From NCBI GenBank assembly GCA_944323135.1, contig CALURI010000004.1, positions 62,001-126,000 of the forward strand: DNA of 64,000 nucleotides. Direction: 5' to 3'. The stretch comes from Candidatus Gastranaerophilales bacterium (lineage in GTDB: Bacteria > Cyanobacteriota > Vampirovibrionia > Gastranaerophilales > Gastranaerophilaceae). Shown one piece after another: positions 1 to 64,000 of this stretch; position 1 is the stretch's first letter; each line of letters starts with the position of its first letter. The notes under the pieces were generated by a model. That model was not told where the DNA came from, did not search any database, and saw only the letters and a program-made list of their open reading frames with translations. The translations under genes and the position numbers were made by a program.

Positions 1-977
1 TGAGTAAATGCAATAAGTTTATCTGCAAGAAAACTTATACCACCGTTTGCTTCAAATCCGCCTATAATTATAAATAAACCTATGAAGAAAAATATAGTAA
101 GCCATTCAACATCTTTATAAACTTCTTTCGGATTTTCAAACAAAAGAAGAAACGCACCGCCTGCAACCGCAAATACATAAGCAGGAATTCCTGTCATATC
201 ATGGGTTACAAATCCTAAAATTACGAGGATTAAAGTAATCATAGAACGTATCATAAGTGATTTATCAGTAATTGTTTTTGTATTATCTAAATTTGCAATA
301 TGCTGCATTTTATCAGCAGTAGCTTTAAGTGATTTTCTGAACATAAATATCAAAATGCTTATACAAACCACAAATATAATACTTACAATTAAAGTAAGCT
401 CGTTTACAAAATCCATAAAACTTAAACCGGCTTTTGAAGCTATAATAATGTTTGGCGGATCACCTATTAATGTAGCGGTACCGCCAATATTAGAAGCAAG
501 AACTTCGGTTATTAAAAAAGGTATAGGGTCACATTCCAATTCTTTTGCAATTACAAAAGTTACAGGCATAATCAACACAACAGTTGTAACATTATCCAAA
601 AATGCAGATGCAATTGCTGTAAACAAAGCAAGAGCAAATAAAACAAGCTTTGGATGTCCCTTAGTTAATTTCAAAAGCTCTAAAGCCATCCACTTAAATA
701 CCCCGCTTTTAGAAGCTATATGAACAATTATCATCATACCGACAAGCAAAAAAATTACATCAAATTCTATATATTCAAATACGGATTTTATATATTTTGC
801 ACTTTGAATATCATAATGCCCGTGGAACGGTAAAAGTCCCAAAAGCATTGTCAAAGCAGCTCCAACAAGTGCAACAACAGATTTTTGAATTTTTTCTGAC
901 GCAATAAAAATATATGCGACTAAAAGAATTGCACCGGATATAATCATTCCGTAATTTTGAACCAACGCGTTTAACAT
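1..977 (-). CDS. NhaD/ArsB/SLC13-type ion permease (3' part cut by window edge)
   Basis: The frame stays open from ATG at 977 to the window edge (about 325 codons), so the C-terminus is missing. The protein is a string of hydrophobic segments. Around residues 160-175 it carries the motif GGTATLIGDPPN, typical of the ArsB/NhaD/SLC13 ion-transporter superfamily, and an earlier segment contains a FLDNVTTV-type stretch. These families move Na+/H+, arsenite or di-/tricarboxylates across the inner membrane; the substrate cannot be decided here. The start is supported by an AAGGGG ribosome-binding site, and a TATAAT on the minus strand at 1088-1093 is a possible promoter. Confidence 0.8.
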   Translation of the reverse strand, partial: MLNALVQNYGMIISGAILLVAYIFIASEKIQKSVVALVGAALTMLLGLLPFHGHYDIQSAKYIKSVFEYIEFDVIFLLVGMMIIVHIASKSGVFKWMALELLKLTKGHPKLVLFALALFTAIASAFLDNVTTVVLIMPVTFVIAKELECDPIPFLITEVLASNIGGTATLIGDPPNIIIASKAGLSFMDFVNELTLIVSIIFVVCISILIFMFRKSLKATADKMQHIANLDNTKTITDKSLMIRSMITLILVILGFVTHDMTGIPAYVFAVAGGAFLLLFENPKEVYKDVEWLTIFFFIGLFIIIGGFEANGGISFLADKLIAFT

Positions 978-1375
978 AATTTCCCCTTATAAAATTTTAT
1001 AGCAACTTTTTCTTTTTCGATTTAACCCACAAATCTATCTGCACTCCAAAAAGAAAAACTTCCTGCAAACGGGTATATCTTTTTAAAATTATACTATAAA
1101 AATATAAAAAACATTAATTTGTGTAAAAAAAACAATTAAAATACTGGTAAAATGTAAAAATAAGAGTTATACTACAAATGTAATAGGATTTGCTAAATAG
1201 TTATAACTTTAAAAATAATCATCCGTTTTATTATAAGCGGTAAATTTTGCCGTCTAAATGGCGTATTGTATTTAAGCAAAAATATAATAAAATAGTTTAA
1301 GGAATGTAAAACTAAACATTATATCAGGCAAAAATAATTTGTCAGCAGTTTTATAACAAATGTGTGTAGGTGTAA
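978..1375. other. Divergent intergenic region, 398 bp
   Basis: No coding frame is supported here. The region separates the leftward permease gene from the rightward c-di-GMP gene and so should hold both promoters. Candidate -10 boxes are TATAAT at 1088-1093 (minus strand) and TATAAT at 1283-1288 (plus strand), neither with a convincing -35. I see no riboswitch-like helix set. Confidence 0.5.
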
Positions 1376-3367
1376 GTGTTGAACGATAATAAAGAAAAAG
1401 AAATTAAAGATATTAAATCAAAAAAGTCTAAAAAAGCTGATAAGACTGTTTCAAATCCTCTTGCAAAACAGTTAAATGAGCTTAGAAAACCTGCATTAAA
1501 AAAACCTGCACCAATAAAAATTGATATAAATACACACACTGAAACACAAAAATCAACACCACCTAAAGCGGTATCAAATCCCATAACTTCAGAAACTAAC
1601 AATATAGTTGCTCGTATTAATAATTTTAATACCAACAAAACCGCTAACAGAATGTATGCAGGCTACATGAACAATTCTGTTGCAAGTTCTCACAGGGTAA
1701 TTGATTATGCTGAACTTGTTAATAATTTAAATGATACTTTATCCAATAAAACAAGCGTACATGAGCTTTTTATATCTGTACATGACTTATTTACAGATAC
1801 TTTGAACAGTGTTTTTACAGCTTTCGGAGTTTTTCATGAAAAATCTAATTGCATAAATATAAAACTGTTTAATTCTATGGGCAGCACATATACATCAAAG
1901 CTTTTGCTGTCAGATGAAACAAATCCGGTAATTGAATGTTTTAAAACTGCTCAACCTGTTATTAAAAACAACAATAAATTTCTTGATATTCCTTATCTAA
2001 ATGAATCATCAGCTTACTTATTCCCGCTAAATTCCGTAAGCGGCTGTAAAGGAGTTATGATAATCGGGAAAAATGATATTGAAAATCATATCGGTTTATT
2101 CTCATTTATAGCTGATTATTGCGCTCTTTTTATGGATAATATTGAGCTTTTAGAACAAACTAATAAGTTTGCAAATACTGATACACTTACAGGATTATAT
2201 ACACACAGAGGTTTCCAAGAAGTTCTTAAAGCTGAAATTAAAAAAGCAGAAGACAATGAATCCAATTTGTCTATTATCATGCTTGACGTCAACAACATTT
2301 CAAAAATAAACAGAGAACTCGGACACGCTAAAGGTGATGAAGTAATAAAACTTCTTGCCGAAAAAATCAAACAAAACATAAGAAGTACAGATAAAGCAGG
2401 ACGATACGGCGGTGATGAAATTGCAATAATTCTGCCTGATACAAATACACCTGATGCTAAATATTTGGCTGAATATATAACTTATTGCTTATCTTGTTGT
2501 TTTGTTGATGACGTGGGACCTGTCAAGGTTTCTGTCGGAATTGCAACATATCCGGAATGCAGCAGAGATCAGGAAAAACTCTTAATCCTTGCAGAACAAG
2601 CAATGTACATTTCTCAAGCAAAAGGATATAAAGAAGGCATGTCTGCAATAATAAGTTCATCCGATTTCAATTTCTGGGATAACGATGCACTTAATTCTTT
2701 TGCGGAAGTTGTAGCCAAACGTCATTCACAACTTGGTATAGATTTTAACGAAGAACTTATCCATAAATTTAACAATGAACAAATTGTTTCACATAATCAT
2801 CTTATGGAGCTTGCAAACTCTCTGGCAGGTGCAATTGATGCAAAAGATCCTTATACAAAAGGTCACTCAACATCAGTTTCACGCTATTCAGAAGCTCTTG
2901 CACGTGCAGTGAATTTACCTGAAGACGAAGTACAAAGAATTAAACTCGGAGCGCTTTTACATGATGTAGGCAAAATCGGAATCCCTGAAAATGTACTTAA
3001 GAAACCAGGAAAACTCGAAAATGATGAATGGGAAATTATGAAACAGCATCCCGTAATTGGTGCTGAAAAAGTATTAAAACCAAATGAAGCTCTGAGGGAT
3101 TTAATCCCTATTGTAAAATATCACCACGAACATATTGACGGAAGCGGCTATCCTGAACATTTAAAAGGAGATGCAATACCTCTTGCGGCAAGAATCGTTG
3201 CAGTTGCAGACACTTACCATGCTTTAATCTCAGACAGACCATATCGTAAAGGAATGAGTGTTGAAAAAGCTTGTGAAATCCTGAAAGAAGGTGCAGGAAA
3301 ACTTTGGGATGCTGATTTAATTCGTCAGTTTATAAGTATTGCACCGTCTTTATCAACAAGTATTTAA
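1376..3367 (+). CDS. Hybrid diguanylate cyclase (GGDEF) / HD-GYP phosphodiesterase
   Basis: 663 aa, probably a cytosolic c-di-GMP signalling protein. The N-terminal 90 or so residues are Lys/Pro-rich and look disordered. Residues about 110-245 resemble a GAF sensor domain. A GGDEF domain follows, with RYGGDEI near residue 344. The C-terminus is an HD-GYP domain with HDVGKIGIP near residue 529 and HHEHIDGSGYP near 583, the signature of c-di-GMP phosphodiesterases. The active-site Phe of GGDEF is Ile here, so cyclase activity is uncertain and the domain may only bind GTP. The start is GTG at 1376 with a weak upstream GGTG; no in-frame ATG lies close by. Confidence 0.93.
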   Translation: MLNDNKEKEIKDIKSKKSKKADKTVSNPLAKQLNELRKPALKKPAPIKIDINTHTETQKSTPPKAVSNPITSETNNIVARINNFNTNKTANRMYAGYMNNSVASSHRVIDYAELVNNLNDTLSNKTSVHELFISVHDLFTDTLNSVFTAFGVFHEKSNCINIKLFNSMGSTYTSKLLLSDETNPVIECFKTAQPVIKNNNKFLDIPYLNESSAYLFPLNSVSGCKGVMIIGKNDIENHIGLFSFIADYCALFMDNIELLEQTNKFANTDTLTGLYTHRGFQEVLKAEIKKAEDNESNLSIIMLDVNNISKINRELGHAKGDEVIKLLAEKIKQNIRSTDKAGRYGGDEIAIILPDTNTPDAKYLAEYITYCLSCCFVDDVGPVKVSVGIATYPECSRDQEKLLILAEQAMYISQAKGYKEGMSAIISSSDFNFWDNDALNSFAEVVAKRHSQLGIDFNEELIHKFNNEQIVSHNHLMELANSLAGAIDAKDPYTKGHSTSVSRYSEALARAVNLPEDEVQRIKLGALLHDVGKIGIPENVLKKPGKLENDEWEIMKQHPVIGAEKVLKPNEALRDLIPIVKYHHEHIDGSGYPEHLKGDAIPLAARIVAVADTYHALISDRPYRKGMSVEKACEILKEGAGKLWDADLIRQFISIAPSLSTSI

Positions 3368-3385
3368 AATATATTGAGTTATATT

Positions 3386-3946
3386 TTATAAATCATCAAC
3401 ATGTTTTACGGTATCTTTTATATACTTTTTAACAGCCGTAGTAATTATAAGATCAGGTTCTGACATTGCAAATTCATCAAGAATAATTATTCCGCGTTTT
3501 TTATTCCCGCTTTCCACATACAAAATACCTAACATAACTTTATTCAATATATTTTTATCTTTGCTATATTCCTGAATTTTAGCATCAACAAGACCTAATG
3601 ACTTATAACATTTGGCAAGATTTTGATAATATTGAAAATTAAGGTTATATTGACGAATTGCATCTTCATAAGGCTGACGTGCCATATTAGGATAACCTAT
3701 TGCCATATAAGCATCACCTATATTTTTATAATAAACAGAAGTTGCTTGAGTATTTGGGTTTAAACTTATTGCAATTTTAAATTCCTGAATTGCCGCATAA
3801 TAAAGATGTTCATTCATATAACGCAAACCCATATTATTATGCAAATAAGCATTTTTAGTCGCATCAATTACATATACATCAGGTTTTCTGTAACCTGATG
3901 TCGTAAAACTCAACAAAATCAGCAATATTAGTAAATATTTTTTCAT
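3386..3946 (-). CDS. Secreted TPR protein
   Basis: 186 aa. An N-terminal hydrophobic segment (KKYLLILLILLSF) looks like a signal peptide. The rest contains TPR-like helical repeats, for instance YAAIQEFKIAISLNPN and MARQPYEDAIRQYN, so it is probably an extracytoplasmic scaffold. It lies 21 bp downstream of the MBL-fold hydrolase gene on the same strand and is likely co-transcribed with it. No enzymatic motif is visible and the partner is unknown. Confidence 0.7.
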   Translation of the reverse strand: MKKYLLILLILLSFTTSGYRKPDVYVIDATKNAYLHNNMGLRYMNEHLYYAAIQEFKIAISLNPNTQATSVYYKNIGDAYMAIGYPNMARQPYEDAIRQYNLNFQYYQNLAKCYKSLGLVDAKIQEYSKDKNILNKVMLGILYVESGNKKRGIIILDEFAMSEPDLIITTAVKKYIKDTVKHVDDL

Positions 3947-3967
3947 ACTTATAAATTTAATTAAAAT

Positions 3968-4894
3968 TTACATTAAATCAATTTCTAAACCTTCATAAGC
4001 AAATATAATATCATCTTGTTTATAATGTTCACGAATTGCATTTAATTTATTATCGTCATAATCAGGGTCATAATGGAAAAATACAAGTTTTTCAGCATTT
4101 GCTTGATGTTTAGCTTCAACAGCCATATCAAATGTTGAATGTCCATAACCTTGTTTTGGAGAATAAGCATCTAAATAGTCTTCCATTGTATATTGTGCAT
4201 CATGAATTAAAAGATTGCAATTACGTGTAAAATTAGCGAATTTTTTATCTCCGCCCGGATAACTTTCTTTATCTGTTGCATAGATAAGTACTTTGTCTTT
4301 ATATGCAATTTTATAAATAAGGACTCCCTCTTGCGGATGAGCGTATGAACGATAACAAGTTATTAAGACATCATCATTTTCTACTTTAGTATCATTTTCA
4401 TTTTCAATACGTTTAATTATCGGGGCTTCACCATGACGCAGAATTATTCCTTCCGTTTCACTCAAATCTTTAATATTTAAATTTCCGGCAATATCACCTA
4501 AATCAAGAGGGAAAGACTTACCAAACAATAATTCTGCAAGTTCATCAGAAAGACTTTCATTATAATTTACATTACCGTATACATTAATTACGGATGAAGG
4601 AATATGTAAAGGTTTAAAGAACGTAAACCCTTGAATATGATCTTGATGGATATGAGAAATTAATACTGTTGCTCTAATGTGGTTTCTGTCAGATGGATGC
4701 AAACCTGATGCAATATATTTTTCCGTGAGATCATTTCCTACATTTATAAGCCCGCTTCCGGCATCAAGAATTATTAAATGTCCGTTAACGTTAACTTCTA
4801 CACAAGAAGTATTTCCGCCATATTGCAAAAAATCTTTATTTGCTACGGTATAACTTCCTCTTACACCTCTAAATTTTACCTTAAATTCACTCAT
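3968..4894 (-). CDS. MBL-fold metallo-hydrolase (phosphodiesterase-like)
   Basis: 308 aa metallo-beta-lactamase fold protein. It begins with FRGVRGSYTV and GGNTSC, characteristic of a branch related to RNase Z and class II cyclic-nucleotide phosphodiesterases. The metal motif HIHQDHIQG is near residues 80-88, followed by HDAQYT, a late GHSTFD and a terminal FFHYDP. It is therefore expected to be a di-metal hydrolase of a phosphoester. The substrate is unknown; with c-di-GMP proteins nearby a nucleotide is tempting but unproven. The start has an AAAGGA site. It heads a two-gene unit with the TPR protein. Confidence 0.82.
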   Translation of the reverse strand: MSEFKVKFRGVRGSYTVANKDFLQYGGNTSCVEVNVNGHLIILDAGSGLINVGNDLTEKYIASGLHPSDRNHIRATVLISHIHQDHIQGFTFFKPLHIPSSVINVYGNVNYNESLSDELAELLFGKSFPLDLGDIAGNLNIKDLSETEGIILRHGEAPIIKRIENENDTKVENDDVLITCYRSYAHPQEGVLIYKIAYKDKVLIYATDKESYPGGDKKFANFTRNCNLLIHDAQYTMEDYLDAYSPKQGYGHSTFDMAVEAKHQANAEKLVFFHYDPDYDDNKLNAIREHYKQDDIIFAYEGLEIDLM

Positions 4895-5015
4895 AATTTT
4901 ATCCTTTTTTTAAAGTTTGTACAAAACCCATTTATTTGGGAATAGTATGTTTATTTTAGTTTAGATTTGCAAGTTTGTTATGCAAATTAAAGTTATGGAC
5001 GGAGCAGCATGCTCC

Positions 5016-6020
5016 TTATTTTTTTATTGTAATTGTTGCATTTTGATCTTTTTCTTCGCCTGCATAAACACTTGTTGCAAAAACAAGTATTTTTGCAAGT
5101 TTTTGTACGTTTTTCAAATTTGTTTCTTTATTTTGAATATTAAAAACAACTTTATTCCTGTAATTTGTAACCGTAACCATTCTAAAAGCATTTGGATAAG
5201 AAACAAGAGAAGGACAACTTACATATAAAATATTTCCTTTTTGCGTAATTTTTGCCCCATGATAATGACCTTGGAAAATAGCTATCGGATTTTTATACTT
5301 ACTTAAAACAGCTTCCATTTTATCAGCATCAACAAGTCTGTGATTTGGACTATTATAAGGTTCAAGAACCGGAACATGCATAAAAATTAAAACTGTATCT
5401 TTTTTAGAATTTGCAAGTTCATTATCAAGCCAAGAAAGTTGTTCTTCACCTATTCTGCCATTTGACGTTAATTTATCACGAATTATAGAATCAAGCACTA
5501 TCACTTTATAACCTTTTTGAGGAATAAAAGAATAATATGATTTTTCAAATTTGTAATTTTTATTATATTTATTAACAAGTTCCATATATACTTTTGGGGT
5601 TAAATATCCGCCAAGCATTGTATCATGATTCCCGAACGCAAAATACCAAGGAACATTAATTTTTTCAGTATAAGGTAAAAATGCACTTAATTCTTTTTCA
5701 AAAGGTTTGTCTATCAAATCACCTGTGAACATTACAAAAGAAATATTCGGAGTTGCATTTATCTGTGAAATTGCATCTTCTAAAAGTTTCGGTGATTCTG
5801 CAATCATTTTATATGTTGTATTGTTCTGTCCTGTATAAAAATGAACATCGCTCAATTGAACAAACTTCAAGGCAGAAGTGCTGCTATAACATTGGAGTCC
5901 AAAAAACATAACTACAGCTAGCAATATTGATATTAACCAGTTTTTAAGTCTTGTCACGGTTGATTCCTTTTCCGTTTTTTTTATAGATTTTGTAGAATAT
6001 TTTTTTGTAGTTTTTTTCAT
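5016..6020 (-). CDS. Membrane-anchored calcineurin-like metallophosphoesterase
   Basis: 334 aa. After a basic N-terminus comes one transmembrane segment (about residues 28-47), then a metallophosphoesterase domain: QLSDVHFY, FTGDLIDKP, FAFGNHDTM, FMHVPVLEP and QGHYHGAK, which supply the conserved Asp, Asn and His metal ligands. The catalytic domain probably faces the periplasm. Its start codon overlaps the stop of the upstream TPR gene by 4 bp, so translation is likely coupled. The substrate is unknown. Confidence 0.85.
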   Translation of the reverse strand: MKKTTKKYSTKSIKKTEKESTVTRLKNWLISILLAVVMFFGLQCYSSTSALKFVQLSDVHFYTGQNNTTYKMIAESPKLLEDAISQINATPNISFVMFTGDLIDKPFEKELSAFLPYTEKINVPWYFAFGNHDTMLGGYLTPKVYMELVNKYNKNYKFEKSYYSFIPQKGYKVIVLDSIIRDKLTSNGRIGEEQLSWLDNELANSKKDTVLIFMHVPVLEPYNSPNHRLVDADKMEAVLSKYKNPIAIFQGHYHGAKITQKGNILYVSCPSLVSYPNAFRMVTVTNYRNKVVFNIQNKETNLKNVQKLAKILVFATSVYAGEEKDQNATITIKK

Positions 6021-6901
6021 TGTTTATCCAGAGCTGTTTTTATTTCATTATATCTTTTATTCAAATCTTTATCTTCATTAGAAAGAATGATTGCTTTATC
6101 GATATTTAATAAAGCACTTGGCAGATTGTTCAATGCATAATCGCACAAACCAAGATATTTGTAAACCTCTGATGTTTGGATGTTTTTGGAAAGAAGATTG
6201 AATTTGTCCCAGGCTTTTTCATAATCGCCTTTTGCGTAATAGATTTTTGCTTCAATTAATAAATAAGAAAGATTTTCATCGATTTCAAGAGCTTGTTTAA
6301 TATCTTTTTCCGCTTCCGACAAATTATTCAATTGCATATTTATTTCTGCCCTTAATGCATAAGCTATATCTGCTTCTTTATTATATGTTAAATATTTATT
6401 TATCATTTTTAAAGCATTTGAAAAATCACTTGTCCTGTTGTAAGAAAGCGCTAACCCCAAATAACTTTGGGCAAAGTCAGGTTTTAACAAAGATGATTTT
6501 TGATAATAAAGTATTGCATTTTGGTAATCTTCATTATCAAAATAATATTGAGCCAGAGAATATAAAGACCAATAATCATTTGATAAATTTGCCAATGTTT
6601 CAATTTGTTTTAATTTTTCACCTTGCAATTCGTAATTTTTAGCGTCACGTATATTTTTATTAGTTGTTGTCAGATAAGATTTTGAATTTGGATTTATTGT
6701 CCTTACAAGCACAGCTTTTACATCTTGAGCTTCACTATTCGAAGGTTCTTCTTCCAAAATTTTATTTACATAAACTAAAGCATTATTATATTGGCCATAA
6801 ATAGCATAATTTGATGCAATATCAAAATAATCTTCTGTTATTTCATTTGCAGAAACTATTAAACAAGGAAATATCAAGCATAAAAGAAAAATTTTTTTCA
6901 T
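6017..6901 (-). CDS. Secreted TPR-repeat protein
   Basis: 294 aa with a cleavable-looking signal peptide (KKIFLLCLIFPCLIVSA) and at least six TPR-like units across the mature part, such as YQNAILYYQKSSLLKPDFAQ and LSEAEKDIKQALEIDENL. It is probably a periplasmic scaffold. It is the first gene of a unit with the metallophosphoesterase. The ATG at 6901 lies 6 nt after a TATAAT box, so its mRNA is probably leaderless. Confidence 0.78.
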   Translation of the reverse strand: MKKIFLLCLIFPCLIVSANEITEDYFDIASNYAIYGQYNNALVYVNKILEEEPSNSEAQDVKAVLVRTINPNSKSYLTTTNKNIRDAKNYELQGEKLKQIETLANLSNDYWSLYSLAQYYFDNEDYQNAILYYQKSSLLKPDFAQSYLGLALSYNRTSDFSNALKMINKYLTYNKEADIAYALRAEINMQLNNLSEAEKDIKQALEIDENLSYLLIEAKIYYAKGDYEKAWDKFNLLSKNIQTSEVYKYLGLCDYALNNLPSALLNIDKAIILSNEDKDLNKRYNEIKTALDKQ

Positions 6902-6907
6902 AACAAA

Positions 6908-6916
6908 ATTATATCA
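6908..6916 (-). promoter_or_regulatory. Extended -10 promoter of TPR gene, leaderless
   Basis: On the minus strand, TGATATAAT (an extended -10) ends 6 nt before the ATG at 6901. Transcription should begin at or within a base of the start codon. No Shine-Dalgarno sequence precedes the gene. Confidence 0.65.
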
Positions 6917-6966
6917 TAATTAATCCGAATAGAGGATTATATTAAAGATTTAAAAAATTTTTACGA

Positions 6967-6972
6967 TATAAT
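6967..6972 (+). promoter_or_regulatory. -10 box of the YD-repeat gene, leaderless
   Basis: TATAAT lies 7 nt before ATG 6980 and overlaps a more upstream ATG at 6971, so the downstream ATG is the plausible start. No ribosome-binding site is seen and the -35 is weak. Confidence 0.55.
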
Positions 6973-6979
6973 GAATATC

Positions 6980-7522
6980 ATGGCTAAAAATTTTTTTGTA
7001 AACCCGTTTGAGAAAAAAGAAAACAAAGATCCGATGGCTCCTTCTTATGTAAAGCCTGACGGAACTCAAGTTATTGAACAAAAAACCGAATTTGGTTTAT
7101 CTGTTTATGAAAAATGTCCTGATGGGGCTTTAATTTTTAGAAGTTATAATAATAAAAATAAACTCATAATGGATTACGCAAGGGATAGAAATATTGAAAT
7201 TTGTCATCATTACGATGAATATGGAAAAATAATTTATAAAAATGATTCTGTATATGATGAAAATAACGTCCTTGCAAAAAAAGATGAACATGATTATGAT
7301 TATTATGATAACGGGGTAAAAAAATCCGAAATAATAACATCTTTTCCCGGAGAAATTACAACATATATGCAGTTTGATGAAAACGGAAAAAGAATTGAAA
7401 AAATTGTAGAACGCGGAACGGTTAAAACCTGGTATGACGAAAATGACAAACCGTTTAAACGTGAAATTGATCGTGGTTCAGGCGGTATTATTACAGAAAA
7501 TTTAACCGACAAAGAAAATTAA
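6980..7522 (+). CDS. Unknown protein with YD/MORN-like repeats
   Basis: 180 aa when started at ATG 6980 (an in-frame ATG at 6971 lies inside the -10 box). The body is built of short beta-hairpin repeats: YDEYGKIIYK, YDENNVLAKK, YDNGVKKSE, FDENGKRIEK and YDENDKPFKRE. They resemble MORN_2 or RHS/YD repeats, including those of YwqK-like antitoxins. There is no signal peptide. Its stop overlaps the end of the convergent PHP gene by 4 bp. Function is unknown. Confidence 0.6.
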   Translation: MAKNFFVNPFEKKENKDPMAPSYVKPDGTQVIEQKTEFGLSVYEKCPDGALIFRSYNNKNKLIMDYARDRNIEICHHYDEYGKIIYKNDSVYDENNVLAKKDEHDYDYYDNGVKKSEIITSFPGEITTYMQFDENGKRIEKIVERGTVKTWYDENDKPFKREIDRGSGGIITENLTDKEN

Positions 7523-8808
7523 CCTAAGAATTTTGCACTATGATTATCTCTGCCACCTAAAGGAATTAAATTTTGAGATAAGAGAAAGTCATTTACTCCT
7601 TGTATATGTTCCCGATTAATTTGCGGACTATAAGCCTGATGATAAATTTCGACTGTTTGAATTTTTCCGTTTGCCATTTTTAAAATGTCTAAAAATTCCT
7701 TTTTATAATCCTTCATCTTTTGCGCTAAAAAATACGGATGAGCAAAACCGAGAACTATATCTTTTTCATCTTTCAATGTTTCAAGTATTTTTTCAATACT
7801 GTTTTCCGTATCAGAAACTACTTTTCCATCAACTATTTTCGGATAAAATTCTTCACAAATCTTGTCTATATTACTATCGATAATATCTGTTTTTGTTATT
7901 TTCCCGATAGATTTTAAATATTCATCAAAACCTTGAGGAGATACATTGTATTTTGGAACTTTTCTGCGATTTTGATTAAAAATGTAACCGTTCATTAATT
8001 CGTTATACAAATTTTGAGGATTTTGGTTTGATTCTTCTGCCATTTTATTTATTCTGTTTTTAATCTGTGCATAATTCCTTAACCTGTAATGCAAATTGTA
8101 AGCAAAAGTTTCACCGTCTTTGTTTATAAAATAGTTTTCCATATCAGCTCTTGAAAAACCTTTTCCAAGTTTTGCAATACAATCATCAAACATTTTGTTA
8201 CGGTTTTCATTTAATTCTAAAATCAATTTTTTTATTGCCGGAGAATCAGGATTGATAAAATAAGCAAGAAGCTCTCCTGATTTGACTTTCCCATCAGAAT
8301 TAAAGGCAAAACTCATCTCAACTCCCGGAACAAAATTTATATTTTTATATTTTTGCGGATTAGTTTTTATAATTTCAAGAGCCTCTTTTACACTTGAAAT
8401 TCTATCGTGATCCGTAATTGCAAAGGTAAATTTTTTCCCTGTTTTTTTATTCAAACTATCTGCATATTGTGCAGCTTGATTTAAGATATCTTCAACCCTT
8501 CCCCAACCGTCAGAATGATTTGTGTGCGAGTGAAGATCTGCTTGAAATATTCCTTTTTCAATGTTATCAGGACTTGCTTTGTAATTTTTATTTGTTAATG
8601 TTTTACAGGTCTTTAAAAATTTGTCTTTTACATTTGTATGACAAAATATTTTGTTATAATTCGCTAAAATTACGGCTACGCCTAAAACAGCTCCACCTAC
8701 AATTAAGGCAAAGTTTGTTTTGTTATTTTTTTGTTTGTTATCCTTATGAGCAGATTTGAAATTTATAGCCGAATTATATTGATAAGCATTTATTGCTTGT
8801 AATTTCAT
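7519..8808 (-). CDS. PHP-domain phosphoesterase
   Basis: 429 aa. One transmembrane segment lies near residues 33-50. A PHP domain follows, with DLHSHTNHSDGWG near residue 90, ITDHDRIS, PGVEMSF, GFAHPYF and a terminal GGRDNHS, which together supply the metal ligands of the PHP family (histidinol phosphatase and polymerase exonuclease relatives). The N-terminus has the INFKS motif shared with other proteins of this window. It lies 31 bp downstream of thrC on the same strand. It is probably an anchored phosphoesterase of unknown substrate. Confidence 0.8.
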   Translation of the reverse strand: MKLQAINAYQYNSAINFKSAHKDNKQKNNKTNFALIVGGAVLGVAVILANYNKIFCHTNVKDKFLKTCKTLTNKNYKASPDNIEKGIFQADLHSHTNHSDGWGRVEDILNQAAQYADSLNKKTGKKFTFAITDHDRISSVKEALEIIKTNPQKYKNINFVPGVEMSFAFNSDGKVKSGELLAYFINPDSPAIKKLILELNENRNKMFDDCIAKLGKGFSRADMENYFINKDGETFAYNLHYRLRNYAQIKNRINKMAEESNQNPQNLYNELMNGYIFNQNRRKVPKYNVSPQGFDEYLKSIGKITKTDIIDSNIDKICEEFYPKIVDGKVVSDTENSIEKILETLKDEKDIVLGFAHPYFLAQKMKDYKKEFLDILKMANGKIQTVEIYHQAYSPQINREHIQGVNDFLLSQNLIPLGGRDNHSAKFLG

Positions 8809-8839
8809 TAATATTTTATATAACCTTTACTTTCTTTTA

Positions 8840-9892
8840 TTAAATTTTCATAGCTTTTAAGATTTCTGTCATATCAGCAGAAGTTTTCTTAACATCTGAA
8901 TTTGAATATTTTATCGCATTATCAGGATCTTTTAAGCCATTTCCGGTTAAAATACAAACAATTTTTGAGCCTTCTTTTACCTGGTCTTTTACTTTTATTA
9001 AACCTGCAACAGATGCAGCACTTGCAGGTTCCGCAAGCACGCCTTCAGATGAGGCAATAAGTCTGTATGCTTTTACAATTTCTTCATCTGTGACAAAGTT
9101 TATCATACCCTTACTTTCATCTCTTGCAGCTTCCGCAAACTTCCAGCTTGCAGGGTTTCCAATACGAATTGCGGTTGCAAGAGTTTCAGGGTGCATAATT
9201 CTTTCACCTTTTACGATTGCCGCAGCTCCTTCTGCTTCAAATCCCATCATTTTTGGCAAGTTTGAAATCTTACCCGCATTATGCCATTCTTTGTAACCCT
9301 TCCAGTATGCAGTAATATTACCTGCATTACCAACTGGAATAAAATGATAATCAGGAGCTTGTCCAAGTGCGTTACAAATCTCAAATGCACCTGTTTTTTG
9401 ACCTTCTATTCTGTATGGATTAACAGAATTTACAAGGGTAATCGGATAATTATCAGAGATTTTTCTTACCATTTCTAAAGCTTCATCAAAATTACCTTGA
9501 ATTGCAATAATTTCAGCACCATACATCATTGCCTGAGATAATTTTCCAAGTGCTATGTAACCGTCAGGAATTAGTACGAAAGTTCTCATGCCTGCCTTTG
9601 CACCGTAAGCTGCTGCTGATGCGGAGGTGTTACCGGTTGAAGCACAAATTATTGCATCTGAGCCTGCTTCTTTAGCTTTTGAAACAGCCATTGTCATGCC
9701 GCGGTCTTTAAAACTGCCTGTCGGGTTGCAGCCTTCAAATTTTAAATAAACGTCTGCATTAATACCTATTTTTTTAGCTAAATTATCCGCCTTAATTAAC
9801 GGTGTATTTCCTTCATTTAAAGTTATAACAGGAGTTTTTTCCGTAACCGGAAGATATTCTCTGAATGTATTGATTAATCCCTGATAGTACAT
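8840..9892 (-). CDS. thrC: Threonine synthase
   Basis: 350 aa, the compact threonine synthase form. It converts O-phosphohomoserine to threonine using [13 protein letters not shown], then [18 protein letters not shown] with the PLP lysine, ASTGNTSAS for phosphate binding, PVGNAGN and the late [10 protein letters not shown] are all characteristic. The start has a good AGAGGGA site. Homoserine dehydrogenase lies about 1.5 kb further on, in the same orientation but not contiguous. The PHP protein gene follows immediately and may share the transcript. Confidence 0.95.
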
Positions 9893-9982
9893 ACTTCCCT
9901 CTTTTTTTCTTATGCAAATACTACTATAAACAACATAATAAATAAAGTTTTTAAATTAATTTTTTTATTTATAAAATTAAAT

Positions 9983-10207
9983 TTAAAACGAAAAATTAAA
10001 TAAATCTTTTAATTCTATATCAAGAGCATTTGCTAAAACACACATCGTTTTTATTGTAACGTTTGCTTCTCCACGTTCAATTTGTCCTATATAGTTAAAG
10101 TTCATATCAACTATTTCTGCAAGTTTCATTTGAGAAAGTTTTTTGGATTTTCTTACATAAGCAAGTTTTGCACCAAAACGTTTTTCTACTTCAAAATTTT
10201 TAACCAT
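9983..10207 (-). CDS. XRE-family HTH repressor
   Basis: 74 aa, essentially one Cro/C1-type helix-turn-helix domain: LSQMKLAEIVDMNFNYIGQIERGE is the HTH core, followed by a dimer tail ending in LKDLFNF. It is divergent from the gene at 10440, and the space between holds a large inverted repeat. I infer that it autoregulates and represses that neighbour. The start lies 6 nt after a TATAAT, with no Shine-Dalgarno. Confidence 0.88.
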   Translation of the reverse strand: MVKNFEVEKRFGAKLAYVRKSKKLSQMKLAEIVDMNFNYIGQIERGEANVTIKTMCVLANALDIELKDLFNFSF

Positions 10208-10213
10208 ACAACT

Positions 10214-10219
10214 ATTATA
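10214..10219 (-). promoter_or_regulatory. -10 box of XRE repressor, leaderless
   Basis: TATAAT on the minus strand sits 6 nt before ATG 10207. No ribosome-binding site is present and no good -35 is seen. Confidence 0.55.
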
Positions 10220-10363
10220 ATTTTTGTAATAATAAATTTCTAATATTCATCAAGCATAAATTATTGGTTATCAACTATTAATTTTTGTAACAAATTATAT
10301 TTGCAAAAGCAATTTTATACAAATAATATTGTTTAATAACATGTAAATACTGTTTGACAGACT

Positions 10364-10392
10364 GTATTTATATATTTTCAATATATAAATAC
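10364..10392. promoter_or_regulatory. Operator-like perfect 13-bp inverted repeat
   Basis: Two perfect 13-bp arms (GTATTTATATATT and its complement) are separated by TTC. The repeat ends just before TATAAT at 10394-10399, the likely -10 of the 10440 gene, so it covers the -35 region. A further AAATAC half-site lies at about 10345-10350. The arrangement is what an XRE dimer site would look like; the neighbouring repressor is the natural candidate. Confidence 0.6.
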
Positions 10393-10439
10393 ATATAATT
10401 TTAACATGAGTTTATTATCTAAAAGAAAGGAGATAGTAT

Positions 10440-10892
10440 ATGTCAAATACCGAAAAAATCATGATTGGAAATGTAAGTTTTTATTCAACAGATGTAAAAA
10501 CTTCAAATGTAACATATAAAAACGGTGAAAAAATAAACTGTGTTTTTCTTAAAAATGGCACAAAATTGGAATTTAAAGATCAAGCAGCTGATTCAAACGC
10601 AAGTGTTCAAATGGGATATGATACCGGTAATAACAACAAATATGGAACAGGATTTGTCGGAATAAAAGGATTGTCAATTGAAGGTACACAAGCTAGTGAT
10701 TATTATCATCTGACAAATTGTGACAATTATAATATAAATGTTGAAAATGGCGGTAATGACGAAGTTCGTATTCACAATAAAAATAAAGATTTTAACGGAA
10801 CAATTAATGCAGATCAAGGTGATAACGTTACATTTTCAAAAAATTCTAAATTTATAAACATGAGTGAAGGATTTTTCATAAGAAAAAATTAA
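10440..10892 (+). CDS. Unknown 150-aa Asn/Gly-rich protein, probably beta-rich
   Basis: I do not recognise this protein. It is rich in Asn, Lys, Gly and Asp with short alternating hydrophobic stretches (MIGNVSFYS, FVGIKGLSIEG, NINVENGGNDEVRIHN), suggesting a beta-solenoid-like fold. It has no signal peptide. The ribosome-binding site (AAAGGAG, 7 nt before ATG) is among the strongest in the window, it has its own operator-like repeat, and a strong terminator follows. It is divergent from a small XRE repressor, so it is probably expressed only under certain conditions. Confidence 0.65.
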   Translation: MSNTEKIMIGNVSFYSTDVKTSNVTYKNGEKINCVFLKNGTKLEFKDQAADSNASVQMGYDTGNNNKYGTGFVGIKGLSIEGTQASDYYHLTNCDNYNINVENGGNDEVRIHNKNKDFNGTINADQGDNVTFSKNSKFINMSEGFFIRKN

Positions 10893-10908
10893 ATTATAAC
10901 AAATATAA

Positions 10909-10946
10909 TAAAAAAGCAGATTTTTATTTTATCTGCTTTTTTTTTA
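10909..10946 (+). terminator. Rho-independent terminator after the 10440 gene
   Basis: The stem AAAAAGCAGAT pairs with ATCTGCTTTTT across a 9-nt loop and runs into a T tract. The stem arms closely match those of the terminator behind dnaN. Confidence 0.85.
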
Positions 10947-10969
10947 ATTATCTTTATTACAATGTAATT

Positions 10970-11425
10970 TTAATATTGTATTTTGATATTAATATTATTA
11001 TCAGGATTTTTCAAAATATTATTTAATTCTCTTGCAATCTTTTCCGCTTTGTATTTATCATCAGAACTTGCTAAGAAAAATTTTTGTCTTTCTCCGTTTT
11101 TTGTTGTCGAATAAATATTATATTTTAAAAGTTGTCTTCTGTTAATGCGAGCTTGGTCTGAAGAGCTTGCATTCAGATATTTCCACAAATGAAAAATATC
11201 AACTGAACTTGAAACATAAAAATTGCTTATTGTATTTAAATTAACACTTTTTTCTTTTATAGTATGTCTGAAAATATTTTGTTCTGTAATTTTGTATACC
11301 GAATATTATGAACATACCAAATTGGATTTAAAAACACTATAATTACAAAATAAAAGTATTACTATCGGAATAAGTACAATTATTAATATATGAGCAGCTG
11401 TTAATTTTTATTTATTTTCAGGCAT
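10970..11425 (-). pseudogene. Small membrane protein gene with two in-frame TAA codons
   Basis: One reading frame runs from ATG 11425 (AAAGGAATAA ribosome-binding site) to the stop at 10970 but is broken by TAA at 11408-11410 and TAA at 11306-11308. Between the stops the frame encodes a convincing transmembrane helix (HILIIVLIPIVILLF), and after the second stop it continues coherently into a soluble domain (FFLASSDDKYKAEKIAREL). There is no frame change, so two point nonsense mutations explain it. The start lies 16 bp behind hom on the same strand, and it was probably the downstream gene of that unit. The intact 72-codon tail from TTG 11188 might still be translated. Confidence 0.55.
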
Positions 11426-11441
11426 TTATTCCTTTTACAAA

Positions 11442-12716
11442 TTATTTTTGCACTTGAACTCTTATCAAACTGTTAACTTTATTTCCGTCTTGTTCAATTA
11501 ATTTAATTGCATTTTGCATATTCTTTTCTTGCACAAGTTCAGTAATAACAGTAATATCTGCTGTATTGTCGTCAGATACACATCGTTGAACAATACTTGC
11601 AAGACTTATATCATTATCTGCACAAATTGTTCCGATTTTTCCGATTACACCTTTATTATTCTTGGCATTAATTGAAATGTAATATTTATTTGTAGTTTCT
11701 GAAATATCTGTCATAACAGCATTTTCAGAATGTCTGCATCTCATCATAGGTAAAATATAATCTGATATCTTTAATTCTGCGGCAATTGCAAGAATATCTC
11801 CGACAACAGAACTTGCTGTCGGAAATTCTCCGGCTCCGGGGCCTGAAAGTGTAATACTTCCGACAGGGTATCCGCTTAAAGATACTGCATTTGTTACATA
11901 ATCAATATGAGCAAGAGTTGATTTTTTAGAAACCAGCATTGGATGAACTCTTACATCTGCTTGTCCGTTTGTATTAAGATATGCTGATGCTATTAATTTG
12001 ATTTTATATCCCAAATCATTTGCAGCTTTCATATCTTCTGCACGAATTTTTGTAATCCCTTCTCTGTAAACATTTTCTATGTTTATACGTTTATTAAAAG
12101 TTATAGATGCAAGAGTAGCAATTTTATATGCAGCATCAAATCCTTCAACATCACCTGTCGGATCAGCTTCTGCATAACCTAGTTTTTGTGCTTCTTTTAA
12201 TACATCCGAATATTGAGCACCTTCAACATCCATTTTTGTTAATATATAATTTGTTGTTCCGTTAACAATAGCCTCAATATGATTAATTTTATTACCTGCA
12301 AGAATTGTTTTAATCGGCATAATTATCGGAATACCGCCTGCTATTGCTGCTTCATATAAAATTACCTTATTATATTTTTCAGCAATTCTAAATAATTCCT
12401 CTCCACGTTTTGCCAGAAGCTCTTTATTTGCAGTAACTATATGTTTTCCATTCTCTATTGCTTTTGCTATTAAATCAAATGCAGGATTTAATCTTCCGAT
12501 AAGCTCTGCAATAATATCTATTTCAGGATTATTTACAATCTCATAAGGATCTGCTGTAAGTAAAGAGGCATCTAATCCTTCTATATTTCTCGGTTTATTA
12601 ATATTTTTAACCGCAATTTTAACAATTTCTATGTTATCGAAATTTTTTAATGTTTTAAATACTCCGGAACCAACTGTTCCAAGTCCTATTAATCCAATTT
12701 TAATCTTTTTATCCAT
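11442..12716 (-). CDS. hom: Homoserine dehydrogenase
   Basis: About 424 aa. It reduces aspartate semialdehyde to homoserine in the Thr/Met pathway. The N-terminal Rossmann motif is GLIGLGTVGSGV. AGGIPIIMPIKT, NGTTNYIL and the substrate-binding GYAEADPTGDVEGFDAAYK follow. The C-terminal 80 or so residues form an ACT domain (NNKGVIGKIGTICADN) for threonine feedback. The start is placed at ATG 12716, giving the usual MDKKIKIGLIG beginning; a longer frame from 12737 would put the promoter inside the gene. The ATG lies 6 nt after an extended -10, so the mRNA is probably leaderless. Confidence 0.95.
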   Translation of the reverse strand: MDKKIKIGLIGLGTVGSGVFKTLKNFDNIEIVKIAVKNINKPRNIEGLDASLLTADPYEIVNNPEIDIIAELIGRLNPAFDLIAKAIENGKHIVTANKELLAKRGEELFRIAEKYNKVILYEAAIAGGIPIIMPIKTILAGNKINHIEAIVNGTTNYILTKMDVEGAQYSDVLKEAQKLGYAEADPTGDVEGFDAAYKIATLASITFNKRINIENVYREGITKIRAEDMKAANDLGYKIKLIASAYLNTNGQADVRVHPMLVSKKSTLAHIDYVTNAVSLSGYPVGSITLSGPGAGEFPTASSVVGDILAIAAELKISDYILPMMRCRHSENAVMTDISETTNKYYISINAKNNKGVIGKIGTICADNDISLASIVQRCVSDDNTADITVITELVQEKNMQNAIKLIEQDGNKVNSLIRVQVQK

Positions 12717-12722
12717 AAAAAA

Positions 12723-12731
12723 ATGATACCA
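12723..12731 (-). promoter_or_regulatory. Extended -10 promoter of hom, leaderless
   Basis: TGGTATCAT (extended -10) on the minus strand lies 6 nt before ATG 12716. No Shine-Dalgarno is present. Confidence 0.6.
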
Positions 12732-12758
12732 TAACAATTCAAATTTTACTAATTATTA

Positions 12759-12785
12759 AAAAACCGGAATTTTAAATTCCGGTTC
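12759..12785 (-). terminator. Terminator behind the 12772 gene
   Basis: The stem AACCGGAATTT/AAATTCCGGTT is followed on the minus strand by a T run. It overlaps the stop of the hypothetical gene and isolates it from hom. Confidence 0.8.
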
Positions 12786-13146
12786 TTATTATATTTTTAA
12801 TTGGCTTTGTAGTTCTATTAACTTCACCACTTGTCATATCAATAGTAATTTCTTCCGGTATTCCTATTTTATTATTTCTTTGAATTACCGTATGGTTTTC
12901 ATTTGAAAAACTTTTTGTTGATTTAAGTGTTTTAACAACAGTACTTTGTTTATCTCTTCCAATTACATTATAATTTGCAACATACCATTGAGTAGGTAAA
13001 AAATTGGCTTTTTTATAACTAATTTCTAATGTTTTTGCATTTTTACCTGGTATTTCAATAATTCTTTTCAAAGAATTACCATTATCAGAGAATTTTTCAA
13101 GCACAAGATTTTGTACTAAATTTTGGGGTTTAAATCCTATCTTCAT
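12772..13146 (-). CDS. Hypothetical protein, 124 aa
   Basis: I do not recognise it. It begins MKIGFKPQN, is basic, has no signal peptide or membrane segment, and looks beta-rich (RIIEIPGKNAKTLEISYK, GIPEEITIDMTSGEV). The start has an AAAGGA ribosome-binding site, and its terminator overlaps the stop codon, so it is a real single-gene unit. Confidence 0.6.
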   Translation of the reverse strand: MKIGFKPQNLVQNLVLEKFSDNGNSLKRIIEIPGKNAKTLEISYKKANFLPTQWYVANYNVIGRDKQSTVVKTLKSTKSFSNENHTVIQRNNKIGIPEEITIDMTSGEVNRTTKPIKNIIRTGI

Positions 13147-13225
13147 AAATATCCTTTCAATTTTTATAGTGGGGTAATAAAAAATAATAAAACTATTGTA
13201 ATCTATGAATTTTTTTTGTAAAGGT

Positions 13226-14068
13226 TTAAATTTTTTTATTTATTTTTATAATATTGAAAATTTTTATTTCTTTATTATTTCTGTAGTGTTTTATTTTTAA
13301 ATATGTAAGTCCGAAAATCTTATATTTTTTTATTTTATGTTCAATAAATATACCGTTATCTTGTAAAAATTTTGTCATTTTTTGTTTTGTATATTCAGAA
13401 TCTTTTGTTTTTTTCTCAGATTTCGTTTTTACAATAGAATTTGGGTTTGTCCAATAATTGTAATATACATCAGGCACCGTTACTAAACTTTCTAAATAAA
13501 CCAAAACTTGTGCAGTAAAAAACCTGTCTTCAAAATATACACCGGGTTCAAAAAGTATATTATATTGATTTAATTTCGAAAATTTATAGATTTTATTTAC
13601 GGGATAACACTTATCAGGAACATCACAGAGCAGAAACTTTCTGTTTTTATCATTTGTAAATTCTTCTTTTTCTATTTTTAGATGATATTTCCATTTATAG
13701 CTTCTATGGCGTTTTATACCGGCAACTGATATATCTGCATCATATTTTTTTGCTGTAATATAAAGTTTTTCATAGAAATCCAAATCTATCCAATCATCAG
13801 AATCAACAAACCCTACATATTCACCTTTTGCTATTTTTAAGCCGTTATTTCTTGCACAAGAGGGACCCGTATTATTTTGTGATAATACTTTTATTCGACT
13901 ATCTTTCAACTCATAACTCTTTAATATATCAAGACTTTTATCTGTTGAACCATCATTTATAAATATAATTTCTATATCTTTTAAGGTTTGATTAACAATA
14001 CTGTTTATGCATTTTTCAAGAAATTTTTCACTGTTATAAACCGGAACAATTATACTGATTTTTACCAT
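13226..14068 (-). CDS. Family 2 glycosyltransferase
   Basis: 280 aa GT2 (GT-A fold) enzyme that transfers a sugar from a nucleotide-sugar, probably for surface polysaccharide. ISIIVPVYNSEKFLEKCI opens the protein, FINDGSTDKS is the nucleotide-binding region, and YVGFVDSDDWID holds the DxD-type metal motif. The C-terminal third is Lys/Ile-rich and poorly conserved. No polysaccharide cluster surrounds it. The ribosome-binding site is weak (GGGAT). Confidence 0.9.
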   Translation of the reverse strand: MVKISIIVPVYNSEKFLEKCINSIVNQTLKDIEIIFINDGSTDKSLDILKSYELKDSRIKVLSQNNTGPSCARNNGLKIAKGEYVGFVDSDDWIDLDFYEKLYITAKKYDADISVAGIKRHRSYKWKYHLKIEKEEFTNDKNRKFLLCDVPDKCYPVNKIYKFSKLNQYNILFEPGVYFEDRFFTAQVLVYLESLVTVPDVYYNYWTNPNSIVKTKSEKKTKDSEYTKQKMTKFLQDNGIFIEHKIKKYKIFGLTYLKIKHYRNNKEIKIFNIIKINKKI

Positions 14069-14216
14069 TTTGCTAATCCCAACATTGAATTTCTTATTTA
14101 TAATTCTATATTATAATATGAAATTCTATATATTAATTAGAAAAATGTCAATATAATTCTTTTGATTAGTTAGTAATAAAATTATAAATTAATTTATAAA
14201 CTATTTAAGAGGATTT

Positions 14217-14528
14217 ATGTTCAGACAAAAATTTGCCAATAATCTAAAGCATTTAAGAAAATCAAGAAAATTGACTCAAGAACAACTCGCAGAACTTGTT
14301 GGAGTTGATTTCAGGTATATTTCAATTCTTGAAACTGCAAAAAGTTTTCCTTCATGCGATGTTATAGAAAAACTCGCTTCAGCATTAAATGTTGATTATT
14401 TTGAATTGTTTAACTTTGATTATGATATGACTCGTGAAGAACAAGAAAATAATTTAATCAATATTATTAAATTATTAGATAATCATAAATTACATTTACT
14501 TTATAAAATTGCAAAAGATTTGATTTAG
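14217..14528 (+). CDS. XRE-family HTH regulator
   Basis: 103 aa. An N-terminal Cro/C1 HTH (LTQEQLAELVGVDFRYISILETAKSF) is followed by a short helical tail of about 35 residues that could mediate dimerisation. AAGAGG precedes the ATG. The intergenic region towards the glycosyltransferase gene contains TGTCAATAT at 14146-14154, also found before another XRE gene at 34132. It is a solitary regulator of unknown target. Confidence 0.85.
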   Translation: MFRQKFANNLKHLRKSRKLTQEQLAELVGVDFRYISILETAKSFPSCDVIEKLASALNVDYFELFNFDYDMTREEQENNLINIIKLLDNHKLHLLYKIAKDLI

Positions 14529-14537
14529 ATTTTATTT

Positions 14538-14813
14538 TTACCCGAATAATTTTTTTATAATTAACATTACTTTATCTAATATTTTAGCTAAGAATGATTT
14601 TTCTTCAGGCATTTCCGGTTCTTTATCAAAAGTAAAAATATCACCTTCATTTTTTTTCATAAAGATGCTTTCATCTAAATATTTTCTTTCTTTTTTTTCC
14701 TCTTTTTCCCCTTGAGCCATGTAACCGAGATTGCCGGCACCACCGTCATTTTGCATAGATGCCGCTGCTTTGATTACCGGTTTTGTGCTCAAAACATTTA
14801 CATCGAATGACAT
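14538..14813 (-). CDS. Small basic hypothetical protein
   Basis: 91 aa. It begins MSFDVNVLSTKPVIKAAASM, has a charged central region and ends in an amphipathic helix (FLAKILDKVMLIIKKLFG) that may lie on a membrane. The family is not recognised. It is convergent with the XRE gene. Confidence 0.5.
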   Translation of the reverse strand: MSFDVNVLSTKPVIKAAASMQNDGGAGNLGYMAQGEKEEKKERKYLDESIFMKKNEGDIFTFDKEPEMPEEKSFLAKILDKVMLIIKKLFG

Positions 14814-14941
14814 TTTGCAACCATTAATTACAACTTTTTAGATTGTTGTAACCCTTTCGTTTTTTCCCTATATATATAAAGTATTTTTATTAAAGAAATG
14901 TTACAAAAATAAGAAAATTGTAACAGAATATTTACAATCTG

Positions 14942-15523
14942 TTAATCATTGAATCTTATTATACTTTGGCATTTAAAACCAATTTCAAACAAATCACGCT
15001 TTCTTATTGCCGTTCTTATGTCTGGTTTTTTTGAAGATGTTATTAATATCAACTCTGCTATTTGATTTTTTATATCGTAATTTATTTTTATATTATCTAT
15101 AAGTTTTGCATGATCTTTATCTAATCCATCAGAAAGTTTTAAAATACCGCCAAGACGTTTTACAATTTTTCTATCGGATTTTTCAAGAGTATTATAAACA
15201 TCATGTTCAACTTTATCAGGTAAACTGCCTCTGTGATATCTGCATATACAGCCTATTATTTTTGTTTCTCTTTTGTCAAAACCTTCCAAACCGTTTTCTA
15301 TAATCATGTACATGGAATGTTTATTATGTCCTTTTGCTTCTTTAAAATATCCGATATCATGGAGTAATGCCGCTGTTTCAAGTAATTCTTTCTCTCTTTC
15401 AGACATTTCATAAATTTTTTTACTCACTTCATTAAAAATTAACATAGAAATTCTGGACACTTCAATTGGATGAGAGGTGTTTTTTGAAAATTTGTTAAGC
15501 ATCTGGTGAGCTGTCAGTTTCAT
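14942..15523 (-). CDS. HD-domain phosphohydrolase
   Basis: About 193 aa. An HD domain is clear from ETAALLHDIGYFKEAKGHNKHS and CRYHRGSLPD, close to the C-terminal HD domain of Ppx/GppA exopolyphosphatases, so nucleotide or polyphosphate hydrolysis is possible. In-frame starts exist at 15544 (TTG), 15532 and 15523. A TAAAAT box on the minus strand at 15535-15540 favours 15523, since the others would fall upstream of transcription. It is divergent from the GGDEF gene at 15592. Confidence 0.75.
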   Translation of the reverse strand: MKLTAHQMLNKFSKNTSHPIEVSRISMLIFNEVSKKIYEMSEREKELLETAALLHDIGYFKEAKGHNKHSMYMIIENGLEGFDKRETKIIGCICRYHRGSLPDKVEHDVYNTLEKSDRKIVKRLGGILKLSDGLDKDHAKLIDNIKINYDIKNQIAELILITSSKKPDIRTAIRKRDLFEIGFKCQSIIRFND

Positions 15524-15578
15524 AATTCTCATTAATTTTAGCAAAAAAATGGATATGGTTCAATATTTCTGATATGAT

Positions 15579-15584
15579 TAAAAT
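15579..15584 (+). promoter_or_regulatory. -10 box of the GGDEF gene, leaderless
   Basis: TAAAAT lies 7 nt before ATG 15592. It falls inside the longer frame that starts at 15574, which argues for the shorter protein. Confidence 0.45.
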
Positions 15585-15591
15585 AGGTAAT

Positions 15592-16254
15592 ATGGTTATG
15601 GAAAATATTGAAATAAAAACAACAGATTTTGAAATCCCCTCTGAAGTATTAGATCAAATTCAACAGAATATTCAGGATATTATCAGGAATTTCGATATTC
15701 CTGATACAAATAAAGACGAAGTTTTAAAAAAAATCAACTTCATGTATTCTCAAACAATACAAATGACTGTCACTGATTCACTTACAAAATTATATAACCG
15801 CCGGCATTTTGAAAGTAATCTTAAAAGAGAATATATGAGAGCTCAAAGATATAATAGCAGTTTAAGTCTTGCAATTATTGACATTGACTTTTTCAAAAAA
15901 TTTAATGATACATACGGTCATTCTTGCGGTGATTATGTTTTAAAAGAATTATCATATCTTTTGTTGAATTCTTTCAGACAAACAGATATGGTATTTAGAT
16001 ACGGCGGAGAAGAGTTTGCAATTATTCTGACAGAAACACCCAAACAAACAGCATCTATTCCTCTTGAAAGATTCAGAAAATTTATTGAAAATTATAATTT
16101 TAAATTTCATGATAAAGATTTAAAAGTTACTGTAAGTATCGGGTTCAGTTCAAATACAAAATTTGAAACACCTTGGGAAATGTTTGATGATGCAGATAAA
16201 GCTTTGTATGAAGCGAAAAAAAACGGACGAAACAGAGTTAACTCTGCTGTCTGA
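15592..16254 (+). CDS. GGDEF diguanylate cyclase
   Basis: About 220 aa. An N-terminal helical region of about 60 residues leads into a full GGDEF domain: TDSLTKLYNRRHFES, IIDIDFFKKFNDTYGH for metal and GTP binding, and FRYGGEEFAIIL, the canonical active site. It should make c-di-GMP. There is no membrane segment or receiver domain, so the input is not visible. The parvulin gene follows closely. Confidence 0.93.
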   Translation: MVMENIEIKTTDFEIPSEVLDQIQQNIQDIIRNFDIPDTNKDEVLKKINFMYSQTIQMTVTDSLTKLYNRRHFESNLKREYMRAQRYNSSLSLAIIDIDFFKKFNDTYGHSCGDYVLKELSYLLLNSFRQTDMVFRYGGEEFAIILTETPKQTASIPLERFRKFIENYNFKFHDKDLKVTVSIGFSSNTKFETPWEMFDDADKALYEAKKNGRNRVNSAV

Positions 16255-16290
16255 TTGTTATTTGTAATATTTAAAGATAGGATTTTATAT

Positions 16291-16638
16291 ATGATTAAAA
16301 ATATTTGTAAATTGTTTATTATGGTTTTTCTTTTAACAGGTATTGTATCTGCTGAAGAATATAATCAAGTTCGGGCTGAACATATACTTGTAAAAACAGC
16401 AGCAGAAGCACAACAAATTAAAAAAGAAATTGATAACGGCGGAGATTTTGAATATTATGCAAGAGCATATTCTCTTTGTCCATCAGGCAGAAATGGCGGA
16501 GATTTAGGATATTTTGGACGTGGTCAAATGGTTAGAGAATTTGAAAAAGCAGCTTTTGATACTCCCGTAGGAGAAGTATCAAAACCTGTTTATACACAAT
16601 ACGGCTGGCATTTGATTAAAGTTTTGGATAAAAAATAA
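16291..16638 (+). CDS. Secreted PpiC-type peptidyl-prolyl isomerase (parvulin)
   Basis: 115 aa when started at ATG 16291, which has TAGGAT upstream and yields a clean signal peptide (LFIMVFLLTGIVSA); a longer frame from 16255 would spoil it. The mature part is one parvulin domain: AEHILVKTAAEAQQIKKEI, SLCPSGRNGGDLGYFGRG and GWHLIKVLDK. It catalyses prolyl cis-trans isomerisation, probably on exported proteins in the periplasm. Confidence 0.88.
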   Translation: MIKNICKLFIMVFLLTGIVSAEEYNQVRAEHILVKTAAEAQQIKKEIDNGGDFEYYARAYSLCPSGRNGGDLGYFGRGQMVREFEKAAFDTPVGEVSKPVYTQYGWHLIKVLDKK

Positions 16639-16725
16639 TATAAATTATTTTTTGTAAATATTTGTTTTTTTATAGCAAAAAAAATTTATTTTCATTTTTC
16701 ATGTTTCCTATTACTGGAGGTCACA

Positions 16726-17391
16726 ATGAAAATAAATAACAATAACAATACAAATTTTACAGGAACTTTTATATTACAACCAAAAAATTTACAAACAAAA
16801 GAAGCTATCCCAAATATTATAACAAAAGGCAGACAAATTTTTCATAATATTAAATACTATGGCGATGTAACTATTGTTACTAAAGATAAATATGATTACA
16901 AAGTTAGAGATTTTATAAAATCTTCAAATACTAAGTTTGAATATTATCCTGAAATTTCAACAAAAAGTGGACTTGATAATCAAAAACCGTTTGGTTTACA
17001 ACAATTACTTTTTGTTAAAAATAATTGTACTATAGATAACATAAAAACTTTAGATATTTTTCTAAAAAAACATACTCCGTTGAGTAAACAAATTGAATAT
17101 TTACATAATGCTCTTGAAACATTAAGATTAAATATTGAACTTCCGGAAATAAAAATTGATAAAAATAATCTTTTTGTTATTCGTGATGAAGCTAAAAAAA
17201 GAACTATTAAAGCAACAGGATTTGATAGTGGAGATTCTTTCATTCACATTATTCCTGATTCAAAAATTGAAGAATCAAAAAAATACAGAGTTATAAAAAA
17301 CGGAAAATGTGTAGAAAAAGAATACAAAACTCCTGATGAAATAATTTATTTCTTAAAAATGTTTAAAAAATCAATGGACAAAAACAATTAG
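16726..17391 (+). CDS. Hypothetical protein with N-terminal NFTG motif
   Basis: 221 aa. It begins MKINNNNNTNFTGTF and is otherwise Lys/Ile-rich without signal peptide, membrane segment or known motif. The NF-x-G start is shared in form with the proteins at 7519 and 19970. GGAGG 6 nt before the ATG is a strong ribosome-binding site. Its end overlaps the end of aroC by 4 bp. Confidence 0.6.
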   Translation: MKINNNNNTNFTGTFILQPKNLQTKEAIPNIITKGRQIFHNIKYYGDVTIVTKDKYDYKVRDFIKSSNTKFEYYPEISTKSGLDNQKPFGLQQLLFVKNNCTIDNIKTLDIFLKKHTPLSKQIEYLHNALETLRLNIELPEIKIDKNNLFVIRDEAKKRTIKATGFDSGDSFIHIIPDSKIEESKKYRVIKNGKCVEKEYKTPDEIIYFLKMFKKSMDKNN

Positions 17392-18458
17392 TTCACTGAA
17401 TTTTTTATTCTTTTCTCTATCTCAATAAAATTATCACCGCCGAATTTTAAAAGAAGTTCATCTAATAACGCGCAGGCAATCCTGTTTTCTGCAACAACAG
17501 AACAAGCTTCTACTGCACAGGTATCTGAGCGTTCAAAATGTGCTTCGCATTCAGACATGTTCTTCAAATCAACTGTTTTCAATGGTTTTCTCAATGTCGG
17601 GATAGGTTTCATTACAGCTGTTACAACAAGAGGTTCTCCGTTCGTCATACCGCCTTCTATTCCGCCGGCATTATTTGTTCTTCTGACAATTTTACCGTTT
17701 TCAAGATACATTTGATCATGAAATTCACTTCCCAACATTTTATAAGCATCTTGATTTCCTATAGAAACAGATTTAACAGCAGGAATACTCATTACAATTT
17801 GAGCAATTTTACCATCCAGCATTCTATCCCAATGAACATAAGAACCAAGACCTACCGGAAGATTTTCATAAACTATTTCAAATTTTCCGCCTAATGTATC
17901 TCCGGCTTCTTTTGCTTTGTCAATCTCGTTTTTAAAATCTTCTTCTGTATGCCCCTGACCTATTTGAATTATTTTTGAATGACACTTTATGTTAAATTGT
18001 TCAAGAATTTGTTTTGCTAAAGCACCAACTGCAACTTCTATTGCAGTTTTTCTTGCACTTGAACGTTCTAAAATATTTCTTAAATCGGTTTGATTATATT
18101 TTACACTTCCTGCATAATCAGCATGTCCCGGACGATATTTTGTAAAAGATTTTTCATCTGTAATATCATCAGGATTTACACTCATAATTTTTTGCCAATT
18201 TTCAAAATCTTTATTTTGAATAACAAGAGTAACAGGAGAACCTAATGTCTTACCGAAACGAATACCTGAAGTTATTTCAACTGTATCTGATTCTATTTTC
18301 ATTCTTCCGCCACGGCCATAACCGCCTTGACGACGTTTTAATTCATTATTTATAAAATCAGAATTTATTTCAAATCCCGCAGGTATTCCTTCTATTATTG
18401 CGGTTAAACACTTACCGTGACTTTCTCCCGCTGTTAAAAATCTGTATTTTTTGAACAT
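17388..18458 (-). CDS. aroC: Chorismate synthase
   Basis: 356 aa, the FMN-dependent last enzyme of the shikimate pathway (EPSP to chorismate). GESHGKCLTAIIEGIPAG, RRQGGYGRGGRM, RPGHADYAGS, RSSARKTAIEVAVGA and GGIEGGMTNGEP are the standard signatures. The ribosome-binding site is AAGAGG. It is 12 bp from the upstream secreted-protein gene on the same strand. aroB and aroK are about 13 kb away. Confidence 0.97.
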   Translation of the reverse strand: MFKKYRFLTAGESHGKCLTAIIEGIPAGFEINSDFINNELKRRQGGYGRGGRMKIESDTVEITSGIRFGKTLGSPVTLVIQNKDFENWQKIMSVNPDDITDEKSFTKYRPGHADYAGSVKYNQTDLRNILERSSARKTAIEVAVGALAKQILEQFNIKCHSKIIQIGQGHTEEDFKNEIDKAKEAGDTLGGKFEIVYENLPVGLGSYVHWDRMLDGKIAQIVMSIPAVKSVSIGNQDAYKMLGSEFHDQMYLENGKIVRRTNNAGGIEGGMTNGEPLVVTAVMKPIPTLRKPLKTVDLKNMSECEAHFERSDTCAVEACSVVAENRIACALLDELLLKFGGDNFIEIEKRIKNSVN

Positions 18459-18470
18459 AAACCTCTTTTA

Positions 18471-18950
18471 TTATTTATTTGCATATTTTAGGAATATCTG
18501 TTCCTTTGTTTGCATTAATTCTTCTGTTATTTGCCATTTACCGTTTATTTTCTTAACTATCATATAAGTTTTCAATTTATATGTTTCACCCTTTGGCTGT
18601 CTTAATGAACTAACCTTATATGAACCATTACCAAGAGATGTTACTGATACATTTGTATAAGTATTTTTATAACCTCTCATTTTTGCACCTGCTTGACCTA
18701 TTTTCATTTGCTTTATATAAGTTGCAGTATTTGTATTTACATTTACCAATTCTCCGTTCGGTTTTACGACTTGTCTTATTATTTTTGCATTTGGAGAATA
18801 CATTGTGGCAACCGTAGGACTATAAGAATTTGCTGCTGTTACATAGCTGTTAAAAAAGTTTAATGCTTCCTGAGAATCATCTGCAAATGCTTGTAAATTA
18901 CTTATTAAAAATAACCCGAATATCATTAATATTGATAATAATTTTTTCAT
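18471..18950 (-). CDS. Secreted NTF2-like (DUF4440-type) protein
   Basis: 159 aa. It has a signal peptide ending in NLQAFA. The mature domain has the layout of SnoaL/DUF4440 proteins: SQEALNFFNSYVTAANS, then MYSPNAKIIRQV, and a final MIVKKINGKWQITEELM. Such domains bind small ligands or act as accessory subunits. It probably shares a transcript with aroC. Ribosome-binding site AAAGGA. Confidence 0.65.
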   Translation of the reverse strand: MKKLLSILMIFGLFLISNLQAFADDSQEALNFFNSYVTAANSYSPTVATMYSPNAKIIRQVVKPNGELVNVNTNTATYIKQMKIGQAGAKMRGYKNTYTNVSVTSLGNGSYKVSSLRQPKGETYKLKTYMIVKKINGKWQITEELMQTKEQIFLKYANK

Positions 18951-19059
18951 TTTTTTCCTTTCTACAAAAATCTAACATTCATATAACGACTCTTGTATAA
19001 ATTTTGTTCATTATTATTATATCATATAAACGCTGAATGTCATTAAACTATGTATGTAG

Positions 19060-19065
19060 TAAAAT
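19060..19065 (+). promoter_or_regulatory. -10 box of xerD, leaderless
   Basis: TAAAAT ends 6 nt before ATG 19072, with ATGTCA 17 bp upstream as a possible -35. There is no Shine-Dalgarno. Confidence 0.55.
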
Positions 19066-19071
19066 TAGAAT

Positions 19072-19944
19072 ATGAATACACAAATTTTATCTGAATATTT
19101 GGATTTTTTAGAAATTGAAAAAGGTCTTTCAGAAAATACCCTTGAAGCATACAGAAGAGATTTAAGCGGTTTTTTTGATTTTTGTTCTGATGAAGATATT
19201 AGAAATATTCAAAGAACAAAAATTAATTCATATATCAGAAGTTTACATGAAAAAAAATATTCTCCGACAAGTATTATGAGAAAAACAGCATCTCTTCGAG
19301 GTTTTTTCAAATGGGCTTGTAATAATGAAATTATAAAAACAAATCCCACACTGACTCTTGAACAGCCGAAAATTCCGCAAAAACTTCCTAAAGTTATGAC
19401 TGTTGAAGAAATCAATATTATTTTAAACCAGAATTTAACAAAATTACATAGAGTTATTGTAGAACTTCTTTACGGATGCGGACTAAGAGTATCAGAACTT
19501 GTTAATTTAAAAACAAATGATTACGACTTAAACGGAAAATATCTTGAATGTACAGGAAAAGGCTCAAAAGACAGACTTATTCCTTTAGGGAAAAAAGCTG
19601 TTAATGCTATAAAAGAATTTTTACCGGAACGTGATTTTAATATGCAAAAATACAATGTACAATCAAAATTTTTACTTATAAATGAGCATGGAAAGCGTGT
19701 TACAAGGCAAGAAGTATATACTTTCATACATGAACAGGGGAAAAAACTTCATAAATCAATTTCTCCGCACACACTTCGTCATACATTCGCAACACATTTA
19801 CTGGAAAACGGTGCGGATTTAAGAGTTGTACAAGAATTACTCGGTCACAGTGACGTATCCACAACTCAATTGTATACACACATCAGTAAAAAGCGTCTTA
19901 AGGAAGTTTACTTTGCTATTAATGGAAATACAGCAATTCCATAA
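19072..19944 (+). CDS. xerD: Tyrosine recombinase XerC/XerD
   Basis: 290 aa. It has a SAM-like N-terminal domain (YLDFLEIEKGLSENTLEAYRRDL) and a catalytic domain with all expected residues: the Arg in GCGLRVSELVNL, Lys in GKGSKDR, HTLRHTFATHLL, GHSDVSTT and the terminal nucleophile in QLYTHIS. It resolves chromosome dimers at dif. XerC versus XerD cannot be separated by eye. It is a single-gene unit about 4 kb from the putative origin. No att sites suggest a phage integrase. Confidence 0.88.
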   Translation: MNTQILSEYLDFLEIEKGLSENTLEAYRRDLSGFFDFCSDEDIRNIQRTKINSYIRSLHEKKYSPTSIMRKTASLRGFFKWACNNEIIKTNPTLTLEQPKIPQKLPKVMTVEEINIILNQNLTKLHRVIVELLYGCGLRVSELVNLKTNDYDLNGKYLECTGKGSKDRLIPLGKKAVNAIKEFLPERDFNMQKYNVQSKFLLINEHGKRVTRQEVYTFIHEQGKKLHKSISPHTLRHTFATHLLENGADLRVVQELLGHSDVSTTQLYTHISKKRLKEVYFAINGNTAIP

Positions 19945-19969
19945 ATTAATTAAATTAAAAATTACTAAT

Positions 19970-22081
19970 TTATTCTAAACTTTCCCAAAGTAAATTCAAT
20001 GCTTGCATTTCATTTCTTGTTTTTACATCATTAACAATCTGACCTATTGCATCTTTATTTACATCGGTCAATTTGTATGAAAATTCAGAACTTTCATCTC
20101 CACCTGCTTTATGTGAAAGCTCATGAAGTGCCGTTTCTAAAACATCATTAAAACCGGCTGTCCTTAAATAATTTTGCTCTAGCCAAAATCCTTTTGATAC
20201 ATTTGTATCAACTATTGCTTCCGCATTAACATTTGAATATAAATCTTTTTCTTTCACGAAATTTCTGTTAAATAAAAAGATTTTTGTATCTAATTCCTCT
20301 TCTAAAAAATGTTTATCTTTCAAAGCTGGTGATAATTTCTTTAGAGTTTCTTTTATTATTAAAATTTTCTTTTTCTCTACATTATTTGGAATTACAACAT
20401 TATGCGCTCTTGCATCATCCATAAATTCTTTCATTGTTTTCATGCCCAATTCTGAAAAATCAGACTTACATATTTTATATCCTTTACTTTTTAAATCCCA
20501 CACTAAACCTTCTGTTGCATCAGAATATGCAATATATTTTTCCGGAAATTTTATGTGTAAATTTTCTGTAGTAACATTTAATAAAGCAACAAAACCTCTA
20601 ATTAATTCGTCAATATGTGAAAAATTAAAATCAAAATTTTCACCCCAATATGATTCAAGTGATTTTAAGAATTTTACTTTATCATTTTTTGTCATTCTTT
20701 TTTCTTTCGCTAGCCAGAATCCTATTTCTCTAAAATCTGATTTATTTAAAGATACTCTGTCACGTGAAATATCTAAATATTTTACTGGCGGTTTTTCTTT
20801 TAAAAATATTGCAATATCTTTCAATCCGTCATAATTATTATCCACTTCTAATCTTTGACCAGCTATATAAATACCGCCTTTTTCACCTTTGGGTAAAATT
20901 TTTATTCCTATTAATTCATTCTCAAAATCAGGACATTTAAAATGGGTATTACCGGAATTATAAAAACGATTTATTGTTTTTCTCAATGAATATAATAAAT
21001 CTATATCAGATGTTTCAAATTCTATATAATTTCCGTTATATTTATCTTTTTTTTCAAGAGTATATGATAGAACATGTTTGTCTGACAAATTACCTTCCGA
21101 AAGTGTATATGTAATTTTCCAATTGTCAGAAGCAATTCTGATATCTTTAGCACCACCGTCTTTTAATAGCTTTAATGTTGCTATTTTTAAACCTTCACCG
21201 TAATTTCCGGCAGCTCTTGCATTATTACGTTTTGTTGATTCTCCGATATAAATAGCTTTATCCGGTGTAAATGAAGATTTTCCCTGAATACGTACTTTAT
21301 AATTGTTATTATCTATCGGTTCAAAATGAAAACTAACACCGTCTAATGTTTGTCCGTGCCCGTCATAGAAATTCTGCAAGATATCCCGAGCAATTTTATC
21401 ATTATCCCACTTTACAGAATCTGCATAACTTTCGGAAATATTTGTTAATTGTTTATCTACCGGTTTGAAATCGACTGAAGGCAATTGTGTTAATTTTACT
21501 TCTTCTGACATAGGAAGCTCATAATCAAATCTTCCATCAGACATTATTTCCGGAATATTCTGTTTTTGAATATGTATACGATTATTTGTTCCTACTTCTT
21601 CTGGCAAAGGAATTGCATCTTTAAATACAGGAGAACTTTTTTTGCCTGATTGAGGAGGAGTTTGAATATCGTAACCATAATCTCCGTTTTCTATCTTTTC
21701 TTTCAATTTGTTTAATATATTTTCTCGCTGTTCTTTTGGGGCAATATCGCCTTCTAAAATATCAGAAAGAGAATTTTTGGCATTTTGAACTTCATTTTTT
21801 AATTTTTTATTTAATTTAGATAGAATTTGATTATTTTCTGTTAAATCTTTAACTTTTTGTTTTGCTATTTTTAAATTCTTTGCTGAAGGTCTGTAATTTA
21901 AATAAACTGAAGTTCCTGCTAATATAGCACCGAAAGCGGATGCAACAACAACATAGTTATTCAAATCTTCTGTTGTATATCTTTTTTCCGAAGATTTTAA
22001 AACTTTTCTTTTTCGTTCTTCATCATTTTGAGATTGAAAATTTACATTTTTTGTATAAATTTGTACCGGATTAATTTTCAT
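19970..22081 (-). CDS. GHKL-ATPase-like protein with C-terminal zinc-protease motif
   Basis: 703 aa, not a family I can name. The order is: N-terminal VNFQS motif; one transmembrane segment (about residues 45-62); a coiled coil to about 110; a linker; then a region like an HSP90/histidine-kinase (GHKL) ATPase, with an N-box ILQNFYDGH and a G-box NYGEGLKIATLKLL; and near the C-terminus HELSHKAGGDE, an HExxH-type metal site. The combination suggests an ATP-gated membrane-anchored peptidase, which is inference. No histidine-kinase phosphoacceptor is seen. The A-rich upstream sequence gives no clear ribosome-binding site. Confidence 0.6.
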   Translation of the reverse strand: MKINPVQIYTKNVNFQSQNDEERKRKVLKSSEKRYTTEDLNNYVVVASAFGAILAGTSVYLNYRPSAKNLKIAKQKVKDLTENNQILSKLNKKLKNEVQNAKNSLSDILEGDIAPKEQRENILNKLKEKIENGDYGYDIQTPPQSGKKSSPVFKDAIPLPEEVGTNNRIHIQKQNIPEIMSDGRFDYELPMSEEVKLTQLPSVDFKPVDKQLTNISESYADSVKWDNDKIARDILQNFYDGHGQTLDGVSFHFEPIDNNNYKVRIQGKSSFTPDKAIYIGESTKRNNARAAGNYGEGLKIATLKLLKDGGAKDIRIASDNWKITYTLSEGNLSDKHVLSYTLEKKDKYNGNYIEFETSDIDLLYSLRKTINRFYNSGNTHFKCPDFENELIGIKILPKGEKGGIYIAGQRLEVDNNYDGLKDIAIFLKEKPPVKYLDISRDRVSLNKSDFREIGFWLAKEKRMTKNDKVKFLKSLESYWGENFDFNFSHIDELIRGFVALLNVTTENLHIKFPEKYIAYSDATEGLVWDLKSKGYKICKSDFSELGMKTMKEFMDDARAHNVVIPNNVEKKKILIIKETLKKLSPALKDKHFLEEELDTKIFLFNRNFVKEKDLYSNVNAEAIVDTNVSKGFWLEQNYLRTAGFNDVLETALHELSHKAGGDESSEFSYKLTDVNKDAIGQIVNDVKTRNEMQALNLLWESLE

Positions 22082-22153
22082 TTTTTTCTTTTTTAATTTT
22101 TATTTTTTTATTTATTTTTAAAATAAAAAAATATTTTTTTTGCTACATTTTAT

Positions 22154-22186
22154 AAAAAAAGCAGATACTAATATCTGCTTTTTTTA
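22154..22186 (-). terminator. Terminator behind dnaN
   Basis: The stem AAAAAGCAGATA/TATCTGCTTTTT has T tracts on both strands, so it can act in either direction. It stands between dnaN and the 703-aa gene. Confidence 0.85.
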
Positions 22187-22206
22187 TTGTAAATACATAT
22201 TTTATT

Positions 22207-23328
22207 TTATCTTATTTGAACAGGCATAATCAAACAAACATAATCTTCTTCACTATCCGGTCTGAACATTGTTGCTGAAAGCGGAGTGTTTAATCCGATT
22301 TTTACAATATCTGAATCAATATTTTTCAATGCTTCTAATACATATTTGTAATTAAAAGCAATAACAAGTTCTTCACCTGTATAGTTTATATCAATACTTT
22401 CTTCTGATTTACCTGAATCAGGAGTATCAGCTGTCAATTTTAATGTATTATGACTAAATTCAAGTTTTACGATACTTGTTTTTTCATTAACCATAATTGA
22501 TACACGTTCTAAAGCTGATGTCATTTGTGCTACATTTACCAAAGCTTCTTTTGGACTTTCCTTTGGTATTAGTTGATTATATTTCGGAAATTGTCCTTCC
22601 AACAATCTTGAAATGGTTGTAGTTTTTTCTGATTTGATTATAATTTTTGACTTTTCTGTGTATATCTTAACAGAATCTTCGTCAATAAAACCACTCATTT
22701 TTATAAATTCATTAAGTGTTTTTGACGGAATTATAAGTTGTTTAGCATGATTGTCTTTGTTATCAATACTTTCTCTTACTCTTGCAAGACGATTTCCGTC
22801 AGTTGATGCTATTTCCATTATATTTCCGGAAATATCACAAACTATACCAGATAAAAGATTGCTTGTTTCATAACTTGCGGCTGCAAATCCTGCTTGTTTA
22901 ACTGCTTTTACAAAAGGTCTGATTTCTATTTCAAAACCTTCTTCTTCACTAACAGCAATGTTTGAAAATTCCGGCGGAAATTCTGATGCGGAAATACCTA
23001 TAATATCAAATTTTGAATTTTGGCAAGTAATATTTACTATTGTTTCACTATCATTCATTTCAAATGTAATAAGTTTGTCACCTAATTTAGAAACTATTTC
23101 ATTTAATGTTTTTGAAGGCAGTGTAATCTTTCCTTCTTCTTCAACTTGAGCATCAACAAGTGCTGTGACAGTTAAATCCAAATCAGTAGCAACTAATTTT
23201 ATAGTACTTCTATCAATTGTTTCAATTAAAATATTCATCAAAACCGGTTGTAAAGCTTTGATAGAAGTGGCTCTTTCAACAATTTTTATACCGTTATACA
23301 GATCTTCTTTTTTTACAACAAATTTCAT
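22207..23328 (-). CDS. dnaN: DNA polymerase III beta subunit (sliding clamp)
   Basis: 373 aa, the usual clamp length. It tethers the replicative polymerase to DNA as a ring dimer. The protein begins MKFVVKKEDLYNGIKIVERA and contains LPSKTLNEIVSKL, SNLLSGIVCDI, STDGNRLARV and a C-terminal CLIMPVQIR, all typical. GGGGAG precedes the ATG. dnaA is not adjacent. The region immediately upstream is a probable replication origin, matching the cyanobacterial habit of placing oriC next to dnaN. Confidence 0.97.
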   Translation of the reverse strand: MKFVVKKEDLYNGIKIVERATSIKALQPVLMNILIETIDRSTIKLVATDLDLTVTALVDAQVEEEGKITLPSKTLNEIVSKLGDKLITFEMNDSETIVNITCQNSKFDIIGISASEFPPEFSNIAVSEEEGFEIEIRPFVKAVKQAGFAAASYETSNLLSGIVCDISGNIMEIASTDGNRLARVRESIDNKDNHAKQLIIPSKTLNEFIKMSGFIDEDSVKIYTEKSKIIIKSEKTTTISRLLEGQFPKYNQLIPKESPKEALVNVAQMTSALERVSIMVNEKTSIVKLEFSHNTLKLTADTPDSGKSEESIDINYTGEELVIAFNYKYVLEALKNIDSDIVKIGLNTPLSATMFRPDSEEDYVCLIMPVQIR

Positions 23329-23399
23329 AATTCTTACTCCCCATAAATTTCTTATATTATTTTTTATTATATTTGTTAAAATTTTAAATTAAACAAAAT

Positions 23400-23720
23400 T
23401 ATACAAATTGTAACCTTTTTTAAGTTTTGAACAATTTTTTATATATTAATTATTATATAAATTAATATAATAATATATTTAATAATAATAATAAGCTCAA
23501 ATTATTTGTAGAAAAGTTTCTGAAAGTATTAATATTATTGATTTTTTATTGTCAATAATTTTGTAGAAAATTGTTTAAGAAAAAAATATTTATTGTAGAA
23601 AACTATATTCAGAAAAAAATAATGTAGAAAACTCATGAGTTTTCTACAAAAAGAAAGGGGTTTTTCTACTATGTTTCTACAATGTTAATTATGGGGAGAC
23701 TGTTTTTTTCTTGTGGAAAA
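23400..23720. other. Probable chromosomal replication origin (oriC)
   Basis: A block of almost pure A/T (about 23425-23490) suits an unwinding element. Beside it are repeated 9-mers TGTAGAAAA at 23507-23515, 23562-23570, 23594-23602 and 23623-23631, the reverse complement at 23640-23648, a GTTTCTACA variant at 23673-23681 and TGTGGAAAA at 23712-23720. The last is the exact complement of TTTTCCACA, the cyanobacterial DnaA box; the others differ by one base. The boxes at 23623 and 23640 form a perfect 26-bp palindrome. With dnaN next door, oriC is the best explanation. Confidence 0.75.
23623..23648. repeat. 26-bp perfect palindrome of two DnaA-like boxes
   Basis: TGTAGAAAA and its complement face each other around CTCATGAG, giving an uninterrupted 26-bp palindrome inside the putative origin. 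Confidence 0.9.
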
Positions 23721-24114
23721 GATTTGTAAATTTATGCCAGCTGTTTTTGAAAAAATCACCAATTTTATCAAATTTCAATTTACCTATTAATTTCTTTAAA
23801 GCAGGAAGCCATTTTGACTTAAATTTCCAACCGCCAAAAATAATTACTCCTGTTGCAAGAGCTCCGAATAACCATTTTTTCCAGGATGGAGTTGAAGTTA
23901 AATCTTTTTTATCATCTTTATTGTATTGAAATTCATCAACTTTGGGTTGTGACAAATTTTTTCCGCTCGGAGTTTGACCTATAAACGGAGATGGTTGATT
24001 TGATAAACTGCCGACATATCTTGGATTTTGATTTGTTACAAATGATGGTGCATCAAAATCTAAAACACCGTTCATTGCCAGTAAATCTAAATTATCAGAC
24101 CAAGCAGGAGCCAT
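23689..24114 (-). CDS. Single-membrane-span hypothetical protein
   Basis: About 141 aa from ATG 24114 (MAPAWSDNLDLL), which has GGTGG upstream; a GTG at 24123 is also possible. A polar N-terminal half is followed by one membrane helix (KWLFGALATGVIIFGGWKF) and a strongly basic tail. I do not recognise it. The gene abuts the putative oriC, and its 3' end contains one DnaA-like box, so its terminal sequence may be constrained by the origin. Confidence 0.55.
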   Translation of the reverse strand: MAPAWSDNLDLLAMNGVLDFDAPSFVTNQNPRYVGSLSNQPSPFIGQTPSGKNLSQPKVDEFQYNKDDKKDLTSTPSWKKWLFGALATGVIIFGGWKFKSKWLPALKKLIGKLKFDKIGDFFKNSWHKFTNLFHKKKTVSP

Positions 24115-24193
24115 TTTTACCACCTTTTTTATTTTTAACCAAAAATTTAAAATTCTACCTTACATGTATATAAAGAGTTTTTTGTGATTAAAA

Positions 24194-24222
24194 TTGCTTT
24201 TTATATATTTATTTGTTAAATT
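24194..24222 (+). promoter_or_regulatory. Promoter of the 24230 gene, leaderless
   Basis: TTGCTT (24194-24199) and TAAATT (24217-24222) have a 17-bp spacer. The -10 ends 7 nt before ATG 24230. Confidence 0.5.
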
Positions 24223-24229
24223 TTGTAAT

Positions 24230-25861
24230 ATGAAAGAGATTTTAAAAGATTATAAGTACTTAATTTTACTATTGTTTTTAACAATTATAAGTTTGTTATT
24301 TTTTTGCGGACATTATGCAAATATATTAATTGATTTTGGCAGAGAGGTTTATTATCCTGAACAAATACTTCAAGGAAAAGTTTTGTATAAGGATTTATTT
24401 AACATTTATGGACCTTTGTCTTATCAAATAAATGCTTTATTATACAAGATTTTTGGAATAAAATTGACAACTCTATACGGAGCAGGATGGGTTTGTTCTC
24501 TTTTCGCAGTTAGCGGAATTTATTTGATTGCTCAAAAATTCTTAAATAAATATACTGCTTTTTGCATTGGATTTTTTACAATTTCTATTTGTATTACAAC
24601 AATAAGCATTTTTAGCTTTCATTTTCCTTACTCTTGGGCAATTTTATACGGATTAGTTTCATTTTTATATTCTTTATATTTTCTTTTACAATATTTAGAT
24701 GATAAAAAATCTGTAAATCTTTGTATAAGTTCATTTTTAGCAGGTTTTTGTATTGCAAATAAATATGATTATATTCTTTACGCATTTGTAATTTTGTATT
24801 TTATAGTTAAAGATAAAAATTGGAAGGCTTTTTTAAGTTTTTTATCGGTTCCTTTAATTAGTTATGGAATTCTTTTTATTCAGGGCATGAAGTTTTCCGA
24901 TTTATTAAAAACTTTACAAATTGTAGGAATAATGTCTAAGACAAAAACGTTGATATATTTTTATCAAAATGTAGGTGTTTATTTCCATTACAAAGCAATA
25001 ATTACGGATATTGTTTTATTTTTTAAAGCTGCAATTCCTTTTGGGTTAATAATTTATGGTGCATCATTATTTGAAAAAAATAAATTAAGTTCAGTTATAG
25101 TATCATTAATTGGTTACTTATTGTATTTGTTATTATTTCCTGTAAACATTGTTGCATCTTTTGGTTTTTTACCGGTTTTACTTTTAATATTAACAATTGT
25201 TTGCTTTAAAAAATTGGATATAAAACAAAAAACGTTAGTAATTTCTACGATTGTTATAAGTGCAAAAGTTTTTTGGATATTACTTATAATGTCTTATGGA
25301 AATTATTATATATCTGTTATTTTAATATCGATATTTGTTTTATTACTTAAGTTATTACCGAAGAAATCAGAAAAAATTATAAGTATTTATATTTTAATAG
25401 CTTCATTTTTCTTATTATCAGGAAACGCTCTTATATATTTAACAACAAAAGGTAACAAAATAGAAACAGGGCGTGGTTTTGTTTATACTGATAAAAAGTA
25501 TTATCAAAGCACAAATAAATTAATAAAATATATAAATGATAAAACAAATCCGAATGATAGAGTTGTAATTTTTCCGGAAGGTATGATGGTTAATTTTTTA
25601 GTAGACAGAAAAGCTGATGATTATTATAATTCTTTGCTTCCGTTGTATGTGGAAACATTTGGAGAGGATAAGATAACAAAATATTATAAAGAAAAATTGC
25701 CGGAATATATTATATTAAATAATCTAAATATGAAAGATTATTACTTTCAATATATTTGTAATGATTATGCATTAGATTTTTGCGGTTTTATAACTCAAAA
25801 TTATACTCAGGAAAAAGTAATTGACGAGAATTTCAGATATATAATATTTAAAAGAAAATAG
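24230..25861 (+). CDS. GT-C family membrane glycosyltransferase (ArnT/PMT-like)
   Basis: 543 aa with about ten transmembrane segments. The first external loop, DFGREVYYPEQILQGKVLY followed by NIYGPLSYQINALLYKIFG, has the acidic residue and aromatic pattern of polyprenyl-phosphate-sugar-dependent transferases (GT39/GT83). A soluble C-terminal domain follows the last helix. It probably adds a sugar to a surface molecule. The start is set at 24230 because a frame opening at 24194 begins inside the -35 box. Confidence 0.75.
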   Translation: MKEILKDYKYLILLLFLTIISLLFFCGHYANILIDFGREVYYPEQILQGKVLYKDLFNIYGPLSYQINALLYKIFGIKLTTLYGAGWVCSLFAVSGIYLIAQKFLNKYTAFCIGFFTISICITTISIFSFHFPYSWAILYGLVSFLYSLYFLLQYLDDKKSVNLCISSFLAGFCIANKYDYILYAFVILYFIVKDKNWKAFLSFLSVPLISYGILFIQGMKFSDLLKTLQIVGIMSKTKTLIYFYQNVGVYFHYKAIITDIVLFFKAAIPFGLIIYGASLFEKNKLSSVIVSLIGYLLYLLLFPVNIVASFGFLPVLLLILTIVCFKKLDIKQKTLVISTIVISAKVFWILLIMSYGNYYISVILISIFVLLLKLLPKKSEKIISIYILIASFFLLSGNALIYLTTKGNKIETGRGFVYTDKKYYQSTNKLIKYINDKTNPNDRVVIFPEGMMVNFLVDRKADDYYNSLLPLYVETFGEDKITKYYKEKLPEYIILNNLNMKDYYFQYICNDYALDFCGFITQNYTQEKVIDENFRYIIFKRK

Positions 25862-25907
25862 GTTCATGATAGAATAAAACAAGATAGTAAAGCCAAAGGA
25901 ATAAGAA

Positions 25908-27470
25908 ATGGAAAAGTATTATTTAACAACAGCAATAGATTATGTAAACGGTGCCCCGCATATTGGTCACGCTTATGAAAAAATCCTGACTGATATAATA
26001 TCAAGACATTATACTCAAAGATGCGATGATGTATATTTTCTTACAGGAACAGATGAACACGGAATAAAAATCCAGAAAACCGCAGCAGAAAAAGGGATTA
26101 CTCCAAAAGAGTTATGTGATGAAAATTCTCAAAAATTTAAAGATGCTTGGAAAGCTCTTGACATTGATTATACAAAATTTATAAGAACAACAGATGAATA
26201 TCATGAAAAAATTGTTCAGCATATATTTGATAAATTATTAAAACAAGGTGATATCTACAAACATTCTTATGAAGGTCTTTATTGTACAGGTTGTGAATGT
26301 TTTTTAAATCCCAAAGATTTAACAGAAGACGGTCTTTGTCCTGATCACCTTAAAAAGCCAGAAGTTGTAAAAGAAGAAAATTACTTTTTCAAACTTTCAA
26401 AATATAAAGATGAATTAATAAAATACATAAAAGAACATCCGGATTTTATAGTTCCTTCATTTAGAGCAAACGAAGTTTTGAATCAATTGGAAGATATTCA
26501 GGATATTTCTGTTTCAAGGGCAAAATCAAATGTAAAATGGGGAATTGATGTGTTAGGTGATAATGAACAATCAATTTATGTATGGATTGATGCTTTATCA
26601 AATTATATAACAGCTTTAGGTTATGATACAGAAAATCCTTCTGAAGGCTTTAAAAAATACTGGCCTTGCGAAGTTCATGTAATAGGAAAAGATATTTTAA
26701 AATTCCACAGTATTTATTGGCCGGCATTTTTATTAGCATTAAAATTGCCATTACCAAAACATATTTTTGCACACGGCTGGATTACCATTGATGAATCAAA
26801 GATGTCAAAATCATTAGGAAATGTCATCTCTCCGACATCTGTATTAGAAAGTTTTAATCTTGAACACCCTGATGCTTTCAGATATTATATGGCAACATCG
26901 GCACCTTGCGGGCGTGACGGAAATTATTCTGATGATGACTTTAAAGAAAAAGTCAATGCTCACCTTGCAAACAGTATGGGAAATTTATTAAACAGAACTC
27001 TATCAATGCTTGTTAAATATTTTGACGGTGAAGTAAAAGAAGAATTTAAGGGTGAAAATCCTTTAGCTAAAAAAGCTTTAGGTACAGTTCAAATAGTAAA
27101 AAATCATTTTGATAATTTTGAAATAGCAGAAGCAGGTCTTGAAATTACATCGCTTGTTGATAGTGCAAACAAATATGTTCAAGATACAGCTCCTTGGACA
27201 TTGGCAAAAGAGGGCAAAATGATTGAATGCGGTAAAGTTTTGACAAATGTACTTGATGTAATGTGCATTATCGCATTATTAATTTATCCTTATTGTCCAA
27301 ATATAGCAAAATCAATGGCTTCTCAATTGTCATTTGATTTAAAAACAAAATTGGATGATTTAACTGCAGATAATTTAAAATGTGGAAAACTAATTTCAAA
27401 AGAAGAAATAAAACCTGTATTTTTAAGATTAGATTCAGAATTAGCAGATAAATCAGTTAAAAAACAATAA
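25908..27470 (+). CDS. metG: Methionyl-tRNA synthetase
   Basis: 520 aa class I synthetase. The HIGH motif appears as YVNGAPHIGHAYE near residue 17, the Cys-rich knuckle as CTGCECFLNP, and KMSKSLGN is the KMSKS loop. The helical anticodon-binding domain follows (NSMGNLLNRTLSM). It lacks the C-terminal dimerisation domain of longer MetRS forms. AAAGGA precedes the ATG and a strong terminator follows. Confidence 0.97.
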   Translation: MEKYYLTTAIDYVNGAPHIGHAYEKILTDIISRHYTQRCDDVYFLTGTDEHGIKIQKTAAEKGITPKELCDENSQKFKDAWKALDIDYTKFIRTTDEYHEKIVQHIFDKLLKQGDIYKHSYEGLYCTGCECFLNPKDLTEDGLCPDHLKKPEVVKEENYFFKLSKYKDELIKYIKEHPDFIVPSFRANEVLNQLEDIQDISVSRAKSNVKWGIDVLGDNEQSIYVWIDALSNYITALGYDTENPSEGFKKYWPCEVHVIGKDILKFHSIYWPAFLLALKLPLPKHIFAHGWITIDESKMSKSLGNVISPTSVLESFNLEHPDAFRYYMATSAPCGRDGNYSDDDFKEKVNAHLANSMGNLLNRTLSMLVKYFDGEVKEEFKGENPLAKKALGTVQIVKNHFDNFEIAEAGLEITSLVDSANKYVQDTAPWTLAKEGKMIECGKVLTNVLDVMCIIALLIYPYCPNIAKSMASQLSFDLKTKLDDLTADNLKCGKLISKEEIKPVFLRLDSELADKSVKKQ

Positions 27471-27474
27471 ATTT

Positions 27475-27509
27475 AAAAAGGCGGTTTGAATTATTAAACC
27501 GCCTTTTTT
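27475..27509 (+). terminator. Terminator behind metG
   Basis: The stem AAAAAGGCGGTTT/AAACCGCCTTTTT has an 8-nt loop and a T tract. It is symmetrical and can also serve the convergent gene. Confidence 0.9.
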
Positions 27510-27523
27510 ATCAAAATAAAAGA

Positions 27524-27916
27524 TTATTCATCTTCTTGTTGTTTAATCAAACTTCCGACAGCTGCATACATTGCTGCTGAAATTTCTGCGGTTGAAGAAA
27601 ACGGCCCGTATTTTTTTATGAAGTCTGCTACATCAAATGTATTTAAATAATTTTGTAATGCGGCAGAAGATTCGTCTGTTAAATTGGTTACAAACATAAT
27701 ATTTTTCAAATAATTTGTAGCTTTTTCTTCAACATCATCTTCACCATAATCAGAAGAAGAAAATTGAGTTACGTCTTTATCTTCTTGTTTTTTTGTTGCA
27801 ACACCGTATTCTTTAGCTTCTTCTGTGGCTTTTTCTTCTTGCTCTTCTTGCAATTTGTCTTCTTCTTCAACGGCCGAAGCAGCTGATGTGTAAGCTGATA
27901 CTCCTGTAATTTCCAT
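27524..27916 (-). CDS. Acidic hypothetical protein
   Basis: 130 aa. The N-terminal half is strongly acidic and Glu/Lys-rich (EEEDKLQEEQEEKATEEAKE), and the C-terminal half looks globular (NYLKNIMFVTNLTDESSAAL). There is no signal peptide or known motif. AAAGGA ribosome-binding site. It is convergent with metG and divergent from der. Confidence 0.55.
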   Translation of the reverse strand: MEITGVSAYTSAASAVEEEDKLQEEQEEKATEEAKEYGVATKKQEDKDVTQFSSSDYGEDDVEEKATNYLKNIMFVTNLTDESSAALQNYLNTFDVADFIKKYGPFSSTAEISAAMYAAVGSLIKQQEDE

Positions 27917-28021
27917 AATACCTGTCCTTTCTGTGAAAAATTTTTACACATATTTTTTATCGGAAATTTTATAAAGAAACTTTAGAATTTTGTAAATATA
28001 TGTAAATAAATAATTTTATTA

Positions 28022-28030
28022 TGTTATAAT
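28022..28030 (+). promoter_or_regulatory. Extended -10 promoter of der, leaderless
   Basis: TGTTATAAT is a perfect extended -10 ending 6 nt before ATG 28037. The intervening ACCCCT is not a Shine-Dalgarno. Confidence 0.7.
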
Positions 28031-28036
28031 ACCCCT

Positions 28037-29368
28037 ATGAGAAAACCGATTGTAGCAATAGTAGGACGTCCGAATGTGGGCAAATCAACATTTGTAAATC
28101 GTCTGGTAGGGTCAAGAAACTCGATAGTTGACGATTTACCTGGTGTTACACGTGACAGAATTTATTTTGATGTCGAATGGCAAAATAAATTGTTTACAGT
28201 AATTGACACAGGCGGAATTGTGCCGGGTGATGAAGATGAAATAATGCTTTCTATTTTCGATCAGGCAAAAATTGCTTGTGAAGAAGCTGATAAAATAATT
28301 TTTATTGTTGACGGAAAAGAAGGGGTTAATCCTGTAGATTATGATATTGCAAATATTTTAAGACAATCTGGAAAACCTGTATTTCTTGCCGTAAATAAAT
28401 CGGATAACCCTGAATCTTTAATGATGGTAAATGATTTTTATTCATTAGCAATAGGAGAACCTATAGGGATTTCAGCATTGCACGGTTCAGGCGGAGTTGG
28501 TGATCTTCTTGATTTGGTTACTGAAGATTTTTCACGAGAAATTGAACAAAAAGACGATGAACGTATAAGAATTGCAATTGTCGGCAGACCAAATGCAGGA
28601 AAATCCTCTATAGTTAATGCTCTTTTAAATGAAAATAGAGTTATTGTATCTGATATTTCAGGTACAACTCGTGACAGTATTGACAGTACAATAAAATATA
28701 ATAACAGAGAATTTGTAATTGTTGATACAGCAGGTATCAGAAAAAAGTCAAAAGTAAACTGGGGCGTTGAAAAGTTTGCTGTTGACAGAGCAATTCGCTC
28801 AATAAAAGATTGTGATGTTGCTTTGCTTGTTATAGATGCAACTCAAGGAATTTCTGATCAGGATAAAAAAATTGCTTCAATTATTACGGAAGCCGGTAAA
28901 GGTTTGATTATCGCAATTAATAAATGGGATTTAATAGAAGATAAAAAATCAAATACTATTAATCAATATAATAAAAAATTAGCAAATGATATTCCGTTTT
29001 TAGAATTTGCTCCAAAAATTTATATCTCTGCAGTTACAAAACAAAGACTTCACCAAATTTATACTGAAGCAGAAAAAGTATACGCAGAATGTACAAAACG
29101 TATTTCAACCGGTCTTTTGAATAAAGTAATAAAAGAAGCCTATATGCTGAATCCTCCGACATCATCAAAAGGCAAAAGATTAAAAATAATGTATGTTACA
29201 CAAACAGGTATTCAACCGCCTCATATTGTAATTTTTGCAAATAATACGGATTTAATGAAAGATCATTATAAACGTTATATTGAAAATAAATTACGTGAGG
29301 CTTTCGGCTTTTTTGGCACAACAATAAAATTATCTGTCAGAGAACGTTCAGAAAAAGATAAAAAATAA
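28037..29368 (+). CDS. der: Ribosome assembly GTPase Der (EngA)
   Basis: 443 aa. It has two consecutive G domains, with GRPNVGKST near residue 9 and GRPNAGKSS near residue 183, each with DTGG/DTAG and NKSD/NKWD motifs, then a C-terminal KH-like domain (YVTQTGIQPPHIVIFANN). Der acts in 50S subunit maturation. This is a full-length, single-gene unit closed by a hairpin at 29367. Confidence 0.97.
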   Translation: MRKPIVAIVGRPNVGKSTFVNRLVGSRNSIVDDLPGVTRDRIYFDVEWQNKLFTVIDTGGIVPGDEDEIMLSIFDQAKIACEEADKIIFIVDGKEGVNPVDYDIANILRQSGKPVFLAVNKSDNPESLMMVNDFYSLAIGEPIGISALHGSGGVGDLLDLVTEDFSREIEQKDDERIRIAIVGRPNAGKSSIVNALLNENRVIVSDISGTTRDSIDSTIKYNNREFVIVDTAGIRKKSKVNWGVEKFAVDRAIRSIKDCDVALLVIDATQGISDQDKKIASIITEAGKGLIIAINKWDLIEDKKSNTINQYNKKLANDIPFLEFAPKIYISAVTKQRLHQIYTEAEKVYAECTKRISTGLLNKVIKEAYMLNPPTSSKGKRLKIMYVTQTGIQPPHIVIFANNTDLMKDHYKRYIENKLREAFGFFGTTIKLSVRERSEKDKK

Positions 29369-29391
29369 AAGAGGTTTTGTAAAACCTCTTT
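29367..29391. terminator. Bidirectional terminator between der and the 29392 gene
   Basis: GAGGTTTT pairs with AAAACCTC across a very short loop, flanked by A and T runs. It serves der and the convergent small gene whose stop lies at 29392. Confidence 0.75.
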
Positions 29392-29547
29392 CTATTCTTC
29401 AAAAGTAGTGATGAAATTAATCTTGTCAAATACATCAATTTTACTTTCATCAATTGATAATTTGTAATGTTTTAAAATTTCATCATTAATAATAAATTCT
29501 TCAGCTTCCAAAATTGGTTCAATAAGGGGTTCTTGTTTAATTTTCAT
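29392..29547 (-). CDS. Small acidic protein, 51 aa
   Basis: A short frame from ATG 29547 to TAG 29392, beginning MKIKQEPLIEPILEAEEF and ending NFITTFEE. AGGAGC lies 8 nt before the ATG. It follows the 121-aa gene by 31 bp on the same strand. Strong ribosome-binding site and operon position support it; the family is unknown. Confidence 0.5.
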   Translation of the reverse strand: MKIKQEPLIEPILEAEEFIINDEILKHYKLSIDESKIDVFDKINFITTFEE

Positions 29548-29578
29548 CTTTCATGCTCCTAAAAAATATGTAAAAGGG

Positions 29579-29944
29579 TTAAACAATTGCTTCAGAAACG
29601 TAACTAATCATTTCATCAAACATATTTTGCAGGGGTAATGTAATATCCACCATTGTTTGTCTTTGAATATTAGTAAGTTCACTTTCAAAGGTTTTTGCGG
29701 GTTTAATAGTTTCAACAGGTTGTTCAAAAGTATTTTGTTCAAGCCTGTGTAATAAATCTCTTGAAAAGTCCTCGGTGTTTCTGAGTGAATTTAAAATTGC
29801 ACAATCAATTCTGAACAAATCTTCTGAACTCAATTCACTGCTAAGCATTCTCTCCATTGCATCAATGTCATTAATATCCCGCATAATGCCATTAGCAATT
29901 GTGTTACAGTCTTCGACCATAACATTTTCAATTTTTGAATTCAT
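29579..29944 (-). CDS. Helical hypothetical protein
   Basis: 121 aa, acidic and probably all-helical (DINDIDAMERMLSSELSSED, QTMVDITLPLQNMFDEMISY). It has a GGAGG site before the ATG. It lies in a small minus-strand cluster with the 51-aa gene and the broken gene at 30211, behind a divergent XRE repressor. This is a small-gene/repressor layout as seen in phage remnants, but no phage function is recognised. Confidence 0.55.
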   Translation of the reverse strand: MNSKIENVMVEDCNTIANGIMRDINDIDAMERMLSSELSSEDLFRIDCAILNSLRNTEDFSRDLLHRLEQNTFEQPVETIKPAKTFESELTNIQRQTMVDITLPLQNMFDEMISYVSEAIV

Positions 29945-30210
29945 TTAAAAATTTACCTCCAATTAACTATTGCTCTGTCTGTAAATTTTATCTCGGTAAT
30001 TTAATTCAAAAACTTTAATAAAAAACATGGTTTGTTACATTATATTTACAAATGTAAAAAATCCTTATAAAATAAAGTATTTAGTTTCCCCCGAAAAAGA
30101 AAGTCTCGTCGTTTGACAAGACTTATAAATATACATTTACCCCACATTCTTTATATCATAAAGAAAAAAGTTTGTCAAGCTTTTTATTAATTAAATTGAA
30201 AAAATTTTAT

Positions 30211-30453
30211 TTATACATCTATTTTGTTAAGAGAAATTTTAAGTTTTTGTTCTGTAAAAAGGGCATTTAATATTTTATCGTGAATAGTGTTTGCGATAGC
30301 ATTAATATCTTACGGGGTAATTTCAAAATCTTTTGCGGCAAAAGTACTGTTTGCCAATAATTTAATATGAGAGAGGAGCTCTTGGTGCTGTAAATCAAGA
30401 TCATTGATTAAATCTTCATAATAGCCGATATTGTTGTTATTTTCTTCTTCCAT
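30211..30453 (-). pseudogene. Small helical protein gene broken by in-frame TAA
   Basis: From ATG 30453 (AAGGAG ribosome-binding site) the frame encodes 47 residues starting MEEENNNNIGYYEDLIND, meets TAA at 30310-30312, then continues in the same frame for 32 more sensible residues (DINAIANTIHDKILNALF) to TAA at 30211. The sequence around the break (TP, stop, DINAI) reads smoothly if the stop replaced Glu. One nonsense mutation is the simplest explanation; a 47-residue product may still be made. Divergent from the XRE gene at 30573. Confidence 0.5.
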
Positions 30454-30560
30454 GCTGCTCCTTCCCCAAAATAAAATGTAACCAAATGTTTCAATAATCT
30501 AATTGTAATTTGATTTTATCAATTTGTCAATAGAAAAATGCCAGTTTGAGTAACAAAGAA

Positions 30561-30566
30561 TATAAT
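30561..30566 (+). promoter_or_regulatory. -10 box of XRE gene, leaderless
   Basis: TATAAT ends exactly 6 nt before ATG 30573. The longer frame opening at TTG 30546 would contain this box and is rejected. Confidence 0.65.
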
Positions 30567-30572
30567 GTTGGC

Positions 30573-30776
30573 ATGATAATTGTTAATTTGTATAACGTAA
30601 AATGGAAAAAAAGATATACAAATAAAGAGCTTGCAAATATGTCGGGTTTAAGTTCTGCAACAATAACCAAGTTAACAAAAGGCGAGCATGTTGATTTGAA
30701 GTTGAGCACTCTTGAAAAAATTGCCAAATTCTTTGAATGCAGTGTTTTAGATATTTTGGAAGAAGTGGACGAATAA
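30573..30776 (+). CDS. XRE-family HTH regulator
   Basis: 67 aa. A compact Cro/C1 domain: WKKRYTNKELANMSGLSSATITKLTKGE is the HTH and LKLSTLEKIAKFFECSVLDIL the final helices, a layout typical of YozG-like regulators. It is divergent from the broken small gene at 30453. TGTCAATAG lies at 30525-30533 in the shared upstream region. Its stop is 2 bp from the end of convergent aroB. Confidence 0.85.
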   Translation: MIIVNLYNVKWKKRYTNKELANMSGLSSATITKLTKGEHVDLKLSTLEKIAKFFECSVLDILEEVDE

Positions 30777-30778
30777 TA

Positions 30779-31846
30779 TTAAAAAATTTCGTCAGGTGTT
30801 AATTCAAATGCCTCTACGATTGAATAATCAGTCGGTAATATAAATGTTATTTTGTCTGAAGTTGCTTTTTTATCCAATTTCATTAATTCAAGCATTTTTT
30901 TGTTATTAAATTGCGGAATTTCACAGAAATTGTATCTTTTCATAACATCTTCCGCAAGAAATTTATAATTTTTATCGATTAAATTTCTTTTAACTGCAAG
31001 ATTGAAGGCAAACTTCATACCTTCAACGATAGCTTCTCCGTGTGTATATTTTTTGTACTTGGTAAATTTTTCGATTGCATGACCGTATGTGTGCCCAAAA
31101 TTCAAAATTCTTCTTAATCCGTTTTCTTTTTCATCTTTTTCAACAACGGAAATTTTTAGTTTTACACATATTTCTATAAGTTTTAACAAAGTTTTTTCAT
31201 CACGATTTAATATTTGTTCTGATTTTTCACTTAAAAAATTTGTCAAATTTAAATCTTCATAATCACATTTACAGCTTTTTTCGATAAAAGAATATTTTAC
31301 AACTTCACCCATACCGGTCTTAAATTGTCTGTCATCAAGAGTTTTTAAAAATATAGGATTAATAAAAACAATTTTTGGCTGATAAAAAGCTCCGACAAGA
31401 TTTTTGCCAAAATCTGTATCAATAGCAACTTTCCCGCCAACAGAGCTGTCAACAGATGCAAGCAATGTTGTCGGAACTTGTATAAAATCAATTCCTCTCA
31501 TATAAGAAGCTGCTGCAAAACCCGTAATATCTCCAACAACTCCGCCGCCTATTGCTATCATTAAATCTTTGCGGGTAAGCTTCATTTTTAAGGCACGATT
31601 GAGAATTTTTTTGTAATTTGTGAAATTTTTTTCTTTTTCACCGTCTTTTAGAATAAACTTTTTTTCTTTTGGAATATTTAATTTTTTACCATACAATTTT
31701 TCAACTTTTTCAGAAATTACAACAAGATAATTTTTTCCTTCGGTGAAATTAAATATTTTTTTTGCCAAATCAGAAATATCTTCATTGTTAATAATTATCG
31801 GATAATATTGTTCTTTACTATTAATTTTTACAGATAATTCAACCAT
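30779..31846 (-). CDS. aroB: 3-dehydroquinate synthase
   Basis: 355 aa. An NAD- and metal-dependent enzyme converting DAHP to 3-dehydroquinate in the shikimate pathway. GGGVVGDITGFAAASYMRG is the nucleotide-binding core. QVPTTLLASVDSSVGGK, GMGEVVKYSFI and FGHTYGHAIE (metal His) are family signatures. Its start overlaps the end of aroK by 8 bp, so the two are translationally coupled. Confidence 0.96.
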   Translation of the reverse strand: MVELSVKINSKEQYYPIIINNEDISDLAKKIFNFTEGKNYLVVISEKVEKLYGKKLNIPKEKKFILKDGEKEKNFTNYKKILNRALKMKLTRKDLMIAIGGGVVGDITGFAAASYMRGIDFIQVPTTLLASVDSSVGGKVAIDTDFGKNLVGAFYQPKIVFINPIFLKTLDDRQFKTGMGEVVKYSFIEKSCKCDYEDLNLTNFLSEKSEQILNRDEKTLLKLIEICVKLKISVVEKDEKENGLRRILNFGHTYGHAIEKFTKYKKYTHGEAIVEGMKFAFNLAVKRNLIDKNYKFLAEDVMKRYNFCEIPQFNNKKMLELMKLDKKATSDKITFILPTDYSIVEAFELTPDEIF

Positions 31847-32354
31847 TTAATTTTAAAACTCCGAGTATTTCTTGTACAATATCGTAAGTTGTTTTGCCTG
31901 TTGTGTCAATTGTTATATTTGCTTTTTGATAATTTTTTTCACGAAGTTTCATAATGAATGCAATTTTTTCAACAGAAAAATTTTTTCTTAGAAGTGGTCT
32001 GTGATTTTCCTCTTTTATTCTTTCATAGATAGCTTCAGGTGTTGCTTTTAAATATATTACATGAGAGGTATCAAGCATAATATTTCGATTATCTTCATTT
32101 TCAAAAGCTCCGCCGCCTGCTGATATAATATAATTTTTTTCTTTACAATATTTTCTGATTTTATCACTTTCAAGCATTCTGAAAAAAGGTTCTCCATGTT
32201 TCAAAAAGATTTCAGAGATTTTTTTTTGAGTACTTTTTTCAATCTCAGCATCAATATCGGCATAATGAAAATCAGAAAGAACTTTACTTAATTCTTTCCC
32301 TGTTGTAGTTTTTCCGCTTCCCATCATGCCTATAAGTACGATATTGCTTTTCAT
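31839..32354 (-). CDS. aroK: Shikimate kinase
   Basis: 171 aa. A P-loop kinase phosphorylating shikimate at O-3. GMMGSGKTTTGKEL is the Walker A motif. DADIDAEIE-like FHYADIDAEIEK and SAGGGAFENEDN bind shikimate, and RPLL forms the lid. The ATG at 32354 lies 6 nt after TAAAAT without a Shine-Dalgarno. It is first in an aroK-aroB unit. Confidence 0.95.
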   Translation of the reverse strand: MKSNIVLIGMMGSGKTTTGKELSKVLSDFHYADIDAEIEKSTQKKISEIFLKHGEPFFRMLESDKIRKYCKEKNYIISAGGGAFENEDNRNIMLDTSHVIYLKATPEAIYERIKEENHRPLLRKNFSVEKIAFIMKLREKNYQKANITIDTTGKTTYDIVQEILGVLKLNG

Positions 32355-32360
32355 ACTTTT

Positions 32361-32366
32361 ATTTTA
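32361..32366 (-). promoter_or_regulatory. -10 box of aroK, leaderless
   Basis: TAAAAT on the minus strand is 6 nt before ATG 32354 and abuts the upstream terminator. TAAACA with a 16-bp spacer is a possible -35 within the terminator loop. Confidence 0.5.
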
Positions 32367-32371
32367 CAATA

Positions 32372-32408
32372 AAAAAAAGACTTGTTTATTTCTTACAAGT
32401 CTTTTTTT
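32372..32408 (-). terminator. Terminator between ctpA and aroK
   Basis: The stem AAAAGACTTGT/ACAAGTCTTTT has a 9-nt loop and T/A tracts on both sides. Confidence 0.88.
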
Positions 32409-32425
32409 ATAAGATTAATTTTTTA

Positions 32426-33646
32426 TTATTGAACAGCGATTTCTTGTCCGCCTGTCATTTTTGTTAAAACTTCAACAGCTTTTTTCAATTGTACATCATT
32501 TTTATTTTTGATATCTTCTTCTGTTAATTTAACTTCAATATCAGGTGTTATACCTTTTTTATTAATATCTGTTCCGTTTGGCGTTAAATATTTTTGGATT
32601 GTAATATTTATACCGGATTCGTAAGGAAGTTTGTTAATTTCTTGAACAAGCCCTTTTCCGAATGATTGCTCACCAATGATTACAGCTCTGTGATTATCTT
32701 TCATTGCCCCTGAGAAAATTTCAGACGCAGATGCAGATCCTTTGTTTATAAGAACAACAACCGGTTTTTTTGTATAAACTCCTGCTGATGCTCTTTGAGT
32801 TTCTTTATAGCCGTCTCTATCAACTGTGCTCACTATTGTTCCGCCGTCCAAAAACATATCTGAAATGTATATTGCATTTGTTAAAAGTCCGCCGGGATTT
32901 GAACGAAGGTCTATAATGAATCCTTTTTTGTCACTGTTATTATTTAAAATTGTTCCGAATTCCGTTGCAGCATTTCTGCTGATAAATGAACTTAGTCTTA
33001 TATAACAAATATCATCCGGAATTTTCATATCATCAGGCAGTTTTTGTGAAATTGATTTAATTTCTATTTCTGCACGAGTGATAGTATATGATTTTGGTTG
33101 AGCGTCTTTTCGTTTGATAAGTAAAGTAACTTGTGTTCCTTCTTTTCCTCTGATTTTATCGGCAGCTTTGTCTACAGTTATACCTTTAGTACTAACACCG
33201 TCAATTTCAAGGATTTCATCATCTGCTTTTAAGCCTGCTTTTTCTGCTGGAGTATCTTCAATTGGTGCAATTACCATTAATTTTCCGTCTTTAACTGCAA
33301 TTTGAATACCGATACCTTTTAAAGAGCCTTTGATAGAACTTGTTTCATCTGCAAATTCTTTCGGATCCAAAAATTTTGTATAAGGATCATTCAAACTGGC
33401 TACCATTGTATTTATAGCAACATAAGCATCTTCGTTAGTGCGAATTTTGTTGTCATATTTATGGCGCCATTTTGCCCAATCCTGTTGGTTATTGGATTGG
33501 TCAACAAATTTATTGTTAATTAAGCGCCATACATTGTCGTATAAATCAACAGGACCATAAGCAAAGACATTATCTCTGATTACCCAGCCTGAAAGGAACA
33601 AAAATGCTCCAAGGAATATAATACTTTTTTTCATAATGTTTCTCAT
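32426..33646 (-). CDS. ctpA: S41 carboxyl-terminal processing protease
   Basis: 406 aa secreted protease. The N-terminal segment (SIIFLGAFLFLSGWVI) is a signal or anchor. A PDZ domain follows (IGIQIAVKDGKLMVIAPI, DEILEIDGVSTKG). The S41 catalytic region has GSASASEIFSGAMKD with the nucleophilic Ser and GEQSFGKGLVQ with the Lys of the dyad. It cleaves proteins from the C-terminus in the periplasm. GGAGG lies 13 nt before ATG 33646; an ATG at 33634 is less well placed. Confidence 0.95.
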   Translation of the reverse strand: MRNIMKKSIIFLGAFLFLSGWVIRDNVFAYGPVDLYDNVWRLINNKFVDQSNNQQDWAKWRHKYDNKIRTNEDAYVAINTMVASLNDPYTKFLDPKEFADETSSIKGSLKGIGIQIAVKDGKLMVIAPIEDTPAEKAGLKADDEILEIDGVSTKGITVDKAADKIRGKEGTQVTLLIKRKDAQPKSYTITRAEIEIKSISQKLPDDMKIPDDICYIRLSSFISRNAATEFGTILNNNSDKKGFIIDLRSNPGGLLTNAIYISDMFLDGGTIVSTVDRDGYKETQRASAGVYTKKPVVVLINKGSASASEIFSGAMKDNHRAVIIGEQSFGKGLVQEINKLPYESGINITIQKYLTPNGTDINKKGITPDIEVKLTEEDIKNKNDVQLKKAVEVLTKMTGGQEIAVQ

Positions 33647-33710
33647 TCTTTAAATGTTTCCTCCAAATACTCTTAACCTTTTTACTGCACAACTTACTTA
33701 TTAAGATGTA

Positions 33711-33740
33711 ATTTTAATAAAAAAGTTTCCTTATTTGCAA
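33711..33740 (-). promoter_or_regulatory. Promoter of ctpA
   Basis: On the minus strand TTGCAA (33735-33740) and TAAAAT (33711-33716) are 18 bp apart, giving a leader of about 60 nt with a GGAGG site. This contrasts with the leaderless genes. Confidence 0.45.
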
Positions 33741-33818
33741 TTTCAAGTATTAAAAGTTGTTTTGAGATAATAATAACATAATTATGAGAAAAAAGGAAAT
33801 TTTCATTCCACTTTAAAA

Positions 33819-33977
33819 CTATTTTTTATCTTCTTGTAATAGTAAATATGTCATGATATCTAACCTGCTCATTATTTCAGTGTAACTTTCGAGAATAATT
33901 TCCAGATTATTTTTTGCAGATTGTCTTGTAATATCAATACTTTTAAGTATTTCTTTTGTTATTTTTTGATTAAGCAT
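33819..33977 (-). CDS. Small helical protein, 52 aa
   Basis: From ATG 33977 (AGAGG site) to TAG 33819. One amphipathic, coiled-coil-like chain: KITKEILKSIDITRQSAKNN, then LEIILESYTEIMSRLD. It is divergent from the XRE gene at 34132 and not recognised. Its position opposite a solitary repressor mirrors the 30453/30573 and 10440/10207 pairs. Confidence 0.5.
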   Translation of the reverse strand: MLNQKITKEILKSIDITRQSAKNNLEIILESYTEIMSRLDIMTYLLLQEDKK

Positions 33978-34081
33978 AAGAATTACCTCTTTTTTTTACA
34001 ATTTTATAATAATTCAAAAATAAAAAAAATCAACAAAAAACGGAAATAAAATTAAAAATGATTAATTTTTAAAAAAAATAA

Positions 34082-34122
34082 TGTCAATATGACTGATTTT
34101 CAGAATTGTCAATAAAGCTGAT
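34082..34122 (+). repeat. 25-bp-spaced direct repeat before XRE gene (operator-like)
   Basis: TGTCAAT-n4-CTGAT occurs at 34082-34097 and again, at a 25-bp offset, at 34107-34122, ending 9 nt before the ATG. All twelve fixed bases match in both copies. Two-and-a-half helical turns separate the copies. It is probably the binding site of the adjacent XRE protein. Confidence 0.55.
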
Positions 34123-34131
34123 AATAAAAAA

Positions 34132-34347
34132 ATGGATAATGAATATCTGAAGAAGTTTGCTAAACATTTAAAAAAAATCAGAAAAGAAAAAAATATTAAA
34201 CAAGATGACTTTTTAGATGTAAACGGAATTTCACGTTCTACTATTGCGATGGTTGAAACGGCTAAGACAGATATTACTCTTTCAAAATTAAAAATAATTG
34301 CTGATGTATTAGGGGTTAATTTAAAAGAATTGCTTGATTTTGATTAA
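34132..34347 (+). CDS. XRE-family HTH regulator
   Basis: 71 aa. A single Cro/C1 HTH: KKIRKEKNIKQDDFLDVNGI, then SRSTIAMVETAKTDITLSKL, and a final LGVNLKELLDFD. It overlaps the end of the convergent phosphoesterase gene by 4 bp. No Shine-Dalgarno is visible; the preceding AAAAAAA and the operator repeats leave little leader. Confidence 0.85.
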   Translation: MDNEYLKKFAKHLKKIRKEKNIKQDDFLDVNGISRSTIAMVETAKTDITLSKLKIIADVLGVNLKELLDFD

Positions 34348-35120
34348 TCAAATGTAATTACGACAATTTCCGGTATACAATTAAAACGAATAGGTAAAAT
34401 ACTTGTTCCGAGTCCTTTAGTTGTATAAATTTTTTTGCCTTTATCATTCAAAAAACCGTTTGCATATTTAGTACCGTAAAGTGAGGGAATTAATAATGCT
34501 CTATTAAGTCTTATTTGTCCCCCATGAAGGTGACCTGCTAAAGTTAAATTTACCTCATACGGAACTTTTGGCATTATATCGGGTGTGTGTGTTAGTAAAA
34601 TAACGGGTTTTGTAATATTTTTCAAAGCTTTATTTATATCCGGAACTCCTGTTTGCAGATCATCTACGCCTGCAATACAAAAATTTTCAAAACATTTGTT
34701 TTCATTAAATAAAACTTTAATTTTATTTTTTTCAAGCTCTCTGATGCATTCTTCTTTGCCCTGCCAGCCGTCATGATTGCCGATAACACCGTATATACCG
34801 TTTTTAGAATGAATTTCTGAAAATTCTTTTGCTATTTTGTCAATTGTCATAGACATTCCCTTTTTATGCCCGTTCACATAGTCTCCGCCAAGTAATACAA
34901 TATCGGCATGTTGTTTGTTAATGGCTCTTATTATACGTTTTAGCCTGAACATTTCATAAGGTTTTATATGAAAATCACTTGCAAAAACTATTTTTAAACC
35001 TTTAAGAGAAGTGTCGTTAACAGTTATTTTTTTGACTGTTAATATATATGGTTCAATAAATAACGCCCAAAAGAATATAAGAATTATTAAACAAATAATT
35101 AAAATAAAAACAAGTTTCAT
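34344..35120 (-). CDS. Membrane-anchored calcineurin-like metallophosphoesterase
   Basis: 258 aa. It starts with one membrane helix (MKLVFILIICLIILIFFWAL). The metal-ligand motifs are ASDFHI, LLGGDYVNG, GVIGNHDGW and LAGHLHGGQI, the form seen in YkuE/YaeI-type phosphoesterases, some linked to lipid A or other lipid phosphates. The exact substrate is unknown. The start at 35120 follows TATAAT by 6 nt; a longer frame from 35156 would include that box. Confidence 0.87.
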   Translation of the reverse strand: MKLVFILIICLIILIFFWALFIEPYILTVKKITVNDTSLKGLKIVFASDFHIKPYEMFRLKRIIRAINKQHADIVLLGGDYVNGHKKGMSMTIDKIAKEFSEIHSKNGIYGVIGNHDGWQGKEECIRELEKNKIKVLFNENKCFENFCIAGVDDLQTGVPDINKALKNITKPVILLTHTPDIMPKVPYEVNLTLAGHLHGGQIRLNRALLIPSLYGTKYANGFLNDKGKKIYTTKGLGTSILPIRFNCIPEIVVITFD

Positions 35121-35126
35121 ATTTTT

Positions 35127-35132
35127 ATTATA
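35127..35132 (-). promoter_or_regulatory. -10 box of phosphoesterase gene, leaderless
   Basis: TATAAT on the minus strand ends 6 nt before ATG 35120. No Shine-Dalgarno. Confidence 0.6.
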
Positions 35133-35267
35133 TATCTTATATAAAAGAATAGCCAAAAGTTTATATTTTGTAAATACGGAAATATTATTAATTTTTAGTC
35201 TTAAATTTTAATAAATATAAATTCACAATTTCAAGATAAATTATTAAAGAAAATTATCTGATTTTAT

Positions 35268-35296
35268 TTGACAATTCAGCCTCAAATTTATATAAT
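35268..35296 (+). promoter_or_regulatory. Perfect consensus promoter of hisS, leaderless
   Basis: TTGACA (35268-35273), a 17-bp spacer and TATAAT (35291-35296) match the sigma-70 consensus at all twelve positions. The ATG at 35303 begins 6 nt later, where transcription itself should start. This is the clearest leaderless case in the window. Confidence 0.85.
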
Positions 35297-35302
35297 AACT
35301 CT

Positions 35303-36544
35303 ATGGCTAAAATTATAAAAGTACAAAAAGGAACAAAAGACATTTTACCTCAAGAAGTCGAACAATGGCATAAACTTGAGAAAAATGCTCTTGATATATT
35401 TACCCGATACGGTTATAGAGAAATAAGAACCCCGATTTTTGAAGCAACTGAACTTTTTGCGCGCGGAGTCGGTGACACAACAGATATTGTTAATAAAGAA
35501 ATGTATACCTTTGAAAAAAGCGATCGTTCTTTAACTTTACGACCTGAAAATACGGCAGGTGTCGTGCGTTCATTTATTGAAAACGGTATGGCAAGATTAT
35601 CAGCTCCGGTAAAATTATGGTATAAAGGACCGATGTTCCGTTATGAACGCCCTCAAGCAGGAAGACAAAGACAATTTCATCAGGTCGGTGTTGAAATGTT
35701 CGGAATAAAAGAACCCACAGCTGATGCTGAAGTTATTCTTTTAGCCGTTGATTATTTGGAATCACTCGGTTTAAATGATTTGGAAGTAGAAATTAATTCT
35801 CTTGGCTGCCCAAAATGCCGTGAAGAATATAAAAATAAAATAAAAGAAGTTTTGAAACCTGAATTTGATAATCTCTGTGAAGATTGCCAAAACAGATATG
35901 AAAAAAATCCTTTGAGACTTTTGGATTGCAAAGTTGATTCATGCAAGGAAATTTTTGCAAAACCTGAAATTCAAAAAGTTATTCAATCTGACTTTATATG
36001 CGATGAATGTGCTCAACATTATAAAGAATTGAAATCATATTTAGATGATTTACATATTAAATACAGTGAAAATAAACTTCTTGTAAGAGGTTTGGATTAT
36101 TATAACAGAACAGTTTTTGAAGTTAAATCAAATAATTTAGGTTCTCAAAATGCCGTATGTGGCGGTGGACGCTATGATAGTCTTGTAAGAAATCTCGGGG
36201 GCGAAGATACTCCTGCTGTCGGTTGGGCAATGGGTATGGAAAGATTAAATTCTTTATTGCCTGATGTAGAACCTGAAAAATTAGACGGTTATATTGTTTC
36301 AAATTCATCTGCTGAAGCATTCAAATTTGCTCAGGAATTAAGAAATCAAGGTTTAAAAATTGAATTTGACTTAGCAAATAAAAAATTTACAAAACAGCTT
36401 GAAAAAGCTTCAAAAGTTGCAAAATTTGCACTGATTTTAGGTGAAGATGAAATTAAAGCAAATAAAGTTTCAATAAAAAATCTGTCAACATCAGAACAGG
36501 TTACTGTAGATAGAATTGATGTTACTGCTAAAATAAAAGGATAA
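35303..36544 (+). CDS. hisS: Histidyl-tRNA synthetase
   Basis: 413 aa class II synthetase. KGTKDILPQEVEQW opens the protein, motif 2 is FRYERPQAGRQRQFHQ, RGLDYYNRTVFEV is the HisA motif, and CGGGRYDSLVRNLGG and VGWAMGMERL complete motif 3. A C-terminal anticodon domain (ILGEDEIKANKVSIKNL) is present. It is followed 3 bp later by a nucleotidyltransferase-like gene, probably co-transcribed. Confidence 0.97.
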   Translation: MAKIIKVQKGTKDILPQEVEQWHKLEKNALDIFTRYGYREIRTPIFEATELFARGVGDTTDIVNKEMYTFEKSDRSLTLRPENTAGVVRSFIENGMARLSAPVKLWYKGPMFRYERPQAGRQRQFHQVGVEMFGIKEPTADAEVILLAVDYLESLGLNDLEVEINSLGCPKCREEYKNKIKEVLKPEFDNLCEDCQNRYEKNPLRLLDCKVDSCKEIFAKPEIQKVIQSDFICDECAQHYKELKSYLDDLHIKYSENKLLVRGLDYYNRTVFEVKSNNLGSQNAVCGGGRYDSLVRNLGGEDTPAVGWAMGMERLNSLLPDVEPEKLDGYIVSNSSAEAFKFAQELRNQGLKIEFDLANKKFTKQLEKASKVAKFALILGEDEIKANKVSIKNLSTSEQVTVDRIDVTAKIKG

Positions 36545-36547
36545 ATT

Positions 36548-36907
36548 ATGACTAATTCTGTTGATGAAGTTATTGCAAAATTATCTAAAGCTTTTAATCG
36601 TGTTTTTAATGATTTTAAAGGAATATACTTGTTTGGGATTCATACAGACGGTAAAATGCATGAAGGTGAAGATATTGAACTTGTAGCAATTTTTGATATT
36701 GAGGATAAATCAAAACGTGAACAGATTTGGCCTATAATCGGAAAAATTGAAACAGAAATGAATGTATGTATAGATTTGTATCCTTACACACCTGAAGCTT
36801 TTAAAAAAGATGAAGATATTTATCACGAAGTTATGGCAGAAGGTATTTTTTATAATAATACAGGAGTTCGTAGTTTATTTTCAGAAGAAAAGGATAATAA
36901 CAAATAA
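36548..36907 (+). CDS. Nucleotidyltransferase-like protein
   Basis: 119 aa. FKGIYLFGIHTDGKMHEGEDIELVAIFD resembles the core of MNT/DNA polymerase beta-type nucleotidyltransferases, where GS and DxD are expected; here they read GIHTDG and EDIEL, so the fold is likely but activity doubtful. It lacks a HEPN partner. It starts 3 bp after hisS. Confidence 0.6.
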   Translation: MTNSVDEVIAKLSKAFNRVFNDFKGIYLFGIHTDGKMHEGEDIELVAIFDIEDKSKREQIWPIIGKIETEMNVCIDLYPYTPEAFKKDEDIYHEVMAEGIFYNNTGVRSLFSEEKDNNK

Positions 36908-37003
36908 ATTTTTTGAAATAAATAAAAGATAAAATTTCGGTATTCACTAAATCGATTGAATAAAAAATTATAGATAGTAGAAATAAAAATATGAAAGGCG
37001 GCA

Positions 37004-37018
37004 TTACGATAATCGTAA
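37004..37018. promoter_or_regulatory. Operator-like inverted repeat
   Basis: TTACGAT and ATCGTAA are perfect complements around one base, about 15 nt upstream of the small gene at 37034. It may be an operator or a short mRNA hairpin controlling translation. Confidence 0.35.
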
Positions 37019-37033
37019 GCTGTGGTGTACAAA

Positions 37034-37234
37034 ATGAGTCAAATTACAATTCGTTCAGACAGAAAAGATGATTACAAATTCTTTTACAAAGGAGAAGAAG
37101 TAGTGCTTGGAGCAGGAAAAATTATTAGTATTGCAACAGGACTTGATGATGTAGTTCTTCCGACTTGCGCTATGAAAATTATTAACAATCTTATTGTAAT
37201 TAAAGAAGATGTTAAACATAAAAAAGAAGCTTAA
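37034..37234 (+). CDS. Small hypothetical protein, 66 aa
   Basis: It begins MSQITIRSDRKDDYKFFYKG and looks like a small beta-rich domain with a Lys-rich tail. A GTG at 37022 would add four residues; ATG 37034 is preferred. No family is recognised. It is convergent with the HTH-like gene at 37252. Confidence 0.5.
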   Translation: MSQITIRSDRKDDYKFFYKGEEVVLGAGKIISIATGLDDVVLPTCAMKIINNLIVIKEDVKHKKEA

Positions 37235-37251
37235 TTAAAGCTGTTACTTTA

Positions 37252-37479
37252 TTATTTTTTTCTTTTCTCAATCATCAGATCATATCCAAGAATATTGCAA
37301 ATGGCTTTCAAATCTTTGAAAGTTAAATATTCGCGTCTCAATTTTGCAGAAAAATTTGCAGGTTTTGTATTTTTTCCTAAATATTCGTTTAATTTTTCAG
37401 ATAATTCCTTTTGAAGCATATATTCTTTATTCAAAAGGAATTTTACAAGCTGAAAATCTGTCATATCGTTTATTTGCAT
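37252..37479 (-). CDS. Small HTH-like protein (DUF6471-like)
   Basis: 75 aa from ATG 37479. The pattern (LVKFLLNKEYMLQKELSEKL, then FSAKLRREYLTFKDLKAICN and LGYDL) matches small HTH-like proteins of the DUF6471 type, as does the element gene at 54696. A longer frame from 37509 is rejected because TATAAT lies 6 nt before the ATG. Probably a DNA-binding regulator. Confidence 0.6.
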   Translation of the reverse strand: MQINDMTDFQLVKFLLNKEYMLQKELSEKLNEYLGKNTKPANFSAKLRREYLTFKDLKAICNILGYDLMIEKRKK

Positions 37480-37485
37480 CTTATA

Positions 37486-37515
37486 ATTATATGTTACCTT
37501 GACTTTCAATGTAAA
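37486..37515 (-). promoter_or_regulatory. Promoter of the 37479 gene, leaderless
   Basis: On the minus strand TTTACA and TATAAT (37486-37491) are 18 bp apart. The -10 ends 6 nt before ATG 37479. Confidence 0.6.
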
Positions 37516-37595
37516 ATAAGTTATATTAATCTATATATAAGTAGTTTAAATTATATATAAATAATCTATTTTATATTTTTGGAGGTAATGAAAAA

Positions 37596-38354
37596 ATGTT
37601 TAAATTAAAGTTAAAGTCAATAAAATTCAGTAAAAGAGGCTTTACTTTAGCAGAGGTTTTAATAACTTTGGGGATAATCGGAGTTGTAGCAGCTATAACA
37701 ATGCCAACACTTATTGCCAATCACAGAGAAAAACAAACAGTTGCACAATTAAAAAAAGCATATTCCACACTTCAACAAGCTTATTTGATGGCTGTTAACA
37801 AATATGGAGATCCGCAAAATTGGAATTTAACGAACACATATATAGGAAAAGATGACGAAGGGAATAATATTACAGATTATACAAGCGCATATACTATTTT
37901 TAGTTACCTCGCTGAAAATATGAAATCTGTTAATGGGCATAATGCTAATAAAAATATAATATATGAATATGATTCATATTCATTGGATAATACGTTAAGA
38001 AATAATATATCCAAAAATTATGAAATTCCAAATATAGTTTTAGCTGACGGTACAATGTTTTTTTCAGGATGGGTATCTGGTAATCTTATAGATATTTATA
38101 TTTTACTTAATAAATGTGCACAAAAAGGTAAGTGTATTGTAGGTAAAGACCTTTTTTATTTCAATTTATATTTTTCACCTGCCAAAATTGTTCCTGAAGG
38201 AATTACGAATGATCGTTTTAAACAATACTGTAATATAGAACAAAAATCTAAGGATAATGGCCGCGGATGTACAGCTTGGGTACTTTATAATGAAAATATG
38301 GATTATCTTCATTGTTCTGATTTGGATTGGAATACTAAACTAAAATGCAAATAG
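37596..38354 (+). CDS. Type II secretion / type IV pilin-like pseudopilin
   Basis: 252 aa. The prepilin peptidase site KRGFTLAEVLITLGIIGVVA lies near residue 15, with Gly before Phe and Glu at +5 as required for cleavage and methylation. The long N-terminal helix is followed by a globular C-terminal domain with four or more Cys residues, typical of pseudopilins abundant in this lineage. GGAGG precedes the ATG. No other pilus gene is nearby; it is one of the dispersed minor pilins. Confidence 0.85.
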   Translation: MFKLKLKSIKFSKRGFTLAEVLITLGIIGVVAAITMPTLIANHREKQTVAQLKKAYSTLQQAYLMAVNKYGDPQNWNLTNTYIGKDDEGNNITDYTSAYTIFSYLAENMKSVNGHNANKNIIYEYDSYSLDNTLRNNISKNYEIPNIVLADGTMFFSGWVSGNLIDIYILLNKCAQKGKCIVGKDLFYFNLYFSPAKIVPEGITNDRFKQYCNIEQKSKDNGRGCTAWVLYNENMDYLHCSDLDWNTKLKCK

Positions 38355-38363
38355 TACTTTTAT

Positions 38364-39668
38364 TTACAAGATAATTTGTGTACCCAGAATAATTCTGTGG
38401 CTATCTTCTCTGTCTTCATTATCACAGAATACATAATTAAGAATTAAACGAAGTGCCTGACCTTTTATAAAATAATTCAAACCGAGAGAATATTCTCTGC
38501 TTTTATCATTAGAAATATCTCTATTAGGGTCAAATTGGTCATATCGTGCTAAAATATGTAATTTTTGTGTAAGTCTGTATATTATTGTCGTATAAAAACC
38601 TTCTGCTTTATTTGTACTTCTATATGTTCCATTATAGCCGTCAGCTATTGCATATTCAAAGTTTGCCATAAATTTTTTATATCTGTAACTTGCATAAGCA
38701 CCGCCAACAGTGTAATCTGTGTCATTATGTCCTGCATTTAGCCCTCCGCCCAGAACCAGTGTTCCGTATTTACCGTCTGTTTTGCCAAGAGGTTTTAAGT
38801 TAACCCAGCCTGTAAATTCTGCGCCCGGGAAAAATTCTTTAAAAAATCTGTCAGAACTGTTTAAAGCTAAACTGTAATCGATTAGATCATAATCTCCTAC
38901 AACTCTCAATCCTAAAGCTCTTGTATTACCGAATGTTCTGGAAATTTGAGAACGCATTGCAAATGGAAGTACGTAAGAACTCATACCGCCTTCAAATCCA
39001 ACCTGATTTCTGGAATTTCCGATAATAACTTTGTGATGTGGAATTCTCGTATTCATAATATAAGCATCAGTTACAAGACCTTGAAGGTATGTTCTGTTTT
39101 CTCCCGGTTTGAAATTAAATTGTAATTTGAAATCTGTATTTTTATCTTTGAAATCCCCAACAACACCTGCTTCCATAAATCCGAAACCGTAATCAGTATC
39201 ATAATCAGCGCCTTCAAAATTAAATCCTAAATTCCCTTGATAAGCTCCATAAAATTGGACTTTATCAATCGGACCTTTATTGTATTTGAAAGTGAGTTCA
39301 TCTTGCAAAAGAAATGAGGGAATAGAAGTTCTTTCAAGTTTCTTTTTATATATTTTGCCAAAAAGTGATTCTTCTTCAATTTTAAAAGGATGTTCGAAAT
39401 CTTTATTTGTATCAATAAGATTATCAAAAATAGAAAATTCTGTATCAATGTTATCTCTTGCAACGTCTTGTTGAATCCATTCATTATTCTTTTGAATATC
39501 GGCAGCAGGTAGATTTTTACTATCATTTTTTGTAACATCAAGATGTATAACTTCTTGAGTTTCTACTGAATGTGCGTTTGAATTTTTTGTTTTACCAAAA
39601 GCAAATACAGGCGGGGCAAGAAGTAGAAAAATAAGTATTAAAGCTATTCTTTTACAAAAACAGTTCAC
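38364..39668 (-). CDS. Outer-membrane porin (OprO/OprP-like)
   Basis: 434 aa from GTG 39668 (a frame from 39698 exists). It has a signal peptide (LILIFLLLAPPVFAFG), then a variable region, then a beta-barrel of alternating strands with tight turns: FQFNFKPG-type strands, VIIGNSRNQVGFEGG, RVVGDYDLIDYSLALN, ILARYDQFDPNRD. It ends in an aromatic/hydrophobic strand (IILGTQIIL). This matches phosphate-selective porin O/P-type proteins. It implies an outer membrane. The translation start is uncertain. Confidence 0.75.
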   Translation of the reverse strand: MNCFCKRIALILIFLLLAPPVFAFGKTKNSNAHSVETQEVIHLDVTKNDSKNLPAADIQKNNEWIQQDVARDNIDTEFSIFDNLIDTNKDFEHPFKIEEESLFGKIYKKKLERTSIPSFLLQDELTFKYNKGPIDKVQFYGAYQGNLGFNFEGADYDTDYGFGFMEAGVVGDFKDKNTDFKLQFNFKPGENRTYLQGLVTDAYIMNTRIPHHKVIIGNSRNQVGFEGGMSSYVLPFAMRSQISRTFGNTRALGLRVVGDYDLIDYSLALNSSDRFFKEFFPGAEFTGWVNLKPLGKTDGKYGTLVLGGGLNAGHNDTDYTVGGAYASYRYKKFMANFEYAIADGYNGTYRSTNKAEGFYTTIIYRLTQKLHILARYDQFDPNRDISNDKSREYSLGLNYFIKGQALRLILNYVFCDNEDREDSHRIILGTQIIL

Positions 39669-39729
39669 AAATATTAATGTAACACAAAATATGTGCAAAA
39701 AAAATTTTTTTTAGTGTATATTAATAATT

Positions 39730-41181
39730 ATGACACATGTAACAAAAAAAGCTATGAACAAAACAGCAGAAAATAAATATACAAAAATAAGAGTACAAGC
39801 CCCTATTGTAGAAGCTTTAAAAAAAGCTTATGAAAACCCTACATATCAGTTTCATATTCCTGGGCATACTAAAGGAAACGGTTCTTTGCCTGAATTTAAA
39901 AAACTTGTAGGCAAAAAAGCCCTGTCAATTGATACAACTGATGAATTTGACGGTTTGGGAACATTACACCCTGCAACAGGACCTATTAAAGAAGCTCAAG
40001 AACTTGCAGCAAAAGCATTTGGAGCTAAAAAAACCTTCTTTCTGCTTAACGGTTCAACAGCAGGAAATCTTGCTCTTGCTATGGGTTTGACTAAAAAAGG
40101 ACAAAAAATTATTACAAACAGAAATTGTCACAGGTCAATTCTTACAGGCATGATAATTTCAGGTGCTGAGCCTTTATGGCTTATTCCAAAAAGATTTTCC
40201 GAATGGGGAATTTGGGGAAATGTTACTCCTGAAAGTGTTAAAGAAATGCTTGACAAAAATCCTGATGCATCAATGATTTGGATTACAAATCCGACTTATG
40301 AGGGTGTTGTATCAGATATAAAATCAATTTCGGAAATCTGTAAAAGTTACAATGTTCCGTTAATTGTTGATGAAGCGCATGCTTGCCTTTGGAATTTTAA
40401 TAATCATCTTCCGACAACTGCTTTAAAACTTGGTGCTGATGCTGTTGTTCATTCTTTGCATAAAACAGGCGGAAGTATGAGCCAAAGTTCAATGTTACAT
40501 ATTGCTGAAAATTCTTTAATTGATGCAGATGCTGTTGAAAAAGCTTTAAAACTTTTACATACAACAAGTCCTTCTTTGATGCTTTTAGCAAGTCTTGATG
40601 CTGCTCGTGCAAATTTAGACAGCCAGAGAGGGAGAAAACAACTTGAACGTGCTGTTCAAAATGCAAAATATTTAAGACGTGAAATTGATAAATTGGAACA
40701 TATTCACCATTTACAGCCTGATTTTGGTTACAAAACAGATATTACAAAAGTGTTTATCAGAGATGACAGATTATCAGGAAAACGTCTTGAATCTATTTTG
40801 GAAATTGATTTTAATATAGAAGTTGAAAGTGCATCAGATGCAGGACTTTTAATACTTTCAAATATCGGTAATACAAGAAGCGATATGCAATATCTTGTAA
40901 AATGCTTGCAACAAATTGATAAAACAAATTATACAGATATTTGTTATCTTGAAAAGAAAAAGCACATGCCAATGCTTACACCTATTATTAAAATGACTTT
41001 AAGAGAAGCTTTTTATTCTCATAAAGAAGTTATCCCAAAAGAACAGGCAGTAGGCAGAATTGCTGCAGAGGTTATTGCTGAATGTCCTCCGGGTATTGCT
41101 GTTTTATTACCGGGTGAATTGATTACGGAAGAACATATGCCGTATCTTGTCGATTATGAAACTATTGAAGTTATTAAATAG
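39730..41181 (+). CDS. speA: Orn/Lys/Arg decarboxylase (arginine decarboxylase-like)
   Basis: 483 aa, the short fold-type I PLP decarboxylase form (like Bacillus SpeA) without the N-terminal wing domain. FHIPGHTKGNG, TDEFDGLGTLHPATGP, FLLNGSTAGNLA, IVDEAHACLW and VHSLHKTGGSMSQSS with the PLP lysine are the signatures, and the C-terminal domain contains AECPPGIAVLLPGE. It probably makes agmatine or cadaverine; substrate preference is not certain. TATATT lies 7 nt before the ATG. Confidence 0.9.
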   Translation: MTHVTKKAMNKTAENKYTKIRVQAPIVEALKKAYENPTYQFHIPGHTKGNGSLPEFKKLVGKKALSIDTTDEFDGLGTLHPATGPIKEAQELAAKAFGAKKTFFLLNGSTAGNLALAMGLTKKGQKIITNRNCHRSILTGMIISGAEPLWLIPKRFSEWGIWGNVTPESVKEMLDKNPDASMIWITNPTYEGVVSDIKSISEICKSYNVPLIVDEAHACLWNFNNHLPTTALKLGADAVVHSLHKTGGSMSQSSMLHIAENSLIDADAVEKALKLLHTTSPSLMLLASLDAARANLDSQRGRKQLERAVQNAKYLRREIDKLEHIHHLQPDFGYKTDITKVFIRDDRLSGKRLESILEIDFNIEVESASDAGLLILSNIGNTRSDMQYLVKCLQQIDKTNYTDICYLEKKKHMPMLTPIIKMTLREAFYSHKEVIPKEQAVGRIAAEVIAECPPGIAVLLPGELITEEHMPYLVDYETIEVIK

Positions 41182-41281
41182 GTTGATATTTAAATAATAA
41201 AAATTTTTTATAAATTATTACATTAAATAAATGATTACAATACTTACCGTATAAAATATAATTTGTGCGGAGGTTATGATT

Positions 41282-41605
41282 ATGATTTTAACAAATATTG
41301 AAAGTGTTCCCGGTATGACTATTACTGCTCAATATGGGCTTGTTACGGGAAGTACTGTCAGAGCTAAAAATGCTATTAAAGATATTGGTGCAGGTTTAAA
41401 AAACATGGTTGGCGGAGAATTAAAAAGCTATACTGAACTTTTGACTGAAGCCCGTAAAGAAGCTATTTCAAGAATGGAACAACAAGCGATGAAAATGGGA
41501 GCTAATGCAGTAATTAATGTAAGATTTGCTACATCATCAGTTACTGTTGGTGCTGCAGAAGTTTATGCTTACGGTACTGCCGTAAAAGTTGAACCGAAAG
41601 GATAA
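41282..41605 (+). CDS. YbjQ/UPF0145 family protein
   Basis: 107 aa. VPGMTITAQYGLVTGSTV, AKNAIKDIGAGLKNMVGGE and MGANAVINVRFATS are diagnostic of the UPF0145 (heavy-metal-binding-like) family, which forms oligomeric rings. Biochemical role unknown. ATG 41282 is chosen because GGAGG is 8 nt upstream; ATG 41276 would be only 2 nt away. First gene of a five-gene plus-strand unit. Confidence 0.88.
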   Translation: MILTNIESVPGMTITAQYGLVTGSTVRAKNAIKDIGAGLKNMVGGELKSYTELLTEARKEAISRMEQQAMKMGANAVINVRFATSSVTVGAAEVYAYGTAVKVEPKG

Positions 41606-41614
41606 TAAAAAATT

Positions 41615-42064
41615 ATGAGTGATATAATATTTTTACTTATACTTTTGGGAATAACTTATCTGACAGGTTCTATTATTGAAAAACGCCATTTTGATAATAT
41701 TAAAAAGCGTGAAATCGCACTTATTAAAAAACCGATTATAAACTTTGGCGCAAAAACTTGGCATACAAATAAAAAAATTAAAAAAATAGAGCTTGTTACA
41801 GGAGAATGTGTAATAAGCGGTGATTATTTTAAAAATTTTGTTGCATCTTTAAAAAACTTTTTTGGCGGCAGGTTAACAACTTTTGAATCTGTTCTTGACA
41901 GAGGAAGACGCGAAGCAATACTCAGAATGCGTGAAAAAGCACGAGGTGCAAATTTTATTATAAATACTCGAATAGAATCTGTTATGATAAATGATAATTA
42001 TCAAAAAGATACTGTTCCTCAATGTGCAATAATTGCATATGGTACAGCAATAACTTATGAATAA
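41615..42064 (+). CDS. Membrane-anchored YbjQ-like protein
   Basis: 149 aa. An N-terminal membrane helix (IIFLLILLGITYLTG) is followed by a divergent UPF0145 domain (LVTGECVISGDYFKNFVASL, ILRMREKARGANFIINTRIE). It is a paralogue of the preceding gene with a membrane anchor, and its stop overlaps the M48 protease start by 8 bp, indicating coupled synthesis. Confidence 0.75.
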   Translation: MSDIIFLLILLGITYLTGSIIEKRHFDNIKKREIALIKKPIINFGAKTWHTNKKIKKIELVTGECVISGDYFKNFVASLKNFFGGRLTTFESVLDRGRREAILRMREKARGANFIINTRIESVMINDNYQKDTVPQCAIIAYGTAITYE

Positions 42065-42842
42065 AGACTTAGAAGCAAAATATTTAAATGTAATAAACGA
42101 TAATATTAATGTTGGTAAATCAAATGCAATGATTGAATTTATTATTCTGATTGCAGGAATTGTTGCAATATTTATATTGTTATATTTATGTGCAGATACG
42201 ATAGGTTGTTTTTTTATAGACAGAATGTCTGATAAAACACAAATGCAAATAGAAAACGCTTTTTCTTTTGGTATACAGCCGAATATGTATAAAAAGAGCA
42301 ACAATACAAAAAAACTAGAAATTATCAGAGACAAAATTGTTCCTTTAGATAAAAAATTACAGGGGAAATCAAAATTTCCTATATATGAAGTTCCGGAAAA
42401 ACAAATTAATGCCTTTGTAACTCCAAATGGGACAATATTTTTTACTCAAGGGCTTTTGTCTGAAATAAAAGATGAAGAAACTCTAACTTTTGTATTGGCT
42501 CATGAACTTGGTCATTATGCACACAGAGATCATTTAAAAAGTATGAGCAGACAAATTATTATTAGTCTGATTTTGTCATTATTTTCATCCGGAAATAATA
42601 ATGTAGATATGACAATCGGTAGTATTTCAGATTTAAACGCTCTTACCTATTCACGTAATCAGGAACGAAATGCTGATAAATACGCAAATAAAGTTGTTTA
42701 TAGCTTATACGGAAATAATCAAGGGGCTGTTAAATTTTTCAAATTATTGGAGAAAAAAGAAAAAATTCCTGAATATTTCCAATATTTTTCAACTCACCCA
42801 TCAACTAAACAAAGATTAAAATTAATTCAGAATGGACGGTAA
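42057..42842 (+). CDS. M48-family membrane metalloprotease
   Basis: 261 aa. One membrane helix (EFIILIAGIVAIFILLYLC) precedes the peptidase domain: FVTPNGTIFFTQGLL, the zinc motif VLAHELGHYAHRDH, the downstream Glu in RNQERNADKYA and STHPSTKQRL. This is the HtpX/Oma1/BepA-type layout, suggesting membrane or envelope protein quality control. It is embedded between YbjQ-like and membrane protein genes. Confidence 0.9.
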   Translation: MNKDLEAKYLNVINDNINVGKSNAMIEFIILIAGIVAIFILLYLCADTIGCFFIDRMSDKTQMQIENAFSFGIQPNMYKKSNNTKKLEIIRDKIVPLDKKLQGKSKFPIYEVPEKQINAFVTPNGTIFFTQGLLSEIKDEETLTFVLAHELGHYAHRDHLKSMSRQIIISLILSLFSSGNNNVDMTIGSISDLNALTYSRNQERNADKYANKVVYSLYGNNQGAVKFFKLLEKKEKIPEYFQYFSTHPSTKQRLKLIQNGR

Positions 42843-42847
42843 AAATT

Positions 42848-43735
42848 ATGCATATTAATAACGTTTCACAAAAAACATCACTAAGTATGTCAATAACGTT
42901 TGGGATTTTCAGTATAATTTATACTGTTGCTCTTTTATCTGCTTATTTTATGAGTATTACAGGAACTGTATCAATAAAAAGTTTTTGTAATTGGTTAAAA
43001 GAAGCATTTAATTATATCTTATCAAGCACTCCTGACGGATCTTGGATGGCTTGGGTTTTATTTGTAATTATACCTGCTATTGTTTATTTAGGATTTATTT
43101 CAGCTGTTATTCTAAGACAAAAAGCTATAAAGGAATTTAATTCTAAATTAAATCTTAAATCTATTGATTTTCTGCAAGGAAGAATAAATTTTAATTTTAA
43201 CAGACCTCAGTACAATTTTGTATGCGGTTATGAAGATATAAATGCTCTTGAAATGACTATTGTTACTGATTTGATGCGTACAAAGTACGGATATACAACT
43301 GTTTTAAAAGAAATTGTATTAAATTTTACTGTTTTAAATAATAAAACATTTTCTCTTTCAAATACATCAAGTTTTCTCATGCGGACAATTTATAAAATTA
43401 TTGACTACACAAGAGGTGTAAAAAATTTTACATATAATTTTTCAGGTCCTGGCAACACTAATGATATTAACGAAAAAATTGATAATTATTTGAATAAAGG
43501 TTTTAAACAAATATTATCAAATCAAGGAGAAATAAATTTTAAATATTTGTCAATTATATTGTTTATTACAGGCATTATAGCTTTATATACCGCAAAAGAT
43601 TTAATTGAATCTGCATACAAAGATAACTTATTTATAGTATGTTTACTATTTTTTGTACTGATAATTACATCATTCATAATTGATATTTGGCTAATTGCAG
43701 ACAAATTGAGAGAAAGAAAATATAGAGGGTACTAA
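42848..43735 (+). CDS. Membrane protein, unknown
   Basis: 295 aa with two N-terminal membrane helices (about 20-40 and 63-90) and two at the C-terminus (about 235-275), with a soluble domain between. The soluble part resembles a PH-like or YcxB-like fold but I cannot name it. It is 5 bp after the protease gene and 1 bp before the TPR gene, so it is part of the same operon. Confidence 0.6.
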   Translation: MHINNVSQKTSLSMSITFGIFSIIYTVALLSAYFMSITGTVSIKSFCNWLKEAFNYILSSTPDGSWMAWVLFVIIPAIVYLGFISAVILRQKAIKEFNSKLNLKSIDFLQGRINFNFNRPQYNFVCGYEDINALEMTIVTDLMRTKYGYTTVLKEIVLNFTVLNNKTFSLSNTSSFLMRTIYKIIDYTRGVKNFTYNFSGPGNTNDINEKIDNYLNKGFKQILSNQGEINFKYLSIILFITGIIALYTAKDLIESAYKDNLFIVCLLFFVLIITSFIIDIWLIADKLRERKYRGY

Positions 43736-43736
43736 T

Positions 43737-45002
43737 ATGAATAAAGAAGAATTCCAATCAAGACTTGAAAAAATTGAAAGTTTTATTGAAACTATTGAAC
43801 CCTCAACTTTAGAATCGAAAAAAGATGAGATAGAACAATTAATAAACGAAATAAATGAGCTTCTCACTTTTGATCCAGAAAATATAGAAATTCTTTCTTT
43901 GAAAGGATTTTATTATGAATTAGTCAACGATTACGACAATGCTATTTTCACATATGAAAAAATTTTAGAAATTGATCCTAATAATGAAATTGCAAAACAA
44001 TCAAGAAAAGATTGTATTTATTTTTATAAAAATATACGAGATTTAGAAGAAAGACTTGATAATCATGAGAGAAAATATAATCCTCAATCAATATTAGAAA
44101 AATTACCTTTAAGAGTTTTATTATCTGCTAAAATTATTATATTATTAGTCATTATATTTTGCTATTTTCCGTTTTTTATATTCGGATATAACGATAAAAA
44201 TATTTTAAAAATTAATGACAAGTCAAACTTTCAAACTTTGAAAATAAATTCTGCCTCTGAATATGATTATTTATCAAAACAACAAATATTTGATATTAGG
44301 AAAAATCATGTTAAAAACTCTCTATTTTCAAGAGAAAATTATGAACCAAACGCATCTGTATTTGGAAACATAGTTGGTAACAAACCTTGGTGGGGTTCAA
44401 TTAAATGCAGTCAACTGAATTATAAAGGTGATTACCATGAAAATATTCAAGGGCCGTCAAAAGTCAGCGTGTTAATGAATAATCCAAATACATTGGTGGG
44501 TTTAAGCCTTCCTTATATACCTTGGGATATTGGTACTAATAAAGAATTCTGCACATCTGATTATTCAAAATTTTTACCAATATCATTACAATATGATAAA
44601 AAAGATAAATTAATTGTTGCAAAATACAAATTGACAAAAAATTTCTTAAGATTACGAACAAATATAAACGGAAAATCTACAAGATATGTAATCCAATTAT
44701 CAGGCTTAAATGCCAGAGATTTCGGATATGATAATATGTACATATTTAATACAAAAAATATAAAAATGTATTCAGAAAACAATAATGCAACAGAAGATAT
44801 ATCAACTTTCAGAGATTATATCCATCTTGGAGGCAGTTGTAAATATAAAGACGGCTGCAACAATATTTCTCCTATGCAAAATAATTTGATATTTTCTATT
44901 ACAAATTTGCCAGCAGTAATTAATGTAAAATTATGGAAAACAAAACCAATAAATAAATATGTAAAAGCAGATATGTATTATAAAATTATTTTTGAAGAGT
45001 AA
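43737..45002 (+). CDS. TPR-containing membrane protein
   Basis: 421 aa. N-terminal helices include a TPR-like pair (YELVNDYDNAIFTYEKILEI). A membrane helix is at about 122-140, followed by a 280-residue presumably extracytoplasmic domain with Cys residues and no recognised motif. It is the last gene of the YbjQ-M48 operon, closed by a terminator. Confidence 0.6.
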   Translation: MNKEEFQSRLEKIESFIETIEPSTLESKKDEIEQLINEINELLTFDPENIEILSLKGFYYELVNDYDNAIFTYEKILEIDPNNEIAKQSRKDCIYFYKNIRDLEERLDNHERKYNPQSILEKLPLRVLLSAKIIILLVIIFCYFPFFIFGYNDKNILKINDKSNFQTLKINSASEYDYLSKQQIFDIRKNHVKNSLFSRENYEPNASVFGNIVGNKPWWGSIKCSQLNYKGDYHENIQGPSKVSVLMNNPNTLVGLSLPYIPWDIGTNKEFCTSDYSKFLPISLQYDKKDKLIVAKYKLTKNFLRLRTNINGKSTRYVIQLSGLNARDFGYDNMYIFNTKNIKMYSENNNATEDISTFRDYIHLGGSCKYKDGCNNISPMQNNLIFSITNLPAVINVKLWKTKPINKYVKADMYYKIIFEE

Positions 45003-45038
45003 ACTAAAAGACAGACAATTTTTTGTCTGTCTTTTAGT
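45003..45038 (+). terminator. Terminator of the YbjQ-M48 operon
   Basis: The stem CTAAAAGACAGAC/GTCTGTCTTTTAG encloses a T-rich loop. It also faces the end of rpsR. Confidence 0.75.
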
Positions 45039-45061
45039 AATTGATTTATTTGTGAATTTTA

Positions 45062-45295
45062 TTAATCAAAAACGTAATCAATAATTGCAGCTTCTCTAGC
45101 ACGTTTAATTGCTGTTGCAATCATTCTTTGGTGCTTAGCACAGTTACCTGTAATTCTGCGAGGAATAATTTTTCCTGCTTCAGTTAAGTATCTTTTTAAT
45201 TTTGCAGCATCTTTGTAATCGATTGATTCAACTTTGTCAGCGCATAGACTGCAATTTTTACGTTTTTTCTTTTCATCGCTGTTTTGTCTTGCCAT
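45062..45295 (-). CDS. rpsR: 30S ribosomal protein S18
   Basis: 77 aa. [34 protein letters not shown] and AIKRAREAA are the S18 signatures; NCSLCADK near the N-terminus is the CxxC knuckle seen in some S18 proteins. It pairs with S6 on the small-subunit platform. Third gene of the usual rpsF-ssb-rpsR order. Confidence 0.97.
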
Positions 45296-45401
45296 TTTGA
45301 AAATTTAGCCTTTCTAGCCTGTTTTAATTTGTACTACTTATTATTTTGCTTATTTACCAATCTTCAATGAAATTTTATTGGTGTGAAGAGCGGCTACGCT
45401 C

Positions 45402-45800
45402 CTAGAATGGAATTTCGTCTTCGTTAATTAATTCGTTTGACAAATCATCAGATTCAAACTTAACGATTTCTTCTGTTCCAAATTTTTGATTTGCGGGTGC
45501 AGAAGCTTCACCTAATCTTTCAATTGTATTTGCATCAATTTCATAGATTTTTCTTTCTGTACCGTCATCTGATTTTACGGTAGCTATTTGAAGTCTGCCT
45601 TCAACAAGCACCCTTTCGCCCTTTGTTAAAGATGAAACAAGTTCATCAAGAGCATTTCTTTTTGAGATAACTCTGATAAGAGTTTCTTCTCTTTCACCGA
45701 TATTGAGAACAAAAGCAGATACCGCAACGTTATTTTGTGTAAAACGTTTTTCCGGTGCTCTATATAAAGTTCCTGTTACAACAGCTTTTGCTATACTCAT
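45402..45800 (-). CDS. ssb: Single-stranded DNA-binding protein
   Basis: 132 aa OB-fold protein: VVTGTLYRAPEKRFTQNN, FVLNIGEREETLIRV, LTKGERVLVEGRL and an acidic tail ending DEIPF, which recruits partner proteins. It coats single-stranded DNA at the fork. It lies between rpsF and rpsR as in most bacteria. Confidence 0.96.
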   Translation of the reverse strand: MSIAKAVVTGTLYRAPEKRFTQNNVAVSAFVLNIGEREETLIRVISKRNALDELVSSLTKGERVLVEGRLQIATVKSDDGTERKIYEIDANTIERLGEASAPANQKFGTEEIVKFESDDLSNELINEDEIPF

Positions 45801-45837
45801 TTTTCCTTCTCTTTCTTTTTATTAAGTCTGTATAAAC

Positions 45838-46134
45838 TTATACAGCAGCTTTTGAAGCTTCAAGAAACATTGTTCTCAAAATGTTGTCGCTTAATCTCAA
45901 TTGACGTCTGAATTCAGCAACTTTTTCTTCCGGTAAGCTTACAACTGAAGTTACAAAAAATCCGTCTCTAAAATTTTGGATATCGTAAGCTAATTTTTTT
46001 CTGCCTGTTTTGTCTGTAGAAACAACTTTTCCGCCCAAATCGGATACTGTCTTTCCGAGAGCGTCAATAGCTTTATCTACTTCTTCTGCATCTAAACTCG
46101 GTTTAAATACAGTTAGTAATTCATAATTTTTCAT
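45838..46134 (-). CDS. rpsF: 30S ribosomal protein S6
   Basis: 98 aa from ATG 46134, which has an AGGAG site and gives the standard MKNYELLTVFKPS beginning; the longer frame from 46212 would run into dapF. LGKTVSDLGGKVVSTDKTGR and KLAYDIQNFRDGFFVT are typical of S6. First gene of rpsF-ssb-rpsR. Confidence 0.96.
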   Translation of the reverse strand: MKNYELLTVFKPSLDAEEVDKAIDALGKTVSDLGGKVVSTDKTGRKKLAYDIQNFRDGFFVTSVVSLPEEKVAEFRRQLRLSDNILRTMFLEASKAAV

Positions 46135-46192
46135 TTTTTTAATTTCTCCTATTCTAGTGTATGAAATTATAATATCATGGAAACAGCTTATT

Positions 46193-47026
46193 TTACAATA
46201 TATACTCTGCAAAAAAACTGTAATTAGCAGAACCTATTAAATAAATATCTTGTTGAGTATCTTCCTGAGAACCTTGCCATTCAACAAATACAGGCCCACC
46301 TAACAGATTAACTTTTACTTTTTGTTCTGTTAAGTTATTTAAAACACATGCTACGACACTTGCACAAGCACCTGTTCCGCAAGCTAAAGTTATACCGCAT
46401 CCGCGTTCATATACTCGCATATCAATTTCCATACGTGATTTTATTTTTACAAATTCCGTATTTGTTTTTTCAGGGAAATATTCATGTTTTTCAATTACCG
46501 GTCCGTATTTTTGTGCCAATTTCATAGGATCGTCATCTGTAATAATTACACAATGGGGATTCCCCATAGAAACAGGGTTAATCTCAAATTCCTTATCCAA
46601 AACTGTTATTTTTCTTTCTCCCCAGAAAGGAATTTTTTTATCTTCTAAAATTGGTTTACCCATATTTACTTTTATCAATCCGTTATCTAAAAGTTCCGGT
46701 TTAATGATTCCTGCAAGAGTTTTAACACTGAATGCCTTTTTATCAACAAGTTTGTTATCATAAGCATATTTAGCGAAACATCTCATACCGTTTCCGCACA
46801 TTTGAGCGGTTGAACCATCTGAATTATAAAAATACCAGCTTAAGTCGGTTTCTTTTGTATCTGTTTTAGGAATAATCATTCCGTCAGCACCAATTCCGTA
46901 ATGTCTGTCGCATAATTTTACGGCAAGTTCATCCATTTTCATACCTGTTTTTTCAAATTCGGGGTAATCAATGATTACAAAATCATTTCCGCATCCTTGC
47001 ATTTTTGTTATTTTTATTGTTTTCAT
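46193..47026 (-). CDS. dapF: Diaminopimelate epimerase
   Basis: 277 aa. A PLP-independent racemase turning LL- into meso-diaminopimelate for lysine and peptidoglycan. The two catalytic cysteines are in MCGNGMRCFAKYA and CGTGACASVVA. KMQGCGNDFV and MGNPHCV are further signatures. AAAGGA precedes the ATG. It sits just upstream of rpsF, probably on the same transcript. Confidence 0.97.
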   Translation of the reverse strand: MKTIKITKMQGCGNDFVIIDYPEFEKTGMKMDELAVKLCDRHYGIGADGMIIPKTDTKETDLSWYFYNSDGSTAQMCGNGMRCFAKYAYDNKLVDKKAFSVKTLAGIIKPELLDNGLIKVNMGKPILEDKKIPFWGERKITVLDKEFEINPVSMGNPHCVIITDDDPMKLAQKYGPVIEKHEYFPEKTNTEFVKIKSRMEIDMRVYERGCGITLACGTGACASVVACVLNNLTEQKVKVNLLGGPVFVEWQGSQEDTQQDIYLIGSANYSFFAEYIL

Positions 47027-47054
47027 TAATATTTATCCTTTCAATTATGCTTTA

Positions 47055-47564
47055 TTATAGCATAACAGAAGGAAGTTTTGAAATAGCCAGATTTAAAAAT
47101 TTTTCAGCAAGTCCGCCTTTATATACAACATTTTTTGCCGTTTTAATATCAAACCATTCAGCCCCGTCAACTTCTTGAGTTAGTGAAAATTCTTCATTTT
47201 CAACTTGTACTATAAAATTACAAATGAGTGTATTTGAACCGTTATAATATTGTGATTCATTGAATTTGTATGATTTCACATTGAGATTAACTTCTTCTTT
47301 TATTTCTCTTACAAGAGCTGATGAGAGATTCTCTCCTTTATTAACATAACCTGCAACAAGTATATTTCTCGGTCTGCCGTATTGTTGAATTAATAAAATT
47401 TTTGAGTAATCTGGATTAAATATAACAGCACTTACGGCTACATTATATTTTGGAAACAGGAATTCTTTACACACAGGACAATATGGGATAATTCCGTCAC
47501 TTATTCCGAAATTAATACATTCTTTTTCAATTAACTCAGTTCCGCATTCACTGCAATATTTCAT
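47055..47564 (-). CDS. NUDIX hydrolase with zinc ribbon (NudC-like)
   Basis: 169 aa from ATG 47564. A zinc ribbon CSECGTEL...CPVCKEFLFP is followed by a Nudix domain whose box reads GYVNKGENLSSALVREIKEE. This architecture is that of NAD pyrophosphatases/NudC-like enzymes, though it is short and lacks their N-terminal domain. It probably hydrolyses a nucleoside diphosphate derivative. TATAAT lies 7 nt before the ATG. Confidence 0.83.
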   Translation of the reverse strand: MKYCSECGTELIEKECINFGISDGIIPYCPVCKEFLFPKYNVAVSAVIFNPDYSKILLIQQYGRPRNILVAGYVNKGENLSSALVREIKEEVNLNVKSYKFNESQYYNGSNTLICNFIVQVENEEFSLTQEVDGAEWFDIKTAKNVVYKGGLAEKFLNLAISKLPSVML

Positions 47565-47571
47565 ATTGATT

Positions 47572-47577
47572 ATTATA
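47572..47577 (-). promoter_or_regulatory. -10 box of NUDIX gene, leaderless
   Basis: TATAAT on the minus strand ends 7 nt before ATG 47564. It overlaps the divergent promoter region of the 47613 gene, which itself has TATTAT (47600-47605) 7 nt before its ATG. Confidence 0.5.
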
Positions 47578-47612
47578 CGCAAAAATTTTTCTTTTTGAGT
47601 ATTATATTTTTT

Positions 47613-48338
47613 ATGATAAAAGTTAATACTGTAAAACCTTCGATAAAACTTTATAGACCTGATGAAACAAGAAAATTATGTTCTTTAATTATTCCGAAAA
47701 ATAAGGCAGGAGAATTAAATATAAATGTCAAAGAAGATATTTCTGGAAGCGATTATAAATTTATAACCGAATTAAAAAATAAATTCAATAAACTTTTGGG
47801 TTATGAGTATTTTGGTTATTTTAATAAAAATGATTATATGACAGGTTTGTATATGTATGTAAATCCTGAATACAGGCAAAAACAATATTTTTTCGGAGAA
47901 ATTCTCCGTTTGACAAGTATAATTCAAATGCTTGAAAATAAGATTAAAACATTTTCAATAGTATCAAAAGATTCTGCTATTTATTTTCATGCCAAGTATA
48001 AATTTCAACCATCCGTAACCTCTTTTTCTAATCGTAATAAGTTGTTATCAACTATTGTGAAAGATAAAGCCCCTGGTTTTGAGGATTTGTCACTGAAGGG
48101 TAAAGAACTTGCAGAACGTATTAAAAATAACCCGTCTCCTGAAAAACAACGCTTATATTGTAGTGAGGCAAATCAGCTTTTTAATCAATATATAAATCGT
48201 GCATTATTAGAAAAAGATATTAATTCACATAAATTCAATTGGGTTATGGACATGACTTTAACACATGAAAATGTTATGAAAAATAAGGAATTTTATAACA
48301 GACTTTTTGAAAAGCATGGAATTGATTATAAAGTATAA
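47613..48338 (+). CDS. GNAT-like hypothetical protein
   Basis: About 241 aa from ATG 47613 (MIKVNTVKPSIKLYRP); a longer frame from 47595 would overlap the -10 box. The region YFGYFNKNDYMTGLYMYVNP and EYRQKQYFFGEILRLTSII looks like the acetyl-CoA-binding core of a GNAT acetyltransferase, but the family is not certain. No signal peptide. It is the last chromosomal gene before the putative attachment site. Confidence 0.5.
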   Translation: MIKVNTVKPSIKLYRPDETRKLCSLIIPKNKAGELNINVKEDISGSDYKFITELKNKFNKLLGYEYFGYFNKNDYMTGLYMYVNPEYRQKQYFFGEILRLTSIIQMLENKIKTFSIVSKDSAIYFHAKYKFQPSVTSFSNRNKLLSTIVKDKAPGFEDLSLKGKELAERIKNNPSPEKQRLYCSEANQLFNQYINRALLEKDINSHKFNWVMDMTLTHENVMKNKEFYNRLFEKHGIDYKV

Positions 48339-48596
48339 TCTTTAGAAAATATTTCGGAAATAATTCGAATATTTTTTGAAAGAAAATCCTATAGGAAAAC
48401 TTTTTCATATTGCTAATTCGAAAGAAAAAGTTTTAAAATTAATTTTGAAAAAATTATAGTAAGTATGTAAATGTAATAAGACTTTTTTGATAATTATTAA
48501 AAAAATAAAATAAAAATTTTTGCTGATAATACCTATATGAACTGTACGAATCAATATGAATAGAAACTTACATTTATTATCTTCAATACACAAAAT

Positions 48597-48629
48597 AAAA
48601 ACGGGTCTAACATTTGTTAGCCCGTTTTT
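48597..48629 (-). terminator. Terminator downstream of tRNA fragment
   Basis: The stem AAAAACGGG-CTAACA pairs with TGTTAG-CCCGTTTTT, with one unpaired base. On the minus strand it lies immediately after the tRNA 3' end, as expected for the original tRNA gene's terminator. Confidence 0.8.
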
Positions 48630-48633
48630 ATAA

Positions 48634-48656
48634 GGAGGAGGTGGGATTCGAACCCA
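48634..48656 (-). other. 3' end of a tRNA gene, probable attachment site (attL)
   Basis: Read on the minus strand this is a T-loop (GGGTTCGAATCCCAC) followed by acceptor strand CTCCTCC. The matching 5' half (a GGAGGAG acceptor and D-arm) does not lie upstream. Beyond the T-arm the sequence stops fitting any tRNA. This is what remains at the far end when an element integrates in a tRNA 3' end. The isotype is not certain; the sequence resembles tRNA-Ser ends. The intact tRNA should lie beyond the right edge of the window. Confidence 0.65.
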
Positions 48657-48843
48657 ACGAATTTGATAAATTGGGCGAAAATACTGCATCCTAGACCCCC
48701 TTGAATTATATCCTTTTGTATTGAATTAGCATATAAAGTGGACACAGAATGGCCACAGTTTCTATGTCTTAATTTTGAATTGCTAATATTCAGATTCTAC
48801 CAAAAACATATATAAAAATAAAACAACAAAAGGAGAAATAAAA

Positions 48844-49668
48844 ATGACAACAAAAAAATTACAAAGTGTTATTGAAAACAAAGAGAATGCACAAACTCAA
48901 ATGATAAATGTTAATGATATTATAGTCGATGAATCCAAACGTCTACGCTCAGCCGGTGATATAAAACCAATAAAAGACAGTATTGAAGCACTAGGAGGCT
49001 TAATACAGCCGATTATTATTGATGCAGATAATAATCTTGTAGCAGGTTATCACCGACTTTTAGCGTATAAAGACTTAGGAAAATCAGAAATCCCTGCAAG
49101 AATAATCGACAAAAATACCAATAAAGAATTAGTTGAAATCGATGAAAACCTTATTAGAAATAATCTAACAACCCTGGAAACAGCACAACAACTGCAAAAA
49201 AGAAAAGTAATATATGAAGAAATATATCCTGATAGTAAAACTGAAAATATTAGACGAAATAATTTCGATTCGGTATACTCCGTTAAAAGTTTTACGAAAG
49301 ATATGTCAGAAAGAAAAAAGAAGTCGCAACGATGGGTACAGGCACATTTGCAAATAGCAGAACATCTTACAACTGAAAGTATTGAGAAAATTAAAGGCAC
49401 TGCAATAGAAAACAATTTTATTATTTTGCAAAATATTGCCAAAAAAGAATCGCAAGAACAATTAAAAGCAATAGAATCCTATCTTACATCAAAGAAAGCT
49501 ACTAAAAAAGAGTTAAGACCTCTTAATATAAAATACAAAGTGGATTTTCGTTTAAGAAGGGTCGTTGTAAATAATAAATGGTTCCAACTGCCGGAAGATT
49601 ACAACATTGATGACAACTCTTACAACCAGATGGTAATAGATATGAAAAATCTATCAGACAATAATTAA
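48844..49668 (+). CDS. ParB/Spo0J-like N-terminal nuclease-domain protein
   Basis: 274 aa. VNDIIVDESKRLRSAGDI and IKDSIEALGGLIQPIIIDAD, then LVAGYHRLLAYKDLG, are the ParB/sulfiredoxin fold with its GxHR motif, followed by the second box (IDENLIRNNLTTLETA). The C-terminal half is helical. Such proteins serve in plasmid or phage partition and regulation. No ParA partner is adjacent. AAAAGGAG ribosome-binding site; a terminator follows. Confidence 0.85.
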   Translation: MTTKKLQSVIENKENAQTQMINVNDIIVDESKRLRSAGDIKPIKDSIEALGGLIQPIIIDADNNLVAGYHRLLAYKDLGKSEIPARIIDKNTNKELVEIDENLIRNNLTTLETAQQLQKRKVIYEEIYPDSKTENIRRNNFDSVYSVKSFTKDMSERKKKSQRWVQAHLQIAEHLTTESIEKIKGTAIENNFIILQNIAKKESQEQLKAIESYLTSKKATKKELRPLNIKYKVDFRLRRVVVNNKWFQLPEDYNIDDNSYNQMVIDMKNLSDNN

Positions 49669-49676
49669 TTTAAACA

Positions 49677-49710
49677 AAAGCTCATAGATATAAATCTATG
49701 AGCTTTTACC
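49677..49710 (+). terminator. Terminator behind ParB-like gene
   Basis: The stem AAAAGCTCATAGAT/ATCTATGAGCTTTT is a near-perfect hairpin ending in T residues. Confidence 0.88.
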
Positions 49711-49727
49711 TCTTGAAATTTTAAATA

Positions 49728-49776
49728 AAATATATTATAATATATTTAAAGTGGTATAATATATACGATAATATAT
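49728..49776. promoter_or_regulatory. hipB promoter-operator: palindrome and repeated TATAATATAT
   Basis: A 20-bp perfect palindrome (49728-49747) is followed by TGGTATAAT, an extended -10, within TATAATATAT (49755-49764). The same 10-mer occurs inside the palindrome at 49736-49745, and a related GATAATATAT is at 49767-49776. The repeats are plausible HipB sites for autorepression. Confidence 0.55.
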
Positions 49777-49785
49777 TTTAATTTT

Positions 49786-50106
49786 ATGAAGAAAACATCC
49801 GTAATACCAATACCTGTTAATAAAGCATTAAAAAAGCTTGGTGCAGATTTAAAAGAAGCCCGTATAAAAAGACGGCTTACAATGGCACTGGTAGAGGAAC
49901 GTGCAGGAATTACACATATTACCTTAACCAAAGTGGAAAAAGGCGATTCTGGTGTTTCTATGGGAATTTATGCCAAAGTTATGTTTGTACTTGGTTTGAT
50001 AGATAACCTCTACAACCTTGCAGACCCTGATAGTGATACGGTAGGCAAGATATATGATAAAGATAATCTTCCACAACGAGTCCGTTACAAAAAGGACGAA
50101 GGATAA
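49786..50106 (+). CDS. hipB: HipB-like antitoxin (XRE)
   Basis: 106 aa. KKLGADLKEARIKRRLTMAL, then VEERAGITHITLTKVEKGD form an XRE HTH with extended N-terminus, as in HipB-type antitoxins. The C-terminal tail is acidic. Its stop is 5 bp before hipA; a palindromic operator precedes it. It is expected to neutralise HipA and repress the operon. Confidence 0.85.
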   Translation: MKKTSVIPIPVNKALKKLGADLKEARIKRRLTMALVEERAGITHITLTKVEKGDSGVSMGIYAKVMFVLGLIDNLYNLADPDSDTVGKIYDKDNLPQRVRYKKDEG

Positions 50107-50111
50107 AATTT

Positions 50112-51341
50112 ATGTCTGATAAAAAAGTTTTAGTTTACATAGAATTGAATAATGAAAACCATTTTGTTGGAACTCTCTGGTCTCATTTTAACAGAGGCAA
50201 AGAAACGTCTGATTTCGAGTATTCAAAGGAATGGTTAAATAACAATAAAGCATTTTCTTTAGAACCGGGCTTATTCTTTGGCTCCGGCAAGCAGGTAAAC
50301 CCGAGACAAACACCATTGTTTGGCTCATTTGGTGACTCCGCACCTGATACCTGGGGCAGAATCCTTATGAGAAGATACGAAAATCAGCTTGCAAAAGAAG
50401 AAAACAGAAGTCCGAAAACCCTAAATGAAGTCGACTACCTTTTATATGTAAATGATTATGCAAGGCAGGGTGCTTTACGATTCAAAACAGAAGAAAGTGA
50501 AGAATTTTTGTATCCTGGGAGTTTAAAATCCATACCCCCATTGGTAAATCTAACCAAATTACTTGCGGCAACAGAAAAGGTTATAGCTTCAGAAGAAAAG
50601 AATAGCGATTTGCAACTGCTACTAGCCCCTGGTTCATCTCTGGGCGGTGCCAGACCAAAAGCCAGTGTTATTGATAAAAAAGGGAATTTATGTATTGCGA
50701 AATTTCCTAAAAAGGATGACTTTACAAATAACGTCTTATGGGAAGCGGTTGCACTTACGCTCGCTAAAAACTGCGGTTTAAAAGTTCAGGAATGGTCTTT
50801 ACATAAAGCGGGAACTAAAGATGTCATTGTTTTAAAACGTTTCGATAGAAAAGGCGAACAACGAGTCCCATTCTTATCTGCAATGAGTATGCTTAATGCT
50901 GTTGATAACGACAGTCAAACTCACAGTTATATGGAAATTGCAGATGCAATAAGGCAATACGGAGCCGCACCTAGTGAAGATTTAACAGAATTATGGAAAA
51001 GAATTGTATTTTCAATTCTAATATCAAACACAGATGACCACCTTAGAAACCATGGATTTTTATATGTAAATGAAGGCGGATGGAGGTTATCCCCACTGTA
51101 TGATGTTAATCCAAGCAATGACAATAAAAATGTTTTAAGCACATACATAACGGAATATGATAACTCACAAAGTTTGGATTTAGCCTTAGAAGTAAGTGAA
51201 TATTTTGATATCATGCCTGAAACGGCTAAAAATATTATTACAGATATGAAAAAGCAAACTGTACAATGGCGACAGGTTGCTCAAAATATAGGGTTATCAA
51301 AGGCTGAAATTGATAAAATGGAATGTGCTTTTAAAATATAA
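50112..51341 (+). CDS. hipA: HipA-family toxin kinase
   Basis: 409 aa. The N-terminal subdomain (FFGSGKQVNPRQTPLFGSFG), P-loop-like SSLGGARPKASV, the ATP-binding Lys in CIAKFPKKDD, the catalytic ISNTDDHLRNHGF (Asp and Asn) and the metal-binding LSPLYDVNPS are all present, so the kinase looks intact. HipA kinases phosphorylate glutamyl-tRNA synthetase or related targets and stop growth. The AAGGAT site overlaps the end of hipB. Confidence 0.92.
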   Translation: MSDKKVLVYIELNNENHFVGTLWSHFNRGKETSDFEYSKEWLNNNKAFSLEPGLFFGSGKQVNPRQTPLFGSFGDSAPDTWGRILMRRYENQLAKEENRSPKTLNEVDYLLYVNDYARQGALRFKTEESEEFLYPGSLKSIPPLVNLTKLLAATEKVIASEEKNSDLQLLLAPGSSLGGARPKASVIDKKGNLCIAKFPKKDDFTNNVLWEAVALTLAKNCGLKVQEWSLHKAGTKDVIVLKRFDRKGEQRVPFLSAMSMLNAVDNDSQTHSYMEIADAIRQYGAAPSEDLTELWKRIVFSILISNTDDHLRNHGFLYVNEGGWRLSPLYDVNPSNDNKNVLSTYITEYDNSQSLDLALEVSEYFDIMPETAKNIITDMKKQTVQWRQVAQNIGLSKAEIDKMECAFKI

Positions 51342-51365
51342 ATACTTGGTAAAGAGGAATATAAA

Positions 51366-52295
51366 ATGTTACAAACTAACATGGATGAGTATTTTGAAAC
51401 AATATTCGGATATAAACCTAAAAAGCGTGGAACCGGATATGAATTGCTTGTTGGTGCAGTTTTAAAACTTTTAAATGCAACTCAGGATGTTACTCATAAT
51501 GTTATCCAGGAGGGTAAATATAGCAAAGATAAATATCAAATTGATGCTCTGGTGAAAAACAAATTTGCAACAATATTTATAGAATGTAAGGATTATACCG
51601 AAAGGAATAAACCTACTCAACGTGCTGATGTGCAAAAATTAGCAGGTGCATTAAACAATTTGGATATAAATGCAGGTATTTTAGTTTCTGCAACTGGATT
51701 TACAAAGCCTGCTGTACAATACTCTGAATCTACAAAATTAAACCCAAATGCAAAAGAAATAGAACTGTTCTTAATCAGACCGTCAACTGAAAAAGATACA
51801 GAAGGTATAATGCTTTCTTTGTGCGTTTCTTTAGATTTAGAAACCATTGACCATGAAAATTCAAAAGTAATTCCTATTATGGATATTGAAAAAGTACAAG
51901 AGATATTAAAAAGAAATGGTTATAAAGCTGGTGAACAATATAATGCAATTACCAACAGACTGTTAAAAAGTGACGGAACATTATACAAATATATTTCTGA
52001 GATAGTTAATGATAAAACAATTAACCCTAGTGTCAATGGCATTTCAAGTGGTGAATTTTACTTTGACGAAGATGTTTTTGCCTGTATTTACGGAGAATTA
52101 ATCCAAGTTGATAAACTCGTATATGAGATAAGGCATAAAGTTAAAAATATACCAGAATTTATAAAAATAAAAGATAAAGCAGTATTAGTTGTAAAATCGC
52201 AAGATGGACAAATTGACCGTATTATAACTGAAAGACAATTAAAAAGCATAGTTTTTAATTCTGATGGCACAATAGATTATAAAGGAAGATATTAA
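51366..52295 (+). CDS. Mrr-like restriction endonuclease
   Basis: 309 aa. KRGTGYELLVGAVLKLLNA opens a PD-(D/E)xK nuclease fold: the catalytic core is QIDALV...FIECKDY, followed by VQKLAGALNN and GILVSATGFTKPAVQY, as in Mrr-cat proteins. The C-terminal 150 residues are unassigned. It may attack modified or foreign DNA. Its stop overlaps the start of the next gene by one base. GAGGAAT ribosome-binding site, 24 bp after hipA. Confidence 0.82.
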   Translation: MLQTNMDEYFETIFGYKPKKRGTGYELLVGAVLKLLNATQDVTHNVIQEGKYSKDKYQIDALVKNKFATIFIECKDYTERNKPTQRADVQKLAGALNNLDINAGILVSATGFTKPAVQYSESTKLNPNAKEIELFLIRPSTEKDTEGIMLSLCVSLDLETIDHENSKVIPIMDIEKVQEILKRNGYKAGEQYNAITNRLLKSDGTLYKYISEIVNDKTINPSVNGISSGEFYFDEDVFACIYGELIQVDKLVYEIRHKVKNIPEFIKIKDKAVLVVKSQDGQIDRIITERQLKSIVFNSDGTIDYKGRY

Positions 52296-52732
52296 TGAAT
52301 TTTGATGAATATCGTATGTCGCAATTTCAAAATAATATTAATTCTGCTTCAGCAGGAGCTAGATACAGTAAAATGCCTATGCCAGAAATTGAAACTTATA
52401 AAAAAGTAGCACAACAAACGCAACATATACAACAACAATTAAATGAAAGCATAAAACAAACAGAGGTTTTGCTGGAGGCAAAAAACTTGACCAAAGAAAA
52501 TGTTGAATGCACTAAATTAATAGCTGGATGCACCCTAAAAAATCAAGAATCTACTGAAAAACAATATATAACGAGTAGAAATTTGTCTTGGATAGCCATA
52601 GGTATTGCATTAATATCTTTAATATATGGTTGTATATCTTCAAATAATACTGACAAGTTATACAAACAACAATTACAAAAACAAGATGAAATTATAATGA
52701 TATTAAAGCAACCTCAAACAAATAAACCATAA
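52295..52732 (+). CDS. Small coiled-coil membrane protein
   Basis: 145 aa. The N-terminal two-thirds is Gln-rich coiled coil (KKVAQQTQHIQQQLNESI); one membrane helix (LSWIAIGIALISLIYGCI) is near residue 95-112. The start overlaps the stop of the Mrr-like gene by one base, so they are made together, and the protein may anchor or regulate the nuclease (inference). Confidence 0.6.
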   Translation: MNFDEYRMSQFQNNINSASAGARYSKMPMPEIETYKKVAQQTQHIQQQLNESIKQTEVLLEAKNLTKENVECTKLIAGCTLKNQESTEKQYITSRNLSWIAIGIALISLIYGCISSNNTDKLYKQQLQKQDEIIMILKQPQTNKP

Positions 52733-52783
52733 AAACATCGCAATGCAGCAATCTAATTTGTTATTGATATAGTAAATTTTATT

Positions 52784-54283
52784 TTAATTAAATATTTCAA
52801 TAAGTTTGTTAAATACTACAGGATTATTTACTACCACTATTTCCAGTTTATTTATTGCACGTGTTATTTGTTGGAAAAACATTTTTCCTGTACCATATGG
52901 AATCCCATCCAAATCTTTATCTTTTAATTTATTACCATCATAATAAAATTGTTCCCCCATAATTACTATAACATTTTCAAACTCTTGCCCTATTACTTCA
53001 TGTGCATTTCCAATATTTTTTGGATTCGACTTTGCTAAATCTGCATATTTATTTCTATAATACAAGCTTGGCGTATAGGATATATATTGGTAGTTTTCTT
53101 TTGATTTAATATAGTTATTAGCTTCTTCTATGGTGTCAAAATATGTTATATCTATATTTTCATTAGAAACTTGTAATGTTGTTTTTTTATCTAGAGATAA
53201 CATAATTTTAATAAAATTAGAAAGCTTTTCATTTGTTCTAATTTTTGAATTCAATCTATACTTTTTTACACTATCATATTCATTATTTTCAAATTCTTCA
53301 AAAACAACTCCTTCGTGTTTTTGAAGAATTTGTTTACCATCTCCACTTAATATCAGGGTAATATTATTTGGTATTACATACTTTTTCATTATTTCACTAA
53401 ATTGCGTTTCATTTATTCTTTGAAATTCATCAATTATAAGAATTTCAGGTATTGTATTTTTAAAAATATGTTCCCAATATTTTATTGCTTCAATGTTCCA
53501 TTTATAATCATTGTTTAATCTAATATGTCCATCATTTAACTTTGCACAGTGTATTAATCCGACATTTTTTCCGTTCTCTATATATTTTTTTGCAATATGG
53601 TATGTTAACAAAGTTTTTCCACTTCCTGCATCACCAGAGAGTATTATAAAACGAGAACCGTTATTTATATCAGTATTAATATTTTTTTCTATTTCTTCTT
53701 GTCTCTGTGTTAAAAAATACTTATTTCTTATAAATTCTTCAGTCTTAGAAAATGGAGAAATTAAATAATTTGAAGGATTAAATTTCGAATTTAAATCTTT
53801 TGAATAAAAATCAATATTATCACATTGGGATTTAATGATATCAATTATTTCGCTAAATTCAACCTCAACAAGATTGTCTTCGTCATCTAGTTTGTATAAT
53901 TTTGAACTTTCAGATATATAAGAAAAGGAATAAATTGGTAGGTTTAAAAATTTTAAGTAATATTTATTTTGTAGCAACTGTTTCAGAATTTTTTCTGTCG
54001 TTTTACTTTTATACTCAATATTTAAAATAGATTTCTCAGTTAATCTTAATAAATCAAACTCTTTTCCAATTTGAGGTATTTTATAGCCTATGTAAAAACC
54101 ATTTAGGTCTTTTATTGTAATAGTTGTATCTACACTGTTTAAATCTTTTATTAAGCATTCTAATGATTCCAAATCAATTTTCTTTATTTCAGTTCCAAGA
54201 TATTTCATGTAAGCATGGCTAATATTATTGTCACCACTGTTTTTATAAATTTCAACTACACTTTTAAGATTAACTGTTTTCAT
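52784..54283 (-). CDS. DUF2075/Schlafen-type P-loop helicase-like ATPase
   Basis: 499 aa. The C-terminal two-thirds is a superfamily 1-like ATPase: Walker A GDAGSGKTLLTYHIAKKY, Walker B ILIIDEFQRI, SGDGKQIL, and RLNSKIRTNEKLSNF, then HEVIGQEFENVIVI and FQQITRAINKL. These fit DUF2075 proteins, which are common in defence loci. The N-terminal 170 residues contain no motif I recognise but have a nuclease-like EYK. It is convergent with the Mrr-like pair. Confidence 0.8.
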   Translation of the reverse strand: MKTVNLKSVVEIYKNSGDNNISHAYMKYLGTEIKKIDLESLECLIKDLNSVDTTITIKDLNGFYIGYKIPQIGKEFDLLRLTEKSILNIEYKSKTTEKILKQLLQNKYYLKFLNLPIYSFSYISESSKLYKLDDEDNLVEVEFSEIIDIIKSQCDNIDFYSKDLNSKFNPSNYLISPFSKTEEFIRNKYFLTQRQEEIEKNINTDINNGSRFIILSGDAGSGKTLLTYHIAKKYIENGKNVGLIHCAKLNDGHIRLNNDYKWNIEAIKYWEHIFKNTIPEILIIDEFQRINETQFSEIMKKYVIPNNITLILSGDGKQILQKHEGVVFEEFENNEYDSVKKYRLNSKIRTNEKLSNFIKIMLSLDKKTTLQVSNENIDITYFDTIEEANNYIKSKENYQYISYTPSLYYRNKYADLAKSNPKNIGNAHEVIGQEFENVIVIMGEQFYYDGNKLKDKDLDGIPYGTGKMFFQQITRAINKLEIVVVNNPVVFNKLIEIFN

Positions 54284-54695
54284 GATATATCTTAATTATT
54301 AACACATATTTAATTCTACCCCAAAAATAAGGGAAATAAAATACAGATTAGAATGACTTAAACCTCTAACTGCATCCTTTCATGTGATTCAAATTAGAGG
54401 CAACTATGAGAGAATCAATATTTATAAATACTAGGAGCAAGCAACTATTCAATATTTTTAAACCCGCATGTGAGAAAGTAATATCGCCAATGTATTTGAT
54501 AATGCTGGTAAGCTAGGAAAAGCAAGCTACCTTATAAACCTTGATTAAGGTATGATAAAAGATTTTTTAATCAATATAGAATCATATCGTAATGGAGATA
54601 TAGGCGAAATAGTTATAAAATGGATAAATTAACACTACAAAAATCATTATGGTGCAAAACTCTTGCAATAGCCTATTTCACTGTGTATTTTCTAT
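54284..54695. other. Gap of 412 bp with degenerate remnant
   Basis: Contains a short hairpin near 54362-54400 (CCTCTAA / TTAGAGG), a broken frame (54406-54632) and otherwise nothing convincing. It may hold the promoter of the leftward helicase gene. Confidence 0.4.
54406..54632 (+). pseudogene. Degenerate gene remnant (frameshift plus in-frame TAA)
   Basis: From ATG 54406 (AGAGG site) a 36-codon frame ends at 54516. A second frame carries coherent sequence VFDNAGKLGKASYLINLD, then TAA (54546-54548), then GMIKDFLINIESYRNGDIGE to TAA at 54632. A frameshift and one nonsense mutation in a gene of about 75 codons would explain this. No family recognised. Confidence 0.25.
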
Positions 54696-54989
54696 TTAAG
54701 ACTTTAGAGTAATATCTTCATGCCCCTCTATCGAGTGTTTAGGAACAAATTTTATCTCATAGCCAAATAGTTCTGCTATGTCCATAAGTTCTGTCACCTT
54801 GAAGGACGACCTAGCAAGTTTATTTAACAAGTTTGAATCAGAAGCCGAGCGACCGTATTTCTCATTTAACATTCTGGCTAATCTGTATATAGATGTATGC
54901 TGCTCTTGTAAAAAGTCTTTTATAAGCTTCCTAGCCTGCTCTTTTCGTTCATCTGTTGCAATATATTTTGGTGTTTCTGGATTACTCAT
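54696..54989 (-). CDS. Small HTH-like regulator (DUF6471-like)
   Basis: 97 aa. SIYRLARMLNEKYGRSASDS, NLLNKLARSSFKVTELMDIA and ELFGYEIKFV follow the pattern of DUF6471, also seen in the chromosomal gene at 37252. Ribosome-binding site TGAGG. It is divergent from the 55140 gene; the shared region has the palindrome ACGTTAACGT near 55033, a possible operator. Confidence 0.65.
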   Translation of the reverse strand: MSNPETPKYIATDERKEQARKLIKDFLQEQHTSIYRLARMLNEKYGRSASDSNLLNKLARSSFKVTELMDIAELFGYEIKFVPKHSIEGHEDITLKS

Positions 54990-55139
54990 GTTTACCTCAC
55001 TTTATAAGTATACCATTATTTTATAAACAACTCACGTTAACGTAAATTTTTGTAACAACTTTTTATCTTAAGTTGACAAAATTAAAAACTTAATACATCA
55101 TGATAACGTAATGTATAAACAAAAGAAAGGACTGAAACG

Positions 55140-55433
55140 ATGACAGCACAAGTAATTACAACAAACATTAACTTAGAGGATAACGCAAGAGTTATCAAAT
55201 CAATTGAAGCAAAAATTGCTGAACTAAAAGAACTTAGAGATGAAAAAGTTGCAGAAGTTAAAGACATTATGAATAAGGCAAATGTTATGGAGCTTCAAGC
55301 AGGTGCATTCACGTTTAAGCTAACTGAAATTACACGTAACAATGTTGATACAAAGACTTTAAAAACTAAGTATGCGGAGCTATACAAAACTCTTTTAAAG
55401 GTAAGCAGTTACATGAAATTCGATATAGTGTAG
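55140..55433 (+). CDS. Small coiled-coil phage-like protein
   Basis: 97 aa. A central coiled coil (KSIEAKIAELKELRDEKVAE) with a C-terminal short domain. The layout recalls small phage or plasmid proteins of unknown function. TTGACA lies near 55073 and AAAGGA before the ATG. First of several short plus-strand genes leading to the recombinase. Confidence 0.6.
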   Translation: MTAQVITTNINLEDNARVIKSIEAKIAELKELRDEKVAEVKDIMNKANVMELQAGAFTFKLTEITRNNVDTKTLKTKYAELYKTLLKVSSYMKFDIV

Positions 55434-55477
55434 GGTTTATCCCTACACTATAAGCAAAGCAGGCAGCGAGGTAAAAA

Positions 55478-55666
55478 ATGGAAGAACGTGAAATAAAGGA
55501 ATTAACTGAAACAACATACGGACTTATGGTTGTTTTAAAAGATACTATCTGGAAATTTGAAGGCATTGGCAAAGATAATCAGCGGAAATTTACAGGGATA
55601 CTTGCATTGGTAGATACGCTTGAACAAAACATCTATAACATAAAGATATCTTTAGAATGTATGTAA
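55478..55666 (+). CDS. Small hypothetical protein, 62 aa
   Basis: It begins MEEREIKELTETTYGLMVVL and looks helical. A GAGG site is 7 nt before the ATG. It lies between the 97-aa gene and the recombinase. Not recognised. Confidence 0.5.
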   Translation: MEEREIKELTETTYGLMVVLKDTIWKFEGIGKDNQRKFTGILALVDTLEQNIYNIKISLECM

Positions 55667-55680
55667 TAGGAAGGTAAATA

Positions 55681-56274
55681 ATGGGTAAAGTATTTGCATA
55701 TATACGAGTTTCCACACGTGAGCAAAAGGAAGATAGACAGATTGACAGCCTTAGAGAACTTAAAGTTGATGAAATCATTATTGAAAAGGCTTCTGGGAAG
55801 AACTTTGTCGGTCGTGAAAAGTATCAGCAGATGAAGGCACAATTAAGAGCCGGCGACCTTGTTATTGTACATTCCATTGATAGGTTTGGAAGAAATTATA
55901 AACAAATCTGTAACGAGTGGGAAGCCATTGTTAATATGGGAGTTGATATTCAAGTGCTTGATATGCCGGTACTCAATACAAGAGATAATCAAAATGGATT
56001 AACAGGCAGTTTGATAACAGATATTGTTTTAAAGTTGCTTAGTTACGTTGCCGAACGAGAAAGAATGAATATTAAAACAAGACAATCCGAAGGCATTGCA
56101 TCCGCAAAATCAAGAGGGGTTAAGTTCGGTCGTCCTAAAGCAGAAATTCCGAAAGATTTTATAAGAGCGTATGAACTTTATTCACAAGGATTGATTAAAG
56201 TTAAGGACGTTATGTCCATGTGCAATATTGCTAAAAGTACGTTTTATAAGTATTCAGAGTCCATAAAAGGTTAA
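55681..56274 (+). CDS. Serine recombinase (resolvase/invertase family)
   Basis: 197 aa. The catalytic domain has AYIRVSTREQKEDRQ with the nucleophilic Ser, then HSIDRFGRNYKQ and ERERMNIKTRQSEGI with the Arg residues. A C-terminal HTH (VKDVMSMCNIAKSTFYKY) binds DNA. The size fits small Hin/Tn3 resolvases, not large phage integrases. It may resolve or invert part of the element; no obvious res or inversion site was found. AGGAAGG ribosome-binding site. Confidence 0.92.
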   Translation: MGKVFAYIRVSTREQKEDRQIDSLRELKVDEIIIEKASGKNFVGREKYQQMKAQLRAGDLVIVHSIDRFGRNYKQICNEWEAIVNMGVDIQVLDMPVLNTRDNQNGLTGSLITDIVLKLLSYVAERERMNIKTRQSEGIASAKSRGVKFGRPKAEIPKDFIRAYELYSQGLIKVKDVMSMCNIAKSTFYKYSESIKG

Positions 56275-56391
56275 GTGTGTTTTGTGTACCTTTTGCAATA
56301 AAAATTACCCCCGAAAAATTAATGATTTAAGCAGAATAAAAACAGTCCACAAAAAGTGTACTTTTCATAGAAAGAGATATGAGGTTAAGAA

Positions 56392-56829
56392 ATGATTAAT
56401 TACAATACAGTACAGCAGATATATAACAGAAATTACGGCAGTATGCAGTTATTTAAGCGACCATTCTTTAATCAGCTTGTTTATACAGAAGGGGTTATGG
56501 ACTTTCAACAAACTTTAAATGCCTATTGGGTAGTAGATAATGTTATCAGTTACATGCCGAAAATCCTTAAATGCTTTAAAGAAACAGAAGATACATTTTA
56601 TGTAATTGAAATTTGCTTAAATAAAGAGCGTAAAGGTTACATGGAAGTTTACCATGAAGGCTATATGGGTAATGATTACCATGAGCATTTAACAGTTATA
56701 AAACAGGATATTCCTTATATTGATTTACCTGTTAAAGTTGATAAAGATTTAACTACTTACAAATTTTACTTAATATTGAGTAATTATGAGCCGGTACAGT
56801 TCACTTTGTTATTGCCACAAGAGTATTAA
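56392..56829 (+). CDS. Hypothetical protein, 145 aa
   Basis: Not recognised. It begins MINYNTVQQIYNRNYGSMQL and looks like a soluble alpha/beta domain with many aromatic residues and no signal peptide. GAGG before the ATG, terminator hairpin behind it. Possibly an element-specific accessory protein. Confidence 0.55.
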   Translation: MINYNTVQQIYNRNYGSMQLFKRPFFNQLVYTEGVMDFQQTLNAYWVVDNVISYMPKILKCFKETEDTFYVIEICLNKERKGYMEVYHEGYMGNDYHEHLTVIKQDIPYIDLPVKVDKDLTTYKFYLILSNYEPVQFTLLLPQEY

Positions 56830-56850
56830 TTATTCTTCTTTTGTTGAAAC

Positions 56851-56886
56851 CAAGCCCCTAAGCGAAATTTTTTCGTTTAGGGGCTA
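56851..56886. terminator. Bidirectional terminator
   Basis: AGCCCCTAA and TTAGGGGCT pair, with CGAA/TTCG extending the stem around a T-rich loop. It stands between the convergent genes ending at 56829 and 56892 and closes the long minus-strand operon. Confidence 0.8.
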
Positions 56887-56891
56887 ATAAC

Positions 56892-57647
56892 TCAAAAGAA
56901 AATGCTATTTTTTTCTTTTATAAACTGTTTATTTTCTTCAATTTCCTTCAAAATTTCTTGCTTAAAAATAAAATCAGGATATTTACTGATGAATGTTTGC
57001 CAGGTTTTATTCCATTTTTTTCTCACTTCAGTATAACTATCTACATCATCAACACCAGCCGCTTCTAAGAAATCAATTTGATACTCCTTTAATAAGGATA
57101 AATATTCTTTTAATGTCGGACTCAAATATTGACTGTAATGATTAATTACATACTCATAATTTATTACAACACCTCCAAAATCACTTAAAAAACATAGAAT
57201 TGGGGAATAAGGATTAGTGCTTATATAAGTTAATTTGCCATATTGAGATAAATAGTTATTTGTTTGTTTTAATCCTATACTCTCACTAAAAGAAAGTCTC
57301 AGCCTAAAATCGTCCACTTTATTTATAAAAGCTTTAAAGCGTTCATCTTTTTCATTAATGGAATGATTTGATTTTAAAAATGCAGATAATTCTCTTTCAT
57401 CTTTATTTATAATATTGAGGATATCGCTTTCAGAATATTTATTTTGAATATCGTTTTGAATACTTGGGGGAGTTTGTACAACATTAGAAGTACTATATCC
57501 GCATGTATTACTTATTAATACAGTAATTATTATGCTAATAAAAATTATAAGCAATCCACATCCAATATACCAATAATACTCCTTCTTAAACAATTTTGTT
57601 TGGTCGTTACTATAATAAATTTTTTCTTTTGTTTTTCTATCTAACAT
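56892..57647 (-). CDS. Membrane-anchored hypothetical protein
   Basis: 251 aa. A basic N-terminus is followed by one membrane helix (IGCGLLIIFISIIITVLI, about residues 28-45) and a helical soluble domain of about 190 residues, probably outside or along the membrane. No motif recognised. It follows the nuclease by 2 bp and is the last gene of the Ycf46 operon. Confidence 0.6.
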   Translation of the reverse strand: MLDRKTKEKIYYSNDQTKLFKKEYYWYIGCGLLIIFISIIITVLISNTCGYSTSNVVQTPPSIQNDIQNKYSESDILNIINKDERELSAFLKSNHSINEKDERFKAFINKVDDFRLRLSFSESIGLKQTNNYLSQYGKLTYISTNPYSPILCFLSDFGGVVINYEYVINHYSQYLSPTLKEYLSLLKEYQIDFLEAAGVDDVDSYTEVRKKWNKTWQTFISKYPDFIFKQEILKEIEENKQFIKEKNSIFF

Positions 57648-57649
57648 AT

Positions 57650-58402
57650 TTATATATCTAATCTTCTACCGTATTTACTTCCACTTGATATATAATCATT
57701 TTTTGATTGTTGATTTACTTGTTGACTCATTCTTATTATGTCATCTAGGTTTAACACTACAAAATTAGGTTTATTACTTACAAAATCTGCTCCTGATTGC
57801 GTTATTCCTGATGATGCAACCAATATAACTTCATCTGCACCAAAATCATCTTTACAACCCCATAACGCTCTGATTGGTTCAGGCGGTACCGGATTTTTAT
57901 AGTGTTTACATTGAATTATGCCCCGATATCCTTCTTTTTCGATAATAATATCTACACCGCCATCGCCGGAGCCTTTTGTAACCGTGGCTTTATATCCATT
58001 GAGAATAAATATTTTTGCAACTTCCTGTTCAAATTGCCATCCGTCAAGAGTCCACCACCAGGATTGTTCTGCCCAATAACCGGAATTTCGTTTTAACTGG
58101 TTTGGAGAGAACTGTCTTGCATAACTATTGTTAAACAAATGATTCCAATAAACACAAAATACAATAAAACAAATTACGCAACTCCATCCAAAAACAGAAA
58201 AAGGTAAGATTTTAGTATCACCTAAATAATAGAGAAGGTAATTAAATCCCAAAACAAAACCTACAGATAAAATGCACTCCTTCCACAATCCATGCCTGTT
58301 TACTTCGCATAAAAATTTTATTATTACTGTTATAACTGCAATAATAGCTGTTATAAATGCTATTATATCTCTTGTTGTAACTGCTGTTTTTTGTCTTGCC
58401 AT
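57650..58402 (-). CDS. Membrane-anchored Mrr-type endonuclease
   Basis: 250 aa. Three or four N-terminal membrane helices (to about residue 90) precede a PD-(D/E)xK nuclease domain: GWQFEQEVAKIFILNGYKA, KGSGDGGVDIIIE, IIQCKHYKNPV and ILVASSGIT. The catalytic Asp, Gln-x-Lys and His are intact. It would cut DNA at the membrane. It is 9 bp from the upstream DUF1257-like gene, in the operon of the AAA+ ATPase. Confidence 0.85.
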   Translation of the reverse strand: MARQKTAVTTRDIIAFITAIIAVITVIIKFLCEVNRHGLWKECILSVGFVLGFNYLLYYLGDTKILPFSVFGWSCVICFIVFCVYWNHLFNNSYARQFSPNQLKRNSGYWAEQSWWWTLDGWQFEQEVAKIFILNGYKATVTKGSGDGGVDIIIEKEGYRGIIQCKHYKNPVPPEPIRALWGCKDDFGADEVILVASSGITQSGADFVSNKPNFVVLNLDDIIRMSQQVNQQSKNDYISSGSKYGRRLDI

Positions 58403-58411
58403 GACACTCCT

Positions 58412-58933
58412 TTAAACGCTTATTGTTATAACGATTGAATTATCTTCCAGTACTTCTTCTTGTTCAATTTTCATAGCTTTATTCATTGAAACTTTTTCTT
58501 TTATATTGTTACACACCTTTTGTTGCACCTGACGTTCATACTCAGCACCTAATTTGTTATATAAATTTTGCACCGGAGCAAGATTTCCATCTCCTACAAT
58601 TCTAAATTCGTAATTGCCGTTCTTTGTTTTAGCAATAGTAATATCGCTGTTACCAGCCCGACAGGTAAAACGGCTATTGTTCTCAGTAAAAGGTATGTTA
58701 GTCTTTTTTAAAGATATCCGTAAAAGTTCTTTATCTGCTATTTTAGTTTGTAATGTTTGCCGTTGTTTAGGTTCTGCTTTCTTTACCGTTTTACCAGTAG
58801 AAGATTGCCCTCTTAATCGTTTTTGTCTGTAATGTTCCCTTACATCTGCTTCTGTCCATAATATCTGGTCTCCCCTTCCAGTAAGAACCCAGAACAAAGT
58901 TTCTAACGGTGATAACTCTATCAATACCGACAT
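58412..58933 (-). CDS. DUF1257 (Ycf35-like) protein with N-terminal extension
   Basis: 173 aa. The C-terminal 115 residues have the Ycf35/DUF1257 layout: TKIADKELLRISLKKTNIPF at the start, a central DITIAKTKNGNYEFRIVGDG, then KLGAEYERQVQQKVCNNIKE and an acidic ending (EEVLEDNSIVITISV). The first 60 residues (ELSPLETLFWVLTGRGDQIL, then Lys-rich linker) are an extra module missing from the other copy at 60175. Ycf35 proteins are conserved in cyanobacteria and some plastids; their function is not established. Confidence 0.7.
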   Translation of the reverse strand: MSVLIELSPLETLFWVLTGRGDQILWTEADVREHYRQKRLRGQSSTGKTVKKAEPKQRQTLQTKIADKELLRISLKKTNIPFTENNSRFTCRAGNSDITIAKTKNGNYEFRIVGDGNLAPVQNLYNKLGAEYERQVQQKVCNNIKEKVSMNKAMKIEQEEVLEDNSIVITISV

Positions 58934-58954
58934 GTTTATCCTCCTATTATTTTT

Positions 58955-60136
58955 CTACCAATCAATTTTCCTACCCATTTTGTTTTTAGGTTTATGCGGA
59001 AAAATTATTTTATCTTGTATCTCTATCATCTGGTGTGGCTGAAGTCCGAAGGCTTCTGCGAAAGTATCAATCTCATAATAAACTTTTCCGTTATCTCTAT
59101 CTGAAATAAATTTTTTTGCTTTCTTAGAATCAAACCCTTCGAGAGTTAATAAATCCTCAAATAAACAGTTCTCTAGTTCTATTTTGCGATTTTTTAAATA
59201 CGGCTGCTTAGTTGTATTCTTTTTAGTTTTATGTTTAGTTCCGCTGTCTGCCGAATAATTATAATTAGTTTGCTCATTAACAGATGCTTTTAAAGCTTCT
59301 TCCTTTTGCTTTTCAAAAGCTTTTTGACATTCTTCTATTTTATTTTGAACTTCTGCATATTTATCATTTTCAGTTGTAATTTCTTTGTAGTATTTAATTG
59401 CTTGCACAAAGTTGTTTAATTTAGTATATTCTTCAGCAAGTTTATAATTATACATATCTAATTTCTCTATAGTACCTGGATTTTTTTCAGTTTTTTTAAT
59501 GGCATTTTTTATATCATCAATAGCTAGTTCATTTTTATTTATAGTGGAGTATACTATGGCTCTTTTATAATAAATATCCGGAAGTTCTTTAATATCAATT
59601 ATTTTTTGATTCATAATTAAATAAGTATAAAAGAATAAAGCATCATAGAAATTATTCTTTTCAAAACTGTTTTGAGCAAATTGTTTTAAGTCTTCATATT
59701 CTATATAGGGTAAAATATTTTTAACTTTCTGGAAATATTCTTGTGTAAGATGAGAGGCTTTTTTATTATAAATTTTTGCTACGATAAAATTAAGTTCTAA
59801 AAATTCCTTATCTGAGCCATTATATTTGATATTTTGTTCAATACGATTCTTTAAGTCTTCAATATCTTCTAATGTTCCTTCTTGCTTACAGTCTGACAGT
59901 AGCCTATCCAGGATTACTTCAAGATTTTCTCGCTCAATATCTACTCCTGTTTTTCGTTTTTCACTATCGTTTTGTAACTGTTTTTCTGAATTATTTTCAG
60001 AAGTAAAAGATACCATTTTAAAGAGAAGATACATAACAGCATCTATAATATATAAACAAAACCAAATATACATTATAATTGCCAGAATTTTTAATAATAT
60101 ATTTCGTATTGTTTGTAGTTGTTTCCAGATAATCAT
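58955..60136 (-). CDS. Membrane-anchored TPR/helix-hairpin-helix protein (copy 2)
   Basis: 393 aa. An N-terminal membrane segment (about residues 12-42) is followed by an acidic coiled coil, TPR-like repeats (YALAEEYTKLNNFVQAIKYY-like unit near 250) and a C-terminal domain ENCLFEDLLTLEGFDSKKAK resembling ComEA-type helix-hairpin-helix. The first 50 and last 75 residues are nearly identical to the protein at 60584, while the middle differs. It is 21 bp upstream of a DUF1257-like gene. Confidence 0.65.
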   Translation of the reverse strand: MIIWKQLQTIRNILLKILAIIMYIWFCLYIIDAVMYLLFKMVSFTSENNSEKQLQNDSEKRKTGVDIERENLEVILDRLLSDCKQEGTLEDIEDLKNRIEQNIKYNGSDKEFLELNFIVAKIYNKKASHLTQEYFQKVKNILPYIEYEDLKQFAQNSFEKNNFYDALFFYTYLIMNQKIIDIKELPDIYYKRAIVYSTINKNELAIDDIKNAIKKTEKNPGTIEKLDMYNYKLAEEYTKLNNFVQAIKYYKEITTENDKYAEVQNKIEECQKAFEKQKEEALKASVNEQTNYNYSADSGTKHKTKKNTTKQPYLKNRKIELENCLFEDLLTLEGFDSKKAKKFISDRDNGKVYYEIDTFAEAFGLQPHQMIEIQDKIIFPHKPKNKMGRKIDW

Positions 60137-60174
60137 TTTATTTCCTTATAATTTACAATTTATTATCAAAATTT

Positions 60175-60555
60175 TTACACCTTTATTGTTAAAAGTACCG
60201 ATTTATCCTCTAAAATTTGTTCTTGTTCTATCTCCATTGCTTTATTCAAGGAAATTTGTTTTTTTATGTTTTCAAGAACCTGTTTTTGTAATTCTTGTTG
60301 TGATAATTTATTATAATGAGTTGTTATTTTTTCACGAAACTCTATAATATCGTCTTTCCAATCATCATAACCTTTTGTTTGTATTTCATATTCACCATCT
60401 TTGTTTTTCTTAAAATGGAGGTCATAGAAACTAATAGAACAAACCAATTCTCCTTTTTGTTCTCTATAGGACACATTTGCTTTTTTTAAAGCTTTTTTAA
60501 GGATTTCTTTATCTCTAAATTTTGTTTTGTATTTTAAATGCACATAAATTGACAT
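60175..60555 (-). CDS. DUF1257 (Ycf35-like) protein
   Basis: 126 aa, a stand-alone DUF1257-like domain: KYKTKFRDKEILKKALKKAN, then HFKKNKDGEYEIQTKGYDDW, TTHYNKLSQQELQKQVLENI and the ending EQEQILEDKSVLLTIKV. It is a paralogue of the C-terminal part of the protein at 58412 (shared NIKxxxSLNKAMxIEQE tail). It lies 28 bp behind the hairpin-protein gene at 60584. Confidence 0.72.
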   Translation of the reverse strand: MSIYVHLKYKTKFRDKEILKKALKKANVSYREQKGELVCSISFYDLHFKKNKDGEYEIQTKGYDDWKDDIIEFREKITTHYNKLSQQELQKQVLENIKKQISLNKAMEIEQEQILEDKSVLLTIKV

Positions 60556-60583
60556 AAGGTCTCCTTATACATACAAATTTAGA

Positions 60584-61579
60584 CTACCAATCAATTTTTC
60601 TACCGATTTTATTTATCGGCTTAGGAGGAAAAATTATTCTGTCTTGTACCTCTATCATCTGGTGTGGCTGAAGTCCAAAGGCTTCTACAAAAGTTTCTAA
60701 GTCATAATAAATTTTTCCATTCATTCTTTCTTTTAAAAATTTTGTTGCTTTACTCAAATCAAAACCGTCAATAGTTAATAAATCTTCCACAGTACAATTT
60801 TGTAGATTAATTTTTTTACTACTTGATTTCGGAGCATTTTTTATTTTCTGATTTGTTTGTTTTGCTAGTTGTTCATTTTCAAGTTTTTGTTGTAGTTTCA
60901 AAATGCTATCATTAATCAGACCCTGTCCAATTAGTTTATTAATATCGCGAAGTGCAATATTATAATATCCAAGCCCATTAAGCCACAAAGCATATTCATA
61001 ATGACATTTGCAAAATTCGTCTTTAGAATAATGACCTCTGTCATAATAAAGTCCTATCTTTTTAGAAGCAAATTCTTTTTTATAGATTTCTGTTTTTGTA
61101 AAAGCCCCAAAATACTTTCTTTTCATCAAGAGAAAATCAGGGTTGTTAGGATTTTCTCTTATAAGACAGGTCAGCCGCAAATCAAATCCATGTAATTCTT
61201 TTTTATCTAATTTGGCACCAAGAAATTTTTCTCTTATTGTACTAATTTCTCGATTTATTTCTTCATTATCCATCGGGATAAAGTCTTTTAACTTATCAAT
61301 AGCAACGCTGTATTTACCTAAATCCATAAATGTATTTACTTCATCAAGTAATTTTCTATTTGCATCAAGTGCATTCTCCATTTTTTTTAATTGTTCTTCA
61401 GGTATTGGTGTATCTTTCTCTTGTTTTTCTTGATTATTTTCAGAAGTAAAGGATACCATTTTAAATAGAAGATACATAACAGCATCTATAATATATAACC
61501 CAAGCCAAATGTATAGTATAATTGCCAAGATTTTTAGTAATATATTTGGTATTGTTTGTAGTTTTTTCCAAATAATCAT
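60584..61579 (-). CDS. Membrane-anchored helix-hairpin-helix protein (copy 1)
   Basis: 331 aa. An N-terminal membrane segment (WLGLYIIDAVMYLLFKMVSF, about residues 24-45) precedes a helical middle with TPR-like character and a C-terminal ComEA-like helix-hairpin-helix domain (NLQNCTVEDLLTIDGFDLSK), then FGLQPHQMIEVQDRIIFPPK and a basic GRKIDW end. The hairpin domain could bind DNA or protein. Paralogue of the protein at 58955. Confidence 0.65.
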   Translation of the reverse strand: MIIWKKLQTIPNILLKILAIILYIWLGLYIIDAVMYLLFKMVSFTSENNQEKQEKDTPIPEEQLKKMENALDANRKLLDEVNTFMDLGKYSVAIDKLKDFIPMDNEEINREISTIREKFLGAKLDKKELHGFDLRLTCLIRENPNNPDFLLMKRKYFGAFTKTEIYKKEFASKKIGLYYDRGHYSKDEFCKCHYEYALWLNGLGYYNIALRDINKLIGQGLINDSILKLQQKLENEQLAKQTNQKIKNAPKSSSKKINLQNCTVEDLLTIDGFDLSKATKFLKERMNGKIYYDLETFVEAFGLQPHQMIEVQDRIIFPPKPINKIGRKIDW

Positions 61580-61601
61580 TTTTACACCTTACAAATCTTA
61601 C

Positions 61602-63299
61602 TTAAAATTCAATAGTTCTGCCGCCTCTGGCACGTTTGACAGTTTCTGTTGATTTCTTTTCTTTCTTTTTCTTTTCAATTTGTTCCTGCGTTTCTTCAGG
61701 CACATAGTTATAACTTTCATCATGAGCTGTTGCCGCTACGGCTCTTTCGTTTGCCCAGTCTCTTATTGCAAGAATTTGTTCTGCCTGGGTAGTTGAAAGC
61801 GGAACTGTATTTTTTATAACCTTATACAAATCATCTTCCTCTAATGTTCTATTTTCAGAAAAAGCTTCAAATAAAGCGGCTATTACAACCTGTTCTATTT
61901 CCGCTCCTACAAATCCTTCTGTTAAATCTGCCAGTTTATTTAGTAAGGTATCCGTAATTTTAAAATCTTTGGAAAGACTTCCATTTAACCTTTTTTCAAG
62001 ATGAAGTTTAAAAATAACCTTACGTTCAGTTTTTGTCGGTAAATCGACAAAAAATATTTCATCAAATCGCCCTTTTCTAAGCATTTCAGATGGTAATGCA
62101 TGAATATTGTTTGCGGTTGCAATTACAAATACAGGTTTTGTCTTTTCTGACATCCAGGTAAGAAAAGTTCCAAAAACTCTTGTTGAAGTTCCCCCGTCCA
62201 TTTCACCGCCGGCATTTCCAAAACCTTTTTCAATTTCATCAATCCAGAGAATAGATGGGGAAACGGCTTCTGCTGTTTGGATTGCTTTTCTCATGTTTTC
62301 TTCAGAACTGCCCACTAATCCTGAAAATATTTTGCCGACATCAAGCCTCAGTAAAGGCAACTGCCACAATGCACTCATTGCTTTTGCTGTCAAACTCTTA
62401 CCGCAACCCGGAACCCCTGTTATCAAAATACCCTTTGGTGATGGTAAGTTATAATCTTTTTGAGCTTTTCCAAGCCAAGAATTATTTCTTTTTACAAGCC
62501 ATTTTTTTAAATTCTCAAGTCCCCCAACATCATCCATATTAAAATTAGACTTAATAAACTCTAAAATTCCGGTCTTTTTAATTACCTGGCATTTTTCATC
62601 AAGTATTACATCCAGTTCTTTTACCGTTAATTGTCCTTTTGATACCATTGCTCTTGCAAATGCGTTTTCTGCTTCTTGCAAGGTTAACCCCTGGGCTGCT
62701 TTACAAAGAATTTCTTTTTCATCTTCTTTTAAATCAATCAAAATCCCTGAATTTTCATTCATTTCTATCATTTCATTAAGCAATGATTTAATTTCATCAA
62801 GTGTAGGCAGGTCAAAATCAACAACAGTAATATCTTTTTGCAATTCCAACGGTAAAACTAAAGAAGGGGCTATAATTACAACATTTTTTGATACAGAGGC
62901 ATTCTTTAAAGAACCTGCAACATCTCTGATTTTTCTGATTAAGTTGTAATCTGCATTTCTTCCATTGACACCGAGCAAAGGATGAATATCCTTCAGAATA
63001 AGAATAGCAGGGTTGTTATAATTATCAATAAAATTCAGTGCATCAATAGGCTGATTCCCGTTATTAACACTTTCCTGACCGTCTTTAAGGTTTTTCTTTA
63101 ACCCCTCTGTGGAACTCCAGATGAAAACATCTCGTTTTGTTCTGATTGTTTTAACATCGTTTGCAATTTTAGTTATCAAATCAACAATACGAACTTCCTC
63201 CCAGGTTGGGATGTATATAAAAGAAAATCTTGCTTTAAAAAGGTTTGTTAAATGCTGTTCTGTTTTCTTTAATCCTTCTAATGTCATTGCTTTTGCCAT
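61602..63299 (-). CDS. Ycf46-like AAA+ ATPase
   Basis: 565 aa, matching Ycf46 in length and layout. The N-terminal third is the inactive-looking domain (FKARFSFIYIPTWEEVRIVD, ILKDIHPLL, IIAPSLVLPLELQKDITVVD); the linker LDVILDEKCQVIKKTGILEF leads to VGGLENLKKWLVKRNNSW and an intact AAA+ module: Walker A GVPGCGKSLTAK near residue 295, Walker B ILWIDEIEKGF near 353, and MLRKGRFDEIFFVD with the Arg finger and sensor. It ends DWANERAVAATAHDESYNY. Its ribosome-binding site TGAGG lies inside the end of the radical SAM gene. Confidence 0.9.
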   Translation of the reverse strand: MAKAMTLEGLKKTEQHLTNLFKARFSFIYIPTWEEVRIVDLITKIANDVKTIRTKRDVFIWSSTEGLKKNLKDGQESVNNGNQPIDALNFIDNYNNPAILILKDIHPLLGVNGRNADYNLIRKIRDVAGSLKNASVSKNVVIIAPSLVLPLELQKDITVVDFDLPTLDEIKSLLNEMIEMNENSGILIDLKEDEKEILCKAAQGLTLQEAENAFARAMVSKGQLTVKELDVILDEKCQVIKKTGILEFIKSNFNMDDVGGLENLKKWLVKRNNSWLGKAQKDYNLPSPKGILITGVPGCGKSLTAKAMSALWQLPLLRLDVGKIFSGLVGSSEENMRKAIQTAEAVSPSILWIDEIEKGFGNAGGEMDGGTSTRVFGTFLTWMSEKTKPVFVIATANNIHALPSEMLRKGRFDEIFFVDLPTKTERKVIFKLHLEKRLNGSLSKDFKITDTLLNKLADLTEGFVGAEIEQVVIAALFEAFSENRTLEEDDLYKVIKNTVPLSTTQAEQILAIRDWANERAVAATAHDESYNYVPEETQEQIEKKKKEKKSTETVKRARGGRTIEF

Positions 63300-63301
63300 A
63301 T

Positions 63302-63898
63302 CTACCTCATAGTTTTTAAAACTTCTTTAAAATTCCCCATACCGTTAAGAGAAATTTTATTGTTCTTATCTATTCTTACTTCAATCTTGTTTTTGTACTT
63401 ACTGATAATGCTTTCATCATATCTATCAGTGAAAAAATAATAATTCTGGTTGCTTGACCCTATCCATGGACGGCTAAAATCTTGTTTGTCTTCTTCATAC
63501 CTACCGTCAATCAGAATATCAACGTATCTTATTAGTTCTTGAAAATCTTGCCTGTTTTTAAGGGCTGAATATTCATACCCTGTAAACACCAAAACAGACA
63601 GTCCGAAAGTCTGAACTGTCTTTGATATTTCCGTTACTGCTTCTATTTGTTCCAGTGGTTCTCCGCCAAGAAAGGTTATACCCTCTATTTTGTCCTTATA
63701 TGATGTTATCAAGTCAATTAATTCTTCTACCTTGTAAATAGTACCGCCATCTTTATTCCACATTGCAGAGTTTGCACAGCCTTTACAATGCAGCGAACAC
63801 CCTTGAACCCAGATACTAAATCTTTTTCCGGGTCCTTCTACTGTGGTTATAGGGATGTATGAATTAATCCTAATGTCCACTTTGTTGATATCCCTCAT
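63302..63898 (-). CDS. 4Fe-4S single-cluster radical SAM protein (NrdG/PflA-like)
   Basis: About 198 aa from ATG 63898. FSIWVQGCSLHCKGCAN holds the CxxxCxxC that binds a 4Fe-4S cluster and SAM, GITFLGGEPLEQIEAV is the GGE motif, and VLVFTGYEY and DILIDGRYEEDKQD follow, as in radical SAM activases. It is small, with no SPASM or B12 domain. It might install a glycyl radical or modify a partner peptide. It overlaps the DUF2997-like gene and is 2 bp from the AAA+ gene. An upstream frame from 63967 is unlikely. Confidence 0.85.
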   Translation of the reverse strand: MRDINKVDIRINSYIPITTVEGPGKRFSIWVQGCSLHCKGCANSAMWNKDGGTIYKVEELIDLITSYKDKIEGITFLGGEPLEQIEAVTEISKTVQTFGLSVLVFTGYEYSALKNRQDFQELIRYVDILIDGRYEEDKQDFSRPWIGSSNQNYYFFTDRYDESIISKYKNKIEVRIDKNNKISLNGMGNFKEVLKTMR

Positions 63899-64000
63899 TG
63901 TAAGTGTCGTTATGTACTTCCTGCTGATGGTATTCTTCCGTAAATTCAGAATGAACGACCTTTGCACCTGTCAGATTTTCAATATCTTTAATGTAGCCAA
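63870..64000 (-). CDS. DUF2997-like small protein (5' part cut by window edge)
   Basis: Only the last 43 codons are visible, ending at TAG 63870. The sequence YIKDIENLTGAKVVHSEFTE matches the C-terminus of DUF2997 proteins, which are small companions of Ycf46/DUF1257 loci. The frame overlaps the radical SAM start by 29 bp, implying coupled translation. The assignment rests on a short fragment. Confidence 0.5.
   Translation of the reverse strand, partial: GYIKDIENLTGAKVVHSEFTEEYHQQEVHNDTYNEGYQQSGH

What the first reader, a model, noticed from the sequence alone, without database searches (positions are those of the whole stretch)
23400..23720. Probable chromosomal origin with a cyanobacterial-type DnaA box variant next to dnaN
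Four direct TGTAGAAAA 9-mers, one inverted copy, one GTTTCTACA variant and one TGTGGAAAA lie within 220 bp beside an AT-only block and immediately upstream of dnaN. TTTTCCACA is the DnaA box known from cyanobacteria; here the majority form is TTTTCTACA, a one-base change that may be the lineage's own consensus. The core pair forms a 26-bp palindrome.
Basis: partly seen in the sequence, partly recalled or inferred. Interest (0 to 1): 0.75.

Follow-up and report, generated by a model that had tools for sequence, protein, structure and literature searches.

The report
Replication origin with rewired DnaA boxes
This is almost certainly where chromosome copying starts in a gut-dwelling, non-photosynthetic relative of cyanobacteria, and its whole class seems to have changed both the DNA 'password' read by the start protein DnaA and an amino acid that reads it.

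Summary
Confirmed, and wider than reported. The region has full origin anatomy: DnaA boxes, GC patch, DnaA-trio array, a 62-bp A/T-only block, dnaN. Strand skew flips there in the window's own contig and in five relatives. The layout is conserved in nearly all sampled Gastranaerophilales; in four genomes it persists although dnaN lies 2-6 kb away. TTTTCTACA is indeed the lineage consensus: at box position 6, 287 T against 7 C, versus 0 T and 37 C in Cyanobacteriia. The TGTGGAAAA copy lies in a predicted gene, is not conserved, and is probably not a box. dnaA is unlinked and has no box cluster. New point: across the surrounding class the DnaA box has lost the first C of its near-universal CAC core, and E. 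coli Asp433, a base-contacting residue of DnaA's recognition helix, is replaced (Lys in most families); Cyanobacteriia keep both. I infer that initiator and origin changed together. This is covariation, effectively one evolutionary event; no binding was measured. New variant of a known kind.

The parts
22207..23328 (-). dnaN, DNA polymerase III beta clamp, 373 aa
   Evidence: TIGR00663 289 bits, cut-off 137.65; orthologues in 50 of 58 relatives
23433..23494 (.). 62-bp A/T-only block, putative DNA unwinding element
   Evidence: sequence; AT tract at the same place in relatives
23480..23494 (-). DnaA-trio array TTATTATTATTATTA (five YTR triplets on the - strand)
   Evidence: CTACTACTACTA at this place in other families; consensus in PMC8235120
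23495..23498 (-). GC patch GAGC between last box and trio array
23507..23515 (-). DUE-proximal DnaA box TTTTCTACA
   Evidence: kept in relatives
23550..23558 (-). degenerate DnaA box TTATTGACA
   Evidence: aligns with TTTTCTACA or TTATCTACA in relatives
23562..23570 (-). DnaA box TTTTCTACA
23594..23602 (-). DnaA box TTTTCTACA
23623..23648 (.). 26-bp perfect palindrome of two DnaA boxes (23623-23631 reads TTTTCTACA on -, 23640-23648 on +)
   Evidence: spacing kept in other genera; similar pair with TTTTCCACA in cyanobacteria
23662..23670 (+). near-consensus DnaA box TTTTCTACT
   Evidence: full box at this aligned place in many relatives
23673..23681 (+). variant DnaA box GTTTCTACA
23712..23720 (-). 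TTTTCCACA inside a predicted coding region; probably not part of the origin
   Evidence: inside ORF 23689-24123; not kept in relatives
23689..24123 (-). predicted 144-aa ORF on the other side of the origin, no known family

Best explanation
The region 23433-23681 is the chromosomal replication origin (oriC) of a Gastranaerophilales bacterium (class Vampirovibrionia in GTDB, from general knowledge). DnaA, encoded on another contig, binds the TTTTCTACA boxes through domain IV. From the DUE-proximal box (23507-23515) an ATP-DnaA filament reaches across the GC patch onto one strand of the trio array (23480-23494), opens the A/T-only block and lets helicase load, as in the basal unwinding system of Bacillus subtilis. 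The box differs from the usual TTWTNCACA at position 6 (C to T); DnaA in this class has lost the Asp (E. coli D433) at the start of the recognition helix, which here is Lys425, and this is proposed as the cause. Shown: sequence anatomy, conservation, skew switch, covariation. Inferred: DnaA binding, unwinding, and that residue 433 is what reads position 6 (confidence in that last step about 0.6).
For: Unique dense cluster. Skew sign change at the site in the own contig and five relatives. At least two boxes beside dnaN in 26 of 27 sampled genomes of the genus and in most others of the order. Trio, GC patch and spacing conserved. In G021, G033, G129 and G083 the whole element persists 2-6 kb from dnaN. 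In a GTDB scan with the palindrome, 64 clustered loci were found, 41 with dnaN within 700 bp; 52 lone matches had no dnaN nearby. Position 6 of TTWTNNACA boxes: Cyanobacteriia C 37, others 0; Gastranaerophilales T 287, A 74, C 7, G 8; f8 T 16, C 1; f38 A 14, C 2; f39 A 15, T 10, C 1. DnaA 433: Asp in all Cyanobacteriia and outgroups aligned; Lys in nearly all Gastranaerophilales; Lys, Arg, Gln, Thr or Gly in the other class families. It is the only base-contacting residue changed throughout the order relative to Cyanobacteriia. Trio-capturing residues N187, I190, I193, R202, E228 and E183 (B. subtilis numbering) are kept (PMC10721633).
Against: No binding, unwinding or marker-frequency data. 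The own contig's skew is weak on the right and reversed at 120-127 kb; with the whole contig the best single changepoint is at 66 kb with the origin close behind. The residue/box covariation is effectively one deep event, so it is not replicated evidence. Lys433 goes with T6 in some families and A6 in others, so there is no simple one-residue code. Family f9 (Thr433) has a skew switch and a trio but no clear box. The contact of D433 with position 6 was not verified on a structure here.
Confidence: 0.9

Rival explanations
1. The repeats are operator sites of a regulator of dnaN (or DnaA acting only as such a regulator), and replication starts elsewhere.
For: They lie directly upstream of dnaN in most genomes, and DnaA boxes can regulate genes (general knowledge).
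Against: The full element with trio and AT block persists where dnaN lies 2-6 kb away; skew flips there; no other cluster in the genome.
Confidence: 0.04
2. It is the origin, but the box change is AT-mutational drift tolerated by a DnaA that still prefers CAC; the D433 replacement is unrelated.
For: The genomes are AT-rich (window about 29% G+C), and C to T is the expected drift; the two changes coincide on one branch only.
Against: T6 is kept with great uniformity (287 T to 7 C) while the C at positions 5 and 8 and the exact palindrome are kept in the same boxes; family f8 has T6 with large genomes; D433 is a named base-contacting residue (PMC5043019, PMC7561715).
Confidence: 0.3
3. The cluster is the origin of an integrated mobile element or a secondary origin, not the chromosomal one.
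For: None found; considered because dnaA is unlinked.
Against: One copy per genome, order-wide vertical conservation next to dnaN and chromosome-scale skew switch.
Confidence: 0.01

Closest known systems
Cyanobacterial oriC next to dnaN (Synechococcus PCC 7942, Anabaena PCC 7120, Cyanothece ATCC 51142; PMC4674748)
   Same: Beside dnaN, direct and inverted 9-mer boxes, a palindromic pair, trio-like array and AT stretch
   Different: Box is TTTTCTACA, not TTTTCCACA; palindrome spacer 8 rather than 9-10; DnaA has Lys instead of Asp at the 433 position
Basal unwinding system (BUS) of Bacillus subtilis oriC (PMC6669920, PMC10721633)
   Same: DnaA box, GC patch, DnaA-trio array and AT-rich DUE in that order; trio-capturing DnaA residues kept
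   Different: Here the trios are all of the A-A type without G, the box-to-trio spacing is 12 nt after the last clear box, and dnaA is not adjacent
Epsilonproteobacterial origins with the lineage-specific box core TTCAC (PMC5043019)
   Same: A lineage-wide change of the DnaA box with changes in helix 5 of DnaA domain IV
   Different: There position 5 changed and CAC plus the Asp-His pair were kept; here position 6 (first C of CAC) and Asp433 changed

Membership tests
Bacterial chromosomal oriC (DnaA-dependent) | Dense cluster of DnaA boxes | tested here: met
   unique cluster of at least six 9-mers in 214 bp
Bacterial chromosomal oriC (DnaA-dependent) | Switch of strand compositional skew at the site | tested here: met
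   clean in G045, G006, G018, G009 and G025; weaker in the own contig
Bacterial chromosomal oriC (DnaA-dependent) | AT-rich unwinding element next to the boxes | tested here: met
   62-bp A/T-only block 23433-23494
Bacterial chromosomal oriC (DnaA-dependent) | Binding by DnaA and initiation of replication here | not testable with these tools
   needs biochemistry or marker frequency
Basal unwinding system (BUS) | DnaA box, GC patch and at least four DnaA-trios in order | tested here: met
Basal unwinding system (BUS) | Trio-capturing residues in DnaA domain III | tested here: met
   E183, N187, I190, I193, R202, E228 conserved
Cyanobacterial-type oriC | Location beside dnaN | tested here: met
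Cyanobacterial-type oriC | Box TTTTCCACA | tested here: not met
   TTTTCTACA throughout the order
Canonical DnaA box TTWTNCACA | CAC core at positions 6-8 | tested here: not met
   TAC; C at position 6 in 7 of 376 order boxes
Canonical DnaA domain IV | Asp-His pair (E. coli 433-434) at the start of the recognition helix | tested here: not met
   Lys425-His426 here; His kept, Asp lost

The most novel reading that the evidence does not exclude
The non-photosynthetic sister class of Cyanobacteriia (Vampirovibrionia) lost the near-universal Asp433 of DnaA's recognition helix and rewrote its origin boxes from a CAC core to TAC or AAC, family by family: a natural change of specificity in an essential replication initiator and its sites.
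Probability: 0.6. Interest if true: 0.72.

Novelty: new variant of a known kind. Interest (0 to 1): 0.6.

Why it matters
No origin had been described for this group of gut and environmental bacteria in the open papers I could search. Tools that look for TTWTNCACA would miss or misplace it. Knowing the origin allows growth-rate estimates from metagenome coverage. The apparent paired change in initiator and binding site makes a concrete question testable: how an essential protein-DNA pair can change its recognition without losing replication.

Tried and rejected
Raw GC skew in the own contig and in G006 is noisy; third-codon-position skew was used instead. A first box count on dnaN-upstream regions read - strand loci the wrong way round and was redone. 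TGTGGAAAA at 23712 rejected as a functional box. An alternative origin near dnaA rejected (no cluster). A box for family f9 was sought by repeated 9-mers without a clear result. G034 (Asn433): no box pair of the pattern tried anywhere; its origin was not located. The Fujikawa 2003 structure paper is not held, so the D433-base contact could not be checked. Structure prediction was not run: without DNA it would not address specificity.

Full report
OBSERVATION. The boxes are present at the stated coordinates. In the 1.95-Mb genome the 9-mer TGTRGAAAA is not over-abundant (97 sites against 165 for a reversed control), yet six lie within 214 bp, about 4e-11 by chance over the genome, and there is no second cluster. 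The 26-bp palindrome is exact. The TGTGGAAAA copy lies in a predicted reading frame and is not conserved, so it is probably coincidence. Weaker boxes at 23662 and 23550 align with full boxes in relatives.

IS IT THE ORIGIN. dnaN is confirmed (TIGR00663). dnaA is at C7:13536-14912, unlinked and without a box cluster. Third-codon-position skew on the + strand is about -0.20 left of the site and +0.08 right of it up to 119 kb; the best changepoint falls between the midpoints of dnaN and the next gene. A block at 120-127 kb is reversed, and with it included the changepoint is less sharp, with 66 kb scoring slightly better. In relatives with long contigs the switch is clear: G045 (-0.23 to +0.22 across 260 kb), G006 (-0.24 to +0.19 at 312 kb), G018, and more weakly G009 and G025. 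In G025 the likelihood is nearly flat between 48 and 56 kb, which includes the origin.

ANATOMY. An alignment of dnaN-upstream regions of the genus shows a fixed order: inverted box, palindrome GTAGAAAAyTCATGAGTTTTCTACA, two or three direct boxes, last box TTTTCTACA, 12 nt mostly ending in AGC, TTATTATTAYTATTA, long AT tract, dnaN. The trinucleotide array fits the DnaA-trio consensus (5'-YTR-3' on this strand; PMC8235120), and in other families of the order it reads CTACTACTACTA. This is the box / GC / trio arrangement of the B. subtilis basal unwinding system (PMC6669920, PMC10721633). The trios of this genome contain no G; a B. subtilis origin with all trios of that A-A kind works, with a defect in growth and initiation (PMC10721633). 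The DnaA residues that capture trio bases are kept. In G021, G033, G129 and G083 the entire element sits 2-6 kb from dnaN, so it is not simply a dnaN control region.

WHOSE ORIGIN. Using the palindrome as pattern, 64 loci have four or more boxes, 41 of them with dnaN within 700 bp; most carry Gastranaerophilales, Melainabacteria or unnamed labels, and a few other labels look like misassigned MAGs. The 52 loci with fewer boxes have no dnaN nearby and look like chance or unrelated repeats. The class name Vampirovibrionia is from general knowledge of GTDB, not from a tool.

THE BOX CHANGE. Position 6 of TTWTNNACA boxes near dnaN (or, for three cyanobacteria, at their palindromic cluster): Cyanobacteriia 37 C and nothing else; Gastranaerophilales T 287, A 74, C 7, G 8; class families f8 T 16, f38 A 14, f39 A 15 and T 10, f41 T 4, f43 A 4 and G 4, with C 0-2 in each; the dinucleotide-shuffle expectation is far lower for the dominant letters. 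The published cyanobacterial box is TTTTCCACA beside dnaN (PMC4674748). The general consensus is TTWTNCACA, and in epsilonproteobacteria the TTCAC core at positions 4-8 is strict (PMC5043019). Loss of the C at position 6 is therefore unusual.

THE INITIATOR CHANGE. Base-specific contacts in domain IV are made at E. coli residues 399, 423, 432-435 and 438-439 (PMC5043019, citing Fujikawa 2003 and others; PMC7561715 names D433 and H434). Across the order, residue 433 is Lys nearly everywhere (Arg in G033, Asn in G034). Cyanobacteriia and the outgroups sampled in the phylum all have Asp. The other class families have Lys (f8, f38, f39, f41, part of f42), Arg (f43 and one f8 genome), Gln (part of f42), Thr (f9) or Gly (f40). 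R399 and H434 are kept except in f40 and single genomes. P423 is replaced in f1 but kept in most other families of the order and in f8, which have the same T6 boxes, so it is not the cause. Inference from chemistry: Asp can accept a hydrogen bond from cytosine, whereas Lys can donate one to thymine O4 on either strand, which would fit T6 and A6. This was not checked on a structure.

LIMITS. All evidence is comparative. The residue and box changes coincide on one deep branch, so causality is not proven. Family f9 shows a skew switch at dnaN (G148) and a trio in several members but no recognisable box, and f40 shows neither boxes nor the contact residues. Literature was searched only in open PMC papers; none of those listed described an origin in this group.

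Noticed in passing
L427-L431 (family f40: G170, G189, G174, G178, G182): DnaA domain IV has lost R399 and H434 as well as D433 (motif GRGNSS/GRGNSA) and no boxes are seen upstream of dnaN; DnaA there may no longer read boxes in the usual way.
   Followed up: partly
L383-L391 (family f9: G148, G120, G139 and others): Trio array in several members and, in G148, a skew switch at dnaN, but no recognisable DnaA box; DnaA has Thr at the 433 position.
   Followed up: partly
L206 (G021), L208 (G033), L207 (G129), L209 (G083): The complete origin element is separated from dnaN by 2-6 kb, so dnaN adjacency was broken in some genomes while the origin was kept.
   Followed up: yes
window 58000-64000 (C4 120-127 kb): Strand skew is opposite to the surrounding arm, as if a block had been inverted or inserted.
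   Followed up: no
L253, L264, L284, L322, L338, L358 (Stenotrophomonas sp. ISL-67) and L295, L324, L334, L351 (S. rhizophila): The palindrome pattern occurs many times as lone copies in Stenotrophomonas genomes, probably an unrelated dispersed palindromic repeat.
   Followed up: no
L247, L312 (labelled Heliobacteriaceae), L327 (labelled Fusobacterium): These MAG contigs carry a Gastranaerophilales-like dnaN (73-78% identity) and origin and look misnamed.
   Followed up: no
L051 (G023:C19), G003:C71, G028:C5: A second, diverged dnaN copy exists in a few genomes of the genus (20-56% identity).
   Followed up: no
window 1-64000: No tRNA or tmRNA gene was found in the whole window.
   Followed up: no
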